Part shown: positions 1 to 64,000 of the stretch, piece by piece
Layout of the letters: every line of letters starts with the position of its first letter
Numbering within the stretch: the first letter of the stretch is position 1
Assembly: GCF_016097555.1 (NCBI RefSeq)
Contig: NC_054712.1
Span: forward strand, 50,525,794 to 50,589,793
Length of the DNA: 64,000 nucleotides
Source of the DNA: Gigantopelta aegis
Lineage: Eukaryota; Mollusca; Gastropoda; Neomphalida; Peltospiridae
Direction: 5' to 3'
Position numbers and translations under genes: made by a program
Notes under the pieces: generated by a model
What the model saw: the letters and a program-made list of their open reading frames with translations, nothing else
Databases searched by the model: none
Told to the model about the DNA's origin: nothing

Positions 1-360
1 TTTTAAACACTAAGGCATATTGTTTACTATTAGAGCCGTTTTGTGATAACTAAAATCATACTTTACTTAGATTTTATTGCTTAGATGATCCACTCTCGTA
101 CATTCGAAGTGTTTTTGGTTATCCTGCTGGTTTTAATATCACAAAATGCATTTCTCATATTTTTAAAAACGCACGTGCGTCTGAGAAGTAACAGTTATGG
201 AGTCGAGTTTTAGTCTATTTTTAGAGGGTATTTCACCATTTCAAAGCCAGAGACTCATGTTTCACTCAGTTGTAATTTTATCCAAATGTGTTACAGGTTT
301 GTAGATTAACTAAACTTAGTGTTAATTTTCATGGGCTGAAACTAGGGTATGTCCCTTTAA
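1..360. mobile_element. TTAA-flanked short element, family 1 (cut by window edge)
   Basis: The right end reads ACTAGGGTATGTCCCTTTAA. The left terminal repeat is entered at base 1 (TTTTAAACACTAAGGCATA). The interior matches the elements at 9695, 10293, 44590 and 46102. No coding capacity is seen. Confidence 0.8.
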
Positions 361-941
361 ACCACCCCAATGAGTGTTTAAGGTTACACACCACCATTAA
401 TTACTCCATGCAGTTCAATACAATTTCTAGGTCAGAATATATTCTGTGAAAAATAGATCACTGTCGAGAGGCTCATGAATGTGAGTACTAATTTTAGGGA
501 GTGCTCTCAACTGACAAGTACCATGTAAAAAATCAACATAGGTCGACCACGAACGTTTTCAGTTAACAACCGTGATATCTGGGCACCGCCTCGTGTTGCT
601 GTTATACAAATTGCACTATACACTTGCACAGTTATTATTAGTTGTACTACAAGTAACTTCAAACCAATGGGTTATTTAAATATGACAGATGCCAACCTAA
701 ATGTAATCATCAAAGAAACTTTTTTCCTAAACCGGACTATATTAAGCTGCTACGACAAGTAACAACACGACAAAAGTGTGATGCCTTAAAATGTGTGTTG
801 CCGTAAAAACTTGATCTGGGTGGGAGCCGGTACCGAGGTGCGACCCCAACAACTACCAGCGTAAAGACTGATGTCTTAGTCACTATGTCCACAACCGACA
901 CTAGTCTATACTGATGGCAAGTGATAAGAGATCACACCAAC

Positions 942-961
942 CAGTGGCGGATCCAGAAAAT

Positions 962-999
<38 letters not shown>

Positions 1000-1138
1000 G
1001 GGTGACATGAGGTGAAATGCCAAGGAAACTTTGGGGGAGGTTTGGAGGGGGATCGTAAAAATGAAAATTAATATATAATAATATATAACTATCACAAAAT
1101 TTAGGGGGGGGGGCGAACCCCCACCCCCCGATCAGCCT
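942..1138. mobile_element. Short nonautonomous element with GGCGGATCCAG ends and a long G run
   Basis: Left end CAGTGGCGGATCCAGAAAA, right end near ...GATCAGCCTCTG. The interior (ACTTTGGGGGAGGTTTGGAG, GGGATCGTAAAAA) recurs at 4697-4866 and 34729-34920. The CAG...CTG ends suggest a hAT-like MITE; target duplications are not clear. About 40 consecutive G at 967 may be miscounted in assembly. Confidence 0.6.
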
Positions 1139-1294
1139 CTGCCAACACTAACAAGAAAGAGTTACGCAATCGAAACTCACATCCATAGTGTTACCGACAT
1201 TCAATCTCACACTACTGACAATAAATATCACATTACATCTTTGCACTTCATACAGACATTACGACTCTAATAAAAACTGATACTCGTCACAGCC

Positions 1295-1508
1295 AGTGCA
1301 CCACGACTGGTATATGAAAGGCCGTGGTATGTGCTATCCTATCTGTGGGATGGTGCATATAAAAGATCCCTTGCTACTAATGGAAAAATATAGCGGGTTT
1401 CCTCTCTATGACTGTCAAAATGACCATATGTTTGACATCCAATAGCCGATGATTAATAAATCAATTTGCTCTAGTGGTCTCGTTAAACAAAAACAAACTA
1501 ATAATAAT
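1295..1508 (+). repeat. SINE body fragment, tail 2, no tRNA head
   Basis: It begins at the shared body (CAGTGCACCACGACTGGTAT), runs through GGATGGTGCATATAAAAGAT, and ends in tail 2 (CAATTTGCTCTAGTGGTCTC, GTTAAACAAA). The tRNA-like head is absent (5' truncation). Confidence 0.75.
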
Positions 1509-1511
1509 TGA

Positions 1512-1885
1512 GGGGCGGGATTTAGCTCAGTCGGTTGAGTGCTCGCTTGGGGTGCTTGTGTCGCAGGATCGAACCACCTCGATGTATCCATTCAGCTAAT
1601 TAGGTTTATTCTCGTTTCAACCAGTGCACCACAACTGGTCAAAGGCATGTATATGCTTTCCTGTCTGTGAGAAAGTGCATATAAAAGATCCCTTGCTGCA
1701 TTAGCAGGTTTCATCCGAGTCAGAATACCAAATGTTTGACATCCAATAGACGATGATTACTTAATCAGTGTGCTCTAGCCGACGCCATATAACAGTAAAT
1801 AAAATGTGTTTAGTGCATCTTTAAATAAAACATTTCCTTCAATGTGCTCTAGTGGTGTCGTTAAACAAGATAAACTTTAACTAAT
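1512..1885 (+). repeat. SINE with head B (TTAGCTCAGTCGGTTGAG) and chimeric tail
   Basis: Head B has an A box TTAGCTCAGTCGGTTGAG and a B box GCAGGATCGAACC, followed by the shared body and tail 2. A tail-1 piece (GACGCCATATAACAGTAAAT ... AATAAAACATTTCC, about 1781-1841) sits within tail 2, so this copy carries both 3' ends. Confidence 0.8.
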
Positions 1886-2654
1886 ATTAAACGGAATTTG
1901 ATCTACACTACCAAGTGTTTCCTTCTTTCTATCCCTCAGTATACTTACTGGAAAAGTACGACGTAAGTTACACCATCATTAGTTTTAACATCATTGACGC
2001 GTCAGCTGTACATGCATAACATAGCCGGTTTATGTCATGCATGTAAGAGAGTGCCAACTGTGGTTATTTTAAATTCGTGTTTGTCTTGGTTGGTGTTGGG
2101 GTGCGACCAAAGTTCAATGCGGCATACTTCACAAGGAAGAATTCTCCAACAGCTGAAATAATGAATTCCTTTACTCGACCTTTAGACACATATTTTGCAT
2201 ACATATGATACGGATTTTTTGTTGTTGTTATCCCTTGTGGCTTTTGACTAAGCTGTGGAATACGACCCGTCTGCTTTCACGTCTGCTTTTTAAAGATGCA
2301 ATGTCGAAAACTTGTTTCATACTGAAACATAGGGGACAGTATGTTTAGTCTTGTCCTGTACTCTTCTTTTTTTTCTCCGTCAGCCTAGACGACAGCGTTA
2401 TGCAATATGTAGGTCATATGCAAATGAAGCTTTAGAACTACAAATGGCAGATGAAAGAATACCCACTTCACAATTAAGATTATTTTGCAAGCCGGGGGTA
2501 AGGGTATTTTCTGTCTTAATATCCACGGATTCCTCCTCCCCCACAGTATGTTTTCCTTGTTATAGCTAATGCCCTGCAACTAATATAATACCAATAGTCG
2601 TGGGGTTTTCTTTTTCTGTACGGTTTGTGGGGAAAGCGCATATAAAAGAGATCT

Positions 2655-2725
2655 TGCTGTTCTTCAATGGGTCCGCCATGGACGGAAGAGTTGGCGAGTG
2701 CTACAACAGCTTGTTTTGAACGTGC
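2655..2725 (-). repeat. Fragment of the TGCACATTCAGAACA dispersed repeat
   Basis: Matches part of the repeat at 46960-47140 in reverse (GCTACAACAGCTTGTTTTGA). Confidence 0.45.
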
Positions 2726-2727
2726 AC

Positions 2728-3105
2728 GTACGGGCCTCGGTGGCGTTGTGGTTAGGCCATCGGTCTACAGGCTGGTAGGCACTGGGTTCGGATCCCAGTC
2801 GAGGCATGGGGTTTTAATCCAGATACTGACTCCAAACCCTGAGTGAGTGCTCCGCAAGGCTCAATGGGTAGGTGTAAACCACTTGCACCGACCAGTGATC
2901 CATAACTGGTTCAACAAAGGCCATGGTTTGTGCTATCCTGCCTGTGGGAAGCGCAAATAAAAGATCCCTTGCTACCTGTCGTAAAAGAGTAGCATATGCG
3001 GCGACAGCGGGTTTCCTGTTAAAAGCCTGTCAGAATGACCATATGTTTGACGTCCAATAGCTGATGATAAGATAAAAAAATCAATGTGCTCTACTTTACT
3101 TTTAC
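2728..3105 (+). repeat. SINE with head C (GGTTAGGCCATCGG), shared body and tail 2
   Basis: The head contains GTGGTTAGGCCATCGG (A-box-like) and GGTTCGGATCCCAGTC (B box). The body from CCAGTGATCCATAACTGG through GCGCAAATAAAAGATCCC is a diverged form of the shared SINE body. The tail is TTGACGTCCAATAGCTGATG. Confidence 0.8.
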
Positions 3106-3149
3106 TTCGAACATGCACGTAAAACACTAAATCAATTACTATTCAATAT

Positions 3150-3452
3150 GGGTGGGACGTAGCCCGGTGCGGTCGATCTAGGATCGATCCCCTTCGGTGA
3201 GCCCATTGGGCTATTTCATATAGTGCATCGCGACTGGTATATCAAAGGTCGTAGTATGTGCTATCCTATCTGTGGGATGGTGCATATAAAAGATCCCTTG
3301 CTGCTAGTCGAAAAGAGTAGCCCATGAAGCGGCAACAGCGGGTTTCTCTCTCAATATCTGTGTGGTCCTTAACCATGTCTGACGCCATATAACCGTAAAT
3401 AAAATGTGTTGAGTGCGTGCGTCGTTAAATAAAACATCTTTCTTTTTATATA
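3150..3452 (+). repeat. SINE head A, tail 1
   Basis: A shortened tRNA-like head (GACGTAGCCCGGTGCGGTCG, B box GGATCGATCCCC) is followed by the full body and tail 1 ending GTGCGTCGTTAAATAAAACA. A (GT/GC)n tract and a TG-rich stretch follow to 3502. Confidence 0.8.
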
Positions 3453-3502
3453 TCGGTGTGCGTGTGTGTGTGTGTGTGCGTGCGTGCGTGCGTGTGTGTG
3501 TG

Positions 3503-4690
<1,188 letters not shown>

Positions 4691-4696
4691 AGAGTC

Positions 4697-4866
4697 GCAA
4701 AGGCGGAGCGGGGGCCCTCCCTCCTAAATTTTGAAACAGTTATGATTTTATTATATATTAATTTTCATTTTTTTTACGATCCCCTCCAAACCTCCCCCAA
4801 AGTTCCATTGGCATTCCACATCATGTCATTGGGGCCTCCCTAAATGGATTTTCTGGATCCGCCACG
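4697..4866. mobile_element. GGCGGATCCAG short element, second copy (opposite orientation)
   Basis: Reverse of the 942 element: ...CGATCCCCTCCAAACCTCCC... ending TTTTCTGGATCCGCCACGG. Confidence 0.6.
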
Positions 4867-4879
4867 GAATCGAATGGCA

Positions 4880-5545
4880 AAGTCAGTGATGATCAACTCT
4901 AGACATATATGGTATATATCCCCCCCCCACCCCCGAACCTCCAGCCGTCACTGGAATCCTTTATCCGAATGCTAATATATATATATTTTTTAGTCGAAGA
5001 GCAAAATGTTTTAAAAACCAATGACCAGCCCTAGACATATGTGGTATACCCCCTAACCCCCACTTGAACCTCCATCGCGCCGTCACTGGAATCCTTTAAC
5101 ATTCACAATACATACAACTGACTGAACGCTAAGAATTTTACGTTTTTTTAAAGTCGAAGGGCAAAACCTTTTAAAAACCAATGACCAGTCCAAGATATAT
5201 GTGGTATACATCCCCCCCCACACACACACAACCTCCCTCCCCCCGCCATTTGGACCTTCATTGCGCCGTTATTGGCAATCTTTATCATTCACAATACATA
5301 AAACTGTTCGAATGCTAATAAGATTTGAAGTTTTTTTTAAAGTCGAAGGAAAAAACCTTTTAAAAACCAATGACCAACCCTAGTTATATGTGGTATACAA
5401 CCCCCCCCCCCCCCCCCCCCCCCACAAACTCCTCTCCCCCACCATTTGGACCTTCATCGCGCGGTTACTGGAAACCTTCACTATCCACAATACATAAAAC
5501 AGACTGAAAGCTAATAAGTATATTTTTCCCCTTCGTTTTTTATGC
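4880..5545. repeat. Tandem repeat, about 4 units of 150-180 bp
   Basis: Each unit contains a C-rich run after TATGTGGTATAC, then CGCCGTCACTGGAATCCTTT, CACAATACAT and TTTTAAAAACCAATGACCAG. The poly-C runs differ in length between units (up to about 25 C at 5401). Confidence 0.85.
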
Positions 5546-5704
5546 ACTTCCTAGACGTGTATCTGTGTATAACATTAGTTCCGCTCCAAAAAACTCTGGA
5601 ATATAGTCGTTTTTCATCCAACACCTGTTAACCGCACTCGGTACCGTTATGAGAAGTAGAACGCGTTAACCTATAAGTAGATCGTGACTAAAATATACAT
5701 TGTA

Positions 5705-5770
5705 CATTGTATATATTTATATATATATATATATACACACCTTCGACATATATATATATATACACACAAA
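5705..5770. repeat. (TA)n microsatellite cluster
   Basis: Two TA tracts separated by CACACCTTCGACA. Confidence 0.85.
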
Positions 5771-5871
5771 CCTACTGAAAACGTCCACCTATAAAAAGCA
5801 GTCACGTATTTTGTCTTCTCCATGATTAGTAATTTAAAGCAGCTGACCAAAGTAGTTTTTTGTTTTTTTTA

Positions 5872-5980
5872 AACAGGCAATATAAAATATTGTCTGTTAC
5901 TACAGCTATTTTGTTACCTTTTTAAAAAAACCCAGGTAATATAAAATACTGCTTGTTACTACAGCTATTTTGTTACCATT
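5872..5980. repeat. Two-copy direct repeat, about 60 bp
   Basis: GTTACTACAGCTATTTTGTT occurs twice, each preceded by a TATAAAATA(T/C)TG word. Confidence 0.7.
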
Positions 5981-6118
5981 TAATTACACGTAACTTACAA
6001 CTTCATCCCTACATGATTATTTAAAAAACAAATCAATGGATTTTTTTAGGTTTTCTTAATTCAAAAATAATTTCATACGACAGAAAAGGTACGTATCTCG
6101 AAAACTAAAAAAGAAAAG

Positions 6119-6422
6119 AAGTTTGTTTTGTTTATCGACACCACTAGAGCATATTGATTTTATTTATCATCGGCTGTTGGATGTCAAACATTGGATGATT
6201 TTGAAATGTAGTCTTAGAGAGGAAACGCGCTACATTTTCCCATTATTAGCAATGAATCTTTTATAAGCACCATCCCACAGACAGGATAGTACATACCACG
6301 GCCTTTGGTGTACCAGTCGTGGTGCACTGGCTGGAACGAGAAATAGCCCAACGGGACCACCGACATGGATCGATCCTAGACCGACGGCGCATCAAGCGAG
6401 CACATTACCACCCGACTACGTC
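6119..6422 (-). repeat. SINE head A, tail 2, minus strand
   Basis: It reads in reverse from GTTTGTTTTGTTTATCGACA (tail 2) through the body to GGGATCGATCC-type B box and the head ending at a poly-C stretch near 6420. Confidence 0.82.
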
Positions 6423-6502
6423 CCCCCCCCCCGATCGATTATTTTCGTTCACCTACCTCTCAACACCAAAACTTTAACTCTACAAGTATCTGTTCTGGAG
6501 GG

Positions 6503-6822
6503 ACGGGACGTAGCCCAGTTAAAGCGCTCGCTCGATGCGCGGTCAGTCTGGGATCGATCCCCGTCGGTGGACCCATTGGGCTATTTCTCGTTCCAGCCAA
6601 TGCACCACGACTGGTATATCAAAGGCCGTGGTGGTATGTACTACCCTGTCTGTGGGATGGTGCATATAAAAGATCCTTTACTGCTAATCGAAAAAAAAAA
6701 AAAAGTAGCTCATGAAATGGCGACAGCGGGTTTCCGCTCTCAATATCTGTGTAGTCCTTAACCATATAACCGTAAATAAAATGTGTTGAGTGCGTCGTTA
6801 AATAAAACATTTCTTTCTTTTG
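6503..6822 (+). repeat. SINE head A, tail 1, full length
   Basis: Head GACGTAGCCCAGTTAAAGCG and GGGATCGATCCCCGTCGG, then body, then tail 1 ending GCGTCGTTAAATAAAACATT followed by CTTT repeats. Confidence 0.85.
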
Positions 6823-7690
6823 TTCTGCTTCAAAATGGTCGCCACCTTTGTAATAAGACGGATTTGGTTAGACACTTCCCTGTTAATCTTAAAACACGAA
6901 AGATTAGTTTTTACTTTAAAAAAACAACAACAAAAAAACCCTTTAAAAAATTGTCTTCTTCTTCACAATAGTAATATCAATATGCATTAATTTATTTTTG
7001 ATACTCCAGAAATGAAACCAATACCTTATTCAAACAATATCTTTAGTAGTGCAAACATAATATTCCATCATCACTTGGCCGACTTAAGAACGTTTAGATC
7101 CTTCTCTTTTGTCTCTCCAGATCCGCCGCTAACATTGTAAAATACGGCAATAACCTGACACAAAACTAACTGTTTGGAAATTTATGCGAACAGATGAAAC
7201 AAGATATTCTTAAAAAAAACAATAACACTTTAGACTTTAAAGAACAAAAAATACACATACATCATCGAGTAGGCAATTTAAAACACGTGTTTCTAAAGGA
7301 TTCGTGTAAACCGAGACACTTTGTACTTGTGACACTTTGTACACTCACTTGTTACTATTACACAGGCGCGGAACCTAGGGGCAGGGTGCTGGGGGTGCGT
7401 GCAACCACTCGAATTTCGAAGTTCCTCGTTTAGCGGGTATACGAAATATATCGGTCCTTTTGGCGATTCAGGAAAAAATTGTGATATATTTTAATGCATG
7501 ATAAATGTAAATTCAAATACAAGTCTAATGTTTCAACGTGGCACACCCTCCAATAATACTGCTGGTGCCATTTTAAAACACTACACCCGTCGCTACACAA
7601 GGTTCCAACAACGGCCTACTCATTAGATACAAACATTCAAAATAAATTCGGTCAATATTTCCTTTTCGGCAAACCGCTCCAAATTATGCG
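6823..7690. other. Intergenic, no feature recognised
   Basis: No supported gene or repeat; all reading frames are short. Confidence 0.4.
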
Positions 7691-7794
7691 TCAAAATCAC
7701 CACGAGAAATTCACGCGTAATCTTTCAAATTGGCTCCTTAAAATTCCTACGGGAACACACTGCATATTCCATAACGCCAAAACACAAAACTCGC

Positions 7795-7965
7795 TTGCTA
7801 CCGACCCCGGTCGGGATGTCAGTACTCCTCTGCACCCGCCAGTGCGGGCGCTCCCGCCTTCTCCCTACCTCTTTCCCTGTCCTGGACATGTGAACACTTG
7901 CGCCCATGACAGACGTGCACTACATCAGCTAGTTCTGAACATGCACGTTAAATCTGTTGACCTTG
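7795..7965 (-). repeat. Dispersed repeat copy (TGCACATTCAGAACA family)
   Basis: Reverse of the repeat at 46960-47140: CTCTGCACCCGCCAGTGCGG, CCCATGACAGACGTGC and GTTCTGAACATGCACGTTAA. Higher GC than its surroundings. Confidence 0.65.
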
Positions 7966-8004
7966 ACCTACACAACTCTTGCATCCACCCCAGTAATTAA
8001 AGAA

Positions 8005-8272
8005 AAAGAAATGTTTTATTTAACGACGCACGGTTATATGGCGTCAAACATATGGTTGAAGACCAAACAGATAATGAGAGAGGAAACCCGCTGTCGCCAC
8101 TTCTTGGGCTACTCTTTTCGATTACCAGCAAGAGATCTTTTATATGCACCAGCCCACAGACAGGGTAGTACATACCACGGCCTTTGATATACCAGTCGTG
8201 GTGCACTGGCTGGAACGAGAAATAGCCCAATGGGCCCACCGACGGTACCACTGGGCTACGTCCCTCCCCCAG
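8005..8272 (-). repeat. SINE head A, tail 1, minus strand
   Basis: It starts AAATGTTTTATTTAACGACG and ends at GGGCTACGTCCC. The middle of the head is partly deleted, after GACGGTA. Confidence 0.82.
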
Positions 8273-8384
8273 TAATTAAGGTACAATGAAATGAGAAAGA
8301 AGTGGTATGATAGTTACCTATATAAACGTACCAACGTATTCTGCGCACCTAGCCACTACGGGGGGTGGGTGGGGGTGGATGGGG

Positions 8385-8682
8385 GTCTGGAGGCAGTCCA
8401 GTGGTAAAGCGCTCGCTTGACGCGCGGTCGGTTTAGATCTAGGATAGATCCCCGTCGGTGGGCCAATTGGGCTATTTCTCGTTCCAGCCAATGCTCTGAT
8501 ATATGTATGTGTCATCCTGTCTGTGGGATGGTGCACAATCCCTTACGGCTAATGGCAAAATGTAGCGAATTTCCTCTCTAAGATTATACGTAAAAATTAT
8601 CCGAATCTTTGACATCCAATAGCCGATCATAATTAATAAATCAATGCGCTCTAGTCGTGTCGCTAAACAAAATAAACACATT
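8385..8682 (+). repeat. SINE head A, tail 2
   Basis: The head AGTCCAGTGGTAAAGCGCTC is followed by a shortened body and tail 2 (GCGCTCTAGTCGTGTCGCTA). Confidence 0.8.
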
Positions 8683-8764
8683 TTTCAACCTAGCCACTAC
8701 GCTTCCGAATGCTTATGAACGGTATCCACCCCCCCCCCCCTCCCCCAATCACCAACTGAATAAG

Positions 8765-8900
8765 ATCTCCGACCATGTTTTTGATTAGCAGCAACGGATC
8801 TTTTTATAAGCATCATCGCACAGACAAAATAGTACATACCACGGCCTTTGATAGAGAAGTTGTAGAGCACTGGATGAAACGAGAAATAGCGAGGATCCTT
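8765..8900 (-). repeat. SINE body fragment, minus strand
   Basis: GATTAGCAGCAACGGATC to GAAACGAGAAATAGC; no head or tail. Confidence 0.7.
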
Positions 8901-8919
8901 GGCGTCAATCTTCGCGCAT

Positions 8920-8940
8920 ATATATATATATATATATATA
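8920..8940. repeat. (TA)n microsatellite
   Basis: Ten TA units. Confidence 0.85.
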
Positions 8941-8999
8941 GTGTTAATTAGAAACAGCACACAAAATATGGACGCCCCAGTGATCTGTTTACGAAATAT

Positions 9000-9694
9000 T
9001 AACCATTAACCTGATTTAAGGGATCAAACATTTTGTAAGTTGAGTCTAGACAAAACAGGATCAAAACAGGATCGAAATGTCTGCCAAAAATAACTACGTG
9101 ACATTAATGCAGCCTTAAAAAAGAAGAAAAAATAAATAAAAACTTGAGAAAATCTGACTTGAAAAAAATAATCCAACCACAACTTCTTTTCATCCCCATT
9201 CATCAAAGATACTCTTGATGATCACTCGAAAGGGAGAATGGTTGGTGAAGAGGCAATAGTTTATTAACACCGGCTATAAACATACAAATGAAATGTTATT
9301 TTCTCTATAAAAACTCCACAGACAGCCCACTCACACACAAAATACGTTGGGTAATTAACTATAGGCATGCGTTAGTATCCTGATATATTACCATTCAGTA
9401 TAAATAATACGTATCACGATACAATCTCTGCCTGTGCCGATACACTCCACAATTTCCGTATTTATGTTCGGTCTAAGTCTGGAATCGCCCCAAAGTTCAG
9501 CCAGCAAACGTTTCGCTGACGTTCGCGAACTATTTTATTGGTTTCCAACGTGATCATTTGGTTTATTGTGAAGCGCACAAACCAGTCTGGCGGACGTGTT
9601 TCCGCTCGGTCTGGCTGAACGCAGCCCTCGATCTCTTACATTCGACTGGTTTCTTAACTGTTCATAGATGTGAAAGAATGAAGGGCCCTTCTGT
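9000..9694. other. Intergenic, no feature recognised
   Basis: No supported gene. The stretch 9470-9640 has more CpG than its surroundings, but no motif or reading frame explains it. Confidence 0.4.
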
Positions 9695-10040
9695 TTAAAG
9701 GGACATACCCTAGTTTTTAAACACTAAGGCATATTTTACACCTAGACCCGTAAAATGGACACTAAGTTTGATTAATTTACAAACTTGTAATACATTAAAA
9801 AAATAGACTAAAACGCGACAACATAACCGGTACTTGTTAGACGCACGTGCGTTTTTTAAAATAAGAAAAATTAATTTTTGTAATATTAGAAACACCAGGA
9901 TGACCAGTAACACTTTGCTTTTATGGAAATGAATAATATAAACAATAAAATATAAGTAATGTTTGATTTCTGTGATCATAAACGGCTCTAATAGTGAAAA
10001 ATATGCCTTGGTGTTTAAAAACTAGCGTATGTCCCTTTAA
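9695..10040. mobile_element. TTAA-flanked short element, family 1, complete
   Basis: TTAA at 9695-9698 and 10037-10040. Terminal inverted repeats of about 40 bp (AGGGACATACCCTAGTTTTT, AACACTAAGGCATAT). The interior contains CGCACGTGCGTTTTTTAAAA. No coding capacity. TTAA target sites fit piggyBac-like or other TTAA-specific superfamilies. Confidence 0.88.
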
Positions 10041-10292
10041 TGCATACGCTTTAGTAGCCTAAACTAAAGTGATATATAAACTTAAACATGTACGATGTAT
10101 TTTTTTTTAGTGTAAAATAAATTTTAAAAAAAGAATAATAATGCAAAAAATAACAATAGTAATAAGAAAAAACAGGAAGACTAGATTTAAAAGAAATTTA
10201 GACCTAGTTTCCAACAAAAGCTTATTTTCAGTCCTAGACAATTACTGATGAAGTCAGAGGTTTTGCATGAATCTCGACTGGATCAACGCACG

Positions 10293-10669
10293 TTAAAGGT
10301 GCAGACCCTAGTTTCAACTTGTAAAAATGGACACTAAGTTTAGTTAATCTACAAACCTGTAACACAGTTGGATAAAGTTACAACAGAGTGAAAGAAGAGT
10401 CTGATGTTAAAACCGGAAAATATACTTTAAAATAGACTAGAACTCGAATCAATAACCGCTACTTCTCAGATGCACGTGCGTTTTTTAAAAATATGATAAA
10501 TGCATTTTGTGATGTTAGAAACATCAGGATGACCAAAAACACTTCGATTCTACGAAAACGGATAATCTAAACAATAAAATACAAGTAATGTTTGATTTCA
10601 GTGATCATAAACGGCTCTCATAGTGAAACATATGCTGTAGTGTTTAAAAACTAGGATCTGTCCCTATAA
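10293..10669. mobile_element. TTAA-type short element, family 1, diverged copy
   Basis: Left end TTAAAGGTGCAGACCCTAGT, right end CTAGGATCTGTCCCTATAA. The interior matches the 9695 copy (GATGCACGTGCGTTTTTTAA). Confidence 0.8.
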
Positions 10670-10787
10670 TATGGTTTATTTTACAGCGCTTGAGCTTTCA
10701 GTCAATTTAGGTCACAGAGCAATCATTTTCGTGTTCAGTACGACAAGAGCTCACAAACAATTTGGCTGGTACCATCGTCTTCTATGA

Positions 10788-11270
10788 CATCATATCCATC
10801 TAACGTTAAGAACAATGGCGAAGACCCCCTCCTCAATTACACCTCCCCCACCAACACCATCGTCTTCTATGACATCATATCCATCTAACGTTAAGAACAA
10901 TGGCGAAGACCCCCTCCTCAATTACACCTTTCCCCCAAAACCATCGTCTTCTATCACATCATATCCATCTAACGTTAAGAACAATGGCGAAGACCCCCTC
11001 CTCAATCACACCTTTTCCTCAAAACCATAGTCTTCTATGACATCATATCCATCTAACGTTAAGAACAATGGCGAAGACCCCCTCCTCAATCACACCTCCC
11101 CCACCAACACCATCGTCTTCTATGACATCATATCCATCTAACGTTAAGAACAATGGCGAAGACCCCCTCCTCAATCACACCTTTTCCCCAAAACCATCGT
11201 CTTCTATGACATCATATCCATTTAACGTTAAGAACAATGGCGAAGACCCCCTCCTCAATCTCTCAAAAGA
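10788..11270. repeat. Tandem repeat, 84-85 bp unit, about 6 copies
   Basis: Each unit carries AACAATGGCGAAGACCCCCT, a CT/CA-rich stretch, and TGACATCATATCCATCTAAC. ATGGCG recurs at 10815, 10900, 10984, 11068, 11153 and 11237. The unit is open in one frame, but alternating 84/85 lengths break it, so it is not a gene. Confidence 0.9.
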
Positions 11271-11279
11271 ACCTTGATA

Positions 11280-12134
11280 TGTTGACACAAAAGAGCTGCT
11301 AGTTTGAACATATTTTGAAGCATCATTAAACAAAATGTATGCCTTTTCCCACTCTTTACGAAACATTCATAACCAGTGAAGTATTTGAAGAATTCACAGT
11401 TCGTCGGTACATCGTTTCATTGAAGACATAGATCAACAAAACATGACCTCAATGACCCAACAGGTTGACACATTAGCATTGTAGATTTTTTCTCGAGGTT
11501 ATTTCCACAACATTAAAACCGGCCAACCGTAAAAACTATTTCAAAGACATCTGGCAAATCATGCCATTAAAACTTATAGACCGACCCGCAACACTAACAC
11601 ACAACTGCTGGTAGTAAGGAAGTATAGTATAGGTGGTTACAAGTGCCTCTTAATAATGCCGGACTGAAAAAAAGTAACTACTGAACACTTTCCGAAGTGG
11701 TCAGACTAAGCCCACAGGTGAAGCTGATGGGAAATGGCAGGCATATGCCACGGATAGTCAAAAGCAACCTGTCGTGGTTCGAGAGACAAGAACTGGGATA
11801 TGGAGGTGGACAGCAAAAGAAGTTGAAAGATGGGAGTTGCTAGATCAGGAAGAAATGAGATGGAATTCACAGGAGAGAAAGGAAAGGAAGCAGTGGGATT
11901 AAAAAAAAGAAGGAAAAAAGAAGATATAACAGACTTCTTTATAGAAACAGTTATACCGTAACATCTACACCATCCAATTGATGGGAATATAATCTATTGA
12001 AGAATAACAGACATCATGGCAGCATTCACAACATTGTCAAAACATCCTTTGACTCTGTCGTGTGTATAGAGAATAACTAGTTAATGACATAAGATGTCGG
12101 CCGTAACAGGATAAAGCCAATATTCTACTTTATT
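11280..12134. other. Intergenic, no gene recognised
   Basis: Mixed-composition DNA with a purine-rich stretch at 11740-11920. No convincing reading frame. Confidence 0.4.
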
Positions 12135-12149
12135 AACTAGTTAATATTT

Positions 12150-12360
12150 TTATCCTGCAGTCCATAAAAATTAAGGGGAAAAGCTATTATTTCTGTTATT
12201 TTAGCTACATTGTATGATGACCTTGAGGTCAAATGAGCGATTTTGTAATGTAGCTATGCATGTGATATCACATGGGTGACATGAAAAGTGATAATCTGCT
12301 AGTATACGTTTATGACTTTGCTTTAATCGGTCAATAGGAACGGTGGTTGCAGGATAAAGT
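12150..12360. mobile_element. Short element with TTATCCTGCA inverted ends
   Basis: Left TTTTTATCCTGCAGTCC, right GGTTGCAGGATAAAGTG. Duplicated at about 14069-14279, with a diverged reverse copy at 23235-23330. No coding capacity. Confidence 0.6.
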
Positions 12361-12371
12361 GACATACAAAT

Positions 12372-12665
12372 AAAGAAATGTTTTATTTAACAACGTACTC
12401 AACACATTTTATTTAAGATTATATGGCGTCTCAGACATATGGTTAAGGACTACACAGATATTATGAAAGGAAACCCGCTGTCGCCATTTCATGGGCTACT
12501 CTTTTCGATTAGCAGCAAGGGATCTTTTATATGCACTATCCCACAGACAGGGTAGTACATACCACAGCCTTTGATATACCAGTCATGGTGCACTGGCTGG
12601 AACGAGAAATAGCCCAAATGGGCCCACCGACAGGGATCGATCCCACACTGACCGTGCATCGAGTG
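12372..12665 (-). repeat. SINE head A, tail 1, minus strand
   Basis: From GAAATGTTTTATTTAACAAC through GGGATCGATCCC; the head's 5' part is truncated. Copied with the duplication. Confidence 0.85.
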
Positions 12666-12834
12666 GTCATAAACAAGTGTCAGCAAATACACTGGTAACC
12701 AAACGGAAGACAATACTTTTGTAATGGGCCATGTGCTGAAAAGTAACAGGCCATATTGTCGTAAACAAGAACATTATTAGAAAATTCTAGTCTGTTGAAT
12801 GGCAACTAGCAAACCACACAATATTAATGAAACC

Positions 12835-13085
12835 TGCTAGGGTGGTGTTGTGGTCAAGCCATCGGATATAAGGCTGGTAGGTACAGGTTATCGCAGCCTG
12901 TTACTGGCTCCCACCCAGAGCGAGTTTTAACGACTCATTGGGTAGGTGTAAGACCACTACACCCTCTTCACTCTCACTAACCAACTAACAAACCCACTAC
13001 CCTGGACAGACAGCCCAGATAGCTGGTGTGTGCCCAGGACAGGGTGCTTGAACCTTAATTGGATATAAACATGGAAATAACTTGA
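12835..13085 (+). repeat. SINE with head-C-like tRNA region and a different body
   Basis: GGTGTTGTGGTCAAGCCATC head, then GACTCATTGGGTAGGTGTAA, CTCTCACTAACCAAC, and GGACAGACAGCCCAGATAGC, ending AACCTTAATTGGATATAAAC. Related copies: 14754, 39945 and (reverse) 50590. Confidence 0.7.
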
Positions 13086-13204
13086 AATGAACTGAAATGT
13101 TAATGAAGTCATACAGTTGTAACTAGCAGGCCATGTATTAGTAATTAACATGCCATACATTGGAAATTAAACATCAATATGTTAACAACTAACAGGCCAT
13201 CCAT

Positions 13205-14055
13205 TGTAACTAAAGGGCCAAACACTTGTCAATCTACAGATCATATACGATCTGTAACAAGTCATATACTTATATAGTGATATCTAACAGGACATATATT
13301 GTAACTAAAGGGCCAAACACTTGTCAATCTACAGATCATATACGAGTCTGTAACAAGTCATATACTTATATAGTGATATCTAAGAGGTCATATATTGTAA
13401 CTAAAGGGCCAAACACTTGTCAATCTACAGATCATATACGAGTCTGTAACAAGTCATATACTTATATAGTGATATCTAACAGGACATATATTGTAACTAA
13501 AGGGCCAAACACTTGTCAATCTACAGATCATATACGAGTCTGTAACAAGTCATATACTTATATAGTGATATCTAACAGGTCATATATTGTAACTAAAGGG
13601 CCAAACACTTGTCAATCTACAGATCATATACGAGTCTGTAACAAGTCATATACTTATATAGTGATATCTAACAGGACATATATTGTAACTAAAGGGCCAA
13701 ACACTTGTCAATCTACAGATCACATACGAGTCTGTAACAAGTCATATACTTATATAGTGATATCTAACAGGTCATATATTGTAACTAAAGGGCCAAACAC
13801 TTGTCAATCTACAGGTCATATACGAGTCTGTAACAAGTCATATACTTATATAGTGATATCTAACAGGTCATATATTGTAACTAAAGGGCCAAACACTTGT
13901 CAATCTACAGTTGATATACGAGTCTGTAACAAGTCATATACTTATATAGTGATATCTAACAGGTTATATATTGTAACTACAGTGACATACACTTGTCAAC
14001 CTACAGGTCATATACGAGTCTGTAACAAGTCATGTACTTATATAGTGATATATAA
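13205..14055. repeat. 96-bp satellite array 1, about 9 units
   Basis: Unit: CTAAAGGGCCAAACACTTGT, CAATCTACAGATCATATACG, AGTCTGTAACAAGTCATATA, CTTATATAGTGATATCTAAC and AGGTCATATATTGTAA. The length is a multiple of three, so one frame stays open for 277 codons; this is a by-product. Inside each unit are four related 21-28-bp subunits built on (T)AACAGGTCATATA. Confidence 0.93.
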
Positions 14056-14290
14056 CTAGTTAATATTTTTATCCCGCAGTCCATAAAAATTAAGGGGAAA
14101 AGCTATTATTTCTGTTATTTTAGCTACATTGTATGATGACCTTGAGGTCAAATGAGCGATTTTGTAATGTAGCTATGCATGTGATATCACATGGGTGACA
14201 TGAAAAGTGATAATCTGCTAGTATACGTTTATGACTTTGCTTTAATCGGTCAATAGGAACGGTGGTTGCAGGATAAAGTGACATACAAAG

Positions 14291-14584
14291 AAAGAAATGT
14301 TTTATTTAACAACGTACTCAACACATTTTATTTAAGATTATATGGCATCTCAGACATATGGTTAAGGACTACACAGATATTATGAAAGGAAACCCGCTGT
14401 CGCCATTTCAAGGGCTACTCTTTTCGATTAGCAGCAAGGGATCTTTTATATGCACTATCCCACAGACAGGGTAGTACATACCACAGCCTTTGATATACCA
14501 GTCATGGTGCACTGGCTGGAACGAGAAATAGCCCAAATGGGCCCACCGACAGGGATCGATCCCACACTGACCGTGCATCGAGTG
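14291..14584 (-). repeat. SINE head A, tail 1, minus strand (duplicated copy)
   Basis: Copy of the SINE at 12372 at offset 1919. Confidence 0.85.
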
Positions 14585-14753
14585 GTCATAAACAAGTGTC
14601 AGCAAATACACTGGTAACCAAACGGAAGACAATACTTTTGTAATGGGCCATGTGCTGAAAAGTAACAGGCCATATTGTCGTAAACAAGAACATTATTAGA
14701 AAATTCTAGTCTGTTGAATGGCAACTAGCAAACCACACAATATTAATGAAACC

Positions 14754-15004
14754 TGCTAGGGTGGTGTTGTGGTCAAGTCATCGGATATAAGGCTGGTAGG
14801 TACAGGTTATCGCAGCCTGTTACTGGCTCCCACCCAGAGCGAGTTTTAACGACTCATTGGGTAGGTGTAAGACCACTACACCCTCTTCTCTCTCACTAAC
14901 CAACTAACAAACCCACTACCCTGGACAGACAGCCCAAATAGCTGGTGTGTGCTCAGGACAGGGTGCTTGAACCTTAATTGGATATAAACATGGAAATAAC
15001 TTGA
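14754..15004 (+). repeat. Head-C-like SINE, duplicated copy
   Basis: Copy of 12835-13085 at offset 1919. Confidence 0.7.
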
Positions 15005-15116
15005 AATGAACTGAAATGTTAATGAAGTCATACAGTTGTAACTAGCAGGCCATGTATTAGTAATTAACATGCCATACATTGGAAATTAAACATCAATATG
15101 TTAACAACTAACAGGC

Positions 15117-16071
15117 CATCCATTGTAACTAAAGGGCCAAACACTTGTCAATCTACAGATCACATACGAGTCTGTAACAAGTCATATACTTATATAGTGA
15201 TATCTAACAGGACATATATTGTAACTAAAGGGCCAAACACTTGTCAATCTACAGATCATATACGAGTCTGTAACAAGTCATATACTTATATAGTGATATC
15301 TAACAGGTCATATATTGTAACTAAAGGGCCAAACACTTGTCAATCTACAGATCATATACGAGTCTGTAACAAGTCATATACTTATATAGTGATATCTAAC
15401 AGGTCATATATTGTAACTAAAGGGCCAAACACTTGTCAATCTACAGATCATATACGAGTCTGTAACAAGTCATATACTTATATAGTGATATCTAACAGGA
15501 CATATATTGTAACTAAAGGGCCAAACACTTGTCAATCTACAGATCATATACGAGTCTGTAACAAGTCATATACTGATATAGTGATATCTAACAGGTCATA
15601 TATTGTAACTAAAGGGCCAAACACTTGTCAATCTACAGATCATATACGAGTCTGTAACAAGTCATATACTTATATAGTGATATCTAACAGGTCATATATT
15701 GTAACTAAAGGGCCAAACACTTGTCAATCTACAGATCATATACGAGTCTGTAACAAGTCATATACTTATATAGTGATATCTAACAGGACATATATTGTAA
15801 CTAAAGGGCCAAACACTTGTCAATCTACAGATCATATACGATCTGTAACAAGTCATATACTTATATAGTGATTTCTAAGAGGTCATATATTGTAACTACA
15901 GTGACATACACTTGTCAATCTACAGATCATATACGAGTCTGTAACAAGTCATATACTTATATAGTGATATCTAACAGGTCATATATTGTAACTACAGTGA
16001 CATACACTTGTCAACCTACAGGTCATATACGAGTCTGTAACAAGTCATGTACTTATATAGTGATATATAAC
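15117..16071. repeat. 96-bp satellite array 2, about 10 units
   Basis: Same unit as array 1 with one more copy. Unit variants (GGACAT/GGTCAT, GATCAC/GATCAT) occur in both arrays. Confidence 0.93.
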
Positions 16072-16269
16072 AGGTCATACACATTGATAACTAACAGATC
16101 ATAATACATGGGTAACTAATGGACCAAATACTGGTAACAAACAGGCAATATACGAGTTCTTAACATTGGTAACCAACAGATCATAATATATGGGTATCGA
16201 ACAGGCCATATATTGATAACTATGTACCACATATTGGTAACTAACTGACCATGTATCAGTTGTATACTT

Positions 16270-16835
16270 GGCAACTAACAGGTCATACATCTGAAACTGA
16301 CAGATCATATATGGGTAATGGACCATACCTAACAGGTCATACACCTGAAACTGACAGATCATATATGGGTAACTAACGGACCATACCTAACAGGTCATAT
16401 ACCTGAAACTGACAGATCATATATAGGTAACTAACAGACCATACCTAACAGGCCATACATCTGAAACTGACAGATCATATATGGGTAACTAACGGACCAT
16501 ACCCAACAGGTCATACATCTGAAACTGACAGATCATATATGGGTAACTAAAGGACCATACCTAACAGGTCATACATCTGAAACTGACAGATCATATATGG
16601 GTAACCAATGGACCATACCTAACAGGCCATACACCTGAAACTGACAGATCATATATGGGTAACTAACAGACCATACCTAACAGGCCATACATCTGAAACT
16701 GACAGATCATATATGGGTAACTAACAGACCATACCTAACAGGCCATACATCTGAAACTGACAGATCATATATGGGTAACTAACAGACCATACCTAACAGG
16801 CCATACATCTGAAACTGACAGATCACATATTGATA
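16270..16835. repeat. 58-bp satellite array, about 10 units
   Basis: Unit: GACAGATCATATATGGGTAA, CTAACAGACCATACCTAACA, GGCCATACATCTGAAACT. It shares the TAACAGG(T/C)CATA word with the 96-bp satellite and looks derived from the same base repeat. Confidence 0.93.
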
Positions 16836-16882
16836 TCACATATTTGCCACAGCAGATGTTTTTAGAACATGTTTATTATGTC

Positions 16883-17152
16883 CTAGTGGTTACTCTCAAC
16901 AACGTGCACTTTGCGTATGACAGTTTTCTGTGGGAAAAAGTCTTCGAGATCTGATTCACTGCTCGACGTGGTGTCTGAGCTGGCTCCCGAGTACTCGCCA
17001 ATACCTGGCAGGATGCCAATAACCCGAGCTACGCCTTTCGATTGCGACGAGCTAGAATTGGTACACTCTGTGGTTTCACTTTCTTCTTTCTCTTCTTTTT
17101 CTTCTGAATAAAAAACAAAAAGAGAGGTAAAAACATAGCAGTTTTAATTTTA

Positions 17153-17219
<67 letters not shown>

Positions 17220-20200
17220 CTACTCAAAAGAATTTAAGGGTCAAAAATTTATAACCAAATAAGTTTCAGAGTGTATTAGATTGATGATGTAAACTACACC
17301 AAACTTTTTATTTATTGTTCCATATTTACAAAAAACCACAAATAAACGTCACTGTATACAAGAAAGTCACATGACATGCTGTCAAAGTTGAAGGTTGTCA
17401 AACATGGATTTTACACATTAGAACATTCGTTTAATAGTGTGTGAATCCACCCCTGGTGCGAATACACTCGACACATCGTTGCCTCATGCTGTTGATCAGA
17501 CGTCTGAAGAACTCTTGGGGAATGGCCTGCCACTCTGCCATAAGAAGTTGACCCAGATCATGAAGGTTGGCCGGAGGGGCATGGTTATCCCGAACTCTCC
17601 TGCCTAATTCGTCCCAGGCGTTCTCTATTGGGGCCAAGTCAGGCGAATATGCTGGCCAATCCATCCTGGCGATACCTTGTTGTCTGAGAAAGTTCGTTAC
17701 CACCCTGGCGCATGGGGTCTGGCATTGTCATCCTGCAGAACTGCCCCGCCGCCAATCTGCTGAAGGCCTGGGAGAACCAACGGCCGGATAATCTCATTCA
17801 GATAGCGGATTCCATTCAGATTGCCATCCACCACATAGAGGGGGGTCCTGTGGTGGATAGAGATGCCGCCCCACACCATGACGCTGCCACCACCGAACCG
17901 GTGACATTGTCTAACGTTAACGTCAGCGAAGCACTCCCCAGGATGTCTGTAGACACGAACCCGACCGTCGTTGAACTGAAGACTAAACCTGGACTCATCA
18001 GTGAACATCACTTGACCCCACTGAACACGTTGCCACCGCAGATGAAGCGTGCACCAGTGACGTCTGGCCGTTCTGTGACGTGGTAGGAGTGGTGGTCGAA
18101 CAGCCTGGCGACGGTAGCGTAGATTATTGACTCTCAGACAATTGCGTATGGTTTGATCAGACACTCGAGTTCCAGTCGCAGTCCGCAGATTGTCACGTAA
18201 TCGGCGTGCAGTGGTTGTGCGTTGACGTAGAGCCATATTGGTGATGTAGCGATCCTCTCTATTTGTAGTGCTTCGGGGTCTTCCCGAACGTGGATGATTT
18301 CGAACAGAATTCGTTGCTTGGTACCGTTGCCACAGTCGGCCAACGACACTCTGACTGACACCAAGTCTCAGAGCAACATTTCTTTGCGTATTGCCATCCT
18401 GAAGCCAAGCAATAGCCCTTCCTCGATCTTCGATAGTCAGTTGAAGTCGTACCATTATCGAATTTGGAGTGTGCACCATACATGAATGCAAGCTCCAATT
18501 ATACGGAAATTCAGCATTGGGAACATGGAATACACGTGCAAAGCATGCAAATGAAGCGCTTTGTGAAAAAGCAAGTTATGGGCACTTAGCAGACCTTTCG
18601 CTTTCGCCCTAATTTACGTGCAAATGTAAGCATGTTTTCGCCATTAGAACTAGTCGACAGTGTCAATGACAGTGGATTTTATTTCATTTATGGGTTGCTT
18701 AGACCCACTTTCGTCAAAATGGAACAATACCATGCGTGACATTATGGTCTAGCTAATATAATTGACATTCAGAAAATAATGTCGAAAATATCGTCTGACC
18801 CTTAAATTCTTTTGAGTAGTATATATCATTAAAGGGACTGTCCTGAGTTTGCAGCCATTGTAAGATGTTTGCGATAACAGAGCCTTGTTGGTGACTACTA
18901 TTTCATACTCAATACGTTTTCTTGTTCACAATACCAGTGTCTGTATATCAAATCTGTTTCCTTTTGTATACTAATGTTTGTAGCACTCAGTTTTTACTTT
19001 AATTCGTGATATATATTTTTTCATATGTACAAAATTATTGGGAGGTAATATCCAGCCTGGGCTACTACAAGCATTAGGATAACAACAAACACCTTGTAAA
19101 TACAGACACTGATATTCTAAATAAGAAAATGTATTTAATCTGTATGTTACGTCATCAAAAAGGCTCTATTGGTCGGAAACATTTTACAATGGTTGTAAAT
19201 TCAGGACTGTCCCTTTAAACCACTTTTTGAAAATAATAAAATTAAGTTTAAAATAAATTATCATTTTCATTTAACTTTGTGCATTTAGACTTTAACACAA
19301 TGTGCCTTTCGAGAAATTGGCTTCCCAAACTGAGACCACACTCAATGGGAAACTAGTAATAGACATCATTTGCATATGATCAAGATTAGCAACAAAAATA
19401 TTTGTTTTATTTAACAACACCACTAGAGCAAATTGATTAATTAATCATCGGCTGTTGGATGTCAGACACTTGGTAATTCCGACACGTAGTCTTCAGAGAA
19501 ATCCTGCAACATTTTTCCAGTAGTAGCAAGGAATCTTTTAAATGCTCTTTTCAAGAGACAAGACAGCACATACCACAGCCTTTGATACACAACTTGTTGG
19601 CCATTGATTGTGACGGGAAAAATCCAGGTGGGTCTGAATTTCAATCATTCAATCCATCCTTACACTGGTTTTACGTGAATATATATAAATAATATTTCCA
19701 TATACTTACCATTTGTGACACCCAATAGCCGATATGTATTTTTGTGCTGGGGTGTCGTTAAACAAACATTCATTCATTCAATCCAAGCATATCAGGTGAA
19801 TGATCTATGTACCGAGCAGGATCGAACCACCTCGGTGGATCCATTCAAATGATTGGGGTTTTTTTTCTTGTTCCAATCAAGGAGCGGGATGTAGCCCAGT
19901 GGTACAGCGCTCGCTCGATGTGCGGTCGGTGTGGGATCGATCCCCATCGGTGGGCCCACTGGGCTATTTCTCGTTCCAGCCAGTGCACCACGACTGGTAT
20001 ATCAAAGGCTGTGGTATATACTACCCTGTTTGTGGGATGGTGCATATCAAAGATCCCTTGCTGCTAATCAAAAAGAGTAGCCCGTAAAGTGGTGACAGCG
20101 GGTTTCCTCTCTCAATATCTATGTGGTCCTTAATCATATGTCTGACACCATATAAGTGTAAATAAAATGTGTTGAGTGCGTTGTTAAATAAAACATTTCT

Positions 20201-23200
20201 TTCTTTCTTTCTTGTTCCAACCAGTGCCCCACAACTGGTCAAAGGCAGTGGTATGTGCTTTCCTGTCTGTGGGAAGGTGCATATAAAAAAAACCTTGCTG
20301 CATTAGAAAAAATGTATAGAGGATATTCCCCGAGTGTCTTGTGATAGCATAATTTATCAGCACGAGTTGATAAAGTACAAAATCCGAGGCTTGCCGATAA
20401 GTGCTGATAAAGTGGGTTTCCTCTCATGACTATGTGTCATAATTATCAAATGTTTGACATCCAATAGCCGATAATTAATTAATCAATGTGCTCCAGTAGT
20501 GTCGTTAACCAAAACAAACTTTAACTATAGACTGAGCTAAATCCCTCCCCTCCAGAATTAGCTCCAAAGCTACAACACAAAACCCAACCGGATCATCCAC
20601 TGGGTATGTTATATGTATCAGTATTAAAAATGTTCACACTGTGAGGATATAAAAACGAGAATCCCAAACTACCTTCACTTGGCCTGTCCTTTTGTTTGCG
20701 GTCTGGAGAAGCTGACCTAAAAAAAAAGAATAATAATAAAAAAAATAAAGAAAATAATAATAAATAAACATAACACGTAAGATGATAAAATACATTCCCA
20801 AATTATGGCTGGTGTACAAACATAAGCCCAAAATTTTAAATAAATTGGGTATTGTTACCCAACTCACATATATTTTAAATAAATTGGGTATTGTTACCCA
20901 ACTCACATATATTTTAAATAAATTGGGTATTGTTACCCAACTCACATATATTTTAAATAAATTGGGTATTGTTACCCAACTCACATATATTTTCGCCGTT
21001 TGTTTTTGTTTTAAAAGGGAGACCATGTAATTTTAGGGGAGCTATCAGTCTAGCTCCCTCGTGACAATTGAAAATTATTTCACTTGGGACCAGCGTCTCC
21101 ACGAGTACTCAGGCACGGCAGCAATACTCGAGTCCGTTCACAGAACTCGAGTACCCATACAAGGAAGAGCACTCTCATTTGTAATTTTAAAAAAATTAAA
21201 ATATTTTACGTCATTTTGCCATATGCTTGCCACTAGTTACATTATAGGGCTATGAGAATGTGTGGAATGCAATACAATGGCATTAAGATGCATAATGCTA
21301 TTTTATTTCATTCCTTAATCTCATTATCATCTAGTGTCTGGTCTACTCTGGTCCAGTTCATACCTCCAATACTCAGGACATAAACATGATACAAAATAAA
21401 AGCTTGTTTAATATCCTATAATTACTTTTACAAAATGGTTTTTAATGTCAAAAGGTACAACATAACTACACTTTCTTAAATGTATTATTTTACTCCTTTC
21501 ATTGATTTACTCAAAAGTTAACAATCATACTCTGCTGCAGCTGTCTGTAACTGTTTCAAAAAAAGCTGTGACGTAATTTGTAAATCATATATGATGTAAT
21601 TAAATATTTGTAAAACATATCATGTAACGTCATAAGTAACAAAACAGGTGCCAACTCCAGTTAAAATAACACGATAATTCCCCATAAAAAAGTTCCAGTC
21701 AAGATACATTTATCACACGATTTGAAAATGTCTTTATCACTGTAATAAGATCGAATAGGTGTGTAATAAACCGTTAACCCACACACACCGTTTCCTCTTG
21801 ACTGCCCCACACAGCAGTGACTGCTGGGACTTCCGAGATGCCCCACTGCATGATGGTCTGGATGGAGATTTCTCTTTAACGTCAGGTTTTGAAGTCGCGG
21901 CGGATGTTATGGTAACAGCAGCCTCCTAGACTGAGTCAAGGGACACAACTCAACACATGAATAAAAAGAAAAAGCATGCTAAACAAAGTCAACGAAATAA
22001 GATAGCATGCTGGAACTAAGTCAAGGGAGACAACTGAGTATATCAATGAAATAAAATTGCAGTTGATGCAAGGACTGGCCAACCTGCGGCCTAATTCACA
22101 AAGGTCTCTTAGGCTCTGCTAGACAACAAAGCATCCTCTTTGCAAGTCTTTTAGCACTGCACTGCGAGATCACAAAGTTGCGAGAGTTTAGTGAATTAGG
22201 CCCCAGATTTTAGCACTTAAAGCCACACACCCTAGTTCCATCCAGCGAAAATAAATTATAATTTGGTTAATCTACAAACCTGTAACACACTTAGATCACG
22301 TTTTTATCAAATGGAGTGAAAAAGCAGGTTTTATATTGATAAATACCATGGGAATCCCCATGTCCCAATTGCTTGAAATAATTTTGAAAGTTAGTATTCT
22401 GATGTCACCAGTAGATGTCGCTCGAAGCACAACAATGCCTACGTCACGACAAATTTCAGACTTGGGGTGTGTTCGTTTCACCTCTCCTGGACATGTTCCA
22501 ACTGTTCTGTCCTGGTTGTATCCCCTCTCCAGATATCGTAAGACTTAGCAAAATTATTGGTTTTAAGGGTTTGTAACGTTTTGTATTGAGACACTTACTT
22601 GTCTGAACTTTATTGTTACTGAAAATGTTCACGAACAACAAATCGGATGTCGATTGCGCGAACCGTACACGAGAAAACAAACCGAACCAAAATGATAACG
22701 GTCACGTGATATACCAACGTCTGTGACATTGAAATGGAAATATCCCCTCTAAAAATAGATTGGACCTCGCTTGCTTAACGTTTTTTTCTCGACAACACGT
22801 TTTGTGAAAAAATGCAAAAAATGCACTTCGTGGTTTTACAAACATCAGGATTACCAAAAAGCACTTCAGGTGAATGGAAATGTGTATTCTAAATAATAAA
22901 ATGTAAGTAAAGTGCAATTTTATTTGTTGAAAAATGGGGTTTAATAGCGAAAAACAACGCCGTAATGGTTAACAAATAAACGTAACTAGAGTGTGTCCCT
23001 TTAATGTAGTAGAGTAGTAACTATAATCCTCCTCACAGGTAAGACCTTTTTTCATACTTTGGAATTTACTCTAAGTTATTTATTTCTGAGCCAGTTGATT
23101 TCTAAATTGCACACAAAAATAGTATTGTTTTGTTATTTCTAAAATTCTTTTACTTTTCTTCTTACGTCAAACCAAACTGAAATTATGTACTTTTTTTTTT

Positions 23201-26195
23201 TAGCAGGAGAATGGAACAGACTATAGTTTAATTATTTTATCCTGCAACCACTGTTTCTATTGGCAAATTATGATGACCAAATAAGACAAATACATAAACG
23301 TATACTAGCAGTTACGTCACAAAACAGTTCACTTAACTTAGGTAGGTGTACAATGTAACTGCAAAAAATAAGTTGATGGTTTGGGTTACTGGGTTTTTTT
23401 CTTTATTCTGTTCATGCTGAACAGGAAATATGCCATTCTTACAAGATAAAACAAAAACAAAGATTTTAAAAGTGTTATTTAACGATGCACTTATTTATTA
23501 CCCATAGTCGATCTTAATTTATATCGCACAACTCGCTCGGCTGACGTTCGTAGTGTGCCAATCGATGATGTCATCATGTGACGTCGGAGTGTTATGTACC
23601 ACTTTGCGTTCTAGTGGGATGTATCACTTTGATATGTACCAAGATATTATTAACCATATGGGTAATAAAAACATTTATCCTATAACTTACCCATAATATC
23701 CATATCATAAACCCATTTATATGCTGGTGTATTAACCGGTTTGCTGTCAATGGGTCATTTGTTTACAAGCCAACAAGACCTGTACATCTGAGCGTTACAT
23801 TTCAACAAGATTAAGTTAAAGCGTGCGACGTCAAACTACATATGTGTCAATTGTGATGCCATATTACACTAAAGCGACTTTAGAATTGATTTACTAAATA
23901 TGAAATTAAAATGTTATTTTAAAAGTGTTATATGATAGAATTTGCTACACAGGTTTCTTTAATATGTTAAATATCAACCTTGTCTAGTTGATTGATATTT
24001 GTCTCGGCAAAGACTCGAGAAATATAAATTAACATGTACACTTGGTTGATATTTTCCATATTAAAGGAGTGTCATGATGAATCATCTAAATATCACATGG
24101 AAGGATATTCTCATTTCTCTCAGCACACTATCCTCTTCACTTTTTCTCTCTTTCTCGATCTCCATTTGACGCTTTGAAACAAAGTTCAGAAAACCAACTT
24201 CATCTTCTTCCAAACCCTTAACAGAATTTCCTGAAACATACAATAAATTAATATATATGGTTTGAGTAAAATAAAAAACCAATGAAACATGACTTAACAT
24301 ATTACAGAGTTGTAAATTTTCTTACTTAAATAAAAATTAAAATCTGTTATTGTAACATGTAGTTTAAATAGTGTTGTTTTTTTAATAACAAGAATGTGAT
24401 ACACATTTAAAATAAACCCCGAAATTATCTTTGAAAATCTAACATGTTTATTACATATTATTTGTATTCTTATATATTGTATATCCTATAACAATAATGT
24501 AACCCTGGCATTACTGTATTTCGTTTTGGGGGATAATAAACTTTGGGAAAAAAAAAAAAAAAAAAAAATAATAATAATAAAAAACATTTATAAAATAAAT
24601 AAAGGTCACTTTTCAGCATTCCAGACCAAATCCAGTTTTACTTTGTGAAAATTATTTTGTGCCAAAAAAGCTAAAATCAGTTAAGAATTTGGCTAGAGAT
24701 TTCTGAAGCTATCTTAATGCTGAGAAATTGTAAAACAATCATAGGCTATGACGTCAGTACAGCACACACCATAGTGACATCATAGCTTATGATGGTTTTG
24801 CGATTTTGAAGCGCTAAGATAGCTTTGAAAATATGGGCCTTGAAAAATTACATACTTAAGTTAATTTGAAAGTGTGCACATGGTAACAAATTGTTTTTAT
24901 CTTAACCTTCTGACTACTACAGACGACCGATGTTATGCCAGTTGACATACTGTACACTGTATACAGTGCATTCCCTAATTCATATTTCCAGTCATTTTGC
25001 ACACGACACTCACCGGAAACCATTTATTAACAGGAAACTGAAAACAACTCAGCTTCCTGTGTCTTTAGATTCTTAATTTTAAGTTGAAAATAGTTTAGAA
25101 TTTTGAGATGAAAAAGTGGTTTTTGGCAAGTATCTTCGCTTGACAACAATGATGGCACATCGTGATCATTTTCAGGAATCGATAGCTGATTGTTACAGCT
25201 ATTTTGATAATAAATTTGATAATTTTACCAACAACGAAAATCACCAAATATTGGGATATGAATTGTAGTTCGTTTTTAAAAAAATTATTCTGGTCAGAAA
25301 GCCACTGTTATTGGGAATAATAGATACAAACCCTGGACAGCTTTTTTGACTGATTTTAATCAACATTAAAGCAAAAAATGCATTTCGTGGTTTTACAAAA
25401 ATCAGGATTACCAAAAAGCGCTTCAGGTGAATGGAAATGTGTATTCTAAATAATAAAATGTAAGTAAAGTGCAATTTTATTTGTGAAAAATGGGGTTTAA
25501 TAGCGAAAAACAACGCCGTAATGGTTAACAAATAGCCGTAACTAGGGTGTGTCCCTTTAACTGATCTAAAATATTATAAGAATTTAAAAAATTCACGAAA
25601 ATAATACTTATCGATTCAAATATGAACTTTAATTTATGTATTTATAAAACATTCAAGTTAATATATTTGAGTAAAAATTATAAACTTGTACCCACTCAAC
25701 GTGGTTTTTATCAAAAATTACGGTTAAGAAGCAAATCTTTAATTAACAAGAAAATACAAACTCAATCTGTGTTCATCTTCATATTCTTGCTCCTTTGCGT
25801 CTTTGGCGGCCTGAAGCTGTTCGAACAAGGATCGCTTTTCTTCCTCAGGACATTCTAGAAAGAAAGAAAGAAATTTTAAAATAAATCTGTTTTTGACCTA
25901 CACATACATGTATCACAACACTATGTAGGGCTGTGAAAAAAGTAAAGCTACCAATCAGATCTGGTCTGTTTAAAATGTACGACGCCAGAACAGACTAATC
26001 CATCCAGTGAAACCAAACCGTAGGAAGAAATTAGATTGGTCTAAAGATTGAAACATTACTTGAAGGTACAATTCTGTCCCAGACCAGACAGCTGGCTATA
26101 CAGAGTCAGGGCCCGGGATGGACATGCCTGAAACCTTAATGGTACAGGAACATGTTAAAGGTGTACTCTCTCTCTCTCTCTCTCTCTCTCGCCTG

Positions 26196-26228
<33 letters not shown>

Positions 26229-28660
26229 GTCTCTCTCTCTCTCTGTACATGGTCCTGTAAATATATTGTCTGGTACTTCTGGCTGAAAGTTAGTTTGTTT
26301 TATTTAACACCACCAGTAGACCACATTGATTTATGAATCAATAGCTATTAGATGTCAAACATTTGGTAATTTTGACATAGTCTTAGAGAAGAAACCTGCT
26401 ACATTTTTTCGATTAGTAGCAAGGGATAATTTATATGCACCATTCCACAGACAGGATAGCACATACTACAGCCCTTGATATGCCAGTTGTAATACACTGG
26501 ATGGAACGAAAAATAGCCCAGTGGGCCCACCGACAGGGATCAATTCTAGACTGACGGTGCATCATGCAAGCGCTTTACCACTGGGCTATGTCTATAGGTC
26601 TAAGTACAAGATAGTGTCTTCATGTACCGTAACTATTTAGCATGTCCCAAAAATGTTTTTATGAATGTAATAATCAGATTTATCATATAATATCTTACAT
26701 TTTCAGTGCAATCAAAGTATGTGATATTTTTCAGATTACATACTTTAAGAATCTGATAACTTTGCAAATTATTGTCCGAACCAAATTGTTAACAACTACG
26801 AAAAATTACTCTCCTATCTTTAATTGCCGTTAGATTTCCTCCAAAGTTTGTCCAGACACAAATCTTGAAAAAACCATTACAATGACACAGATTCCACATA
26901 CCAGATGATAACCATGTCACCTATATCGACTTCGCTGAGAGTGCATAGGGAAAAAAGCATGTAATTTTGTATCAGCTGCCATTTTGACTTTTTATGGAAT
27001 ATTCTTCAAGAGGGGTGAAAGGATAGGACTTAATCTAACAACGTCATAACAGGTTATGATATAAAAGCAAACGTGATGACGTCATATTATTTTTTATTAT
27101 TATTATTATTATTATTTTAATGATACCACTAGAGATCATCGATTAATTGTGTCACATACTTTGGAGGCTTTCACCCCTCTTGAAGAGTATTCCATAAACA
27201 AGCAACATGGCAGACCGCAGAAAACTGCATGTATTTTTCCCTATGCAGTCTCAGCAAACACAATATCGGCGACATCGTTGCAGTCTCGTGTGTGGAATCT
27301 GTATATTTGTAGTGTTTTTTTTGCGATTTGTGTCTGGACAAACTTTGGAGGAAATCTAACGGCAATTAAAGATAGGAGAGTTATTTTTTGTAGTTGTTAA
27401 CAATTTGGTTCGGACAATAGATGTAAATTAGTCCAGGTCTCGGCACTAGGTTTATTGACATTTAAGCAAACGTACTAGGGTGACACTCCACGATTGACGT
27501 TTGCATTCACAGTCATCAAATAAAAACATTTCAATGGCAATTTGACACTGAAAGCTGTCCAGCGTTCAGAAAACAAAAAACGTTAGGCATAACTTTATTT
27601 TGATGTAAGGACATCCAAAATGACGTCATTCGAGTTTGATGTCATTTCCATTCAAAAATACACCGCGCCACATATTCTTACGTCATTTGAATATCTAGTA
27701 ATGGCGGACTGGAATTAAAGTTGCATGTACAGTTTACAAAAACATGTTGTATTAAGCTTGAGCTTATATGATAAAGAGATTATTACCCTCGTGTATTTCG
27801 GTATCGTCAATATCATATATTAGGAATAAAAATAATGTATTATGCTCGACAGAGGCTCGCATAATACAATTTTTATTCCTAATATATGATATTGACGATA
27901 CCGAAAAACACTCTGGTAATAACCTCTATTGATTCCAGATAAGATTGAAAACTTCTGGACGAATTTGAGTGTGATATTACTACTGCAAGCAAGAAACTAA
28001 GTTTAGAACACTGTTAGTGTTACTTTATTTATGTGCCTATATCCAATAGAGGTTCAGGCACGTCCATCCCACGTCCAGTCTCTGGCAAGGACAGTGATAA
28101 GAGAATAAAGAATTAATGAATGAATGAATGAACGAAGGAAATGTTTTATTTAATGACACACTCAGCACATATAAACTAGATATATGCTTGAACATATGAT
28201 TAAAGACCACAGAGCTATTTATGAGAGGAAATCTGCTTCATCCACTTCATGGTCTAATCTTTTTGCTTCTAAGCAGCAAGGGTTCTTTTATATGCATCAT
28301 CCCACAGACAAGCTAGCACATGTATACTACAGCCTTTGTTACACCAGTTGTGGAATACTGGCTGGAATGAGAAATAGCACAATGGGTTGATGGGGATTGA
28401 TCCTAGACAAACGATGCATCAGGTAAATGCTTTATTAAATATGAAGTGCTGCATTACATTCTGCCCCAAAAGAGAACTAACTGATTTAAATTAATGACGT
28501 CACTGTTGAAATACTGATGGATATATTTACCGAGAGGGTCATCAGCCTTTCTCACTTTCTCCCATTCCTCCTGTCTCTGACGTTTTTTCTCATCAATTTC
28601 ACCCTGACTTTCAAAGTTCTTCAGTGTTACCTTGGAAACATTTTGTCCACCAAAACTCAT
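16883..28660 (-). CDS. PSME3IP1: PSME3IP1 (PIP30/FAM192A), PA28-gamma-interacting protein, 6 coding exons
   Basis: Coding exons, in order of transcription: 28531-28660, 25762-25854, 24097-24230, 21789-21925, 20673-20716 and 16883-17103. All introns are GT-AG, phases agree, and the total is 759 bp (252 aa; human 254 aa). The N-terminal NIP30 domain is seen in residues 1-115: the EIDEKKRQRQEEWEKVRK segment, then ECPEE, LFEQLQAAKD, and GLEEDEVGFL followed by a charged helix. LLCGAVKRKR (about 157-166) matches the family's LLAGAVK block. The C-terminal IGILPGIGEYSGASSD (208-223) plus a serine/acidic tail matches the PA28-gamma-binding region, which is CK2-phosphorylated in human. The start is the ATG of MSFGGQ; no ATG lies in frame before it back to the 5'UTR acceptor. 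In vertebrates the protein is nuclear and modulates the PA28-gamma proteasome activator. Exon 3's donor (after ISFH) is the least certain junction; a small extra exon between 24097 and 21925 cannot be excluded. Confidence 0.93.
17155..17217. repeat. (TA)n microsatellite next to the Tc1 element
   Basis: About 29 TA units end directly at the transposon's TA target site. Confidence 0.93.
17220..18819 (-). mobile_element. Tc1/mariner-type DNA transposon, 1.6 kb, both TIRs and TA target site present
   Basis: The ends carry 24-bp terminal inverted repeats (CTACTCAAAAGAATTTAAGG...) at 17220-17243 and 18796-18819, flanked by TA (17218-17219, 18820-18821). It landed beside a (TA)n microsatellite, inside the last intron of PSME3IP1 and in the same orientation. 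One transposase gene fills most of the interior. Because the element has a single frameshift, it looks young. Confidence 0.95.
17431..18455 (-). pseudogene. Tc1-like transposase, one frameshift
   Basis: The reading frame starts at MVRLQLTIEDRGRAIAWLQD (18455). It contains an N-terminal HTH (NVALRLGVSQSVVGRLWQRY), a second paired-like HTH with the GRPRSTT hinge, and the DDE catalytic core. Aspartates lie in FTDESRF and LQDDNARPH, and the glutamate in SPDLAPIENAWDEL. Spacing between the last two is 34 residues (DD34E). A single-base deletion near 17700 shifts the frame just after DDNARPHA; the downstream part (VVTNFLRQQG... to FTHY, stop at 17431) continues in another frame. About 340 aa in total, usual for Tc1. 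All catalytic residues are retained. Confidence 0.93.
18829..19218. mobile_element. TTAA-flanked short element, family 2
   Basis: TTAA at both ends. Inverted ends AGGGACTGTCCTGAGTTTGC, AGCCATTGTAA. Related to 40702-41081 and 41253-41634. It sits 10 bp from the Tc1 element. Confidence 0.88.
19397..19770 (-). repeat. SINE remnants, tail 2 type
   Basis: A reverse copy (tail 2 and body, TTGTTTTATTTAACAACACC to about 19640) is followed by a tail fragment in plus orientation (about 19690-19770, CACCCAATAGCCGAT, GGTGTCGTTAAACAAAC). Confidence 0.65.
19805..20530 (+). repeat. SINE head B interrupted by another SINE
   Basis: Head B remnant (GCAGGATCGAACCACCTCGG) at 19805-19881, interrupted by a complete head-A SINE, then resumes at TTGTTCCAACCAGTGCCCCA and continues to tail 2 at about 20530. 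The flanks repeat CTTGTTCCAA(T/C)CA, the target-site duplication of the inner insertion. An AT-rich insertion lies near 20300-20420. Confidence 0.82.
19882..20210 (+). repeat. SINE head A, tail 1, complete, nested
   Basis: From AGGAGCGGGATGTAGCCCAG to AATAAAACATTTCTTTC. Flanked by the 13-bp duplication noted for the host SINE. Confidence 0.88.
20834..20991. repeat. 39-bp tandem repeat, 4 copies, each with a hairpin
   Basis: Unit TTTTAAATAAATTGGGTATT + GTTACCCAACTCACATATA. Each contains the palindrome TTGGGTA-TTGT-TACCCAA. It lies in PSME3IP1 intron 4, about 120 bp from exon 5. Confidence 0.93.
20992..22216. other. PSME3IP1 intron sequence around exon 4
   Basis: Contains exon 4 (21789-21925). 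The rest is AT-rich, with no other feature recognised. Confidence 0.5.
22217..23004. mobile_element. TTAA-flanked nonautonomous element, family 3, 788 bp
   Basis: TTAA at 22217-22220 and 23001-23004. Inverted ends (A)GCCACACACCCTAGTT / ACTAGAGTGTGTCCCT. Same family as the 57619-59682 element (inverted) and the 25372-25560 fragment. In PSME3IP1 intron 3. Confidence 0.85.
23235..23330 (-). repeat. Diverged copy of the TTATCCTGCA-ended element
   Basis: TTTTATCCTGCAACCACTG to AAACGTATACTAGCAG is the reverse of 12280-12360. Confidence 0.5.
23331..24096. other. PSME3IP1 intron 3, nothing further recognised
   Basis: AT-rich, with a TATTACCCAT / ATGGGTAATA inverted word pair around 23500-23670. No gene seen. 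Confidence 0.35.
24480..24590 (+). mobile_element. LINE-type 3' end fragment with poly(A)
   Basis: AACCCTGGCATTACTGTATT, GGGGGATAATAAACTTTGGG, then A(20) and AAT repeats. It resembles the 3' end of the LINE at 59935-60005 (CCCTGACATTAGCAATAT, GGGGCAATAAAT). Lies in PSME3IP1 intron 2. Confidence 0.5.
24591..25371. other. PSME3IP1 intron 2, nothing recognised
   Basis: A short imperfect inverted word pair around ATAGCTTATGA (24740-24800) is the only structure noticed. Confidence 0.35.
25372..25560. mobile_element. TTAA element family 3, truncated copy
   Basis: Matches the right part of 22217-23004 (GCGCTTCAGGTGAATGGAAA, AACAACGCCGTAATGGTTAA) and ends GGGTGTGTCCCTTTAA. Confidence 0.8.
26166..26248. 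repeat. (TC)n / (TCTG)n microsatellite
   Basis: CT dinucleotides interrupted by GTCTCTCT words. Confidence 0.9.
26291..26598 (-). repeat. SINE head A, tail 2, minus strand
   Basis: AGTTTGTTTTATTTAACACC to CCACTGGGCTATGTCTA with B box GGGATCAATTC. Confidence 0.82.
26771..27418. repeat. Foldback element with two 251-bp inverted arms
   Basis: Left arm 26771-27021 (ATTGTCCGAACCAAATTGTT ... AAGAGGGGTGAAAG) is the imperfect reverse complement of right arm 27168-27418 (CTTTCACCCCTCTTGAAGAG ... AACAATTTGGTTCGGACAAT). The spacer of about 146 bp contains a (TTA)n tract. No transposase is encoded. In PSME3IP1 intron 1. Confidence 0.9.
27775..27928. repeat. Long hairpin, about 70-bp arms, loop of about 10 bp
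   Basis: Left arm contains CGGTATCGTCAATATCATAT, TAGGAATAAAAAT; the right arm contains ATTTTTATTCCTAATATATG, ATATTGACGATACCG. The inner 45 bp or so are almost perfect; the outer part (ATTATTACC / GGTAATAAC) is imperfect. Confidence 0.93.
28025..28100 (-). repeat. Fragment of the head-C-like SINE 3' part
   Basis: TTATTTATGTGCCTATATCC resembles the 3' end seen at 50590-50660. Confidence 0.4.
28136..28440 (-). repeat. SINE head A, tail 1, minus strand, diverged
   Basis: GAAGGAAATGTTTTATTTAA to a degraded head near GATTGATCCTAGAC and beyond. Confidence 0.75.
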
Positions 28661-28700
28661 TTTATGGTTCAATGAATGAAAACTGCTTGTGTAAATTTGT
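28661..28700 (-). promoter_or_regulatory. PSME3IP1 5'UTR segment with splice acceptor
   Basis: On the minus strand a strong pyrimidine tract ending in TTTCAG lies just above 28700, 40 bases before the start ATG. This predicts an untranslated first exon further upstream, between here and the RABIF promoter. The position of that exon is not resolved. Confidence 0.55.
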
Positions 28701-28751
28701 CTGAAACAGAAAAACCTAAAATATATTAATAAATAGGCTGACCTGGCACAA

Positions 28752-29030
28752 GTTAAAGTTTGTTTTGGTTAACAACACCACTAGAGCACATTGATTTATT
28801 AATCATTGTCTATTGGATGTCAAACATTTGGTAATTTTTACATTTAGTCTTAGAGACGAAACCCACTACTTTTTTCCAATAGTAGCAAGGGATCTTTTAT
28901 ATGCACCATCCCACACAGACAGGATATCACATATAATGGCCTTTGATATACCAGTTGTGGTGCACTGACTGGAACAAGAAATAGCCCAATAGGCCCAAAG
29001 ACTGGCCGTGCATTAAGTGACAAATGGGTT
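28752..29030 (-). repeat. SINE tail 2, minus strand, between PSME3IP1 and RABIF
   Basis: AAGTTTGTTTTGGTTAACAA through the body to AGAAATAGCCCAATAGGCCC; the head is truncated. It lies between the divergent promoters. Confidence 0.8.
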
Positions 29031-29045
29031 GCATCCCAGCTCCAT

Positions 29046-29352
29046 GCCCGAGTACTCTGACTGTAAGAGAGCTAGACGGACATTTGGATATAAATATGCT
29101 CTTATTACAGTCAGAGACCAAGCTATGTATTTTTTTGGCAATTGCCGACAACCAAAAAGTTGTCAAAGATTTCCGCTCTAATACCACAACAATCTTATGT
29201 TTGATGTCATATTTCTCAGCAGAATTCTAAGTTCGCCGACCTATATCATGACGTTGCGTCACATGATCGCCCACTCAGCCATTCCATCTTCCATGGGCCG
29301 TCTCAAAACGACAAATGTCCGTCTAGCTCTCTTACAGTCAAGAGTACTCGGG
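29046..29352. mobile_element. Short TIR element between PSME3IP1 and RABIF
   Basis: Terminal inverted repeats of about 40 bp: GCCCGAGTACTCTGACTGTA, AGAGAGCTAGACGGACATTT at the left and its reverse complement at 29312-29352 (one-base difference around GACTGT). About 305 bp, no coding capacity. Target duplication not recognised. Confidence 0.85.
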
Positions 29353-29739
29353 CTACCAGGCTCACTATCTGGCACATGTATAAATACTTATCATAAATAG
29401 TTAGGGTTAGTGACAGTGCAAGATGGAATTCTTTCCTGGTGTTTTTTTTACAGGCTCTCGTTTAGTATTCTCTAAGCATACGTATCTAATCTTATAATCA
29501 TATGGTCAATTGTAAAACGTAAATAGGCGATGTCCGGAATTAGGGAGGCTATAATAATACACTTGCATTTACGGTGTCGTGGCAAACCAGTTATGCTCGA
29601 CCACTATACGTATGAGCTAGCTGATGTATATTATTGACATTACCATGCAAGTATAGGCCTTTTACAAATAAATTACATAAAAAGAAAACAGCATATAATA
29701 AACAAAAAACTTTAAAACAAAATAACAACCAGTTCACTC

Positions 29740-29890
29740 GACAAGATTTGTCTTCCGTTGCGCAAACACTATCAGATTAATATGAGAATAGTCCGTCACA
29801 ACGTGTACCAGTTTATTGCACTGCTAATTCTACGTAGATTACTTCCGTGTTACCAAGATTTTACTATTTAGTTTTATTAAATAAAAGTCG
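29740..29890 (+). promoter_or_regulatory. Probable RABIF promoter / 5'UTR region
   Basis: This is the sequence directly before the RABIF ATG. It carries ETS-like CTTCCG words (about 29753 and 29848) and no TATA box close to the start. PSME3IP1 is transcribed away on the other strand, so a shared bidirectional promoter is possible. This is inference; no transcript evidence is available. Confidence 0.35.
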
Positions 29891-32345
29891 ATGGCAGATT
29901 CAGAGAATCAGCAACAAAAAGAAGATGTTGCGGCATCAGACGATCATCGTATTTTAGAAAACGGTAAAAACAAGACGAACATTTACTGTCAACATTGTCC
30001 TAGTTTAGTGCTGTCAATAAACCAGGCGAAAAAGGTTGAGACTGAGGTGAGTCCATGGCTACTTTCTCAATTTCGGTTTCTCAATTGATCAGTGAATCTC
30101 ACTGTCACATTGGGTAGGGGATAGTGTTGAGAATCGGTTGGAATTTCATCATCAGTCATCGGTTATAATCAGTTTGCATGTGCCAATCAGTCAACTTTGG
30201 ATTACACATCAGTTAGAAGTATATCATTATATGAACCTAATAAGCCTTATAAGGGTTTGAATTGTAATGATCACACACCTATTGTGTTCAGGGGCGGGAT
30301 GTAGCCCTGTGGTAAAGTGCTCACTTGATGCACGGTCAGTTTGTGATCGATTCCCATCAGTGGGCCCATTGTGCTATTTCTCGTTCCAGGTAGTGCACCA
30401 CGACTGGTATATCAAAGGCTGTGGTATGTGCTATCCTGTCTGTGGCATGATGAATTTAAAAGATCCCTTGCTACTAATTGAAATATTGTAGCGGGTTTTC
30501 TCTCTATGACAGTGTCATAATGACCATATGTTTGACATCCAGTAGTCGATGATTAATAAATCAATGTGCTCTAGTGGTGTTGTTAAACAAAAACAAACTT
30601 TAACTATTGTGTTCAATGGGATTAACCCTACATCTTGCTAATTTTACCTTAAGTTTAATACCGGTATCCTTTTTCTTTATGTACATGTAAACACCAACAC
30701 CAGCATATTTATAATTAATTCCATCATCTAAACTGAAGGTACAAGCACATGTAGTTAACATTTTCACACACAATCAATTTATTGGATTTTATAATTGATC
30801 ATCACATCGGGAGAGCCAAGCCAATCAATTTTTAATTTATTATATTCGATTATTGGTAAGCAACATCACTAGTATGGGAGGAGAAACTTCCCTCTATTTA
30901 GCAAATTTAAAATGTTGGGCAAATTCTTTATGTTGTAGTTGGAAGATTTATTTTGTTAATAATGATGCAAGTACTTCAATCGGGATTTAGGGAGTATGGT
31001 AGGTTATACATTTTTGGTTTGTGTATCCATTTGTTCCACTATTTTGGTTGAGAAATGGTTGAAACATGGTGCCACAAGTTATGAATGCCAGCTATATATA
31101 GGATATCTAACAATATTTGGATGTAGAAAGAACCACACTTTCTTCATCCCTTCAAACTAGCTGCCTACCAACTCTTTATGGTGGTTGGTCAACTACCACC
31201 AATCTGAATCTGTGTACCGGTAATCAACTCACCCAACAAAAATTACCAACTCGCCGCATTGCTTTGTCAGCTTGCAACAATGATGGGTCATCTTGCCCTT
31301 TGCCTGTGTAGCTCATGTGCAGTCTTTCCTGCTTAGTTTAACATCAGTAGAGTCTTTTAATAACTTACTTTTAATTGTGATGTTCATAGTCTTCTGAGAA
31401 ATGTGCCATATAATATTTTTTCCAGATAAGATTTGAAAACTTAAGCAAGACACTACATGTAACTTTTAGACAGAAATATATAATGTACCGGTAGCATTAC
31501 TGAAAAATGTGTCAGGGGATTAACAATGCTTGACTGGTCACAGCACACGGTGCGACATGCGTCACTTTAAAAAACAATAGCCTAATTTAAGGGTGTATCT
31601 GAAGAATGTCAACATTAGACATGTATTTAATCTCTTCACAACAGAAACTGGCATGAGTATTAACATTTGTTGGTTGATTTTGATAATTTTTAACATTATT
31701 TCATCAAATCAATTGTACATTACAGTATGCATGCACAGAAATCATTTCCTGTCAATAGGCCAGTTCACGATTACTCAAGGATACAGTGACTCTGATGCTA
31801 AAGTAAAAAAAACACTGTCCGACATATGGCGACAAGGTGCCAAGTGAGCTATGACACTAAACAAGTCGGGGTCTTGACTGGTGAACTTGTGTGATTTCGT
31901 TTTTTGAAATCTGATTAGATCCAGAATATTATTGTGACTTTGTCTTCTCAATACTGCTAATAACTCGGTGACTTGATCAGATAATGCCTGGTAATGTCTC
32001 AAACTATAATGTGAGACCATCCTAATCATCACTTTTTTGTTTTTTGGTACTAATAATAAGTACAACCTGCTTAGTTCATGCATACACATTTTTCCTACAT
32101 TTCAGTTTGTTTTGCCGCACATGTTCAAGAAGAGAGTGGAAAGTGAACCAGACGAGGGCGAGACTCTGAGAGACTATTGGATGGTGGAAGACATGTTCAC
32201 GTTCGACAATGTCGGCTTCACGAACAGTGTGGGAACAATCAAGTACTTAATATGTGCTGACTGCGAAATTGGACCAATCGGCTGGCATGACTCCACCAAC
32301 AAAAAGAGATTCTATATAGCCCTGGACCGAGTTAAACATCAGTGA
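29891..32345 (+). CDS. RABIF: RABIF (MSS4), zinc-binding Rab GTPase-interacting factor, 2 exons
   Basis: Exons 29891-30046 (52 codons) and 32106-32345 (80 codons with stop) join at a phase-0 intron (GTGAGT donor, TTTCAG acceptor), giving 131 aa; human is 123 aa. Four zinc ligands are visible: CQHC (Cys33, Cys36) and CADC (Cys102, Cys105). The family signatures DYWMVEDMFTFDNVGFT and CADCEIGPIGWH are almost identical to human MSS4, and the protein ends ...YIALDRVKHQ. Known role: binds exocytic Rabs in the nucleotide-free state and acts as a chaperone/weak exchange factor in the cytosol. The start is the first ATG (MADSENQQQ). The N-terminal 28 residues are not conserved, as usual in the family. 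The 2.06-kb intron holds one SINE (30291-30605). A possible ATTAAA polyadenylation signal is near 32492. Confidence 0.95.
30291..30605 (+). repeat. SINE head A, tail 2, in RABIF intron
   Basis: GGGGCGGGATGTAGCCCTGT, B box GTGATCGATTCCC, body, and tail GTTGTTAAACAAAAACAAAC. Confidence 0.85.
30606..32105. other. RABIF intron remainder
   Basis: AT-rich, no repeat family recognised. The acceptor TACATTTCAG closes it at 32105. Confidence 0.5.
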
Positions 32346-32499
32346 TTTTATATATGATGTACGTGTAGGCGAATAATGGAATATTGGTAGCAGACTTTTA
32401 GTTTGAAATGAAGTAAAATAACAGAGGGATGGAAATACAAAGCATTTTATAGTTTTTAAGGGATCCAAAATTGTGTTTAGTAAGATTTTATATTAAAAC

Positions 32500-32592
32500 T
32501 TACACACACGTGCATACACATGCATGAACGTATACACACACACACATGAATGCATACACGCACACACACATTCACGCACACATACACATATC
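32500..32592. repeat. (CA)n-like imperfect microsatellite
   Basis: ACACACACG, GCATACACATGCATGAACG and similar words. Confidence 0.75.
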
Positions 32593-32699
32593 AACAAAAC
32601 CCAACTATGTAAGTAGCACAAGTAGCAGAACATACCAGTAGCAGAAGGGGCCAATTGCATTAAATCACATTCAATGAGGGGGAGGGGTAGCATAATCAT

Positions 32700-33000
32700 C
32701 AAGTTTGTTTTATTTAACAACACCACTAGAGCACATTGATTCATTGATCATCGGCTAATTGGGATGTCAAACATTTGGTAATTGTGACATGTAGTCTTTT
32801 GAGAGAAAACCTGCAACATTTTTCCATTAGTAGGAAGATCTCTTTTTTTTAATGCACCATTCCACAGACAGGATAGCAGATACCACATCCTTTGATATAC
32901 TAGTCATGGAGCACTGGCTGGAGAGAGAAATAGCTACTGATGGTGATCGATCCCAGACCAACTGCACATCAAGCAAGCGCTTTACAACCGGGCCACATCT
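32700..33000 (-). repeat. SINE head A, tail 2, minus strand
   Basis: AAGTTTGTTTTATTTAACAA to GCGCTTTACAACCGGGCCAC. Confidence 0.8.
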
Positions 33001-33055
33001 CGACCACTAGTTTAAAATAGGGGAAAATCTTAATTGCTTGATTATTCCTTATTAA

Positions 33056-34636
33056 ACCGGAGAGGGACATAGCCCAGTGGTAAAGCGTTCGGTTGTTGCG
33101 TGATTGGTCTAGAATTGATCCCCGTCGGTGGACCCATTGGGCTATTTCTTGTTCCAGCCAGTCCAAAACTGGTGCTACAAAGGCCGTGGTATGTACTATC
33201 CTGTCTGTTGAATGGTGCATATAAAAGATTGGTAACCAGTCAATTCGTACCATAGTCATTTCGTACCATAGTCATTTCGTACCCAAGTCATTTCATACCC
33301 TGGTCATTTCGTACCATAGTTATTGTGTTAATTCGTACCATAGTCATTTCATACCATGGTTATTTCATACCATGTCTGTTTGGTCATTTTGTACCTGTCA
33401 TTTATTGTGCAGCTTAATTGACTGATAGTAAAATGTTGAATTACTGATTTAAAAAATAAACATTAGGCTAATGCAGCTATATTGAATCCCCACCCTTAAG
33501 AAAGAAACAAACAAACAAATAACAAGAAAAAGATGATATATTACTTTTATCTTCAAACGTTTCCGTCCATCATTATATTAATTACCAACTAGCACTTTGT
33601 GTTAGAATAACATATACAGATCTTCTAAGACAAGCTGATCTCAGAAAAACCTTAATTACCCACAAAGAGGAAGGGTGCCAGAGTCACACAAAAGGTGCTC
33701 TTCGAAAATTGGGCACTTTATAGTGACGGGAAAATCAGCGTCGGCCACCTGTTGAAAATCTGTTCCAGATTGGTGCATGTCACTGATAACTGACACCGCA
33801 ACGCTAGTGATTTCAAAAGTGTTTTAACTGTAGCTTGAGTATAGTGCTGTGTTTTGTTATGAAATGTGAAATAAAGTTATAATGATTTCAAGATCGTGTA
33901 TATTTTGTTATACTTAATCATAGACTAGACCACACAGTGATATTCTACATCGATACTGAGATGACTGTTGATTATAACGATTGTTTATCCAACAGCAATA
34001 CGGCAAGCATAGGCAGAGAATCTGTCAACAGTGGGCTAAGGACGTAAGCCTATATAAGATGGGGTGGGGGTAGGGGGGAGTCTCGTATCATATGAGATGA
34101 TCATCAGTGGCATAATACATATGTTCATTTAAACCTTTGCTCACTTTACAAGGTATATTTACACGTCAACGTTTATTCATCAACAATAAAAATAAGAAGT
34201 GGCATACCATGACAAAAATAAGATACAGAGTACGAAACCACTATGGTACGAAATGGCTATTGTACAAAATGACTGTGGTACGAAATGACCAAAACACTAT
34301 GGTACAAAATGACTGTGGTACGAAATGACCAAAACACTATGGTACGAAATGGCTATGGTACGAAATGACTGTGGTACGAAATGACCAAAACACTATGGTA
34401 CGAAATGACTATGGTACGAAATGGCCATAAACTACGGTACAAATGGATGGTACGAAATGACTAGTAACCAAAAGATTCCTTTCTGCTAATCGAAAAGAGT
34501 AGCCCATGAAGTGGCGACAGCAGGTTTCCTTTCTCAATATCTGTTTGGTCCTTAATCATATGCCTGACGCCATATAACCTTAAATAAAATGTGTTGAGTG
34601 CGTCGTTAAATAAAACATTTCCTTCCTTCCTTATTA
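33056..34636 (+). repeat. SINE head A, tail 1, split by a DNA transposon
   Basis: The left part 33056-33230 (ACATAGCCCAGTGGTAAAGC to CATATAAAAGATT) and right part 34470-34636 (AAAAGATTCCTTTCTGCTAA to AATAAAACATTTCCTTCC) are one SINE, interrupted exactly at AAAAGATT. Confidence 0.9.
33231..34469. mobile_element. 1.24-kb nonautonomous DNA transposon with dense subterminal repeats
   Basis: Ends GGTAACCAGTCAATTCGTAC and (reverse) GGTTACTAGTCATTTCGTAC. It is flanked by the 8-bp duplication AAAAGATT (33223-33230 and 34470-34477). Left subterminal (33240-33410) and right subterminal (34225-34465) hold many copies of TACGAAATGAC / GTCATTTCGTA in opposite orientations, as expected for transposase binding sites. 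No transposase reading frame. The 8-bp target duplication fits hAT, P or Merlin; the superfamily is not decided. Confidence 0.9.
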
Positions 34637-34728
34637 AACAATGTATGGAAGATCTGTGGGGATATCAGTATATTTGTATATTGTTTCTGTCTGAAACAGT
34701 GCATACAATTTTAACATCAGCAGCAATC

Positions 34729-34920
34729 AGTGGTGGATCCAGAAAATCCATTTAGTGGGGGCCCCTGTGACATGAAGTGGAATGCCAAGGGAACTTTAGG
34801 GGAGGTTTGGAGGGGGATCGTAAAAAAATTAAAATTAATATATAATAAAATTATAACTATCGCAAAATTTAGGAGGGGGGGGGGGCGGGTCCCTGGGTCC
34901 CCATAGATCCGCCTCTGGCA
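34729..34920. mobile_element. GGCGGATCCAG short element, third copy
   Basis: CAGTGGTGGATCCAGAAAAT to ATAGATCCGCCTCTG. The interior matches 942-1138. Confidence 0.65.
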
Positions 34921-36008
34921 ATCCATTAATGTTGTTAGCTGAAGCAGTTAATTGTTAAGACAAAGTGACATTAAACATATATGAAGCTGTACAAAACGAC
35001 GATTCATCCCTTGTATGCTATTCGACATGTTTAATATTTTACGATGACTCATCCTTTATAAGATATTTACACGCACAAACTGAAATAAATCTTTGTACAG
35101 CATCAAATATGGTTCAGAAATAAAATCGAACAGAAGTGGCCTTGTTACATCCCTATGTATTCTAAGTGATAACATATGGATAGTGCTGAAACAAATTCTC
35201 ATGGGGGTCATATTGCACCAGCCCCCCCCCCCCCCATCCCCCACTTAGGCAGTGTACTACATCCTACTGCATTCAACAAAGATTTTTCCTTCTTCATGTG
35301 TAGTGCCAATATTACAGTTAGCATATGGTCAGCTCACTCCTCATGAAACCCTACATTCTCCCATGAAACGGGCAGATTATGCTTTAGGTAAGGGGGGGGG
35401 GGGGGGTCCGAAACAATATGTAAATGTTTATAATTTGAAATTATAAATTTTATGTGGACATCAGTTTAGATCTACTGGTGGGGTCGATTTGTTTTTAGCC
35501 GGGGGGAGGGTTTCCGTGCAACTGGGAACCCCCCCCCCCATAATCCGCCCCTGTGAAATAATATGGAATGATTTATTTTATGGGGGATTAGAAAACAAAT
35601 TGCCAAACCTTTTTGATGATTTCTAAAACAGACCACAATTATTATGTAGAAACACACTAGGAACAAAACAAACTTAAAGTTTAAATAGAATTTTATGATG
35701 TTTCTGAAAAAGAAGACCAAACACTTTATTTCTGTGGTTAGTTTTATTGTGTTCTTCATCTATGTGGTGTAAATACAGTATAATGTGCAGTTACTCTACA
35801 TAGACTGGTTCTGTACACTTCACAGCCATGTTGATGAGCTTGAATACAGAAATAAAAATAACAAATGTATTTTTTTCTGTTTCACTGTACTAGCCAAACT
35901 ACATGTACATGGGATATTTCAACATTTTACATACTAACTACCAGTTCACATGCACGCACACATACAGAGGAATATTCACATGGTGTATTAAATAATATAT
36001 TAGATGTA
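34921..36008. other. Intergenic between RABIF and the ligase gene
   Basis: Several poly-G/poly-C runs (35221, 35391, 35529), with ATCCGCCCCTGTG at 35541 hinting at another degraded GGATCCGCC element. No gene seen. Confidence 0.4.
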
Positions 36009-36716
36009 CAGTAGAATCTCGTTGGCTCGACCTCAGAAGGGTCGATCACACCGCAATGCTCAAACCAAAAATGAAGTCCCAAGTTTTTTTCCCGGTAAAC
36101 CCTTATATTAACTGATGATGGGTTGAACACGTCCAGGGTCGACTATAAGCCTTCGCTCTTAACTAAATTATCGGTCCCTCTAGGAACGAGCTATAGATGA
36201 ATCGGAGAATCACAACAATAGCCATGCAAACCTTTCTTTACCATACCTGTCATGTTGTGTGTTAAGCGGCTATCCATAATGATCTTTCAAGTACAGCTAG
36301 TGTTACGGTACCTGTTCAATGAACCATGATACCAATCAAACAATTAGTGCACAAAATGGCCTTGGCATGAAGCGTTAGTCTGAACAGGTCTACCAGACAA
36401 GTTTTAAATGAAACAATGGGAGAGTTACTCAGCTGTCATCACTTCAGCAACCACAAATTTAATTAATACCGACAAGGGCTTCTGCATCACACAATCTGAG
36501 TAATTTGTAATAAATCTTTTCACTCTGATATTTTGCTATATAACACCTTGATGACATTTTTAAGTTTGCAGTTACCACAATAATATGTATCTAATTCAAC
36601 TTTCTAACTGATGTTACGGAAATATCCGATGTTGACCGAATGGTTCGGTTGACCTACCCGATGGGTCGAACACTTTCTCGAGCACTGACGGAGTTCAAGC
36701 CAACGGGATTCAATTG
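36009..36716. mobile_element. pogo/Tigger-like nonautonomous element, about 708 bp
   Basis: Left end CAGTAGAATCTCGTTGGCTC, right end (reverse) CAATTGAATCCCGTTGGCTT, both bordered by TA. The CAGTAGAA(T/C)CTCG start is typical of pogo/Tigger termini. No transposase frame found. Confidence 0.75.
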
Positions 36717-38092
36717 TATATACAGAATACTAAAAAAATATACATTAAAATGTACATGTTGTATAAAATTAATATAAATGATAACAGTTTAAAATGTGTA
36801 TCACAGAGTTATAAAAAGAATCACATTTATGGTAAATTATGACAAGGTTTAACAATGACTATCACAATGTAGAAGCAAATGAACATCCCCTATATCACCC
36901 TTCCCATTTAACAACAACAAATTACAAATGTAAAATTATATATTCTTAAAATGAATCACACAGCTAAATGCAAAACTGTAAAGACAATTGATGATTATTT
37001 TATACCAATGAACAATTATTTAAAAATAAAATCTACCTATTGTTGTACTGGGCCAAAAACATTCGCACAGTTTTATTGTGTTTATCCTTTAAAAATCACA
37101 TATTATTATAATATTATAACAACAATTAATTTGTAACAAAGTATATATTAAATAATTTAGATAATTAGATAAAACAACATTTAATAAATACAGTAAACAA
37201 ATAATTGTTTTAAATAGTAAACAATAGTCAATAACCAAAATAAAATTAATCAAGGTTGTAAATATAACAATAAAACTTTCAGCACTATGAATGAATAAAT
37301 ACTATAACAAAAACAAACGTTATATTTATCTTCACTATATCACTGTTATGACAGTTGGTTTTAGTCAAATATTTGTTTTCTGTAACTTAAATTGCACATA
37401 AAGCATAAATTGGTTACTAGGCATTTACACTTTAATTCAATTTATTTAAAAGAAAAAGAAAAAAGAAGTATGAACAGGAAATACATGAGTTATGACAATC
37501 GTTTTAGTAGGTTAGGTTACAGAAAACACATTTCTACAGCTGGACTAGAGCTCACCCTATCCGAAAACCCTAATATATCAAAAAAAAACTCTTTAAAAAA
37601 AAAAATATATATTACCCCCATCCGCCCCAACAAAAAACACAACAGCAGCAGAAAAAACAAAACGAACATTAATGGCTGAATTTACACAGTCTATTTTAGA
37701 AAAACAGGCTTCGTAAATTCGACTCTAAATGTTTAAATATGGTGATTCTTGATTAATAAATAATAATAATAATAAATAATTATTAAAAAGCAGTATCCTT
37801 AAAATGAAAACATATGAGATGAGATGAGGTAAGGTTTTTGGTTTTTAAGGTGCATAACAGCCCTCGCCTATTAGCTGCCAAAACATACTGACAATTGTGC
37901 ATATTTTTGGATAATTTGTACAGAAAATATTAAGTAAATTTGCATAGTGAAACTTCATCCACTGAAATGCTTCATTATGAACGTTTGTCCTCTCTCTACA
38001 CCTCCCTGAAATAACCATGCTACACCCATGTTTGGAATGTTGTAGTCTGAAAATGTTCCTGATGGTGGTCTCACAATTTAGACTATATAAAT
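36717..38092. other. 3' flank of the ligase gene, very AT-rich
   Basis: No coding sequence recognised. It includes the ligase 3'UTR of unknown length and (TAA)n near 37755. Confidence 0.45.
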
Positions 38093-41000
38093 CTAGTCGT
38101 CGGATGGTTTTTTCGGTACATCTGCATCTTTTGGTTCATCCATATCTATTCTGATACCTGGAAAATAAACCAGTAATTATTTTAATTAATGGGATGATTA
38201 TTTTTTTTTAAGGAATTAATTCAATAAATGTCTGCATAAAATGTCCTGGACGAAGGAGCCGGCGTAAGTTGACACCTGTGCCCATGACAGGCGTGCGCTA
38301 CAACAGCTTGCTCTGAATGTGCATGTTAAGCCCTATGACCTGACCTCACCTGAAGCCACAGAAATTCAGGTGCAATGGTTAAGCGATTGGGTTTAATGAG
38401 CACTTGTAGGTACTTGTGTAGTGCTCCATATTATGCTTCCCACCAATTACATTATAGGGCTATGAGACACAGAGGGAAAAAAAAGTTGAATGTGTTGAAT
38501 GCAATACATACAATGGCATGATTGGGCATCCATGTTCAGCAATGGAATTAAGATGCTATTTTACTTTATTCCTTAGTCTTATTATCATCCAGTGTAAGTG
38601 GTGGGTACTCCGATCTGGGTCGAGTTTGACCCTCGAGTACTAGAGTCCAATATTTTGGACTCGTGGAGGCCCAAGTAGGTGCTGGGTTCATATCCCAATG
38701 CTAGTCCACTGGGTGCATATCTCAGTTATAAGACTAACTACACCAACTTATCTTTCATTCTAAGTTATGTGTTGTTTTATGACACCGTTAGACCACATTA
38801 TTTATTAACCATCAGCTTTTGAATGTCAAACGTTTGGTAATTCTGACATACAGTAGTCTCCTGAGGAAACTTGTCTCATTTTCCCCATTAGAGGCAAGGT
38901 TTTAATGCACTCTCCCACAGACAGGACAGCACATACCATATCATTTGTGAGGCACTGGTTGGGATGGGGAAAAACCCAGTTGGAGAATTGGTCCACTGAG
39001 GGATTTCGATCCTTCGACCCAAGCACCTCATGCAAAAACTCTACCAAATGAGGTAAATCCTGTCCCCTTTCACCAACCCATGAGCAGTGCAAGCTTTAAA
39101 AGGAAGGAAGGAAATGTTTTATTTAACGACACACTCAACACATTTATTTACGCTTATATGGTTAAGGACCACACAGATACTGAAGGAGGAAACCCGCTGT
39201 CACCACTTCATGGGCTACTCTTTCCGATTAGCAGCAAGGGATATTTTATATGCACCATCCCACAGACAGGGTAGTACATACCATGGCCTTTGATATGCCA
39301 GTCATGGTGCATTGGCTGGAATGAGAAATAGCCCAATGGACCCACTGACAGGGATCAATCCCAGACTGACTGCGAACCAAGCGAGTGCTTTACCAATGGG
39401 CTATGTCCTGCTTCCTTGCTTGAAAAGTTTACAAATTATTGTTCTATATGTATAATATAATCTATTTGTCTTACATTTCTATATATTTTAAAGTTACATT
39501 TAAAGAAACGAAAGCTACACTGGACAAAAAATCTGAAAACCTTTGCATGTTCATGATAAAGAGGGTTTTGTGTCAAGCTTTTCATCCAGAGGATTCATTT
39601 CTGCATGTAGAGCTTATGAAGATATTTTATAAATTACATACCAGTAATATAGTAAATGCTAAAATGTGAAATGCATATATGTAAGAACTTACCAAGAAAT
39701 GTTGGAAATCTAGGATGCCCTCCATTGGTATACTCTTGAAATTTGTAGGTTATGATTGATCCGATCTTCGGGGGTTTCCGTCTGTTGGCATCAGTCAGTC
39801 TGCAATTGTAATCAGTTGTCATATTTTTACAGGTTTACAAAGATAACTGGTTCATCTCTTTTGTAGTCATTGGTGTACATGTATGCGAATTGACTTGTTA
39901 AACATTTAGTGGGAGATTGGGGTGGAATTACACTTATGAGGTGGTGCAGTGGTTAAACCATCGGACTACAGGCTGGTAGTACAGCGTTTGCAGCCTGGTA
40001 CCGGCTCCAACCCAGAGCAAGTTCTTAAGGGCTCAATGGGTAGGTGTACGGCCACTACACCCTGTTCTCTCTCACTAACCACTAACCAACTAACAACTAA
40101 CCCACTGTCCTGATCAAATTTTTATTTTTTATTTTTAATTACCCTGATTTCCATGTGCACTATATTAACCCTGGCAATAAAGTGGAGCAATCAGGCGGCA
40201 ATGCTGTGGATACTGCCATGGTAGTTTCAAGTGTCCACAACACTATATTAACCCTGGCAATAAAGTGGAGCAATCAGTCGGCAATGCTGTGGTAGTTTCA
40301 AGTGTACACAGCACTATATTAACCCTGGCAATAAAGTGGAGCAATCAGGCGGCAATGCTGTGGATACTGCCATGGTAGTTTCAAGTGTCCACAACACTAT
40401 ATTAACCCTGGCAATAAAGTGGAGCAATCAGTCGGCAATGCTGTGGTAGTTTCAAGTGTACACAGCACTATATTAACCCTGGCAATAAAGTGGAGCAATC
40501 AGGCGGCAATGCTGTGGATACTGCCTTGGTAGTTTCAAGTGTACACAACATTTAGTTTTTTGTGGAACTTTCAATTTTTTATGTCGCTTTTTATTATTCA
40601 TTTATGTCACTTTTCTTAATTAATTATTCATTAATGTCACTTTTTTTAATTATCTGTTAAACGTTTTGCAATACAGACAAAGTAAACTTCTCTCTTGCAT
40701 GTTAAAGGGACATTCCTGAGTTTGCTGCAATTTTTAAGATGTTATCGACTAATAAAGACTTTTTAACGACTGTAATTACATGTACATATCAAATATATAT
40801 TTTTTCTGCATAAAATATTAGTGGCTGTATATTAAACGTGTTTCTGATCGTTCCAATATTTGTACTAGGTTAAATTTCATTTTATTTCCTAAAATATATT
40901 TTTTCGTACGTATGAAATTATTTGAAGACAAAATCCAGCTTGGATTTCTTACAAATATTAAGACGATCAGAAACGCATTCAATATACAGACACTGATATT

Positions 41001-44000
41001 CTAAGCAAGAAACTATATTTAATATATAAGTTTAATCATAGAAATATTTTATTAGTCGGAAACTCAGGAATGTCCCTTTAACTGCAAAACTGCTGTAGAG
41101 ACAATTTTTTAATGGCATTCTTTTTGCTGTGGCCACTTTCTTAATTATTGCCATTGTTGCTGTTTGTATATTATATGTACTAACAAAACAAACGTTCGAG
41201 AAACCAATCACATAGTAGCAAGTAATGAACCCACTTCTTGAATACCCTGCCTTTAAAGGGACATGCCTGTGTTTTGCTGCATTGTAAGATCAAATATTTC
41301 TACCATTAAACTTACATATTAAATATATTTTCTTGTTTAGAATATCAGTGTCTGTATATTCAATGTGTTTCTGGTCGTCTTAATATTTGTAAGAAGCCCA
41401 AACTAGATTTTGTTTTCAAATAATTTTGTTAGTATGAAAAAAAAAAAATCTTCTAGGAAATGAAATGAAATTTAACCTAGTACAAATATTAGAACGATCA
41501 GAAACACGTTTAATATACAGCCACTAATATTTTATGCAGAAAAATATATTTGATAGGTAATTAGAATCGTTAAAAAGTCTCTGTTAGTTGATAACATCTT
41601 AAAAATTGCAGCAAACTCTGGAATGTCCCATTAAGAATACAATGTATTTGAAGGATCTGCCGTAAAACATTCTGTCTGACCCGTAAACTGATCAACTCCC
41701 TAGTTTGGGTGATCAACTCCCTAGTTTGGGTGATCAACTCCCTAGCGTGGGATTCGGTTGCACAAATATATCTTTGTTTGAGGTGATAAACCATTAATCA
41801 AGGAATAATATTCTAAATTTGCAATTAGGTCTATACTTTCAAAATGTCAGCAGTTTGATACTTGTCACAATATTTCTTCCAAATGAATTTTTTTATAAAT
41901 TATATTTACCCTGAACCGACTTTAAACTCCATTCCATTTGCCATCTTGCACCTGAGAGCCCCTGTACAGAACTGGTTTTTACCCTTGCCTTTCTCATGAC
42001 CTATGACCCTGGCCTGAAATAGAAAAACACTGGTAAAGAAGAATTCTGCAGAATTAGATGTATACATCAACTATCATAATCTTATTCAGCATCACTGATA
42101 GTTGCATCCTTAGATCTTCATCTCCATGCATGTAAAAAAAAGAAAAAGAATTCAATTAAAATTTCATTTTAATAAATTATTTTAATAAATAATTTTTTTG
42201 GTTCATCATGCTTTTGGATGAACATTTGTAGATGTAACTAAGGTCAACGACAGTCACTTTTCGGACCCTTGTTTTAGCTTTATGTACAATAAATGTAAGT
42301 AACATATCCAATGGTAATATTTTGATATGATATATTTGACAAAAGGTACTTTTTATTTCTTTCATCTTTTAAAACTTAATATTTTGTGCAGAATTATGAA
42401 AAATAAAAACATACCGACTTGTAAACAGCGTTGTCCGCTTGTTATAAAATTTCGACAGGGGTCAAGGTTTGTAGACCAGTTTTTATTTTAATGTGACGAA
42501 ACATTATAATAATATAGCTAATTTCCAATGAAGTCACTTTGCATCTCCTTACAATAACCATAAACCAAGTACATGACGTTTCCGTTTTCAGAACGCTGCA
42601 AAGTCCAATGCAAAATTGCTATTGAAATATTTTTGTTCGAACATTACTAATGCACCTGAATGTGTTTGAAGAAAATCTTGTGATTAACAAATTGTACCTT
42701 TTGTGAAATATGGATTTCAAGTGAAATTACAATAAGATATGTTTTATTTATTGTGTACGAAACAAGGGTGCAAAAAGTGACTGTCGTCTACCTTAAAAAC
42801 CAAGTTTCTTTGATGTAGGACTTGTAGTTTGTGAGAAATGGAGCTAAAAAACGAAAAGAGTTTGTTTCGTTTAATGACACTACTGGAGCACATTGATTAA
42901 TTAATCATCTGCTATTGGATGTCAAACATTTGGTAATTCTGACTCGTAATCATCAGAGGAAACCTGCTAATTTGTTTCCTAATGCAGAAAGCGATCTTTT
43001 ATATGCACTTTCCCACAGACAGGAAAGCACATACCACGGCCTTTGTCCAGTTGTGGTGCACTGGTTGGAACGAGAAAAACCCCAATAAGCTGAATGGGTG
43101 CACCAAGGTGGTTCGATCCTGCAACGCGAACACTCGACCAACTGAGCTAAATCCTTCCCCTGTATGGAGATAAATGCCAAAACTTTAATACTGAGCTGAT
43201 CACAAAAATTGATGTGCAGTTGCCTCCACCGAGGCAATACTACCAGGGGCCTCCACCGAGGCAACACTACCAGGGACCTCCACCGAGGCAACACTACCAG
43301 GGGCCTCCACCGAGGCAATACTACCAGGGGCCTCCAGCGAGACAATACTACCAGGGGCCTCCAGCGAGACAATACTACCAGGGGCCTCCACCGAGGCAAT
43401 ACTACCAGGGGCCTCCACCGAGGCAATACTACCAGGGGCCTCCACCGAGGCAATACTACCAGGGGCCTCCACTGAGGCAATACCACTAAGTAATATATAC
43501 GTCTTGTGAACCTTTTTACTTTGTAAAAGTGAGACAAAAACAATTTAACACATAAATATTTTCTCAGCATTTCTTACCTCAGCATCATAAAACTTCTTTA
43601 TCTTGAGCAGTGTGCGAGATCTGGTTCTCTCATACTTCGACTTGGGTTGACGGATCATCAAGCCCTCTCCGCCAAGCTTGATCATTTTCTTCAGCTCGGC
43701 ATCAAGTTGAGCTTTCCCGGTGCACTTGGTTTGCTCACACAGATGTGCAAACTTTGGCCTATAGAAAACCCCCCAGAAAAATGTCAATATATAGTGTTCA
43801 AGCTGGATGCCAAAAATTAACAGCAATTTGGCAAATTTGATCAGAAATTTTGTAGCTAAATTCAAGTGACATTTAGTTAAACAGAGATATTTTAAAAACA
43901 GCTATACACTTACAAACAACACAATTTTTTTAATTAGCTTTTTGGCAAATTGATAATGACATATTGGCTATTTGATGTCAAACATTTGATTATAATTTCT

Positions 44001-47000
44001 ATTAGCAGCAAGGAATCCTTTATATGCATTTCCCCACAATCAGGACAGCGCATATCACAGCCTTTAATATACCAGTTGCGGGGCACTGGTTGGGATGGAA
44101 AAAAAACCCAGTCGGATAATAAATCCACTGAGAGGGTTTGATCCTGCGATACCAGCACATCAGGTGAGCGCTCTATGGACTGGGTCAGATCCCACCCCTG
44201 GCTATGAAAGACACTTTGTATAAAAAAAAGCTTTCTTACTTGTGTTTATCGGAATAATCCTTCAGTTGTTCGTATCGCTTTTCAAATGGTTCTTTTTCCA
44301 GACTTGGGCTGTCGAAGACCTGAAGAAAAGAAGATGAGAGATTCCTGAACTATAGGGGATCAATTCTGGCCTACTGGTTTTACATTACTTCTGTCACACA
44401 TCTGTTAACTCCAGAAAAGAAACAAAACTAACGTTAATCACAAATGGAAAAAGAAAAAAAGAAGTGTTTTATTTAACAACACACTTAATCACAAATGGCT
44501 TACTTATTTTTATTACATTTATACTTTCATAAACATATATGTCACTTTGCTTTAGGTTACTTAAGACTTTTATTACATCTCAAATGAACATATTTCTAAA
44601 AAAATTATATTACTTCAATTTTATCGTTTAGATTATCCAGTTCCATACATCCAAAGTCTTTTTGGTCGTCCTGATTTTTCCAATACCATGGAATGGATTT
44701 TTCATATTTTCAGAAATGCACGTACCTCTGAGAAGTAGTGGTTATAGAGACAAGCTCTAGTCTATATTTTAAGGATATTTCGCATTCCCCGTTTCAACGT
44801 CACATAGTCTTGTTTCACTCAATGTAACATTATCCAAATGTGTTGCAGGTTTGTATATTACCCAAACTTAGTGTCGATTTTTATGGATCAAAACTAGGGT
44901 CTGTTACTTTAAAATATTAGTTAAAAGTTTGTTTTGTTTAACGACTCCACTAGAGCACATTCATTTATTAATCATCAGATATTGGATGTCAAATATTGGG
45001 TAATTTTGACTATGACTATAGTCTTAGAAAGGAAACCAGCTATATTTTTCAGTTAGTAGCAAGTGATCTTTTATATGCACAATCCATAAACAGGATAGTA
45101 CATACCACAGCCTTTGATATACTAGTCAGTGAGAAATAGCCCAGTTGGCCTATCAACAGGAATCAGGCGAGGGCTTTACCACTGGGAATAATGTAACATT
45201 TTCAACACACCTCGTATTTAATTTTCTTCCATCGTTCATCCTCTGGTGTCTTCACGATGCTCACAGTTGACTGAAACTGTCCTCTTCCACCAAAGAGTTC
45301 TCCATCGAGGTGCATATCTGTTGGGAGGTCTTTCGTAAACCATTCGGGCGCGATGAAAGCATTGCCAAGCCGAGAGTAGAAACATCTATGAATAACAAAG
45401 ATCAACAGTTAAAATCTAGTTTGTCAATTTAATCAACATCACTGAATGTAGTACAAATTGTGTGCCTTATTAACTTGAAGTTGATCTCATTGGAATGGGT
45501 AATTATAGAGTTTGCAAATTAAATCAACTCAAATAAATAATGGGTTTCTTTAGCACTAAACTGTGTCAACAACATATTAAAATCTTGATTATTATAGTTC
45601 ATAGCATGTATACATTAAATGTTGATGTCACAGTACAAAAAATAAGAGATTAAAAATGTAATCATTGGTTAACTATAAAATATTCAGATTATTTTCTCCA
45701 AAATTTTACATCTTTGTCCAACTTACTCGAAAGGAAAGTTATAGCTATGACCGTTATTAATCATGTTGTGGATTATGACACTGAATTCACCGACACAAGA
45801 GAATAACAAACTAACCTTCCATTCCAAAACGCTCGCACTCCATCCAACTTTTCACTAATCCACCAGCCTGTTGGGTCATTAGCTCTGTAGAAGAAAAAGA
45901 AAATAATCTCTTACTTTCTTCAAGTAATATGTTTTCAGTTATTTGTCATTTGGAGAATGATATGATTTTGAGTAATTAAAAAAAAACTAGCAAAAGGAAA
46001 GAAAAGGAAAGGTTAATTAAAAAAAAAAAATGTATCACAACAGTGACCTCTTATTTTCTTATACTAATAAGTATACATGTAAAGCTGTGTTAAGCAGCCA
46101 ATTAAAGGGACAAACACTAGTTTCAGCCTATGAAAGTTAACATTACAAACCTGTAACACATTTGGATAAAGTTACAACTGAGTGAAACAAGTGTCTATGA
46201 CTTTAAAATGGTGAAATACCCTCTAAAAATAGACTAAAACTCGACTCAATAGCTGTTACTTCTCAGACACACGTGCGTTTTTTAAAATATGAGAAATGCA
46301 TTTTGTGATATTAAAAACACCAGGATGACCAAAATACTTTGAATGTATGGAAATGGATAATCTAAACAATAAAAAATCTTAAGTAAAGTATGATTTCAGT
46401 TATCAAAAATGGCTCTAAGTGTTTAAAAACTAGGGTATGTCCCTTTAAGAGATTAATAAATCAATGTGCTCTAGTGGTGTCGTTAACCAAAACAAACTTT
46501 TAAATATTTTACTCATTGAGAAACTTACTTCTCGTCGTACTTGTGAGCCAGCAGTAAGCTGACAGCGATGTGAGATTTGAAAGACCTGTTGGGTTTCGGT
46601 TCGTCGAGTTCGCACCGATACCGCTCAAACTCGGACCCGAGATAATCCTTGAGGTGTTTACATGTCCGTTTGTTGTACGGGTTTCTCTGTGCATGCCAGC
46701 CTTTACACCTGCAACAGACACAACACATTCTAGTCAACTATAATAATTTAGAAGACGACACCAGTCTAGGATCTCGGCAACTGACATTTTAAAAAATAAC
46801 ATATATACAAACTTTATAGTGAGTGTATATCAACCAGACAGAATTATCCTATGCTCATAAACAAAGATATGGGTTGGGGCGGTTGGGGAATATGTAAGAT
46901 TGTTGTAGGGGATAATAAGAAAGGTGCATGTTCATTCAGGATTGGGTGAGGGTATGTCATGTCATAGGGTTTTACGTGCACATTCAGAACAATCTGTTGT

Positions 47001-50000
47001 AGCGCATGCCTGTCGTGGGCACAAGAGCCGGCCTTGGCCGGCTCCTCCGTCCATGATAGGAAAGGTGGGGGGAGGGGAGAGGAGGGACCGCCTGCACTGG
47101 CAGATGCAAGGGAGCACCAGCAGCCCGATCAAATCGGTAGCAGGCGGGTGGTGGTGGTGGTGGTGCTATGGAATTTTAATGGAGTAGTTAAATGCCAAAG
47201 AGAAAAGGGTGCGAAATTTTGATCGAGGGAATTTGGCGCAATTTTGAACGGTCGGTCGAAAGGTAAATGGCCGGTGAGGGTAGACTGGTGAGTGATGTTT
47301 ATAGTGGGGTTCTGGTCATGCTCCCCTGGAAAATATATTTGAAAAAAATGAAATTCACTTAGATCATGAAAAAAAGAAAAGAAATAAATTTAAAAAGAAA
47401 TAACTAAAAAATAAAATAAGTTTTATTTATTTTTTAAATAATAATAATAAAAAATTAAACAAAGTTTAACTTAAGTTTAAGTTAAAGTGTTATAATGTTA
47501 CAGTTAAATTAAATTATTAAATAATATTATTAATAATAAAAATTATATAAGCAAAGGCAACAATCCACTGTAATGTAAAATGTTTCATTAAGAAAAAACC
47601 CACCCCGAAAACCCATAAAAACGTGTATATTTGAAATTTGAGATATAACAGAATTAAAAAGACTTTTTTCAGATATAACAATAAAGCTTACGAGCAAGTA
47701 TAACTGTCGTCTTCTCTCTTGATGGTTACTCCCCCGTCGAACTTCACTGTGTCTCCCGGTTTCATCTCATTCAGCGGCTTCTTACTCTGAGACCTCGTTT
47801 TCAGTGAGTCCGCATCTTCAGCTGGGAACACAGTTTAAAGTTTGTGTCATTTAACGACACCACTAGAGCACACTGATTAATCATTCGTCAGCTGTTGCAT
47901 GTCAAACATTTAGTACTTCTGACATAATTTATAGACTTTAAAATTCATTTTGTTTAATGACATCACTAGAGCAAAACGTTTTTTAAAGTTTGTTTTGTTT
48001 AACAACACCACTAAAGCACATTGATTTATTAATCATCGGCTATTGGATGTCAAACATTTGGAGGAAAGCAGTTATATTTTCCCACTGTCCAGCTCAGATT
48101 TGTAGGAACAATATCTGGAATGGAGGGACTCGATCTCTAATATTGAGGGTACCAAAGCTTTCGTTTGGGGGGAGGGGGGGGGCGGAGGAGGGGCACAAGC
48201 CATTTTTTTAAAATCTATATTCATATAAAGCAGGACAAACAAAAATCATATGTTAACAACCATGTGTAACCAAAAATAACAACATTGGGCTATTTCTCAC
48301 TCCAGCCAGTGCACCACGACTGGTACCGTACATCAAAGGCCGTGGTATGTGCTATGCTTTCTGGGATGGTGCTTATAAAAAATCCCTTGCTGCCAATCGA
48401 AAAGAGTAACCATAAAGTGGCGACAGCGGGTTTCCTCCTTCAATATCTGTGTGGTCCTTAACCATATGTCTGACGCCATATAACCGAAAATAATGCATGG
48501 TGTTCTCACCAACGGGTGTGTAAGAAAAGTATATAAAATAAAAATATATACAAATGATCCCTGTTGTGATGAAATATCTTACCTTCATCTGCGTCCGAAT
48601 CATCGGGGTGACAGAATTCTTTGATGTGCTGTTTTTCTTTACGGAAACACTTGTCCCAGTACTTGCATTTAATCCGCCTCGGTCGGCTACCTTCACCTTT
48701 AGAATCATCTGTCGATTTGTCTGTCGTTTTATCCGTATCGTTTTTAGCAGGTTTCTTCTCTGGTGTGGAAGTAGCTTTCGGGTCAGGTTTAATCTTCTTG
48801 GTTGGTGAGGAGTCGGTTTCATCCTGTAAGGTGAGAATGAGAATTCAATGAACTGATTCCTACTGGAAGGAAGGAAGGAAGGAAGAAAGGAAATGTTTTA
48901 TTTAACGACGCACTCAACACATTTTATTTACGGTTATATGGCATCGAACATATGGTTACGGATGACACAGATATTGAGAGAGGAAACCCGCTGTCACCAC
49001 TTCATGGCTACTCTTTTTCATTAGCAGCAAGGGATCTTTTATATGCACCATCCCACAGACAGGATAGCACATACCCAGTGTTCGAGATTAACAGTATCCC
49101 GATATCCCGGGGATACCAGAATTTAATTTTGGATACCAGACTTGAAGAACCCAGTATCCCACCGGGATACCATATAATGTTTTTTTTTTTAATCCTGTGT
49201 TTTTATTTTTCGCTAAACAATGAAAGTCGTCATTTACTGGTGAAGTTAAGTAACAGTATTTTCGAGTTCGTACACAGTCTAATGCTATGCCATAACAAGA
49301 TCTCCGCCAACTTATACCCAGTATAATGCTACACTGAAGCAATAGTGGCGTTGTAATAGACTGGGAATGAAAACAGTGTCGTCCAAGTTTGTTATGATGT
49401 TATTTATGAATTTCATTAAAGTGGGATACTAAATTCTCAGGTAGGATGCCACATTTTTAAATGTTATTATCCAACTGGGATACTGCCCAAATTTTTTAAT
49501 CTCGAACACTGACAGCGACCTTTGTTGCACCAGTTTTGAAGCACTGGCAGGAACAAGAAATAGATCGATCGTGCATCAGGCTATTCCTACAGTGTTTGCT
49601 TTTTAGTTTCTTTCAGGGGCGACACGTAGCCCAGTGATAAAAGTGCTCATCTGATGTGCAGTCAGTCTGGGATCGATTCCCATCGGTGGGCCCATTAGGT
49701 TATTTCTCATTCCAGCCAGTGCACCACGACTGGTATATCAAAGGCTATGGTATGTGCTATCCTGTCTGTGGGATGGTGGGATGGTGCATATAAAAGATCC
49801 CTTGCTACTTATGGAAAAACATACCAGGTTTTTTCTCTAAGATTATATGTCAAAATTACCAAATGTTTGACATCTAATAGCTGATGATTAATTAATCAAT
49901 GTGCTCTAGTGGTGTCATTAAACAAAAACTTTAACTTATTTACACTGTGTATTACCTCATCATCACTCTGACTCATTGCGTGGGCCATTCTCTTGGCAGC

Positions 50001-51150
50001 GTTTTTCTTCGCAGCTTTTGTCGGACTGCTAGTGTCCATGGCTTCATCACTGGCCTGGTACGACATTAAGATACACAATGTTGTAATTATAAATTATAAA
50101 GTATCACCATTTTGGTCACAGTCACAATAAAAAGTTCAAATAATTTATGAAAAATTTGGGTTAATAAGTCAATGTGTAAAGTGAAAAGAACACTAACAGG
50201 ATTACAGATCAAGGTGAATAATTTATAGATTGAGATAAATTATTTTCATATATATTTTTCATACAGTGAAACAATTAACATATGTTAGATATTTAATAAT
50301 TTTATATTTTAAAATATACCAGGTTGTTAATTAAACAAAACAACAACAACAACCACCTCCCCCCCAACCCCCCCCCCCCAAAAAAAAACCCTAACATTAT
50401 TGTATATTTTGAAATATACACTTGTCTCTTAATTAATTTTAAAAAACAAAATGAATCACAAATTTTCCAACTTCAGCACAAATGATCCATGAAAAAAGTG
50501 GTTTAGCTCTAGAGACAGATATTAAATAATTATTGCAAGGAAAAAATACCCCAGAACACTCCTCGAAAAAACTCCATCCCTTTCTTTCTTTCTTTTAAAT
50601 TATTTCCGTGCTTATATCCAATTAAGGTTCAAACATGCTGTCCTAGGCACACACCTCAACTATCTGGGCTGTCTGTCCAGGACAGTGGGTTAGTTGTTAG
50701 TGGTTAGTGAGAAAGAAGAGGGAATAGTAGTCTTGCACCTACCCATTGAGTTGTTAAAAATTGCTCTGGGTGGGAGCCGGTACCAGTGAACCCTATACCT
50801 ACCATCTGATGGCCTAACCACATCACCGAGGCCGGTCCATATCCCAAAATGGTTTTAGACCACGACACCACCAAGGCCGGTCCATATCCCAAAATGGTTT
50901 TAGCAGTCAAGGGGAGACAAATCATACTAACTAGCTGTATATTTACCTGTTTTGACAGTTTCCCTCTCGATTCTCCCATCATCACTGTCGGTTTGACATA
51001 CTCCTCCTCCTCCTCCTCCTCATCGCTACTGGCCTTAGCCTTAACCGTGTCATCTTCCGGGTGAAGAAACTGTTTTCTGTGGGCGGGGTTATTGCGAAAA
51101 CACTTGTCCCAGTATTTGCATTTGGGCTTTTTTGTAGAATCTGCAGACAT
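38093..51150 (-). CDS. PBZ-PBZ-SWIM-ATP-dependent DNA ligase, 12 coding exons
   Basis: Exons: 50947-51150, 49956-50054, 48583-48823, 47692-47821, 46529-46708, 45816-45884, 45211-45385, 44240-44319, 43578-43758, 41910-42013, 39693-39799, 38093-38157. All introns are GT-AG with matching phases; 1635 bp, 544 aa. Two PBZ fingers (C11-C17-H24-H30 and C154-C160-H167-H173, both C-x5-C-x6-H-x5-H) flank a low-complexity acidic/basic linker. A SWIM finger follows (C224-S-C226, C241-K-H243). The ligase nucleotidyltransferase has motif I EKLDGVRAFW (catalytic Lys297), motif III LDGELFGGRGQF (Glu337), IIIa VFDSP (367), IV GGEGLMIR (422-429) and V LLKIKKF. The OB fold runs from about 454 to KPPKIGSIITYKFQ and GGHPRFPTFLG (516-524). 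The catalytic part resembles compact bacterial LigE-type ligases rather than LIG1/3/4. Inferred role: sealing nicks at poly(ADP-ribose)-marked damage. No signal peptide is seen; basic stretches (KKNAAKR, RPRRIK) could direct it to the nucleus. Confidence 0.93.
38240..38345 (-). repeat. Dispersed repeat copy (TGCACATTCAGAACA family)
   Basis: CCCATGACAGGCGTGCGCTA, TGCTCTGAATGTGCATGTTA. In ligase intron 11. Confidence 0.6.
38760..39062 (-). repeat. SINE head B, tail 2, minus strand, diverged
   Basis: TGTTGTTTTATGACACCGTT to CCAAATGAGGTAAATCCTGT. Confidence 0.75.
39098..39418 (-). repeat. SINE head A, tail 1, minus strand
   Basis: GGAAGGAAGGAAATGTTTTA to CCAATGGGCTATGTCCTGC; all parts present. 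Confidence 0.85.
39945..40135 (+). repeat. Head-C-like SINE with alternative body
   Basis: GGTGCAGTGGTTAAACCATC head, CTCAATGGGTAGGTGTACGG, CTCTCACTAACCACTAACCA. In ligase intron 10. Confidence 0.7.
40158..40552. repeat. Tandem repeat with alternating long and short units, 5 copies
   Basis: Units start CACTATATTAACCCTGGCAA, then AGTGGAGCAATCAG. Long units carry GTGGATACTGCCATGG and short ones lack GATACTGCCATG. The order is long-short-long-short-long, a dimeric higher-order repeat. Confidence 0.92.
40702..41081. mobile_element. TTAA-flanked short element, family 2
   Basis: TTAAAGGGACATTCCTGAGT at the left, AACTCAGGAATGTCCCTTTA at the right. In ligase intron 10. Confidence 0.9.
41253..41634. 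mobile_element. TTAA-flanked short element, family 2, diverged
   Basis: TTAAAGGGACATGCCTGTGT left and CTCTGGAATGTCCCATTAA right. The interior is partly the reverse of the 40702 copy. Confidence 0.85.
41688..41752. repeat. 21-bp tandem repeat, 3 copies
   Basis: GATCAACTCCCTAGTTTGGGT repeated, the third copy diverged. Confidence 0.9.
42014..42850. other. Ligase intron 9, unannotated part
   Basis: AT-rich; no repeat recognised. It contains two short blocks about 520 bp apart that mirror each other (AAAAAGTGACTGTCGT at 42775 and ACGACAGTCACTTTTC at 42247), an imperfect inverted pair. Confidence 0.45.
42855..43166 (-). repeat. SINE head B, tail 2, minus strand
   Basis: AGTTTGTTTCGTTTAATGAC to CAACTGAGCTAAATCCTTCC, with B box GGTTCGATCCTGC. 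Confidence 0.85.
43222..43488. repeat. 27-bp minisatellite, about 10 copies
   Basis: Unit CCTCCACCGAGGCAATACTA + CCAGGGG. 27 is a multiple of three, so it stays open in several frames on both strands (for example PPPRQYYQG). It lies between ligase exons 9 and 10, with no splice sites around it. Confidence 0.93.
43960..44207 (-). repeat. SINE head B-type, minus strand, partial
   Basis: GGCTATTTGATGTCAAACAT to GGGTCAGATCCCACCCC; tail end missing. Confidence 0.7.
44590..44912. mobile_element. TTAA element family 1, left end degraded
   Basis: GCACGTACCTCTGAGAAGTA interior and AAACTAGGGTCTGTTACTTT right end. Confidence 0.7.
44930..45190 (-). repeat. SINE head A, tail 2, minus strand
   Basis: AAAGTTTGTTTTGTTTAACG to GGGCTTTACCACTGGGA; internal deletions in the head. 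Confidence 0.75.
46102..46448. mobile_element. TTAA-flanked short element, family 1
   Basis: TTAAAGGGACAAACACTAGT left and ACTAGGGTATGTCCCTTTAA right. In ligase intron 5. Confidence 0.88.
46449..46503 (+). repeat. SINE tail 2 fragment
   Basis: AATCAATGTGCTCTAGTGGT, GTCGTTAACCAAAACAAAC. The TTAA element at 46102-46448 directly abuts it, so the element probably inserted into a SINE tail. Confidence 0.7.
46955..47290 (+). repeat. Dispersed repeat (TGCACATTCAGAACA family), longest copy
   Basis: TTTTACGTGCACATTCAGAA, GTAGCGCATGCCTGTCGTGG, CCGGCCTTGGCCGGC, then a (GGT)n stretch. In ligase intron 4. Copies at 2655, 7795 and 38240 are reversed. Confidence 0.65.
47835..48075 (-). repeat. Three partial SINE tail-2 copies in a row, minus strand
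   Basis: TTTGTGTCATTTAACGACAC (47838), CATTTTGTTTAATGACATCA (47945) and AGTTTGTTTTGTTTAACAAC (47985), each followed by CACTAGAGCA or CACTAAAGCA. Confidence 0.75.
48284..48510 (+). repeat. SINE body and tail 1, head truncated
   Basis: TTGGGCTATTTCTCACTCCA to TGTCTGACGCCATATAACCG. Confidence 0.78.
48864..49580 (-). repeat. SINE head A, tail 1, minus strand, split by a short element
   Basis: GAAGGAAGGAAGGAAGAAAG and AAATGTTTTATTTAACGACG to CACATACC at 49076, resuming ACAGCGACCTTTGTTGCACC at 49512 to about 49580. Confidence 0.8.
49077..49511. mobile_element. Short TIR element with CAGTGTTCGAGATTAA ends
   Basis: CAGTGTTCGAGATTAACAGT at the left and TTAATCTCGAACACTG at the right, about 435 bp, inside a SINE. 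The interior contains repeated GGGATAC / GTATCCC words. The CAGTG terminus is hAT-like, but no 8-bp target duplication is evident. Confidence 0.7.
49613..49935 (+). repeat. SINE head A, tail 2
   Basis: GGGGCGACACGTAGCCCAGT, GGGATCGATTCCC, a small local duplication (GGGATGGTGGGATGGTGCAT), tail GGTGTCATTAAACAAAAACT. It ends just before ligase exon 2. Confidence 0.85.
50590..50840 (-). repeat. Head-C-like SINE with alternative body, minus strand
   Basis: CTTATATCCAATTAAGGTTC, CAGGACAGTGGGTTAGTTGT, CACCTACCCATTGAG, then GATGGCCTAACCACATCACC. In ligase intron 1. A short direct repeat GGCCGGTCCATATCCCAAAA (50831, 50875) follows. Confidence 0.78.
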
Positions 51151-51237
51151 CGCAAGTTTGTGTTACAGTAAACTACAAGAAAGAAAAAAATGGAATTAAA
51201 ATTAAAATGTTAAACATCTTAAATTAATTGTGTGTGA

Positions 51238-52329
<1,092 letters not shown>

Positions 52330-52401
52330 TTGGCCACACTGTTCGGGGTAGATCAAAGACTTGGTCTGTCTGAATTCATGTCATGTCCGCTGCTTTATAT
52401 A
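52330..52401 (-). promoter_or_regulatory. Candidate TATA promoter and untranslated exon 1 of the ligase gene
   Basis: The first coding exon is preceded by a long pyrimidine tract and TTGTAG acceptor at 51173-51174, so a 5'UTR intron is likely. On the minus strand, a TATATAAAG box lies at about 52393-52401, followed by about 60 bases and a good donor CAA/GTAAGAG at 52329. This gives a plausible short noncoding first exon of about 52330-52372. Inferred from motifs only. Confidence 0.4.
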
Positions 52402-52937
52402 TGGTAGATTATCGAAATTAACAACTTGTTCAGACATGTTTCCAAGAACCCCGCCCACTTTTGTTTTCTGGATGCAACCCGAGCGGTGTATAGATCTAAA
52501 AATAATCAAAGAAACAGAAAAAAATGTGAGTTTGAATTAACAAGAACATAAAACACAAATTAACAATAACTAAAGAAGGCGGTGTTGCTATATAAAGAAA
52601 ATAATCGGTGAAAAACCAGAAAAATGAGGCAGATGTTTGTTTACTTCCGCAGTTATTTTTAGTACAATGACGTCTTGTGCGCAATGCTAAAAATAACTTC
52701 AAAAGACTACACTTATGTTCGGAACCGCTCGGCTAAGCCTCCGAATCGTACCGGAAAATCCATAATCGACCAAATAATTATGAATGAATGTTTAACAACA
52801 CACCAGCACAACAATATTTATGATATCGGGTACCAAACAATGTTAAACATATGAATGAAAGAATGATCATCATCAATATATATATATAAAACACAATCCA
52901 GTATTAAATTAAAACAATGTAACAAGTAGGCCTACAA

Positions 52938-53090
52938 GTATATTAAAATTTCGAGTAGGCCTTTATATAAATATATCACAGATAAGTATATTCAAATTTC
53001 GAGTATATATAAATATATCACAGATAAGTATATTCAAATTTCGAGTATATATAAATATATGACAGGTAAGTATATTAAAATTTCGAATAA
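52938..53090. repeat. Tandem repeat, about 47 bp unit, 3-4 copies
   Basis: AAGTATATTCAAATTTCGAG and TATATAAATATATCACAGAT alternate. Unit ends vary. Confidence 0.85.
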
Positions 53091-54871
53091 AAGTCAACAT
53101 CTTGTAAAAAGTTCAAAATAAGTTAAAAGGTAGGGTCAACTCAAACAAGAGCCTTATGTGTTGGAAAGATGCATGCTATTAGGCCTATTGGTAGGGTACG
53201 TTCCAGCAAAAACGACCACTCACGATACCCAAGTGATACTTTTCTTTTCTTTGGGACGACGTAATTGGTCAGTTTTGTGATTTTAGATGGGAAAGTCTAC
53301 TTAAAGGGTTTTACAGAATGCCTTACAGTAATAAAGCAGGAAGGCTGATAAGTCCATTACGATTTGAGGGATATTCGTGCGGTTATCACACAATACCGTC
53401 TAAATATACACCTGCCAGTCAGGAACCACAGGTACAGGTCACGGAAAGAAAATACCAATTAACCAAAAAAACCCCACTCCGATTATTATTTCAGTACATG
53501 GATTAATTTATGTACAAAACACAATGCAGTTATTTCAACACTTTGACAATGGTGGTTTATTTTTTGTATTGAAATATAATATATAATTGTTCCTGGCTTA
53601 CTGGGATGGATATTATTACAGAACATTGCGATGCATTTGCAATAATCAGGTATGTTTTGTTTCTTCATTTCGAAGACTAATTCCTGACGTGACACGTTAG
53701 GTATTACGTAACAACCAGCTCGCCAGAGGGCGTATTCACTGGGATGGTACAAAATGGCTGCGCCCGTTATATATAATAGCCGTCACATTTAACCGTTTTA
53801 TTAATTACTGTAACTATACGATTATACTTGTTGATATTAAGCAATAATGTGCATTATATATCGTTGAATATGCATATCAGGCCAAATGCCTTAATTGTCC
53901 CCTCCTTTAAGGAATGAATTGAAATGATTCCATCACATTTCGTTTTTCAAATATATGTACTATGGTATTTTTCTCGCCAGTTTAAGATGACTGCACTCCA
54001 CTAAAATGAGGTGAACCGTCAGTGTACCCCGACAGTTGCTCACACTGGGGTGGATGATCATTGTTCAGAATAAATGAATGCGTCAAGAATGTATGATACC
54101 AGCACGACACAAGAGCATTTCATTCTCCTAGGACACACTGAAGCTTGTTCGCAATCGCACCGTTCCAGTCATCTTGCCATGTCGAAACAAATATACTTGC
54201 ATAATGTATTGGTTAATACATAGGCGTATTGGCTCCCATTTTGTAGGGGGCAGGCTGGTTTTGGAGGGGAACAAGCAGGCTGCCCGAATGTGGATAACAA
54301 CGTTTTTCTCCTGTATTAGCATTGCTGCTAAACAAGTTTATATAGGGTTACAAATGAATCACTACACTTTTTTTTTAACATAAATTACAACTAATTTTAC
54401 GACCAGAATGATGGAAATACATGGTAAAAAGGCCTCATTAAAAAAGGCCTGAGTTTAGCACAGTTTGCCCGAATATCTCTATCGTTTTTGCCCAAATTTC
54501 AGGATTTGATCCATCGTTAGGGGGTTAATATCATGTTTATGATCTATGTAAGAGACACTAACCCTGACATGATTGAAATCCAGCAGTGTATGCCTTTCCG
54601 TAACCCCTGATGTCAGGCATTCTCATAGAAATTAATTATTGCATCTGACGGAAAAACTAGCACAACCCACAGAATGCGCCATTGGCGCAACAAATAGTGG
54701 TAACTTGATAAAATGTGACAACCAATCCAAACAAGCTACCCTTAAAACATGTAGCATCCAGTTTATCTATGGAATAACAAATGATATTAACAGACATAAA
54801 GAATGCATATAGCATTTATGCAACAACAACAAAACAAAATATAATAAATAAATAAATATTAAATATTATAA

Positions 54872-54902
<31 letters not shown>

Positions 54903-55195
54903 GCGCAGTATGTTACTCATTTCTTTTTCTCCTCCTTCATTTAGGCCTATAACGTCTTTACACAAAATTGTATTCTCATGAATAATTTCATTATCTATCG
55001 TACTTCCCAAATGTACAATAAAGGTATGCTGAGGTTCGTGTTAACTGATCATACTTATTAGGAAATGGCATGATAGCAGTAATAATGCGTCAGCTAATAT
55101 ACTGTTGATGCGGACAGCACTAGTAGAATAAAAATTCTAGTAAGACTGAGGTATCACACTGCTCACTGGGCCCTTGGGCGCAAGATTGAAGACAG
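53091..55195. other. Intergenic, no gene recognised
   Basis: Frames of 60-90 codons at 53318-53506 and 53486-53752 show no known domain. (AAAT)n at 54845-54902. AAAATGGCTGC at 53750 resembles a YY1-type promoter word but has no gene attached. Confidence 0.4.
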
Positions 55196-55291
55196 AAAGG
55201 AAATGTTTTATTTAACGACGCACTCAACACATTTTATTTACGGTTATATGTAGCGTCGGACATATGATTAAGGACCACACAGCTATTGAGG
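55196..55291 (-). repeat. SINE tail 1 fragment, minus strand
   Basis: GGAAATGTTTTATTTAACGA to CACACAGCTATTGAGG, directly followed by a second copy. Confidence 0.8.
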
Positions 55292-55598
55292 GAAGGAAGG
55301 AAACGGTTTATTTAACGACGCACTCAACACATTTTATTTACGGTTATATGGCGTTGGGACATATGGTTAAGGACCACACAGATATTGAGGGAGGAAAACC
55401 GATGTCACCACTTCATGGGCTACTCTTTTCGATTAGCAGCATGGGATCTTTTATATGCACCATCCCATAGACAGGATAGGATATACCACGACCTTTGATG
55501 TATCAGTCGTGGAGCAAATAGTCCAATGGGCCCACTGACGAGGATCGATCCCAAACCGACCGCACATCAAGCTAGCGTTTTACCACTGGGCTACGTGG
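55292..55598 (-). repeat. SINE head A, tail 1, minus strand
   Basis: GGAAGGAAACGGTTTATTTA to CCACTGGGCTACGTGG. It landed in or replaced the 3' part of the SINE before it. Confidence 0.85.
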
Positions 55599-55839
55599 GT
55601 TGGGCGCAAGAAATCTGCATTAAAATGATGCCAGGATGATTGTTCACAATACATGTATTTCAAGGGTGAATCATGAGGTAATTTCTGTGTGTGTTTATAT
55701 ATCCTACCTACTCAAAAGGCTGACGCAGACGCAAAAGTTAGAAGAAAAAAAGAGAAAAGGAAAGTCTATTTGTTTTAAAGATACCAACTCTTGTTTTAAA
55801 CTACGGTTGCTGATTGTCTAGCCAAAAATCATTCTGGTT

Positions 55840-56005
55840 ATTTCCATTCTTGATCTTCAGCATGAGAAAGAAATCTCGCTGCCGCCACATAGACTTCTCT
55901 TGCGAAATAGCTGCAAGGTATATCCTCTTATATTTCCATAGACAGAACATCACATACCACGGTATTTGTAATAACTATCCTGGACACTCGTTAGAATGGG
56001 AAGAG
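55840..56005 (-). repeat. Degraded SINE body, minus strand
   Basis: CTGCCGCCACATAGACTTCT, GACAGAACATCACATACCAC; strongly diverged. Confidence 0.5.
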
Positions 56006-56144
56006 CAGGGGCAGATCGAGGATTTTGTAAAAGGAGTGTGGAGAGTTACAAAATTATAAAAAGGGTAACTTGAGTTTGTCTACGACAAATAATCCAAGCT
56101 CTCAAAAAGGAGCGAGATCTTTTTTTCTTCTTCTTTTTTTTTTT

Positions 56145-56166
56145 AGCGGGGGGGGGGGGGGGGGAG
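56145..56166. repeat. Poly-G run
   Basis: About 20 G. Confidence 0.9.
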
Positions 56167-56194
56167 TTTGATGGCATCCTCCCATAAATGTTTT

Positions 56195-56500
56195 GAAAAA
56201 AAAGATGCCCAAAGACGTGCCTTCAGGGCAATTTAGTGTACATAAAGATGCCCAGAGACGTGCTTTCAAGGTAATTTAGTGCACATAAAGATGCCCAGAG
56301 ACGTGCTTTGAGGGCAATTTAGTGTACATAAAGATGCCCAGAGACGTGCTTTGAGGGCAATTTAGTGTACATAAAGATGCTCAGAGACGTGCTTTCAAGG
56401 TAATTTAGTGTACATAAAGATGCCCAGAGACGTGCTTTGAGGGCAATTTAGTGTACATAAAGATGCCCAGAGACGTGCTTTGAGGGCAATTTAGTGTTGT
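56195..56500. repeat. 43-bp tandem repeat, 7 copies
   Basis: Unit AAAGATGCCCAGAGACGTGC + TTTGAGGGCAATTTAGTGTA + CAT. The TTTGAGGGCAA and TTTCAAGGTAA variants are interspersed. Confidence 0.93.
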
Positions 56501-56575
56501 ATATTATGAATTTAAAAAACAAACAAAAAGTCATTAAAGAAGGCACTCTAAACGGGCTGGATGGAAAGTCACGGG

Positions 56576-56613
<38 letters not shown>
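56576..56613. repeat. Poly-C run, about 36 bp
   Basis: Followed by TCCTGGATCCGCCAATAGAG, the end of a degraded GGATCCGCC element. Confidence 0.9.
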
Positions 56614-56616
<3 letters not shown>

Positions 56617-56704
56617 TGGATCCGCCAATAGAGGAGGTAGGGAATCCGATAGGTCCACGGTCCAACCCATCATATCTCAACTAAGTGCTCTACCACTAAC
56701 CTTT

Positions 56705-57618
56705 CATAGACTATTTGGAATAATAGTAATATACTAAAAGACAGAAAAACTATACTATATAAGAATTTCATTGAAAAAGGCGTTATATTTTTATATGATT
56801 TACGAGATAGCCCAGGGCAGTTTATGGATTATAACACTTTTAATACAAAATATAATATACTATCAATTTTTTAGAATATGCGTCTTTAATATGTGCAATG
56901 AAATTATTTATACGAAATAAAACAAATTTAAATAAACAAACATACGAAGTGCCTAAACATCCCGTATTTGCTTCGAAAATAAAGCTTCTTGAGAAAAACA
57001 AATCGGGAAGTAGAGAAAAAGTACTGAATAATGCTACTGTAGTTCCTCCATCACAATTAAAATATTCTCGTGAAGGATGCTGTTTTCCTACTTCAAAATG
57101 GGCAAAGTATTATAGTCTGCCATTCATGATTTTGAAAGACCCAACTCTACTATGGTTTCAGTACCAATTTTTACATAGGATTATACCAACAAATTAGTTT
57201 TTATATAAAATAAAGTATATTGCTTCCAGTACTTGTAACTTTTGTAATCCGCAACCAGAAACATTGCAACACTTGTTTTATGATTGCCCTAACGTCAGTG
57301 AACATTGGAAAACTATAGAACAATGGTTACAGCAAAAAGACAAACATATTCAGCTTGATAAAAGTATGGTTTTATTCGGCAGCATACATACAAATCATTA
57401 ATTTGTGAATTGGCTTATTGTCAATGTAAATCATTATGTATTATCATATTATGTAGAACAAAACTTCAAAATAATATACTTCATATAACTGGAATTAAAA
57501 ATGTAATTACAGATAAACTACAAATAGAGAAATACATACTCTATAAAAACTGTTCACATAAAGAGTTTGATGAAAACTTGGCACCTTGGCAAAGATGTCT
57601 AGAAAATTAAACTTAGCC
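56705..57618 (+). mobile_element. LINE 3' part (L1/Tx1-like), C-terminal reverse-transcriptase region
   Basis: Conceptual translation runs from TIWNNSNILKDRKTILYKNF, FIEKGVIFLYDLRDSPGQF, through YYSLPFMILKDPTLLWFQYQ and FLHRIIPTN, to CNFCNPQPETLQHLFYDCP. The C-x2-C-x7-H-x4-C finger is typical of the C-terminus of L1/Tx1-type LINE proteins. There is one frameshift near 56870 and a stop after IIPTN; 5'-truncated. It is interrupted at 57619 by a TTAA element and continues at 59683. Confidence 0.82.
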
Positions 57619-59682
57619 TTAAAGGGACACACCCTAGTTACGGCTAGTTGTTAACCATTACGGCGTTGTTTTTCGCTATTAAACCCATTTTTTTCACAAA
57701 TAAAATTGCAATTTACTTACCGTTTATTATTTAGAATATACATTTCCATTCACCTGAAGTGTTTTTTGGTAATCCTGGTAATCCTGGTGTTTGTAATACC
57801 ACAAAATGCATTTTTCGTATTTCTGAAAAACGGACGCACGTTTGAGAAAAAAACCGTTGAGCAGACAAGGTCTAATCTATTTTTAGACGGGATATTTCCA
57901 TTTCAATGTCACAGACGTTGGTATACCACGTGACCGTTATCATTTTGGTTCGGTTTGTTTTCTCGTGCACTGTCACGGGGATTCTATAATTCCCGTAACT
58001 GAATAAAACACGATTATCAAAATATCTCTCCTAACTGTATATCTATTAGATCTCTCTGTAACAGGCTGTTAAACCCTAGTATGGCTCGTCTCTAGGTATG
58101 ATCAGAGATACGATCTTATATAAAGTATATATTATTATAGCACGTTAGTTCACTAGAAACACAACAAAAACACAATACACTTTGGAATCTGTATTAACCT
58201 ACGCTGACAAATGTACAGCCGTAGTAGTTAATTAATAACAACAATAATAACAACCCAGAACTGATCACTTAATTAGTTAATCTCTAGGTGTCTAGTTACA
58301 CAATATGCGAATCACTTCACCGTGACACAACACCCACACGTGTGATAATTGAGACGCTTCCAGGATAAGTTAATTAATAAAGGAATTACCACTCTATTCC
58401 TAACTGGTTAATTTTTAATTAACCCTTACTACTCGTTCAGTAACGTGTGATAATTGAGAAACGCTTCTTGGGGAACTTAATTAATAAAGGAATTACAGCT
58501 CTATTCCTAACTGGTTAATTTTTAATTAACCCTAACTACTCATTCAGTAACCTTGTAACACAGAATTAATACTGGTACCTATCACAATAAAAACAATAAC
58601 CTACAGTTTACCTAGGTCTTCTAGGATGACTGGCTAAGCTTTATATTACCAACTACTCGTATAAAATATAGAACAGTAAGACTACGATTTACTTCGTCAG
58701 ATGACCGAAGACACTGTCTAAAGAATATTGGTATAATACAGTATTAAAATATTAAAAGTCACATCAATCACATCAAGGTTATACACAGAGCAGAAATAAA
58801 ATATTTACCAGTCCAAACGGACAACGTTCCCGAGAAGCCTTCCTTTTCTGGTTCTCCTCCATATCTCTAAAAACTAGCTATTTATTATTAAAATCAGAAT
58901 TCGCCTGGGGGTACAAGGCGGTACCTCCCCCTATCATCTGATATTTCCACCGCGACCAAGCGGTATTATTTCTCTCTGATCGTCAGACTTACTGACGCCA
59001 TCGTCGCCAAATCACGGTCGTCGAAACCGCACTCGCAGAGGTATTACGTAACTACTCGCCACATGGCCTCCACAGCTGGACTAAGTGCATATTGGAATGC
59101 CCGATCGCGCGAAGTATTACGTAACAAGTTGCCCACCTGGGCTACGTGCAATGAACTGCACACGGCCCTCTAACACAATTAAAATCGCCACAGGCGAAAC
59201 AAATTTAAGAGCATATTCCGTCACATGCACGGTTCGCGCAATCAACATCCGATTTGTTGTTGTTCATTTGTGAGATTTGTCTTCACAGTTCGTGAACATT
59301 TTCAGTAACAATAAAGTTCAGACAAGTAAGTATCTCAATACAAAACGTTACAAACCCTTAAAACCAATAATTTTGCTAAGTCCTACGATATCTGGAGAGG
59401 GGATACAACCAGGACAGAACAGTTGGAACATGTCCAGGAGAGGTGAAAAGAACGCACCCCAAGTCTGTGAAATTTGTCGTGACGTAGGCATTGTTGTGCT
59501 TCGAGCGACATCTACCGGTGACATCAGAATACAAACTTTCAAAATTATTGGGACATGGTATTTATCGATATAAAACCTGCTTTTTCACTCCATTTGATAA
59601 AAACGTGATCTAAGTGTGTTACAGGTAGATTAACCAAATTATAATTTATTTTCGCTGGATGGATCTAGGGTGTGCGGCTTTA
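57619..59682. mobile_element. TTAA-flanked nonautonomous element, family 3, split by a solo LTR
   Basis: TTAA at 57619-57622 and 59679-59682. It is the reverse of the 22217-23004 copy: AGGGACACACCCTAGTTACG left, GATCTAGGGTGTGCGGCT right. The two halves (57619-57970, 59226-59682) match the uninterrupted copy on either side of the insertion point. Confidence 0.9.
57971..59225. mobile_element. Solo LTR, about 1.26 kb (fossil of an LTR retroelement)
   Basis: It starts TGTCACGGGG and ends CCGTCACA (TG...CA with short inverted ends) and is flanked by the 5-bp duplication TGCAC (57966-57970, 59226-59230). The uninterrupted family-3 element confirms the empty site. No internal coding region remains, so this is a solo LTR left by recombination. 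LTR family not identified. It contains a two-copy internal repeat (about 58330-58552). Age: younger than the TTAA element it sits in. Confidence 0.85.
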
Positions 59683-60008
59683 ATAGTTAAAAATAACTCC
59701 AATATAAGACACATACTGTTTTTGTTTGTGACCTAAAAGCCAATAACGTTTGTTTTCTATATTTGGAAACATGGATTTTTCTTTTCTTATTTTCTCTCTA
59801 TCTAGCTGTTTAAATTCTCTTTTGTTATATATTTATTCTGTCATTAATTTTGTGCTCCAAATTTGACTGTTTCAATTAACTAGTAATTTGATTGAATGCA
59901 CTTTATATTTATGTATCTATTGTAAGATAGATTTCAGTGCCCCAACCCTGACATTAGCAATATATAAATATCTGGGGCAATAAATATTTTAAAAAAAACA
60001 AAAAAACT
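59683..60008 (+). mobile_element. LINE 3' end with A-rich tail (continuation of 56705-57618)
   Basis: GCCCCAACCCTGACATTAGC, ATATCTGGGGCAATAAATAT, then A-rich. It continues the LINE after the inserted TTAA element. Confidence 0.65.
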
Positions 60009-60325
60009 TTTATAGACAAAATATTTTAGACATGTCACGTATGCAAAGGTAGCGCTTGACAAAATTAGCAACCTCTCTCGATGGTAAGTCTGGAATTACC
60101 CGAGTTTAAAAACAGAAAGAAAATAAAAGAACCCAATCAAGTTTAGCGTATTGGTTGATGTCTGTATTTGCAGGGTAGTACACACCACAATATTAGTATA
60201 ACCAGTGTTGATTATTCCCTGTAGGTTGTGCTCATGACGGGTGAGACCGGTGGGGCAGGATATGCTCACCTGTCGCGAACCCCTGATGTCTAAGCTAGTC
60301 CTGGTCGTGGTAGTCATCTTACGGG

Positions 60326-61095
60326 CGGGGGCGGGACGTCCCCCAGTGGTAAAGCGCTCGCCTGACGCACGGTCTGTCTGGGATCGATGCCTGTCGGTGG
60401 GCCCATTGGGCTATTTCTCGTTCCTGGCGGGACGTCGCCAGTGGTAAAGCGCTCGCCTGATGCACGGTCTGTCTGGAATTGATGCCTGTCGGTGGGCCCA
60501 TTGGGCTATTTCTCGTTCCTGGGCGGGACGTCGCCAGTGGTAAAGCGCTCGCCTGATGCACGGTCTGTCTGGAATTGATGCCTGTCGGTGGGCCCATTGG
60601 GCTATTTCTCGTTCCTGGCGGGACGTCCCCCAGTGGTAAAGCGCTCGCCTGATGCACGGTCTGTCTGGAATTGATGCCTGTCGGTGGGCCCATTGGGCTA
60701 TTTCTCGTTCCTGGCGGGACGTCCCCCAGTGGTAAAGCGCTCGCCTGACGCACGGTCTGTCTGGAATTGATGCCTGTCGGTGGGCCCATTGGGCTATTTC
60801 TCGTTCCTGGCGGGACGTCCCCCAGTGGTAAAGCGCTCGCCTGACGCACGGTCTGTCTGGAATTGATGCCTGTCGGTGGGCCCATTGGGCTATTTCTCGT
60901 TCCTGGCGGGACGTCCCCCAGTGGTAAAGCGCTCGCCTGACGCACGGTCTGTCTGGAATTGATGCCTGTCGGTGGGCCCATTGGGCTATTTCTCGTTCCT
61001 GGCGGGACGTCCCCCAGTGGTAAAGCGCTCGCCTGACGCACGGTCTGTCTGGAATTGATGCCTGTCGGTGGGCCCATTGGGCTATTTCTCGTTCC
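60326..61095 (+). repeat. Tandem array of a SINE head, about 95-97 bp unit, 8 copies
   Basis: Each unit is head A: GGCGGGACGTCCCCCAGTGG, TAAAGCGCTCGCCTGACGCA, CTGGAATTGATGCCTGTCGG and ending CATTGGGCTATTTCTCGTTC, immediately followed by the next head. The last unit runs into a complete SINE (61096-61485). The 252-codon open frame on the minus strand is a by-product. Confidence 0.93.
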
Positions 61096-61485
61096 TGGGC
61101 GGGACGTAGCCCAATCTCATTAAAATCAGATCCACTGGCCTGTACTATAGCGGAGCTGATTTTAATCAGATTGGATGTAGCCCATTGGTAAAGTGCTCGC
61201 TTGATGTGCGGTCAGTTTGGGATCGATCCCCGTCTATGGGCCCATTGGGCTTTTCTCGTTGCAGCCAATGCACCACGACTGGTATATCAAAGGCCGTGGT
61301 ATGTGCTATCATATCTGTAGGATGGTGCATATAAAAGATCCCTTGCTACTAATGGAAAAATGTAGCGGGTTTTCTCTCCAAGACTATATGTCGAAATTAC
61401 TAAAATGTTTGACATCCAATAGCCGATGATTAATAAATCAATGTGCTCTATTGGTGTCGTTAAACAAAACAAACTTCAACAAACG
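61096..61485 (+). repeat. SINE head A, tail 2, with 60-bp palindromic insertion
   Basis: GGGCGGGACGTAGCCCA, insertion 61113-61172, then GGATGTAGCCCATTGGTAAA through the body to GTGTCGTTAAACAAAACAAA. Confidence 0.88.
61113..61172. mobile_element. 60-bp palindromic mini-element inside the SINE head
   Basis: AATCTCATTAAAATCAGATCC and GGAGCTGATTTTAATCAGATT pair over 21 bp (19 matches) with an 18-bp loop. The flanks repeat GGA(C/T)GTAGCCCA, consistent with a target-site duplication. Confidence 0.75.
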
Positions 61486-61552
61486 TTTCCTAGGGGTGGT
61501 GCAAGAGGTATAGTATGAAACATTCTGTTACGGATCTCCTATGGCAGTCCTC

Positions 61553-61885
61553 CTAAGGACCAGCACCTGGTCGTGGGTCATGGAAGCAAACACGACTTTG
61601 CCTAACTTCCTTTCGGCTCTGTCTTTTGCAGAGATTCGATTTTGATATCGGAATACGGATTTGTCGTTGAGACGGACTGGTTATTTGTAGTGTGGCTTTA
61701 CAATGTGCTATCTCAAGGTTACAGTACCACAGTTCGCTATTTTCACATTTACCTCTCACAAATAGCTGCACGTTGATCAATACCACTTGCATATTTAATG
61801 ACTCGGGAATGTCAAAAGTATAAAGTACGTGTTCGCCGTTGTAAAAAGGGTTGCGTTCAGTATAACTAGGTTCCTGTCTTATCAA
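61553..61885 (-). CDS. Unrecognised 110-codon open reading frame
   Basis: From MIRQEPSYTERNPFYNGEHV to HDPRPGAGP. It has balanced composition (FDIPESLNMQVVLINVQLFV, CENSELWYCNLEIAHC) unlike the repeat-derived frames nearby, and overlaps no repeat I can name. No domain, signal peptide or neighbour suggests a function. It may be an exon, an old transposon fragment or chance. Confidence 0.2.
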   Translation of the reverse strand: MIRQEPSYTERNPFYNGEHVLYTFDIPESLNMQVVLINVQLFVRGKCENSELWYCNLEIAHCKATLQITSPSQRQIRIPISKSNLCKRQSRKEVRQSRVCFHDPRPGAGP

Positions 61886-61892
61886 ATTAAGT

Positions 61893-62622
61893 AATTAAAG
61901 TTAAAGTTTCTTTTGTTTAACGACACCACTAGCATATTGATTAATTAATCATCGGCTATTGGATGTCAAACATTTTGTAATTCTGACACGTAGGCCTAGT
62001 CATCAGCAAAAGTTTGTTTAATTTAAGGACGCCACTAGAGCACATTGACTTTTTATCTTATCATCGGCTATTGGACGTCAAACATACGGTCATTCTGACA
62101 CTGTTTTTAAGAGGAAACCCGCTGTCGCCACATAGGCTACTCTTTTACGACAGGCAGCAAGGGATCTTTTATTTGCGCTTCCCGCAGGCAGGATAGCACA
62201 AACTATGGCCTTTGTTGAACAAGTTATGGATCACTGGTCGGTGCAAGTGATTTACACTAGAGCCTTGCGGAGCACTCACTCAGGGTTTAGAGTCTGTATC
62301 TGGATTAAAAATCCCATGCCTCGACTGGGATCCGAACCCAGTACCTACCAGCCTGTAGACCGATGGCCTAACAACGACGCCACTGAGGCCGGTACCTAGT
62401 CATCAGAGAAAACCCGCTACATTTTTTCCTAATGCAGCAAGGGATCTTTTACATGCATTTTCCCACAGACAAGAAAGCACATACCACGGCCGTTGACCAG
62501 TTGTGGTTGGAACGAGAAAACCCCCAGTCAGTTGAAGGGATCCACCGAGGTGATTAGATGCTGCGACGCAAACACCTCAAGGGAACATTTAACCGACTGA
62601 ACTAAATCCAGCCCCTCTAAAG
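61893..62622 (-). repeat. SINE head B, tail 2, minus strand, split by a head-C SINE
   Basis: Left part 61893-62006 (TTCTTTTGTTTAACGACACC to CCTAGTCATCAG); right part 62395-62622 (CCTAGTCATCAGAGAAAACC to CTGAACTAAATCCAGCCCCT). CCTAGTCATCAG is duplicated on both sides of the insertion. Confidence 0.88.
62007..62394 (-). repeat. SINE head C, tail 2, minus strand, nested, with 12-bp target duplication
   Basis: AAAAGTTTGTTTAATTTAAG, GGGATCTTTTATTTGCGCTT, GATCCGAACCCAGTACCTAC, GATGGCCTAACAACGACGCC. Full length. Confidence 0.88.
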
Positions 62623-62812
62623 TTTTATAAAATCAGATTATCCACACAATTTCGCAAGTTGACCGCCGGAAGCTAGAAAAGGCCGTCAGAGACAGATGAG
62701 TTGCACACGACAGCAAACTTGTCAACTACAGGTCTGGCATAACGTTACGAATTGTTCGCCTCAACTGAACGCGCTCCCAATTCCATTGACCGCTCTCTAA
62801 AAAAATCGAAAA

Positions 62813-62901
62813 TATATATATATATATATTGCGGTAGTGATGATGATGATGATAGTTGTGATGGTAGTGATGATGATGGTAGTGGTGGCTGTAGTTTACA
62901 A

Positions 62902-62972
<71 letters not shown>
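62813..62972. repeat. (TA)n, (GAT)n, (TA)n and poly-T cluster
   Basis: TA runs at 62815-62829 and 62903-62942, GATGAT/GGTAGT repeats between, then about 30 T. Confidence 0.92.
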
Positions 62973-62974
<2 letters not shown>

Positions 62975-64000
62975 CTAGTAAATTAAATGATTTGCTTGCG
63001 ATTTTGCTATGGTAAATGCATTGTATTGGTGGAGTTCGCTAGCGCCATCATAAACCGCAACATTTGATAAACCTGTTGTCGATCACTAGCTGTGAAGGGA
63101 CATAACTCACCGGAGGGATCGTAAATAGCTGCGAAAATACCTGTTTTAGTAGTACCGCTTAAAGTGCACTATGTGCCGGATTCCCGTTACGCATCCACTC
63201 GTTGTGTTTGTTATTCCTCGAATCGAAGGTGTCACAGCAACATGTGGGGTACGGTCGTAAACAGACGAAGCTGGTCGCTGCAAGAGGCACCGTTTGATAT
63301 ACACGTGTCGAGAAAACTCAATAAGAAAGCAGCATGTCTGGTGACATGTATAATTCCTTTATTATATGAATAATCTGCAGGATTAAATTTTCGCCATCTG
63401 TTTGCTGCCCAATGCATATAAAATTCTTGATCATTGTTGGAAGCGATTTGTAAAGACCCACGAGCACGTGCCGCAGTAGTATTTTAAGAGATCAATATTC
63501 CGGCGTTTCGGTCTTTCATATGTATCCTTCAAGATTTGATTTGAAATTTTATTGCTTTAAAAAATTTTTAATTTGCACAAGTTTGCCAACATATATTATC
63601 GACTATAATAATAAATTTAAATATTTACAATCTGAAGTTTGAACAGAACAGCATGTTGCCTGGGAATTATTTTTTAAACATTCGATATCCAACGGCGGAT
63701 GTAAAATCATTTTAGGGAGGGGTGAAACTTTAAAAAAGGAACCTATATTAATACATTAAATACTGGATTTTGAAGCTTTAAAAAATGCGAAAACTAATGT
63801 CTGAATATTACACACACACACGCGCGCGCATACACACTTATAGGCCTACTTCAATAAATTATATTTAAATAATACATAATTATACTTTAACAAACTATGA
63901 ATATTGTCATTGTTATATTTTGTTTGTATATTAATAGACAACTCATTTATACTGTTCATGTATTTATGAATAAACTGATTTCACTTTATTCTGATTTGAA
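62973..64000. other. Right edge, no gene recognised
   Basis: 62990-63480 has more CpG than average and two 60-70-codon frames (63164-63373 plus, 63232-63417 minus) without known domains. It could be the promoter side of a gene beyond the window. Confidence 0.3.

Follow-up and report, generated by a model that had tools for sequence, protein, structure and literature searches.

A predicted DNA ligase E of the gastropod Gigantopelta aegis with two N-terminal PBZ fingers and a SWIM-like finger common to many bacterial ligases

Reports of DNA ligase E (Lig E, also ligase K) exist for a small number of animals, among which are molluscs and an annelid, some of the proteins bearing an N-terminal PBZ finger (passages on animals in PMC6264785 and PMC10665377). 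The 2018 text describes the occurrence of Lig E/K in Metazoa as sporadic and places PBZ generally on the N-terminal side, and the legend of its Figure 5 refers to domain models of the Capitella, Lottia and Aplysia proteins (PMC6264785). In Nicolas et al. (2023) the family is named ligase E; Saccoglossus, Lottia, Biomphalaria and Capitella are listed, and an N-terminal PBZ is mentioned for three other animal species, unnamed at that place (PMC10665377). According to the sections of that paper devoted to bdelloid rotifers, AvLigE-A and AvLigE-B combine the Lig E core with one or two PBZ fingers and are damage-induced; the rotifer enzyme is nuclear and radiation-inducible, extracts depleted of it ligate less, it raises the radiation tolerance of human cells, and ligation activity was shown for AvLigE-B (PMC10665377). 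The PBZ fingers of AvLigE-A and AvLigE-B (set among PST-rich repeats) and of the Mortierella protein MvLigE are there described as C-terminal, whereas those of the Gigantopelta protein are N-terminal (PMC10665377). Dictyostelium DNA ligase III, from the part of its description that concerns domains, also carries a domain that reads ADP-ribose, but it is of the LIG3 type and has a macrodomain in place of PBZ (PMC8529158). The Lig E family, its presence in animals and the combination of PBZ with a Lig E core are already known. The preliminary description of the present locus knew of no characterised animal protein with this order of domains; given the published reports of PBZ with Lig E and of N-terminal PBZ in animals, as summarised above, this holds only in that the assayed rotifer protein has its PBZ at the C-terminus (PMC10665377).

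The gene lies in a window of 64,000 nucleotides (the whole stretch of Gigantopelta aegis DNA that was analysed), situated 50.5 Mb into contig C14. The coding strand is the minus strand, from 51150 to 38093. Splicing at the exon ends proposed in the preliminary description reproduced its model exactly: 12 exons with consistent phases, separated by 11 introns that are all GT-AG, yield 1,635 bases encoding 544 residues with a single, terminal stop. The exons are as follows (window positions):

Exon 1, 50947..51150, minus strand: start codon, PBZ finger 1 (residues 8-33, window 51052-51129) and acidic linker
Exon 2, 49956..50054, minus strand: linker with a basic patch
Exon 3, 48583..48823, minus strand: linker and PBZ finger 2 (residues 151-176, window 48599-48676)
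Exon 4, 47692..47821, minus strand: start of the SWIM-like region, with putative zinc ligand C224
Exon 5, 46529..46708, minus strand: SWIM-like putative zinc ligands C226, C241 and H243, then linker to the ligase
Exon 6, 45816..45884, minus strand: ligase motif I KLDGVR, with the predicted AMP-accepting K297
Exon 7, 45211..45385, minus strand: LDGELFGGRG motif
Exon 8, 44240..44319, minus strand: VFDSP motif, ligase domain
Exon 9, 43578..43758, minus strand: GGEGLMIR and LLKIKKF motifs
Exon 10, 41910..42013, minus strand: start of the OB domain (PF14743)
Exon 11, 39693..39799, minus strand: OB domain as far as RFPTFLG
Exon 12, 38093..38157, minus strand: C-terminal tail and stop codon

The encoded order is PBZ, PBZ, a SWIM-like CxCx14CxH finger, the ligase domain and the OB domain. 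All of these except the SWIM-like finger scored above the Pfam cut-offs. The order proposed earlier is right as far as tested, SWIM being its weakest label. Elsewhere in the window, a 292-aa open frame on the minus strand (17697-18575) has, by eye, the look of a Tc1/mariner-type transposase; the long open frames at 13214-14059, 15068-15868 and 60319-61211 consist of tandem repeat units and are likely repeat arrays, not genes.

The ligase domain model PF01068 matched residues 288-447 (44.4 bits, cut-off 26.2; E 2e-11) and the OB-like domain model PF14743 residues 461-526 (93.5 bits, cut-off 28; E 7.8e-27). The curated NCBIfam equivalog model PRK09125 gave 316.7 bits (cut-off 200), by which the predicted protein is a DNA ligase E. 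The best PDB matches were 4d05, 8u6x and 6gdr, which we take to be structures of bacterial Lig E; none of the 19 PDB matches was named DNA ligase 1, 3 or 4, and a new LIG1, LIG3 or LIG4 paralogue was rejected because these matches point elsewhere. The stand-alone Lig E enzymes have the same catalytic core and OB fold, but their chains (258-297 residues) match the animal protein from residue 269 onwards and not its fingers; enzymes of this stand-alone group are exported to the periplasm. The same ligase and PF14743 OB core is also present in the animal Lig E/LigK proteins of Lottia, Aplysia, Biomphalaria, Capitella and Saccoglossus. The ligase signatures listed in the preliminary description proved conserved when set against 80 bacterial proteins: KLDGVR, with K297, is kept in all 80, LDGE in 79-80, the EG and the R of EGLMIR likewise in 79-80, and LLK.K of LLKIKKF in 77-79, the sixth position of the last motif being variable.

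Between PBZ2 and the ligase domain lies a finger of the form CSC-x14-CKH (residues 224-243), which is interrupted by intron 4 and would bind zinc through C224, C226, C241 and H243. With the full-length protein, the Pfam SWIM model PF04434 gave no match at E 0.1; on the isolated region it reached 16.5 bits (E 0.0062), under the gathering cut-off of 19.6. When three bacterial relatives were compared with the same model, two scored 9.6 and 10.3 bits and one gave no match. The bacterial relatives came from a scan of a prokaryote genome collection, which returned at least 592 stretches, at least 563 of them encoding relatives; the best 80 (L091-L170) were used. Planctomycetota host 42 of these, Myxococcota 19 and Verrucomicrobiota 5, the rest belonging to other groups. 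The identity of these proteins to the animal one is 38-51% in the best tblastn piece (80 loci) and does not exceed 53% in the columns used for the tree. All four SWIM-like ligands stand before the ligase, in the columns of the query, in 79 of these best 80 of at least 563 relatives, a figure that is not a prevalence, since the search sequence included the finger and the set was restricted to the top matches. The 80th, L169, starts at the end of its contig; in L160 the motif search matched a different stretch, and the alignment still shows the four ligands. As judged from these alignments, the animal protein shares its SWIM-like finger with a SWIM-ligase unit widespread in bacteria. The finger probably helps hold DNA.

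A unit of the same kind was found in a phage. In a tblastn search of phage records with the part of the protein from the SWIM-like finger to the end, one record, LR745208.1 (485 kb), aligned over 94% of the query with 39.8% identity. This record is an uncultured (huge) phage in which the SWIM-Lig E gene occupies L010:2486-3529, the finger preceding the ligase; the 6,020 bases fetched as L010 are identical in IMG/VR locus L018. Bacterial SWIM-Lig E and the phage protein have the SWIM-like finger, ligase and OB in the same arrangement as the animal protein. When viral contigs were scanned with the single protein, one distant ligase was returned; a scan with the alignment returned 193 relatives, of which 80 were kept, one of them (L018) being the L010 sequence. 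By eye, none of twelve other viral-contig relatives that were translated has such a finger before the ligase. What is new here is that the SWIM-like finger of this predicted animal Lig E is common to many bacterial ligases. The published main texts on animal Lig E/LigK make no mention of SWIM, whereas the Gigantopelta protein has the SWIM-like finger; neither the word SWIM nor the word WGR occurs in the main text of PMC6264785 or PMC10665377. A literature search returned no relevant paper on a ligase that combines SWIM either with PBZ or with WGR, on a SWIM ligase of Planctomycetes, or on a ligase together with bacterial PARP and WGR.

WGR is a break-sensing domain of PARP1-3. Among the 81 relatives scanned with Pfam (the best 80 bacterial proteins and the phage protein), 48 contain it; the domain is N-terminal in L118 and L155 but C-terminal in L091. 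Nine Pfam families were found in these 81, and PBZ is not one of them. The animal protein has PBZ and lacks WGR. No WGR was found in six Lig E-like controls, two from plasmids (L180 and L181) and four from viral contigs (L011, L014, L016 and L017). One bacterial locus, L142 (2968-5892, a Thermoanaerobaculia MAG), holds a single frame of 975 residues in which a SWIM-like finger, Lig E and WGR are joined to the regulatory and catalytic domains of PARP. PARP had no match in the other 148 of the 149 genomes of that phylum searched, nor in the other five of six genomes with SWIM-Lig E. A recurring Lig E-PARP fusion was accordingly rejected, the one positive genome in each set being the same. A conserved operon around the bacterial genes was likewise rejected: in the 83 of 191 flanking ORFs that were scanned, no family occurred in more than three, and among 25 listed of the 103 families flanking bacterial SWIM-Lig E there was no obvious repair gene.

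All nine protein matches to the animal Lig E in the 1.15-Gb genome (exons 4-12) fell at one locus, as did both matches to PF14743 (exons 10 and 11). Lig E is a single-copy gene in this assembly, a second copy being ruled out because the matches are exons of the single locus only. LIG3 was recognised in the same genome by a match to PDB entry 3l2p (E 8.1e-53), and LIG1-like and LIG4-like exons by PF01068 and by reading of motifs by eye. The earlier proposal of a fourth animal ligase is borne out in that four ligase types are present in the genome, as far as tested, but not in that the fourth would be of an unknown family, since it is Lig E. Three further ligase-like matches at C627:62895-63396 and C4056:5001-5123, two of them with internal stop codons, may be pseudogenes derived from LIG1- and LIG3-like genes, or else other haplotypes of these. 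The LIG3 locus itself contains a PBZ exon (G000:C15:14953757-14953831, L194; E 5.1e-11), placed between the LIG3 core exons (OB part) and a LIG3_BRCT-like exon, the latter with 18.9 bits, under the cut-off of 27. On this evidence, a PBZ exon seems to be included in the LIG3 gene, after the OB and before the BRCT part, and the contrast drawn earlier between the PBZ fingers of the new ligase and the zinc finger of LIG3 is weaker than was stated. At C9:20504532-20504738 a tandem PBZ pair is followed by an acidic stretch and is APLF-like by eye; in view of this exon, the suggestion that recruitment would run without APLF is not supported. Single PBZ fingers were also seen at C6:67672765, C4101:5855 and C4:86123821. 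The PARP catalytic domain gave 48 matches across the genome (each exon counted by itself, some with internal stops), so that PAR is likely made in this animal.

Both PBZ fingers of the ligase were recognised by PF10283 above its curated cut-off (two matches; protein E 4.9e-17), and their exons also stood out, with E 3.4e-8 and 3.2e-6, when all 1.15 Gb of the genome were searched in six frames. PBZ2 aligns with the APLF PBZ structures 2kqb and 2kuo. APLF likewise has PBZ fingers, but its pair is close together while the Gigantopelta fingers are spaced by about 117 residues; and APLF, unlike the Gigantopelta protein, is not known to have a ligase domain. The match to the Lig E model, the best PDB matches, the conserved ligase residues, the alignment of PBZ2 with APLF structures, the PARP matches in the genome and the properties of the rotifer relative favour, with a probability of roughly 0.8, the reading that this is an animal Lig E in which the core seals nicks and the two N-terminal PBZ fingers bring the enzyme to PAR. 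In such a scheme, PARPs would mark a break with poly(ADP-ribose), the PBZ fingers would bind the PAR and keep the enzyme at the break, and the SWIM-like finger together with the core would grip the nicked DNA. K297 would then be adenylylated by ATP and the AMP moved to the 5'-phosphate, the nick being sealed as in other Lig E enzymes. The proposed chemistry is supported by the strict conservation of the catalytic residues and by the known enzymes of the family, and we infer PAR-guided recruitment from the PBZ fold alone. Enzyme activity, PAR binding, contact of the SWIM-like finger with DNA and a nuclear location are predictions made from the protein sequence; basic patches in the linker, noted by eye, would suit nuclear import.

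In both fingers every zinc ligand is kept, as are the Arg and the first of the aromatic residues, yet each departs from the consensus at two positions: Trp stands at the Gly position after the aromatic residue, where the consensus printed in the relevant part of PMC4030884 has Gly, and the Tyr preceding the Arg is replaced by Phe. With Trp for Gly and Phe for Tyr in both fingers, their affinity for PAR may be low. The wide spacing of the fingers, unlike that of the APLF pair, and the SWIM score under the Pfam cut-off also count against the favoured reading. The same substitutions, and the finding that the bacterial relatives have SWIM and often WGR while PBZ was not found in the 81 scanned, would also suit a protein with an active Lig E core whose PBZ-like fingers have no useful PAR binding and serve as nucleic acid or protein binders, or are relics; the enzyme would then reach breaks through the SWIM-like finger and the core. 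This seems unlikely, though it is the strongest of the alternatives, since the residues just named as kept are those of a PBZ finger, both matches exceed the Pfam cut-off, and the same Phe occurs in the PBZ of another gene of this genome.

The reading of a PBZ-guided ligase also depends on the PBZ exons being joined to those of the ligase. Aligned bacterial proteins span eight of the 11 exon junctions, from 4/5 to 11/12, seven of which are ungapped in 71-80 of the 80 rows; at junction 5/6 no row is ungapped and every one has small gaps, at least seven residues being held in 80 of 80. No row among the 80 bacterial relatives aligns at junctions 1/2 and 2/3, and at junction 3/4, where 21 of 80 rows are ungapped, the stretch is without similarity (14 of 322 letters identical). 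The three junctions that would connect PBZ to ligase thus lack backing from the bacterial relatives, and exons 1-4 encode a good deal of low-complexity linker, as might be expected if the PBZ exons formed a gene or transcript of their own, the ligase beginning at exon 4 or at an unseen exon. Such an arrangement is nevertheless very improbable, given that exons 1-3 lie on the same strand as the rest with consistent phases and GT-AG introns, that one open frame runs from the PBZ exons into the ligase, and that N-terminal PBZ has been published for animal Lig E/K (passages in PMC6264785 and PMC10665377); it is on splice signals, reading frame and that published precedent that the predicted PBZ-to-ligase junctions rest. 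A gene in decay, or bacterial DNA contaminating the assembly, might be suggested by the sporadic occurrence of Lig E/K in Metazoa (described in part of PMC6264785) and by the long animal branch in the tree (1.56). This is the least probable reading of all and is contradicted by the data: the frame stays open over 12 exons with 11 introns, the key catalytic residues are intact, and the locus lies deep within a long contig. Four of the introns carry copies of a repeat with 14 sites in the window (chance expectation 0), which argues against bacterial contamination.

The relation of the animal protein to the bacterial ones was examined in a tree whose 89 rows, all retained, comprised the query, 80 bacterial proteins, the phage protein L010, three ligases from plasmids and four from viral contigs. 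The query was placed inside a 32-row set to which Myxococcota contribute 19, with support of 87/83, which is not firm, the bootstrap being unsettled. In AU tests, neither a position of the query outside all sampled bacterial SWIM-Lig E (p-AU 0.417) nor one with query and phage both outside (p-AU 0.199) was rejected. The Myxococcota-rich set was for these reasons not named as the donor. The query, the one animal Lig E sequence in the tree, has a long branch. Within these bounds, it may tentatively be proposed, with the odds somewhat against it, that animal Lig E came from a stand-alone bacterial SWIM-ligase of a kind often fused to WGR, and in one case to a complete PARP, and that WGR was lost and PBZ took its place. 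If this were true, direct sensing of breaks would have been traded for the reading of PAR made by the host's PARPs, and the tie between this ligase and the ADP-ribose pathway would predate the gene found in animals.

The Gigantopelta locus adds one well-resolved gene to a little-studied family of animal ligases, and raises the question of whether PBZ does in animals the job of WGR in bacteria. The parts most worth following are the link to SWIM and WGR in bacteria and the PBZ exon of LIG3. Taken together with the macrodomain of Dictyostelium ligase III, as presented in part of PMC8529158, the PBZ at the LIG3 locus suggests that the reading of ADP-ribose by DNA ligases may be broader than vertebrate biology would indicate.
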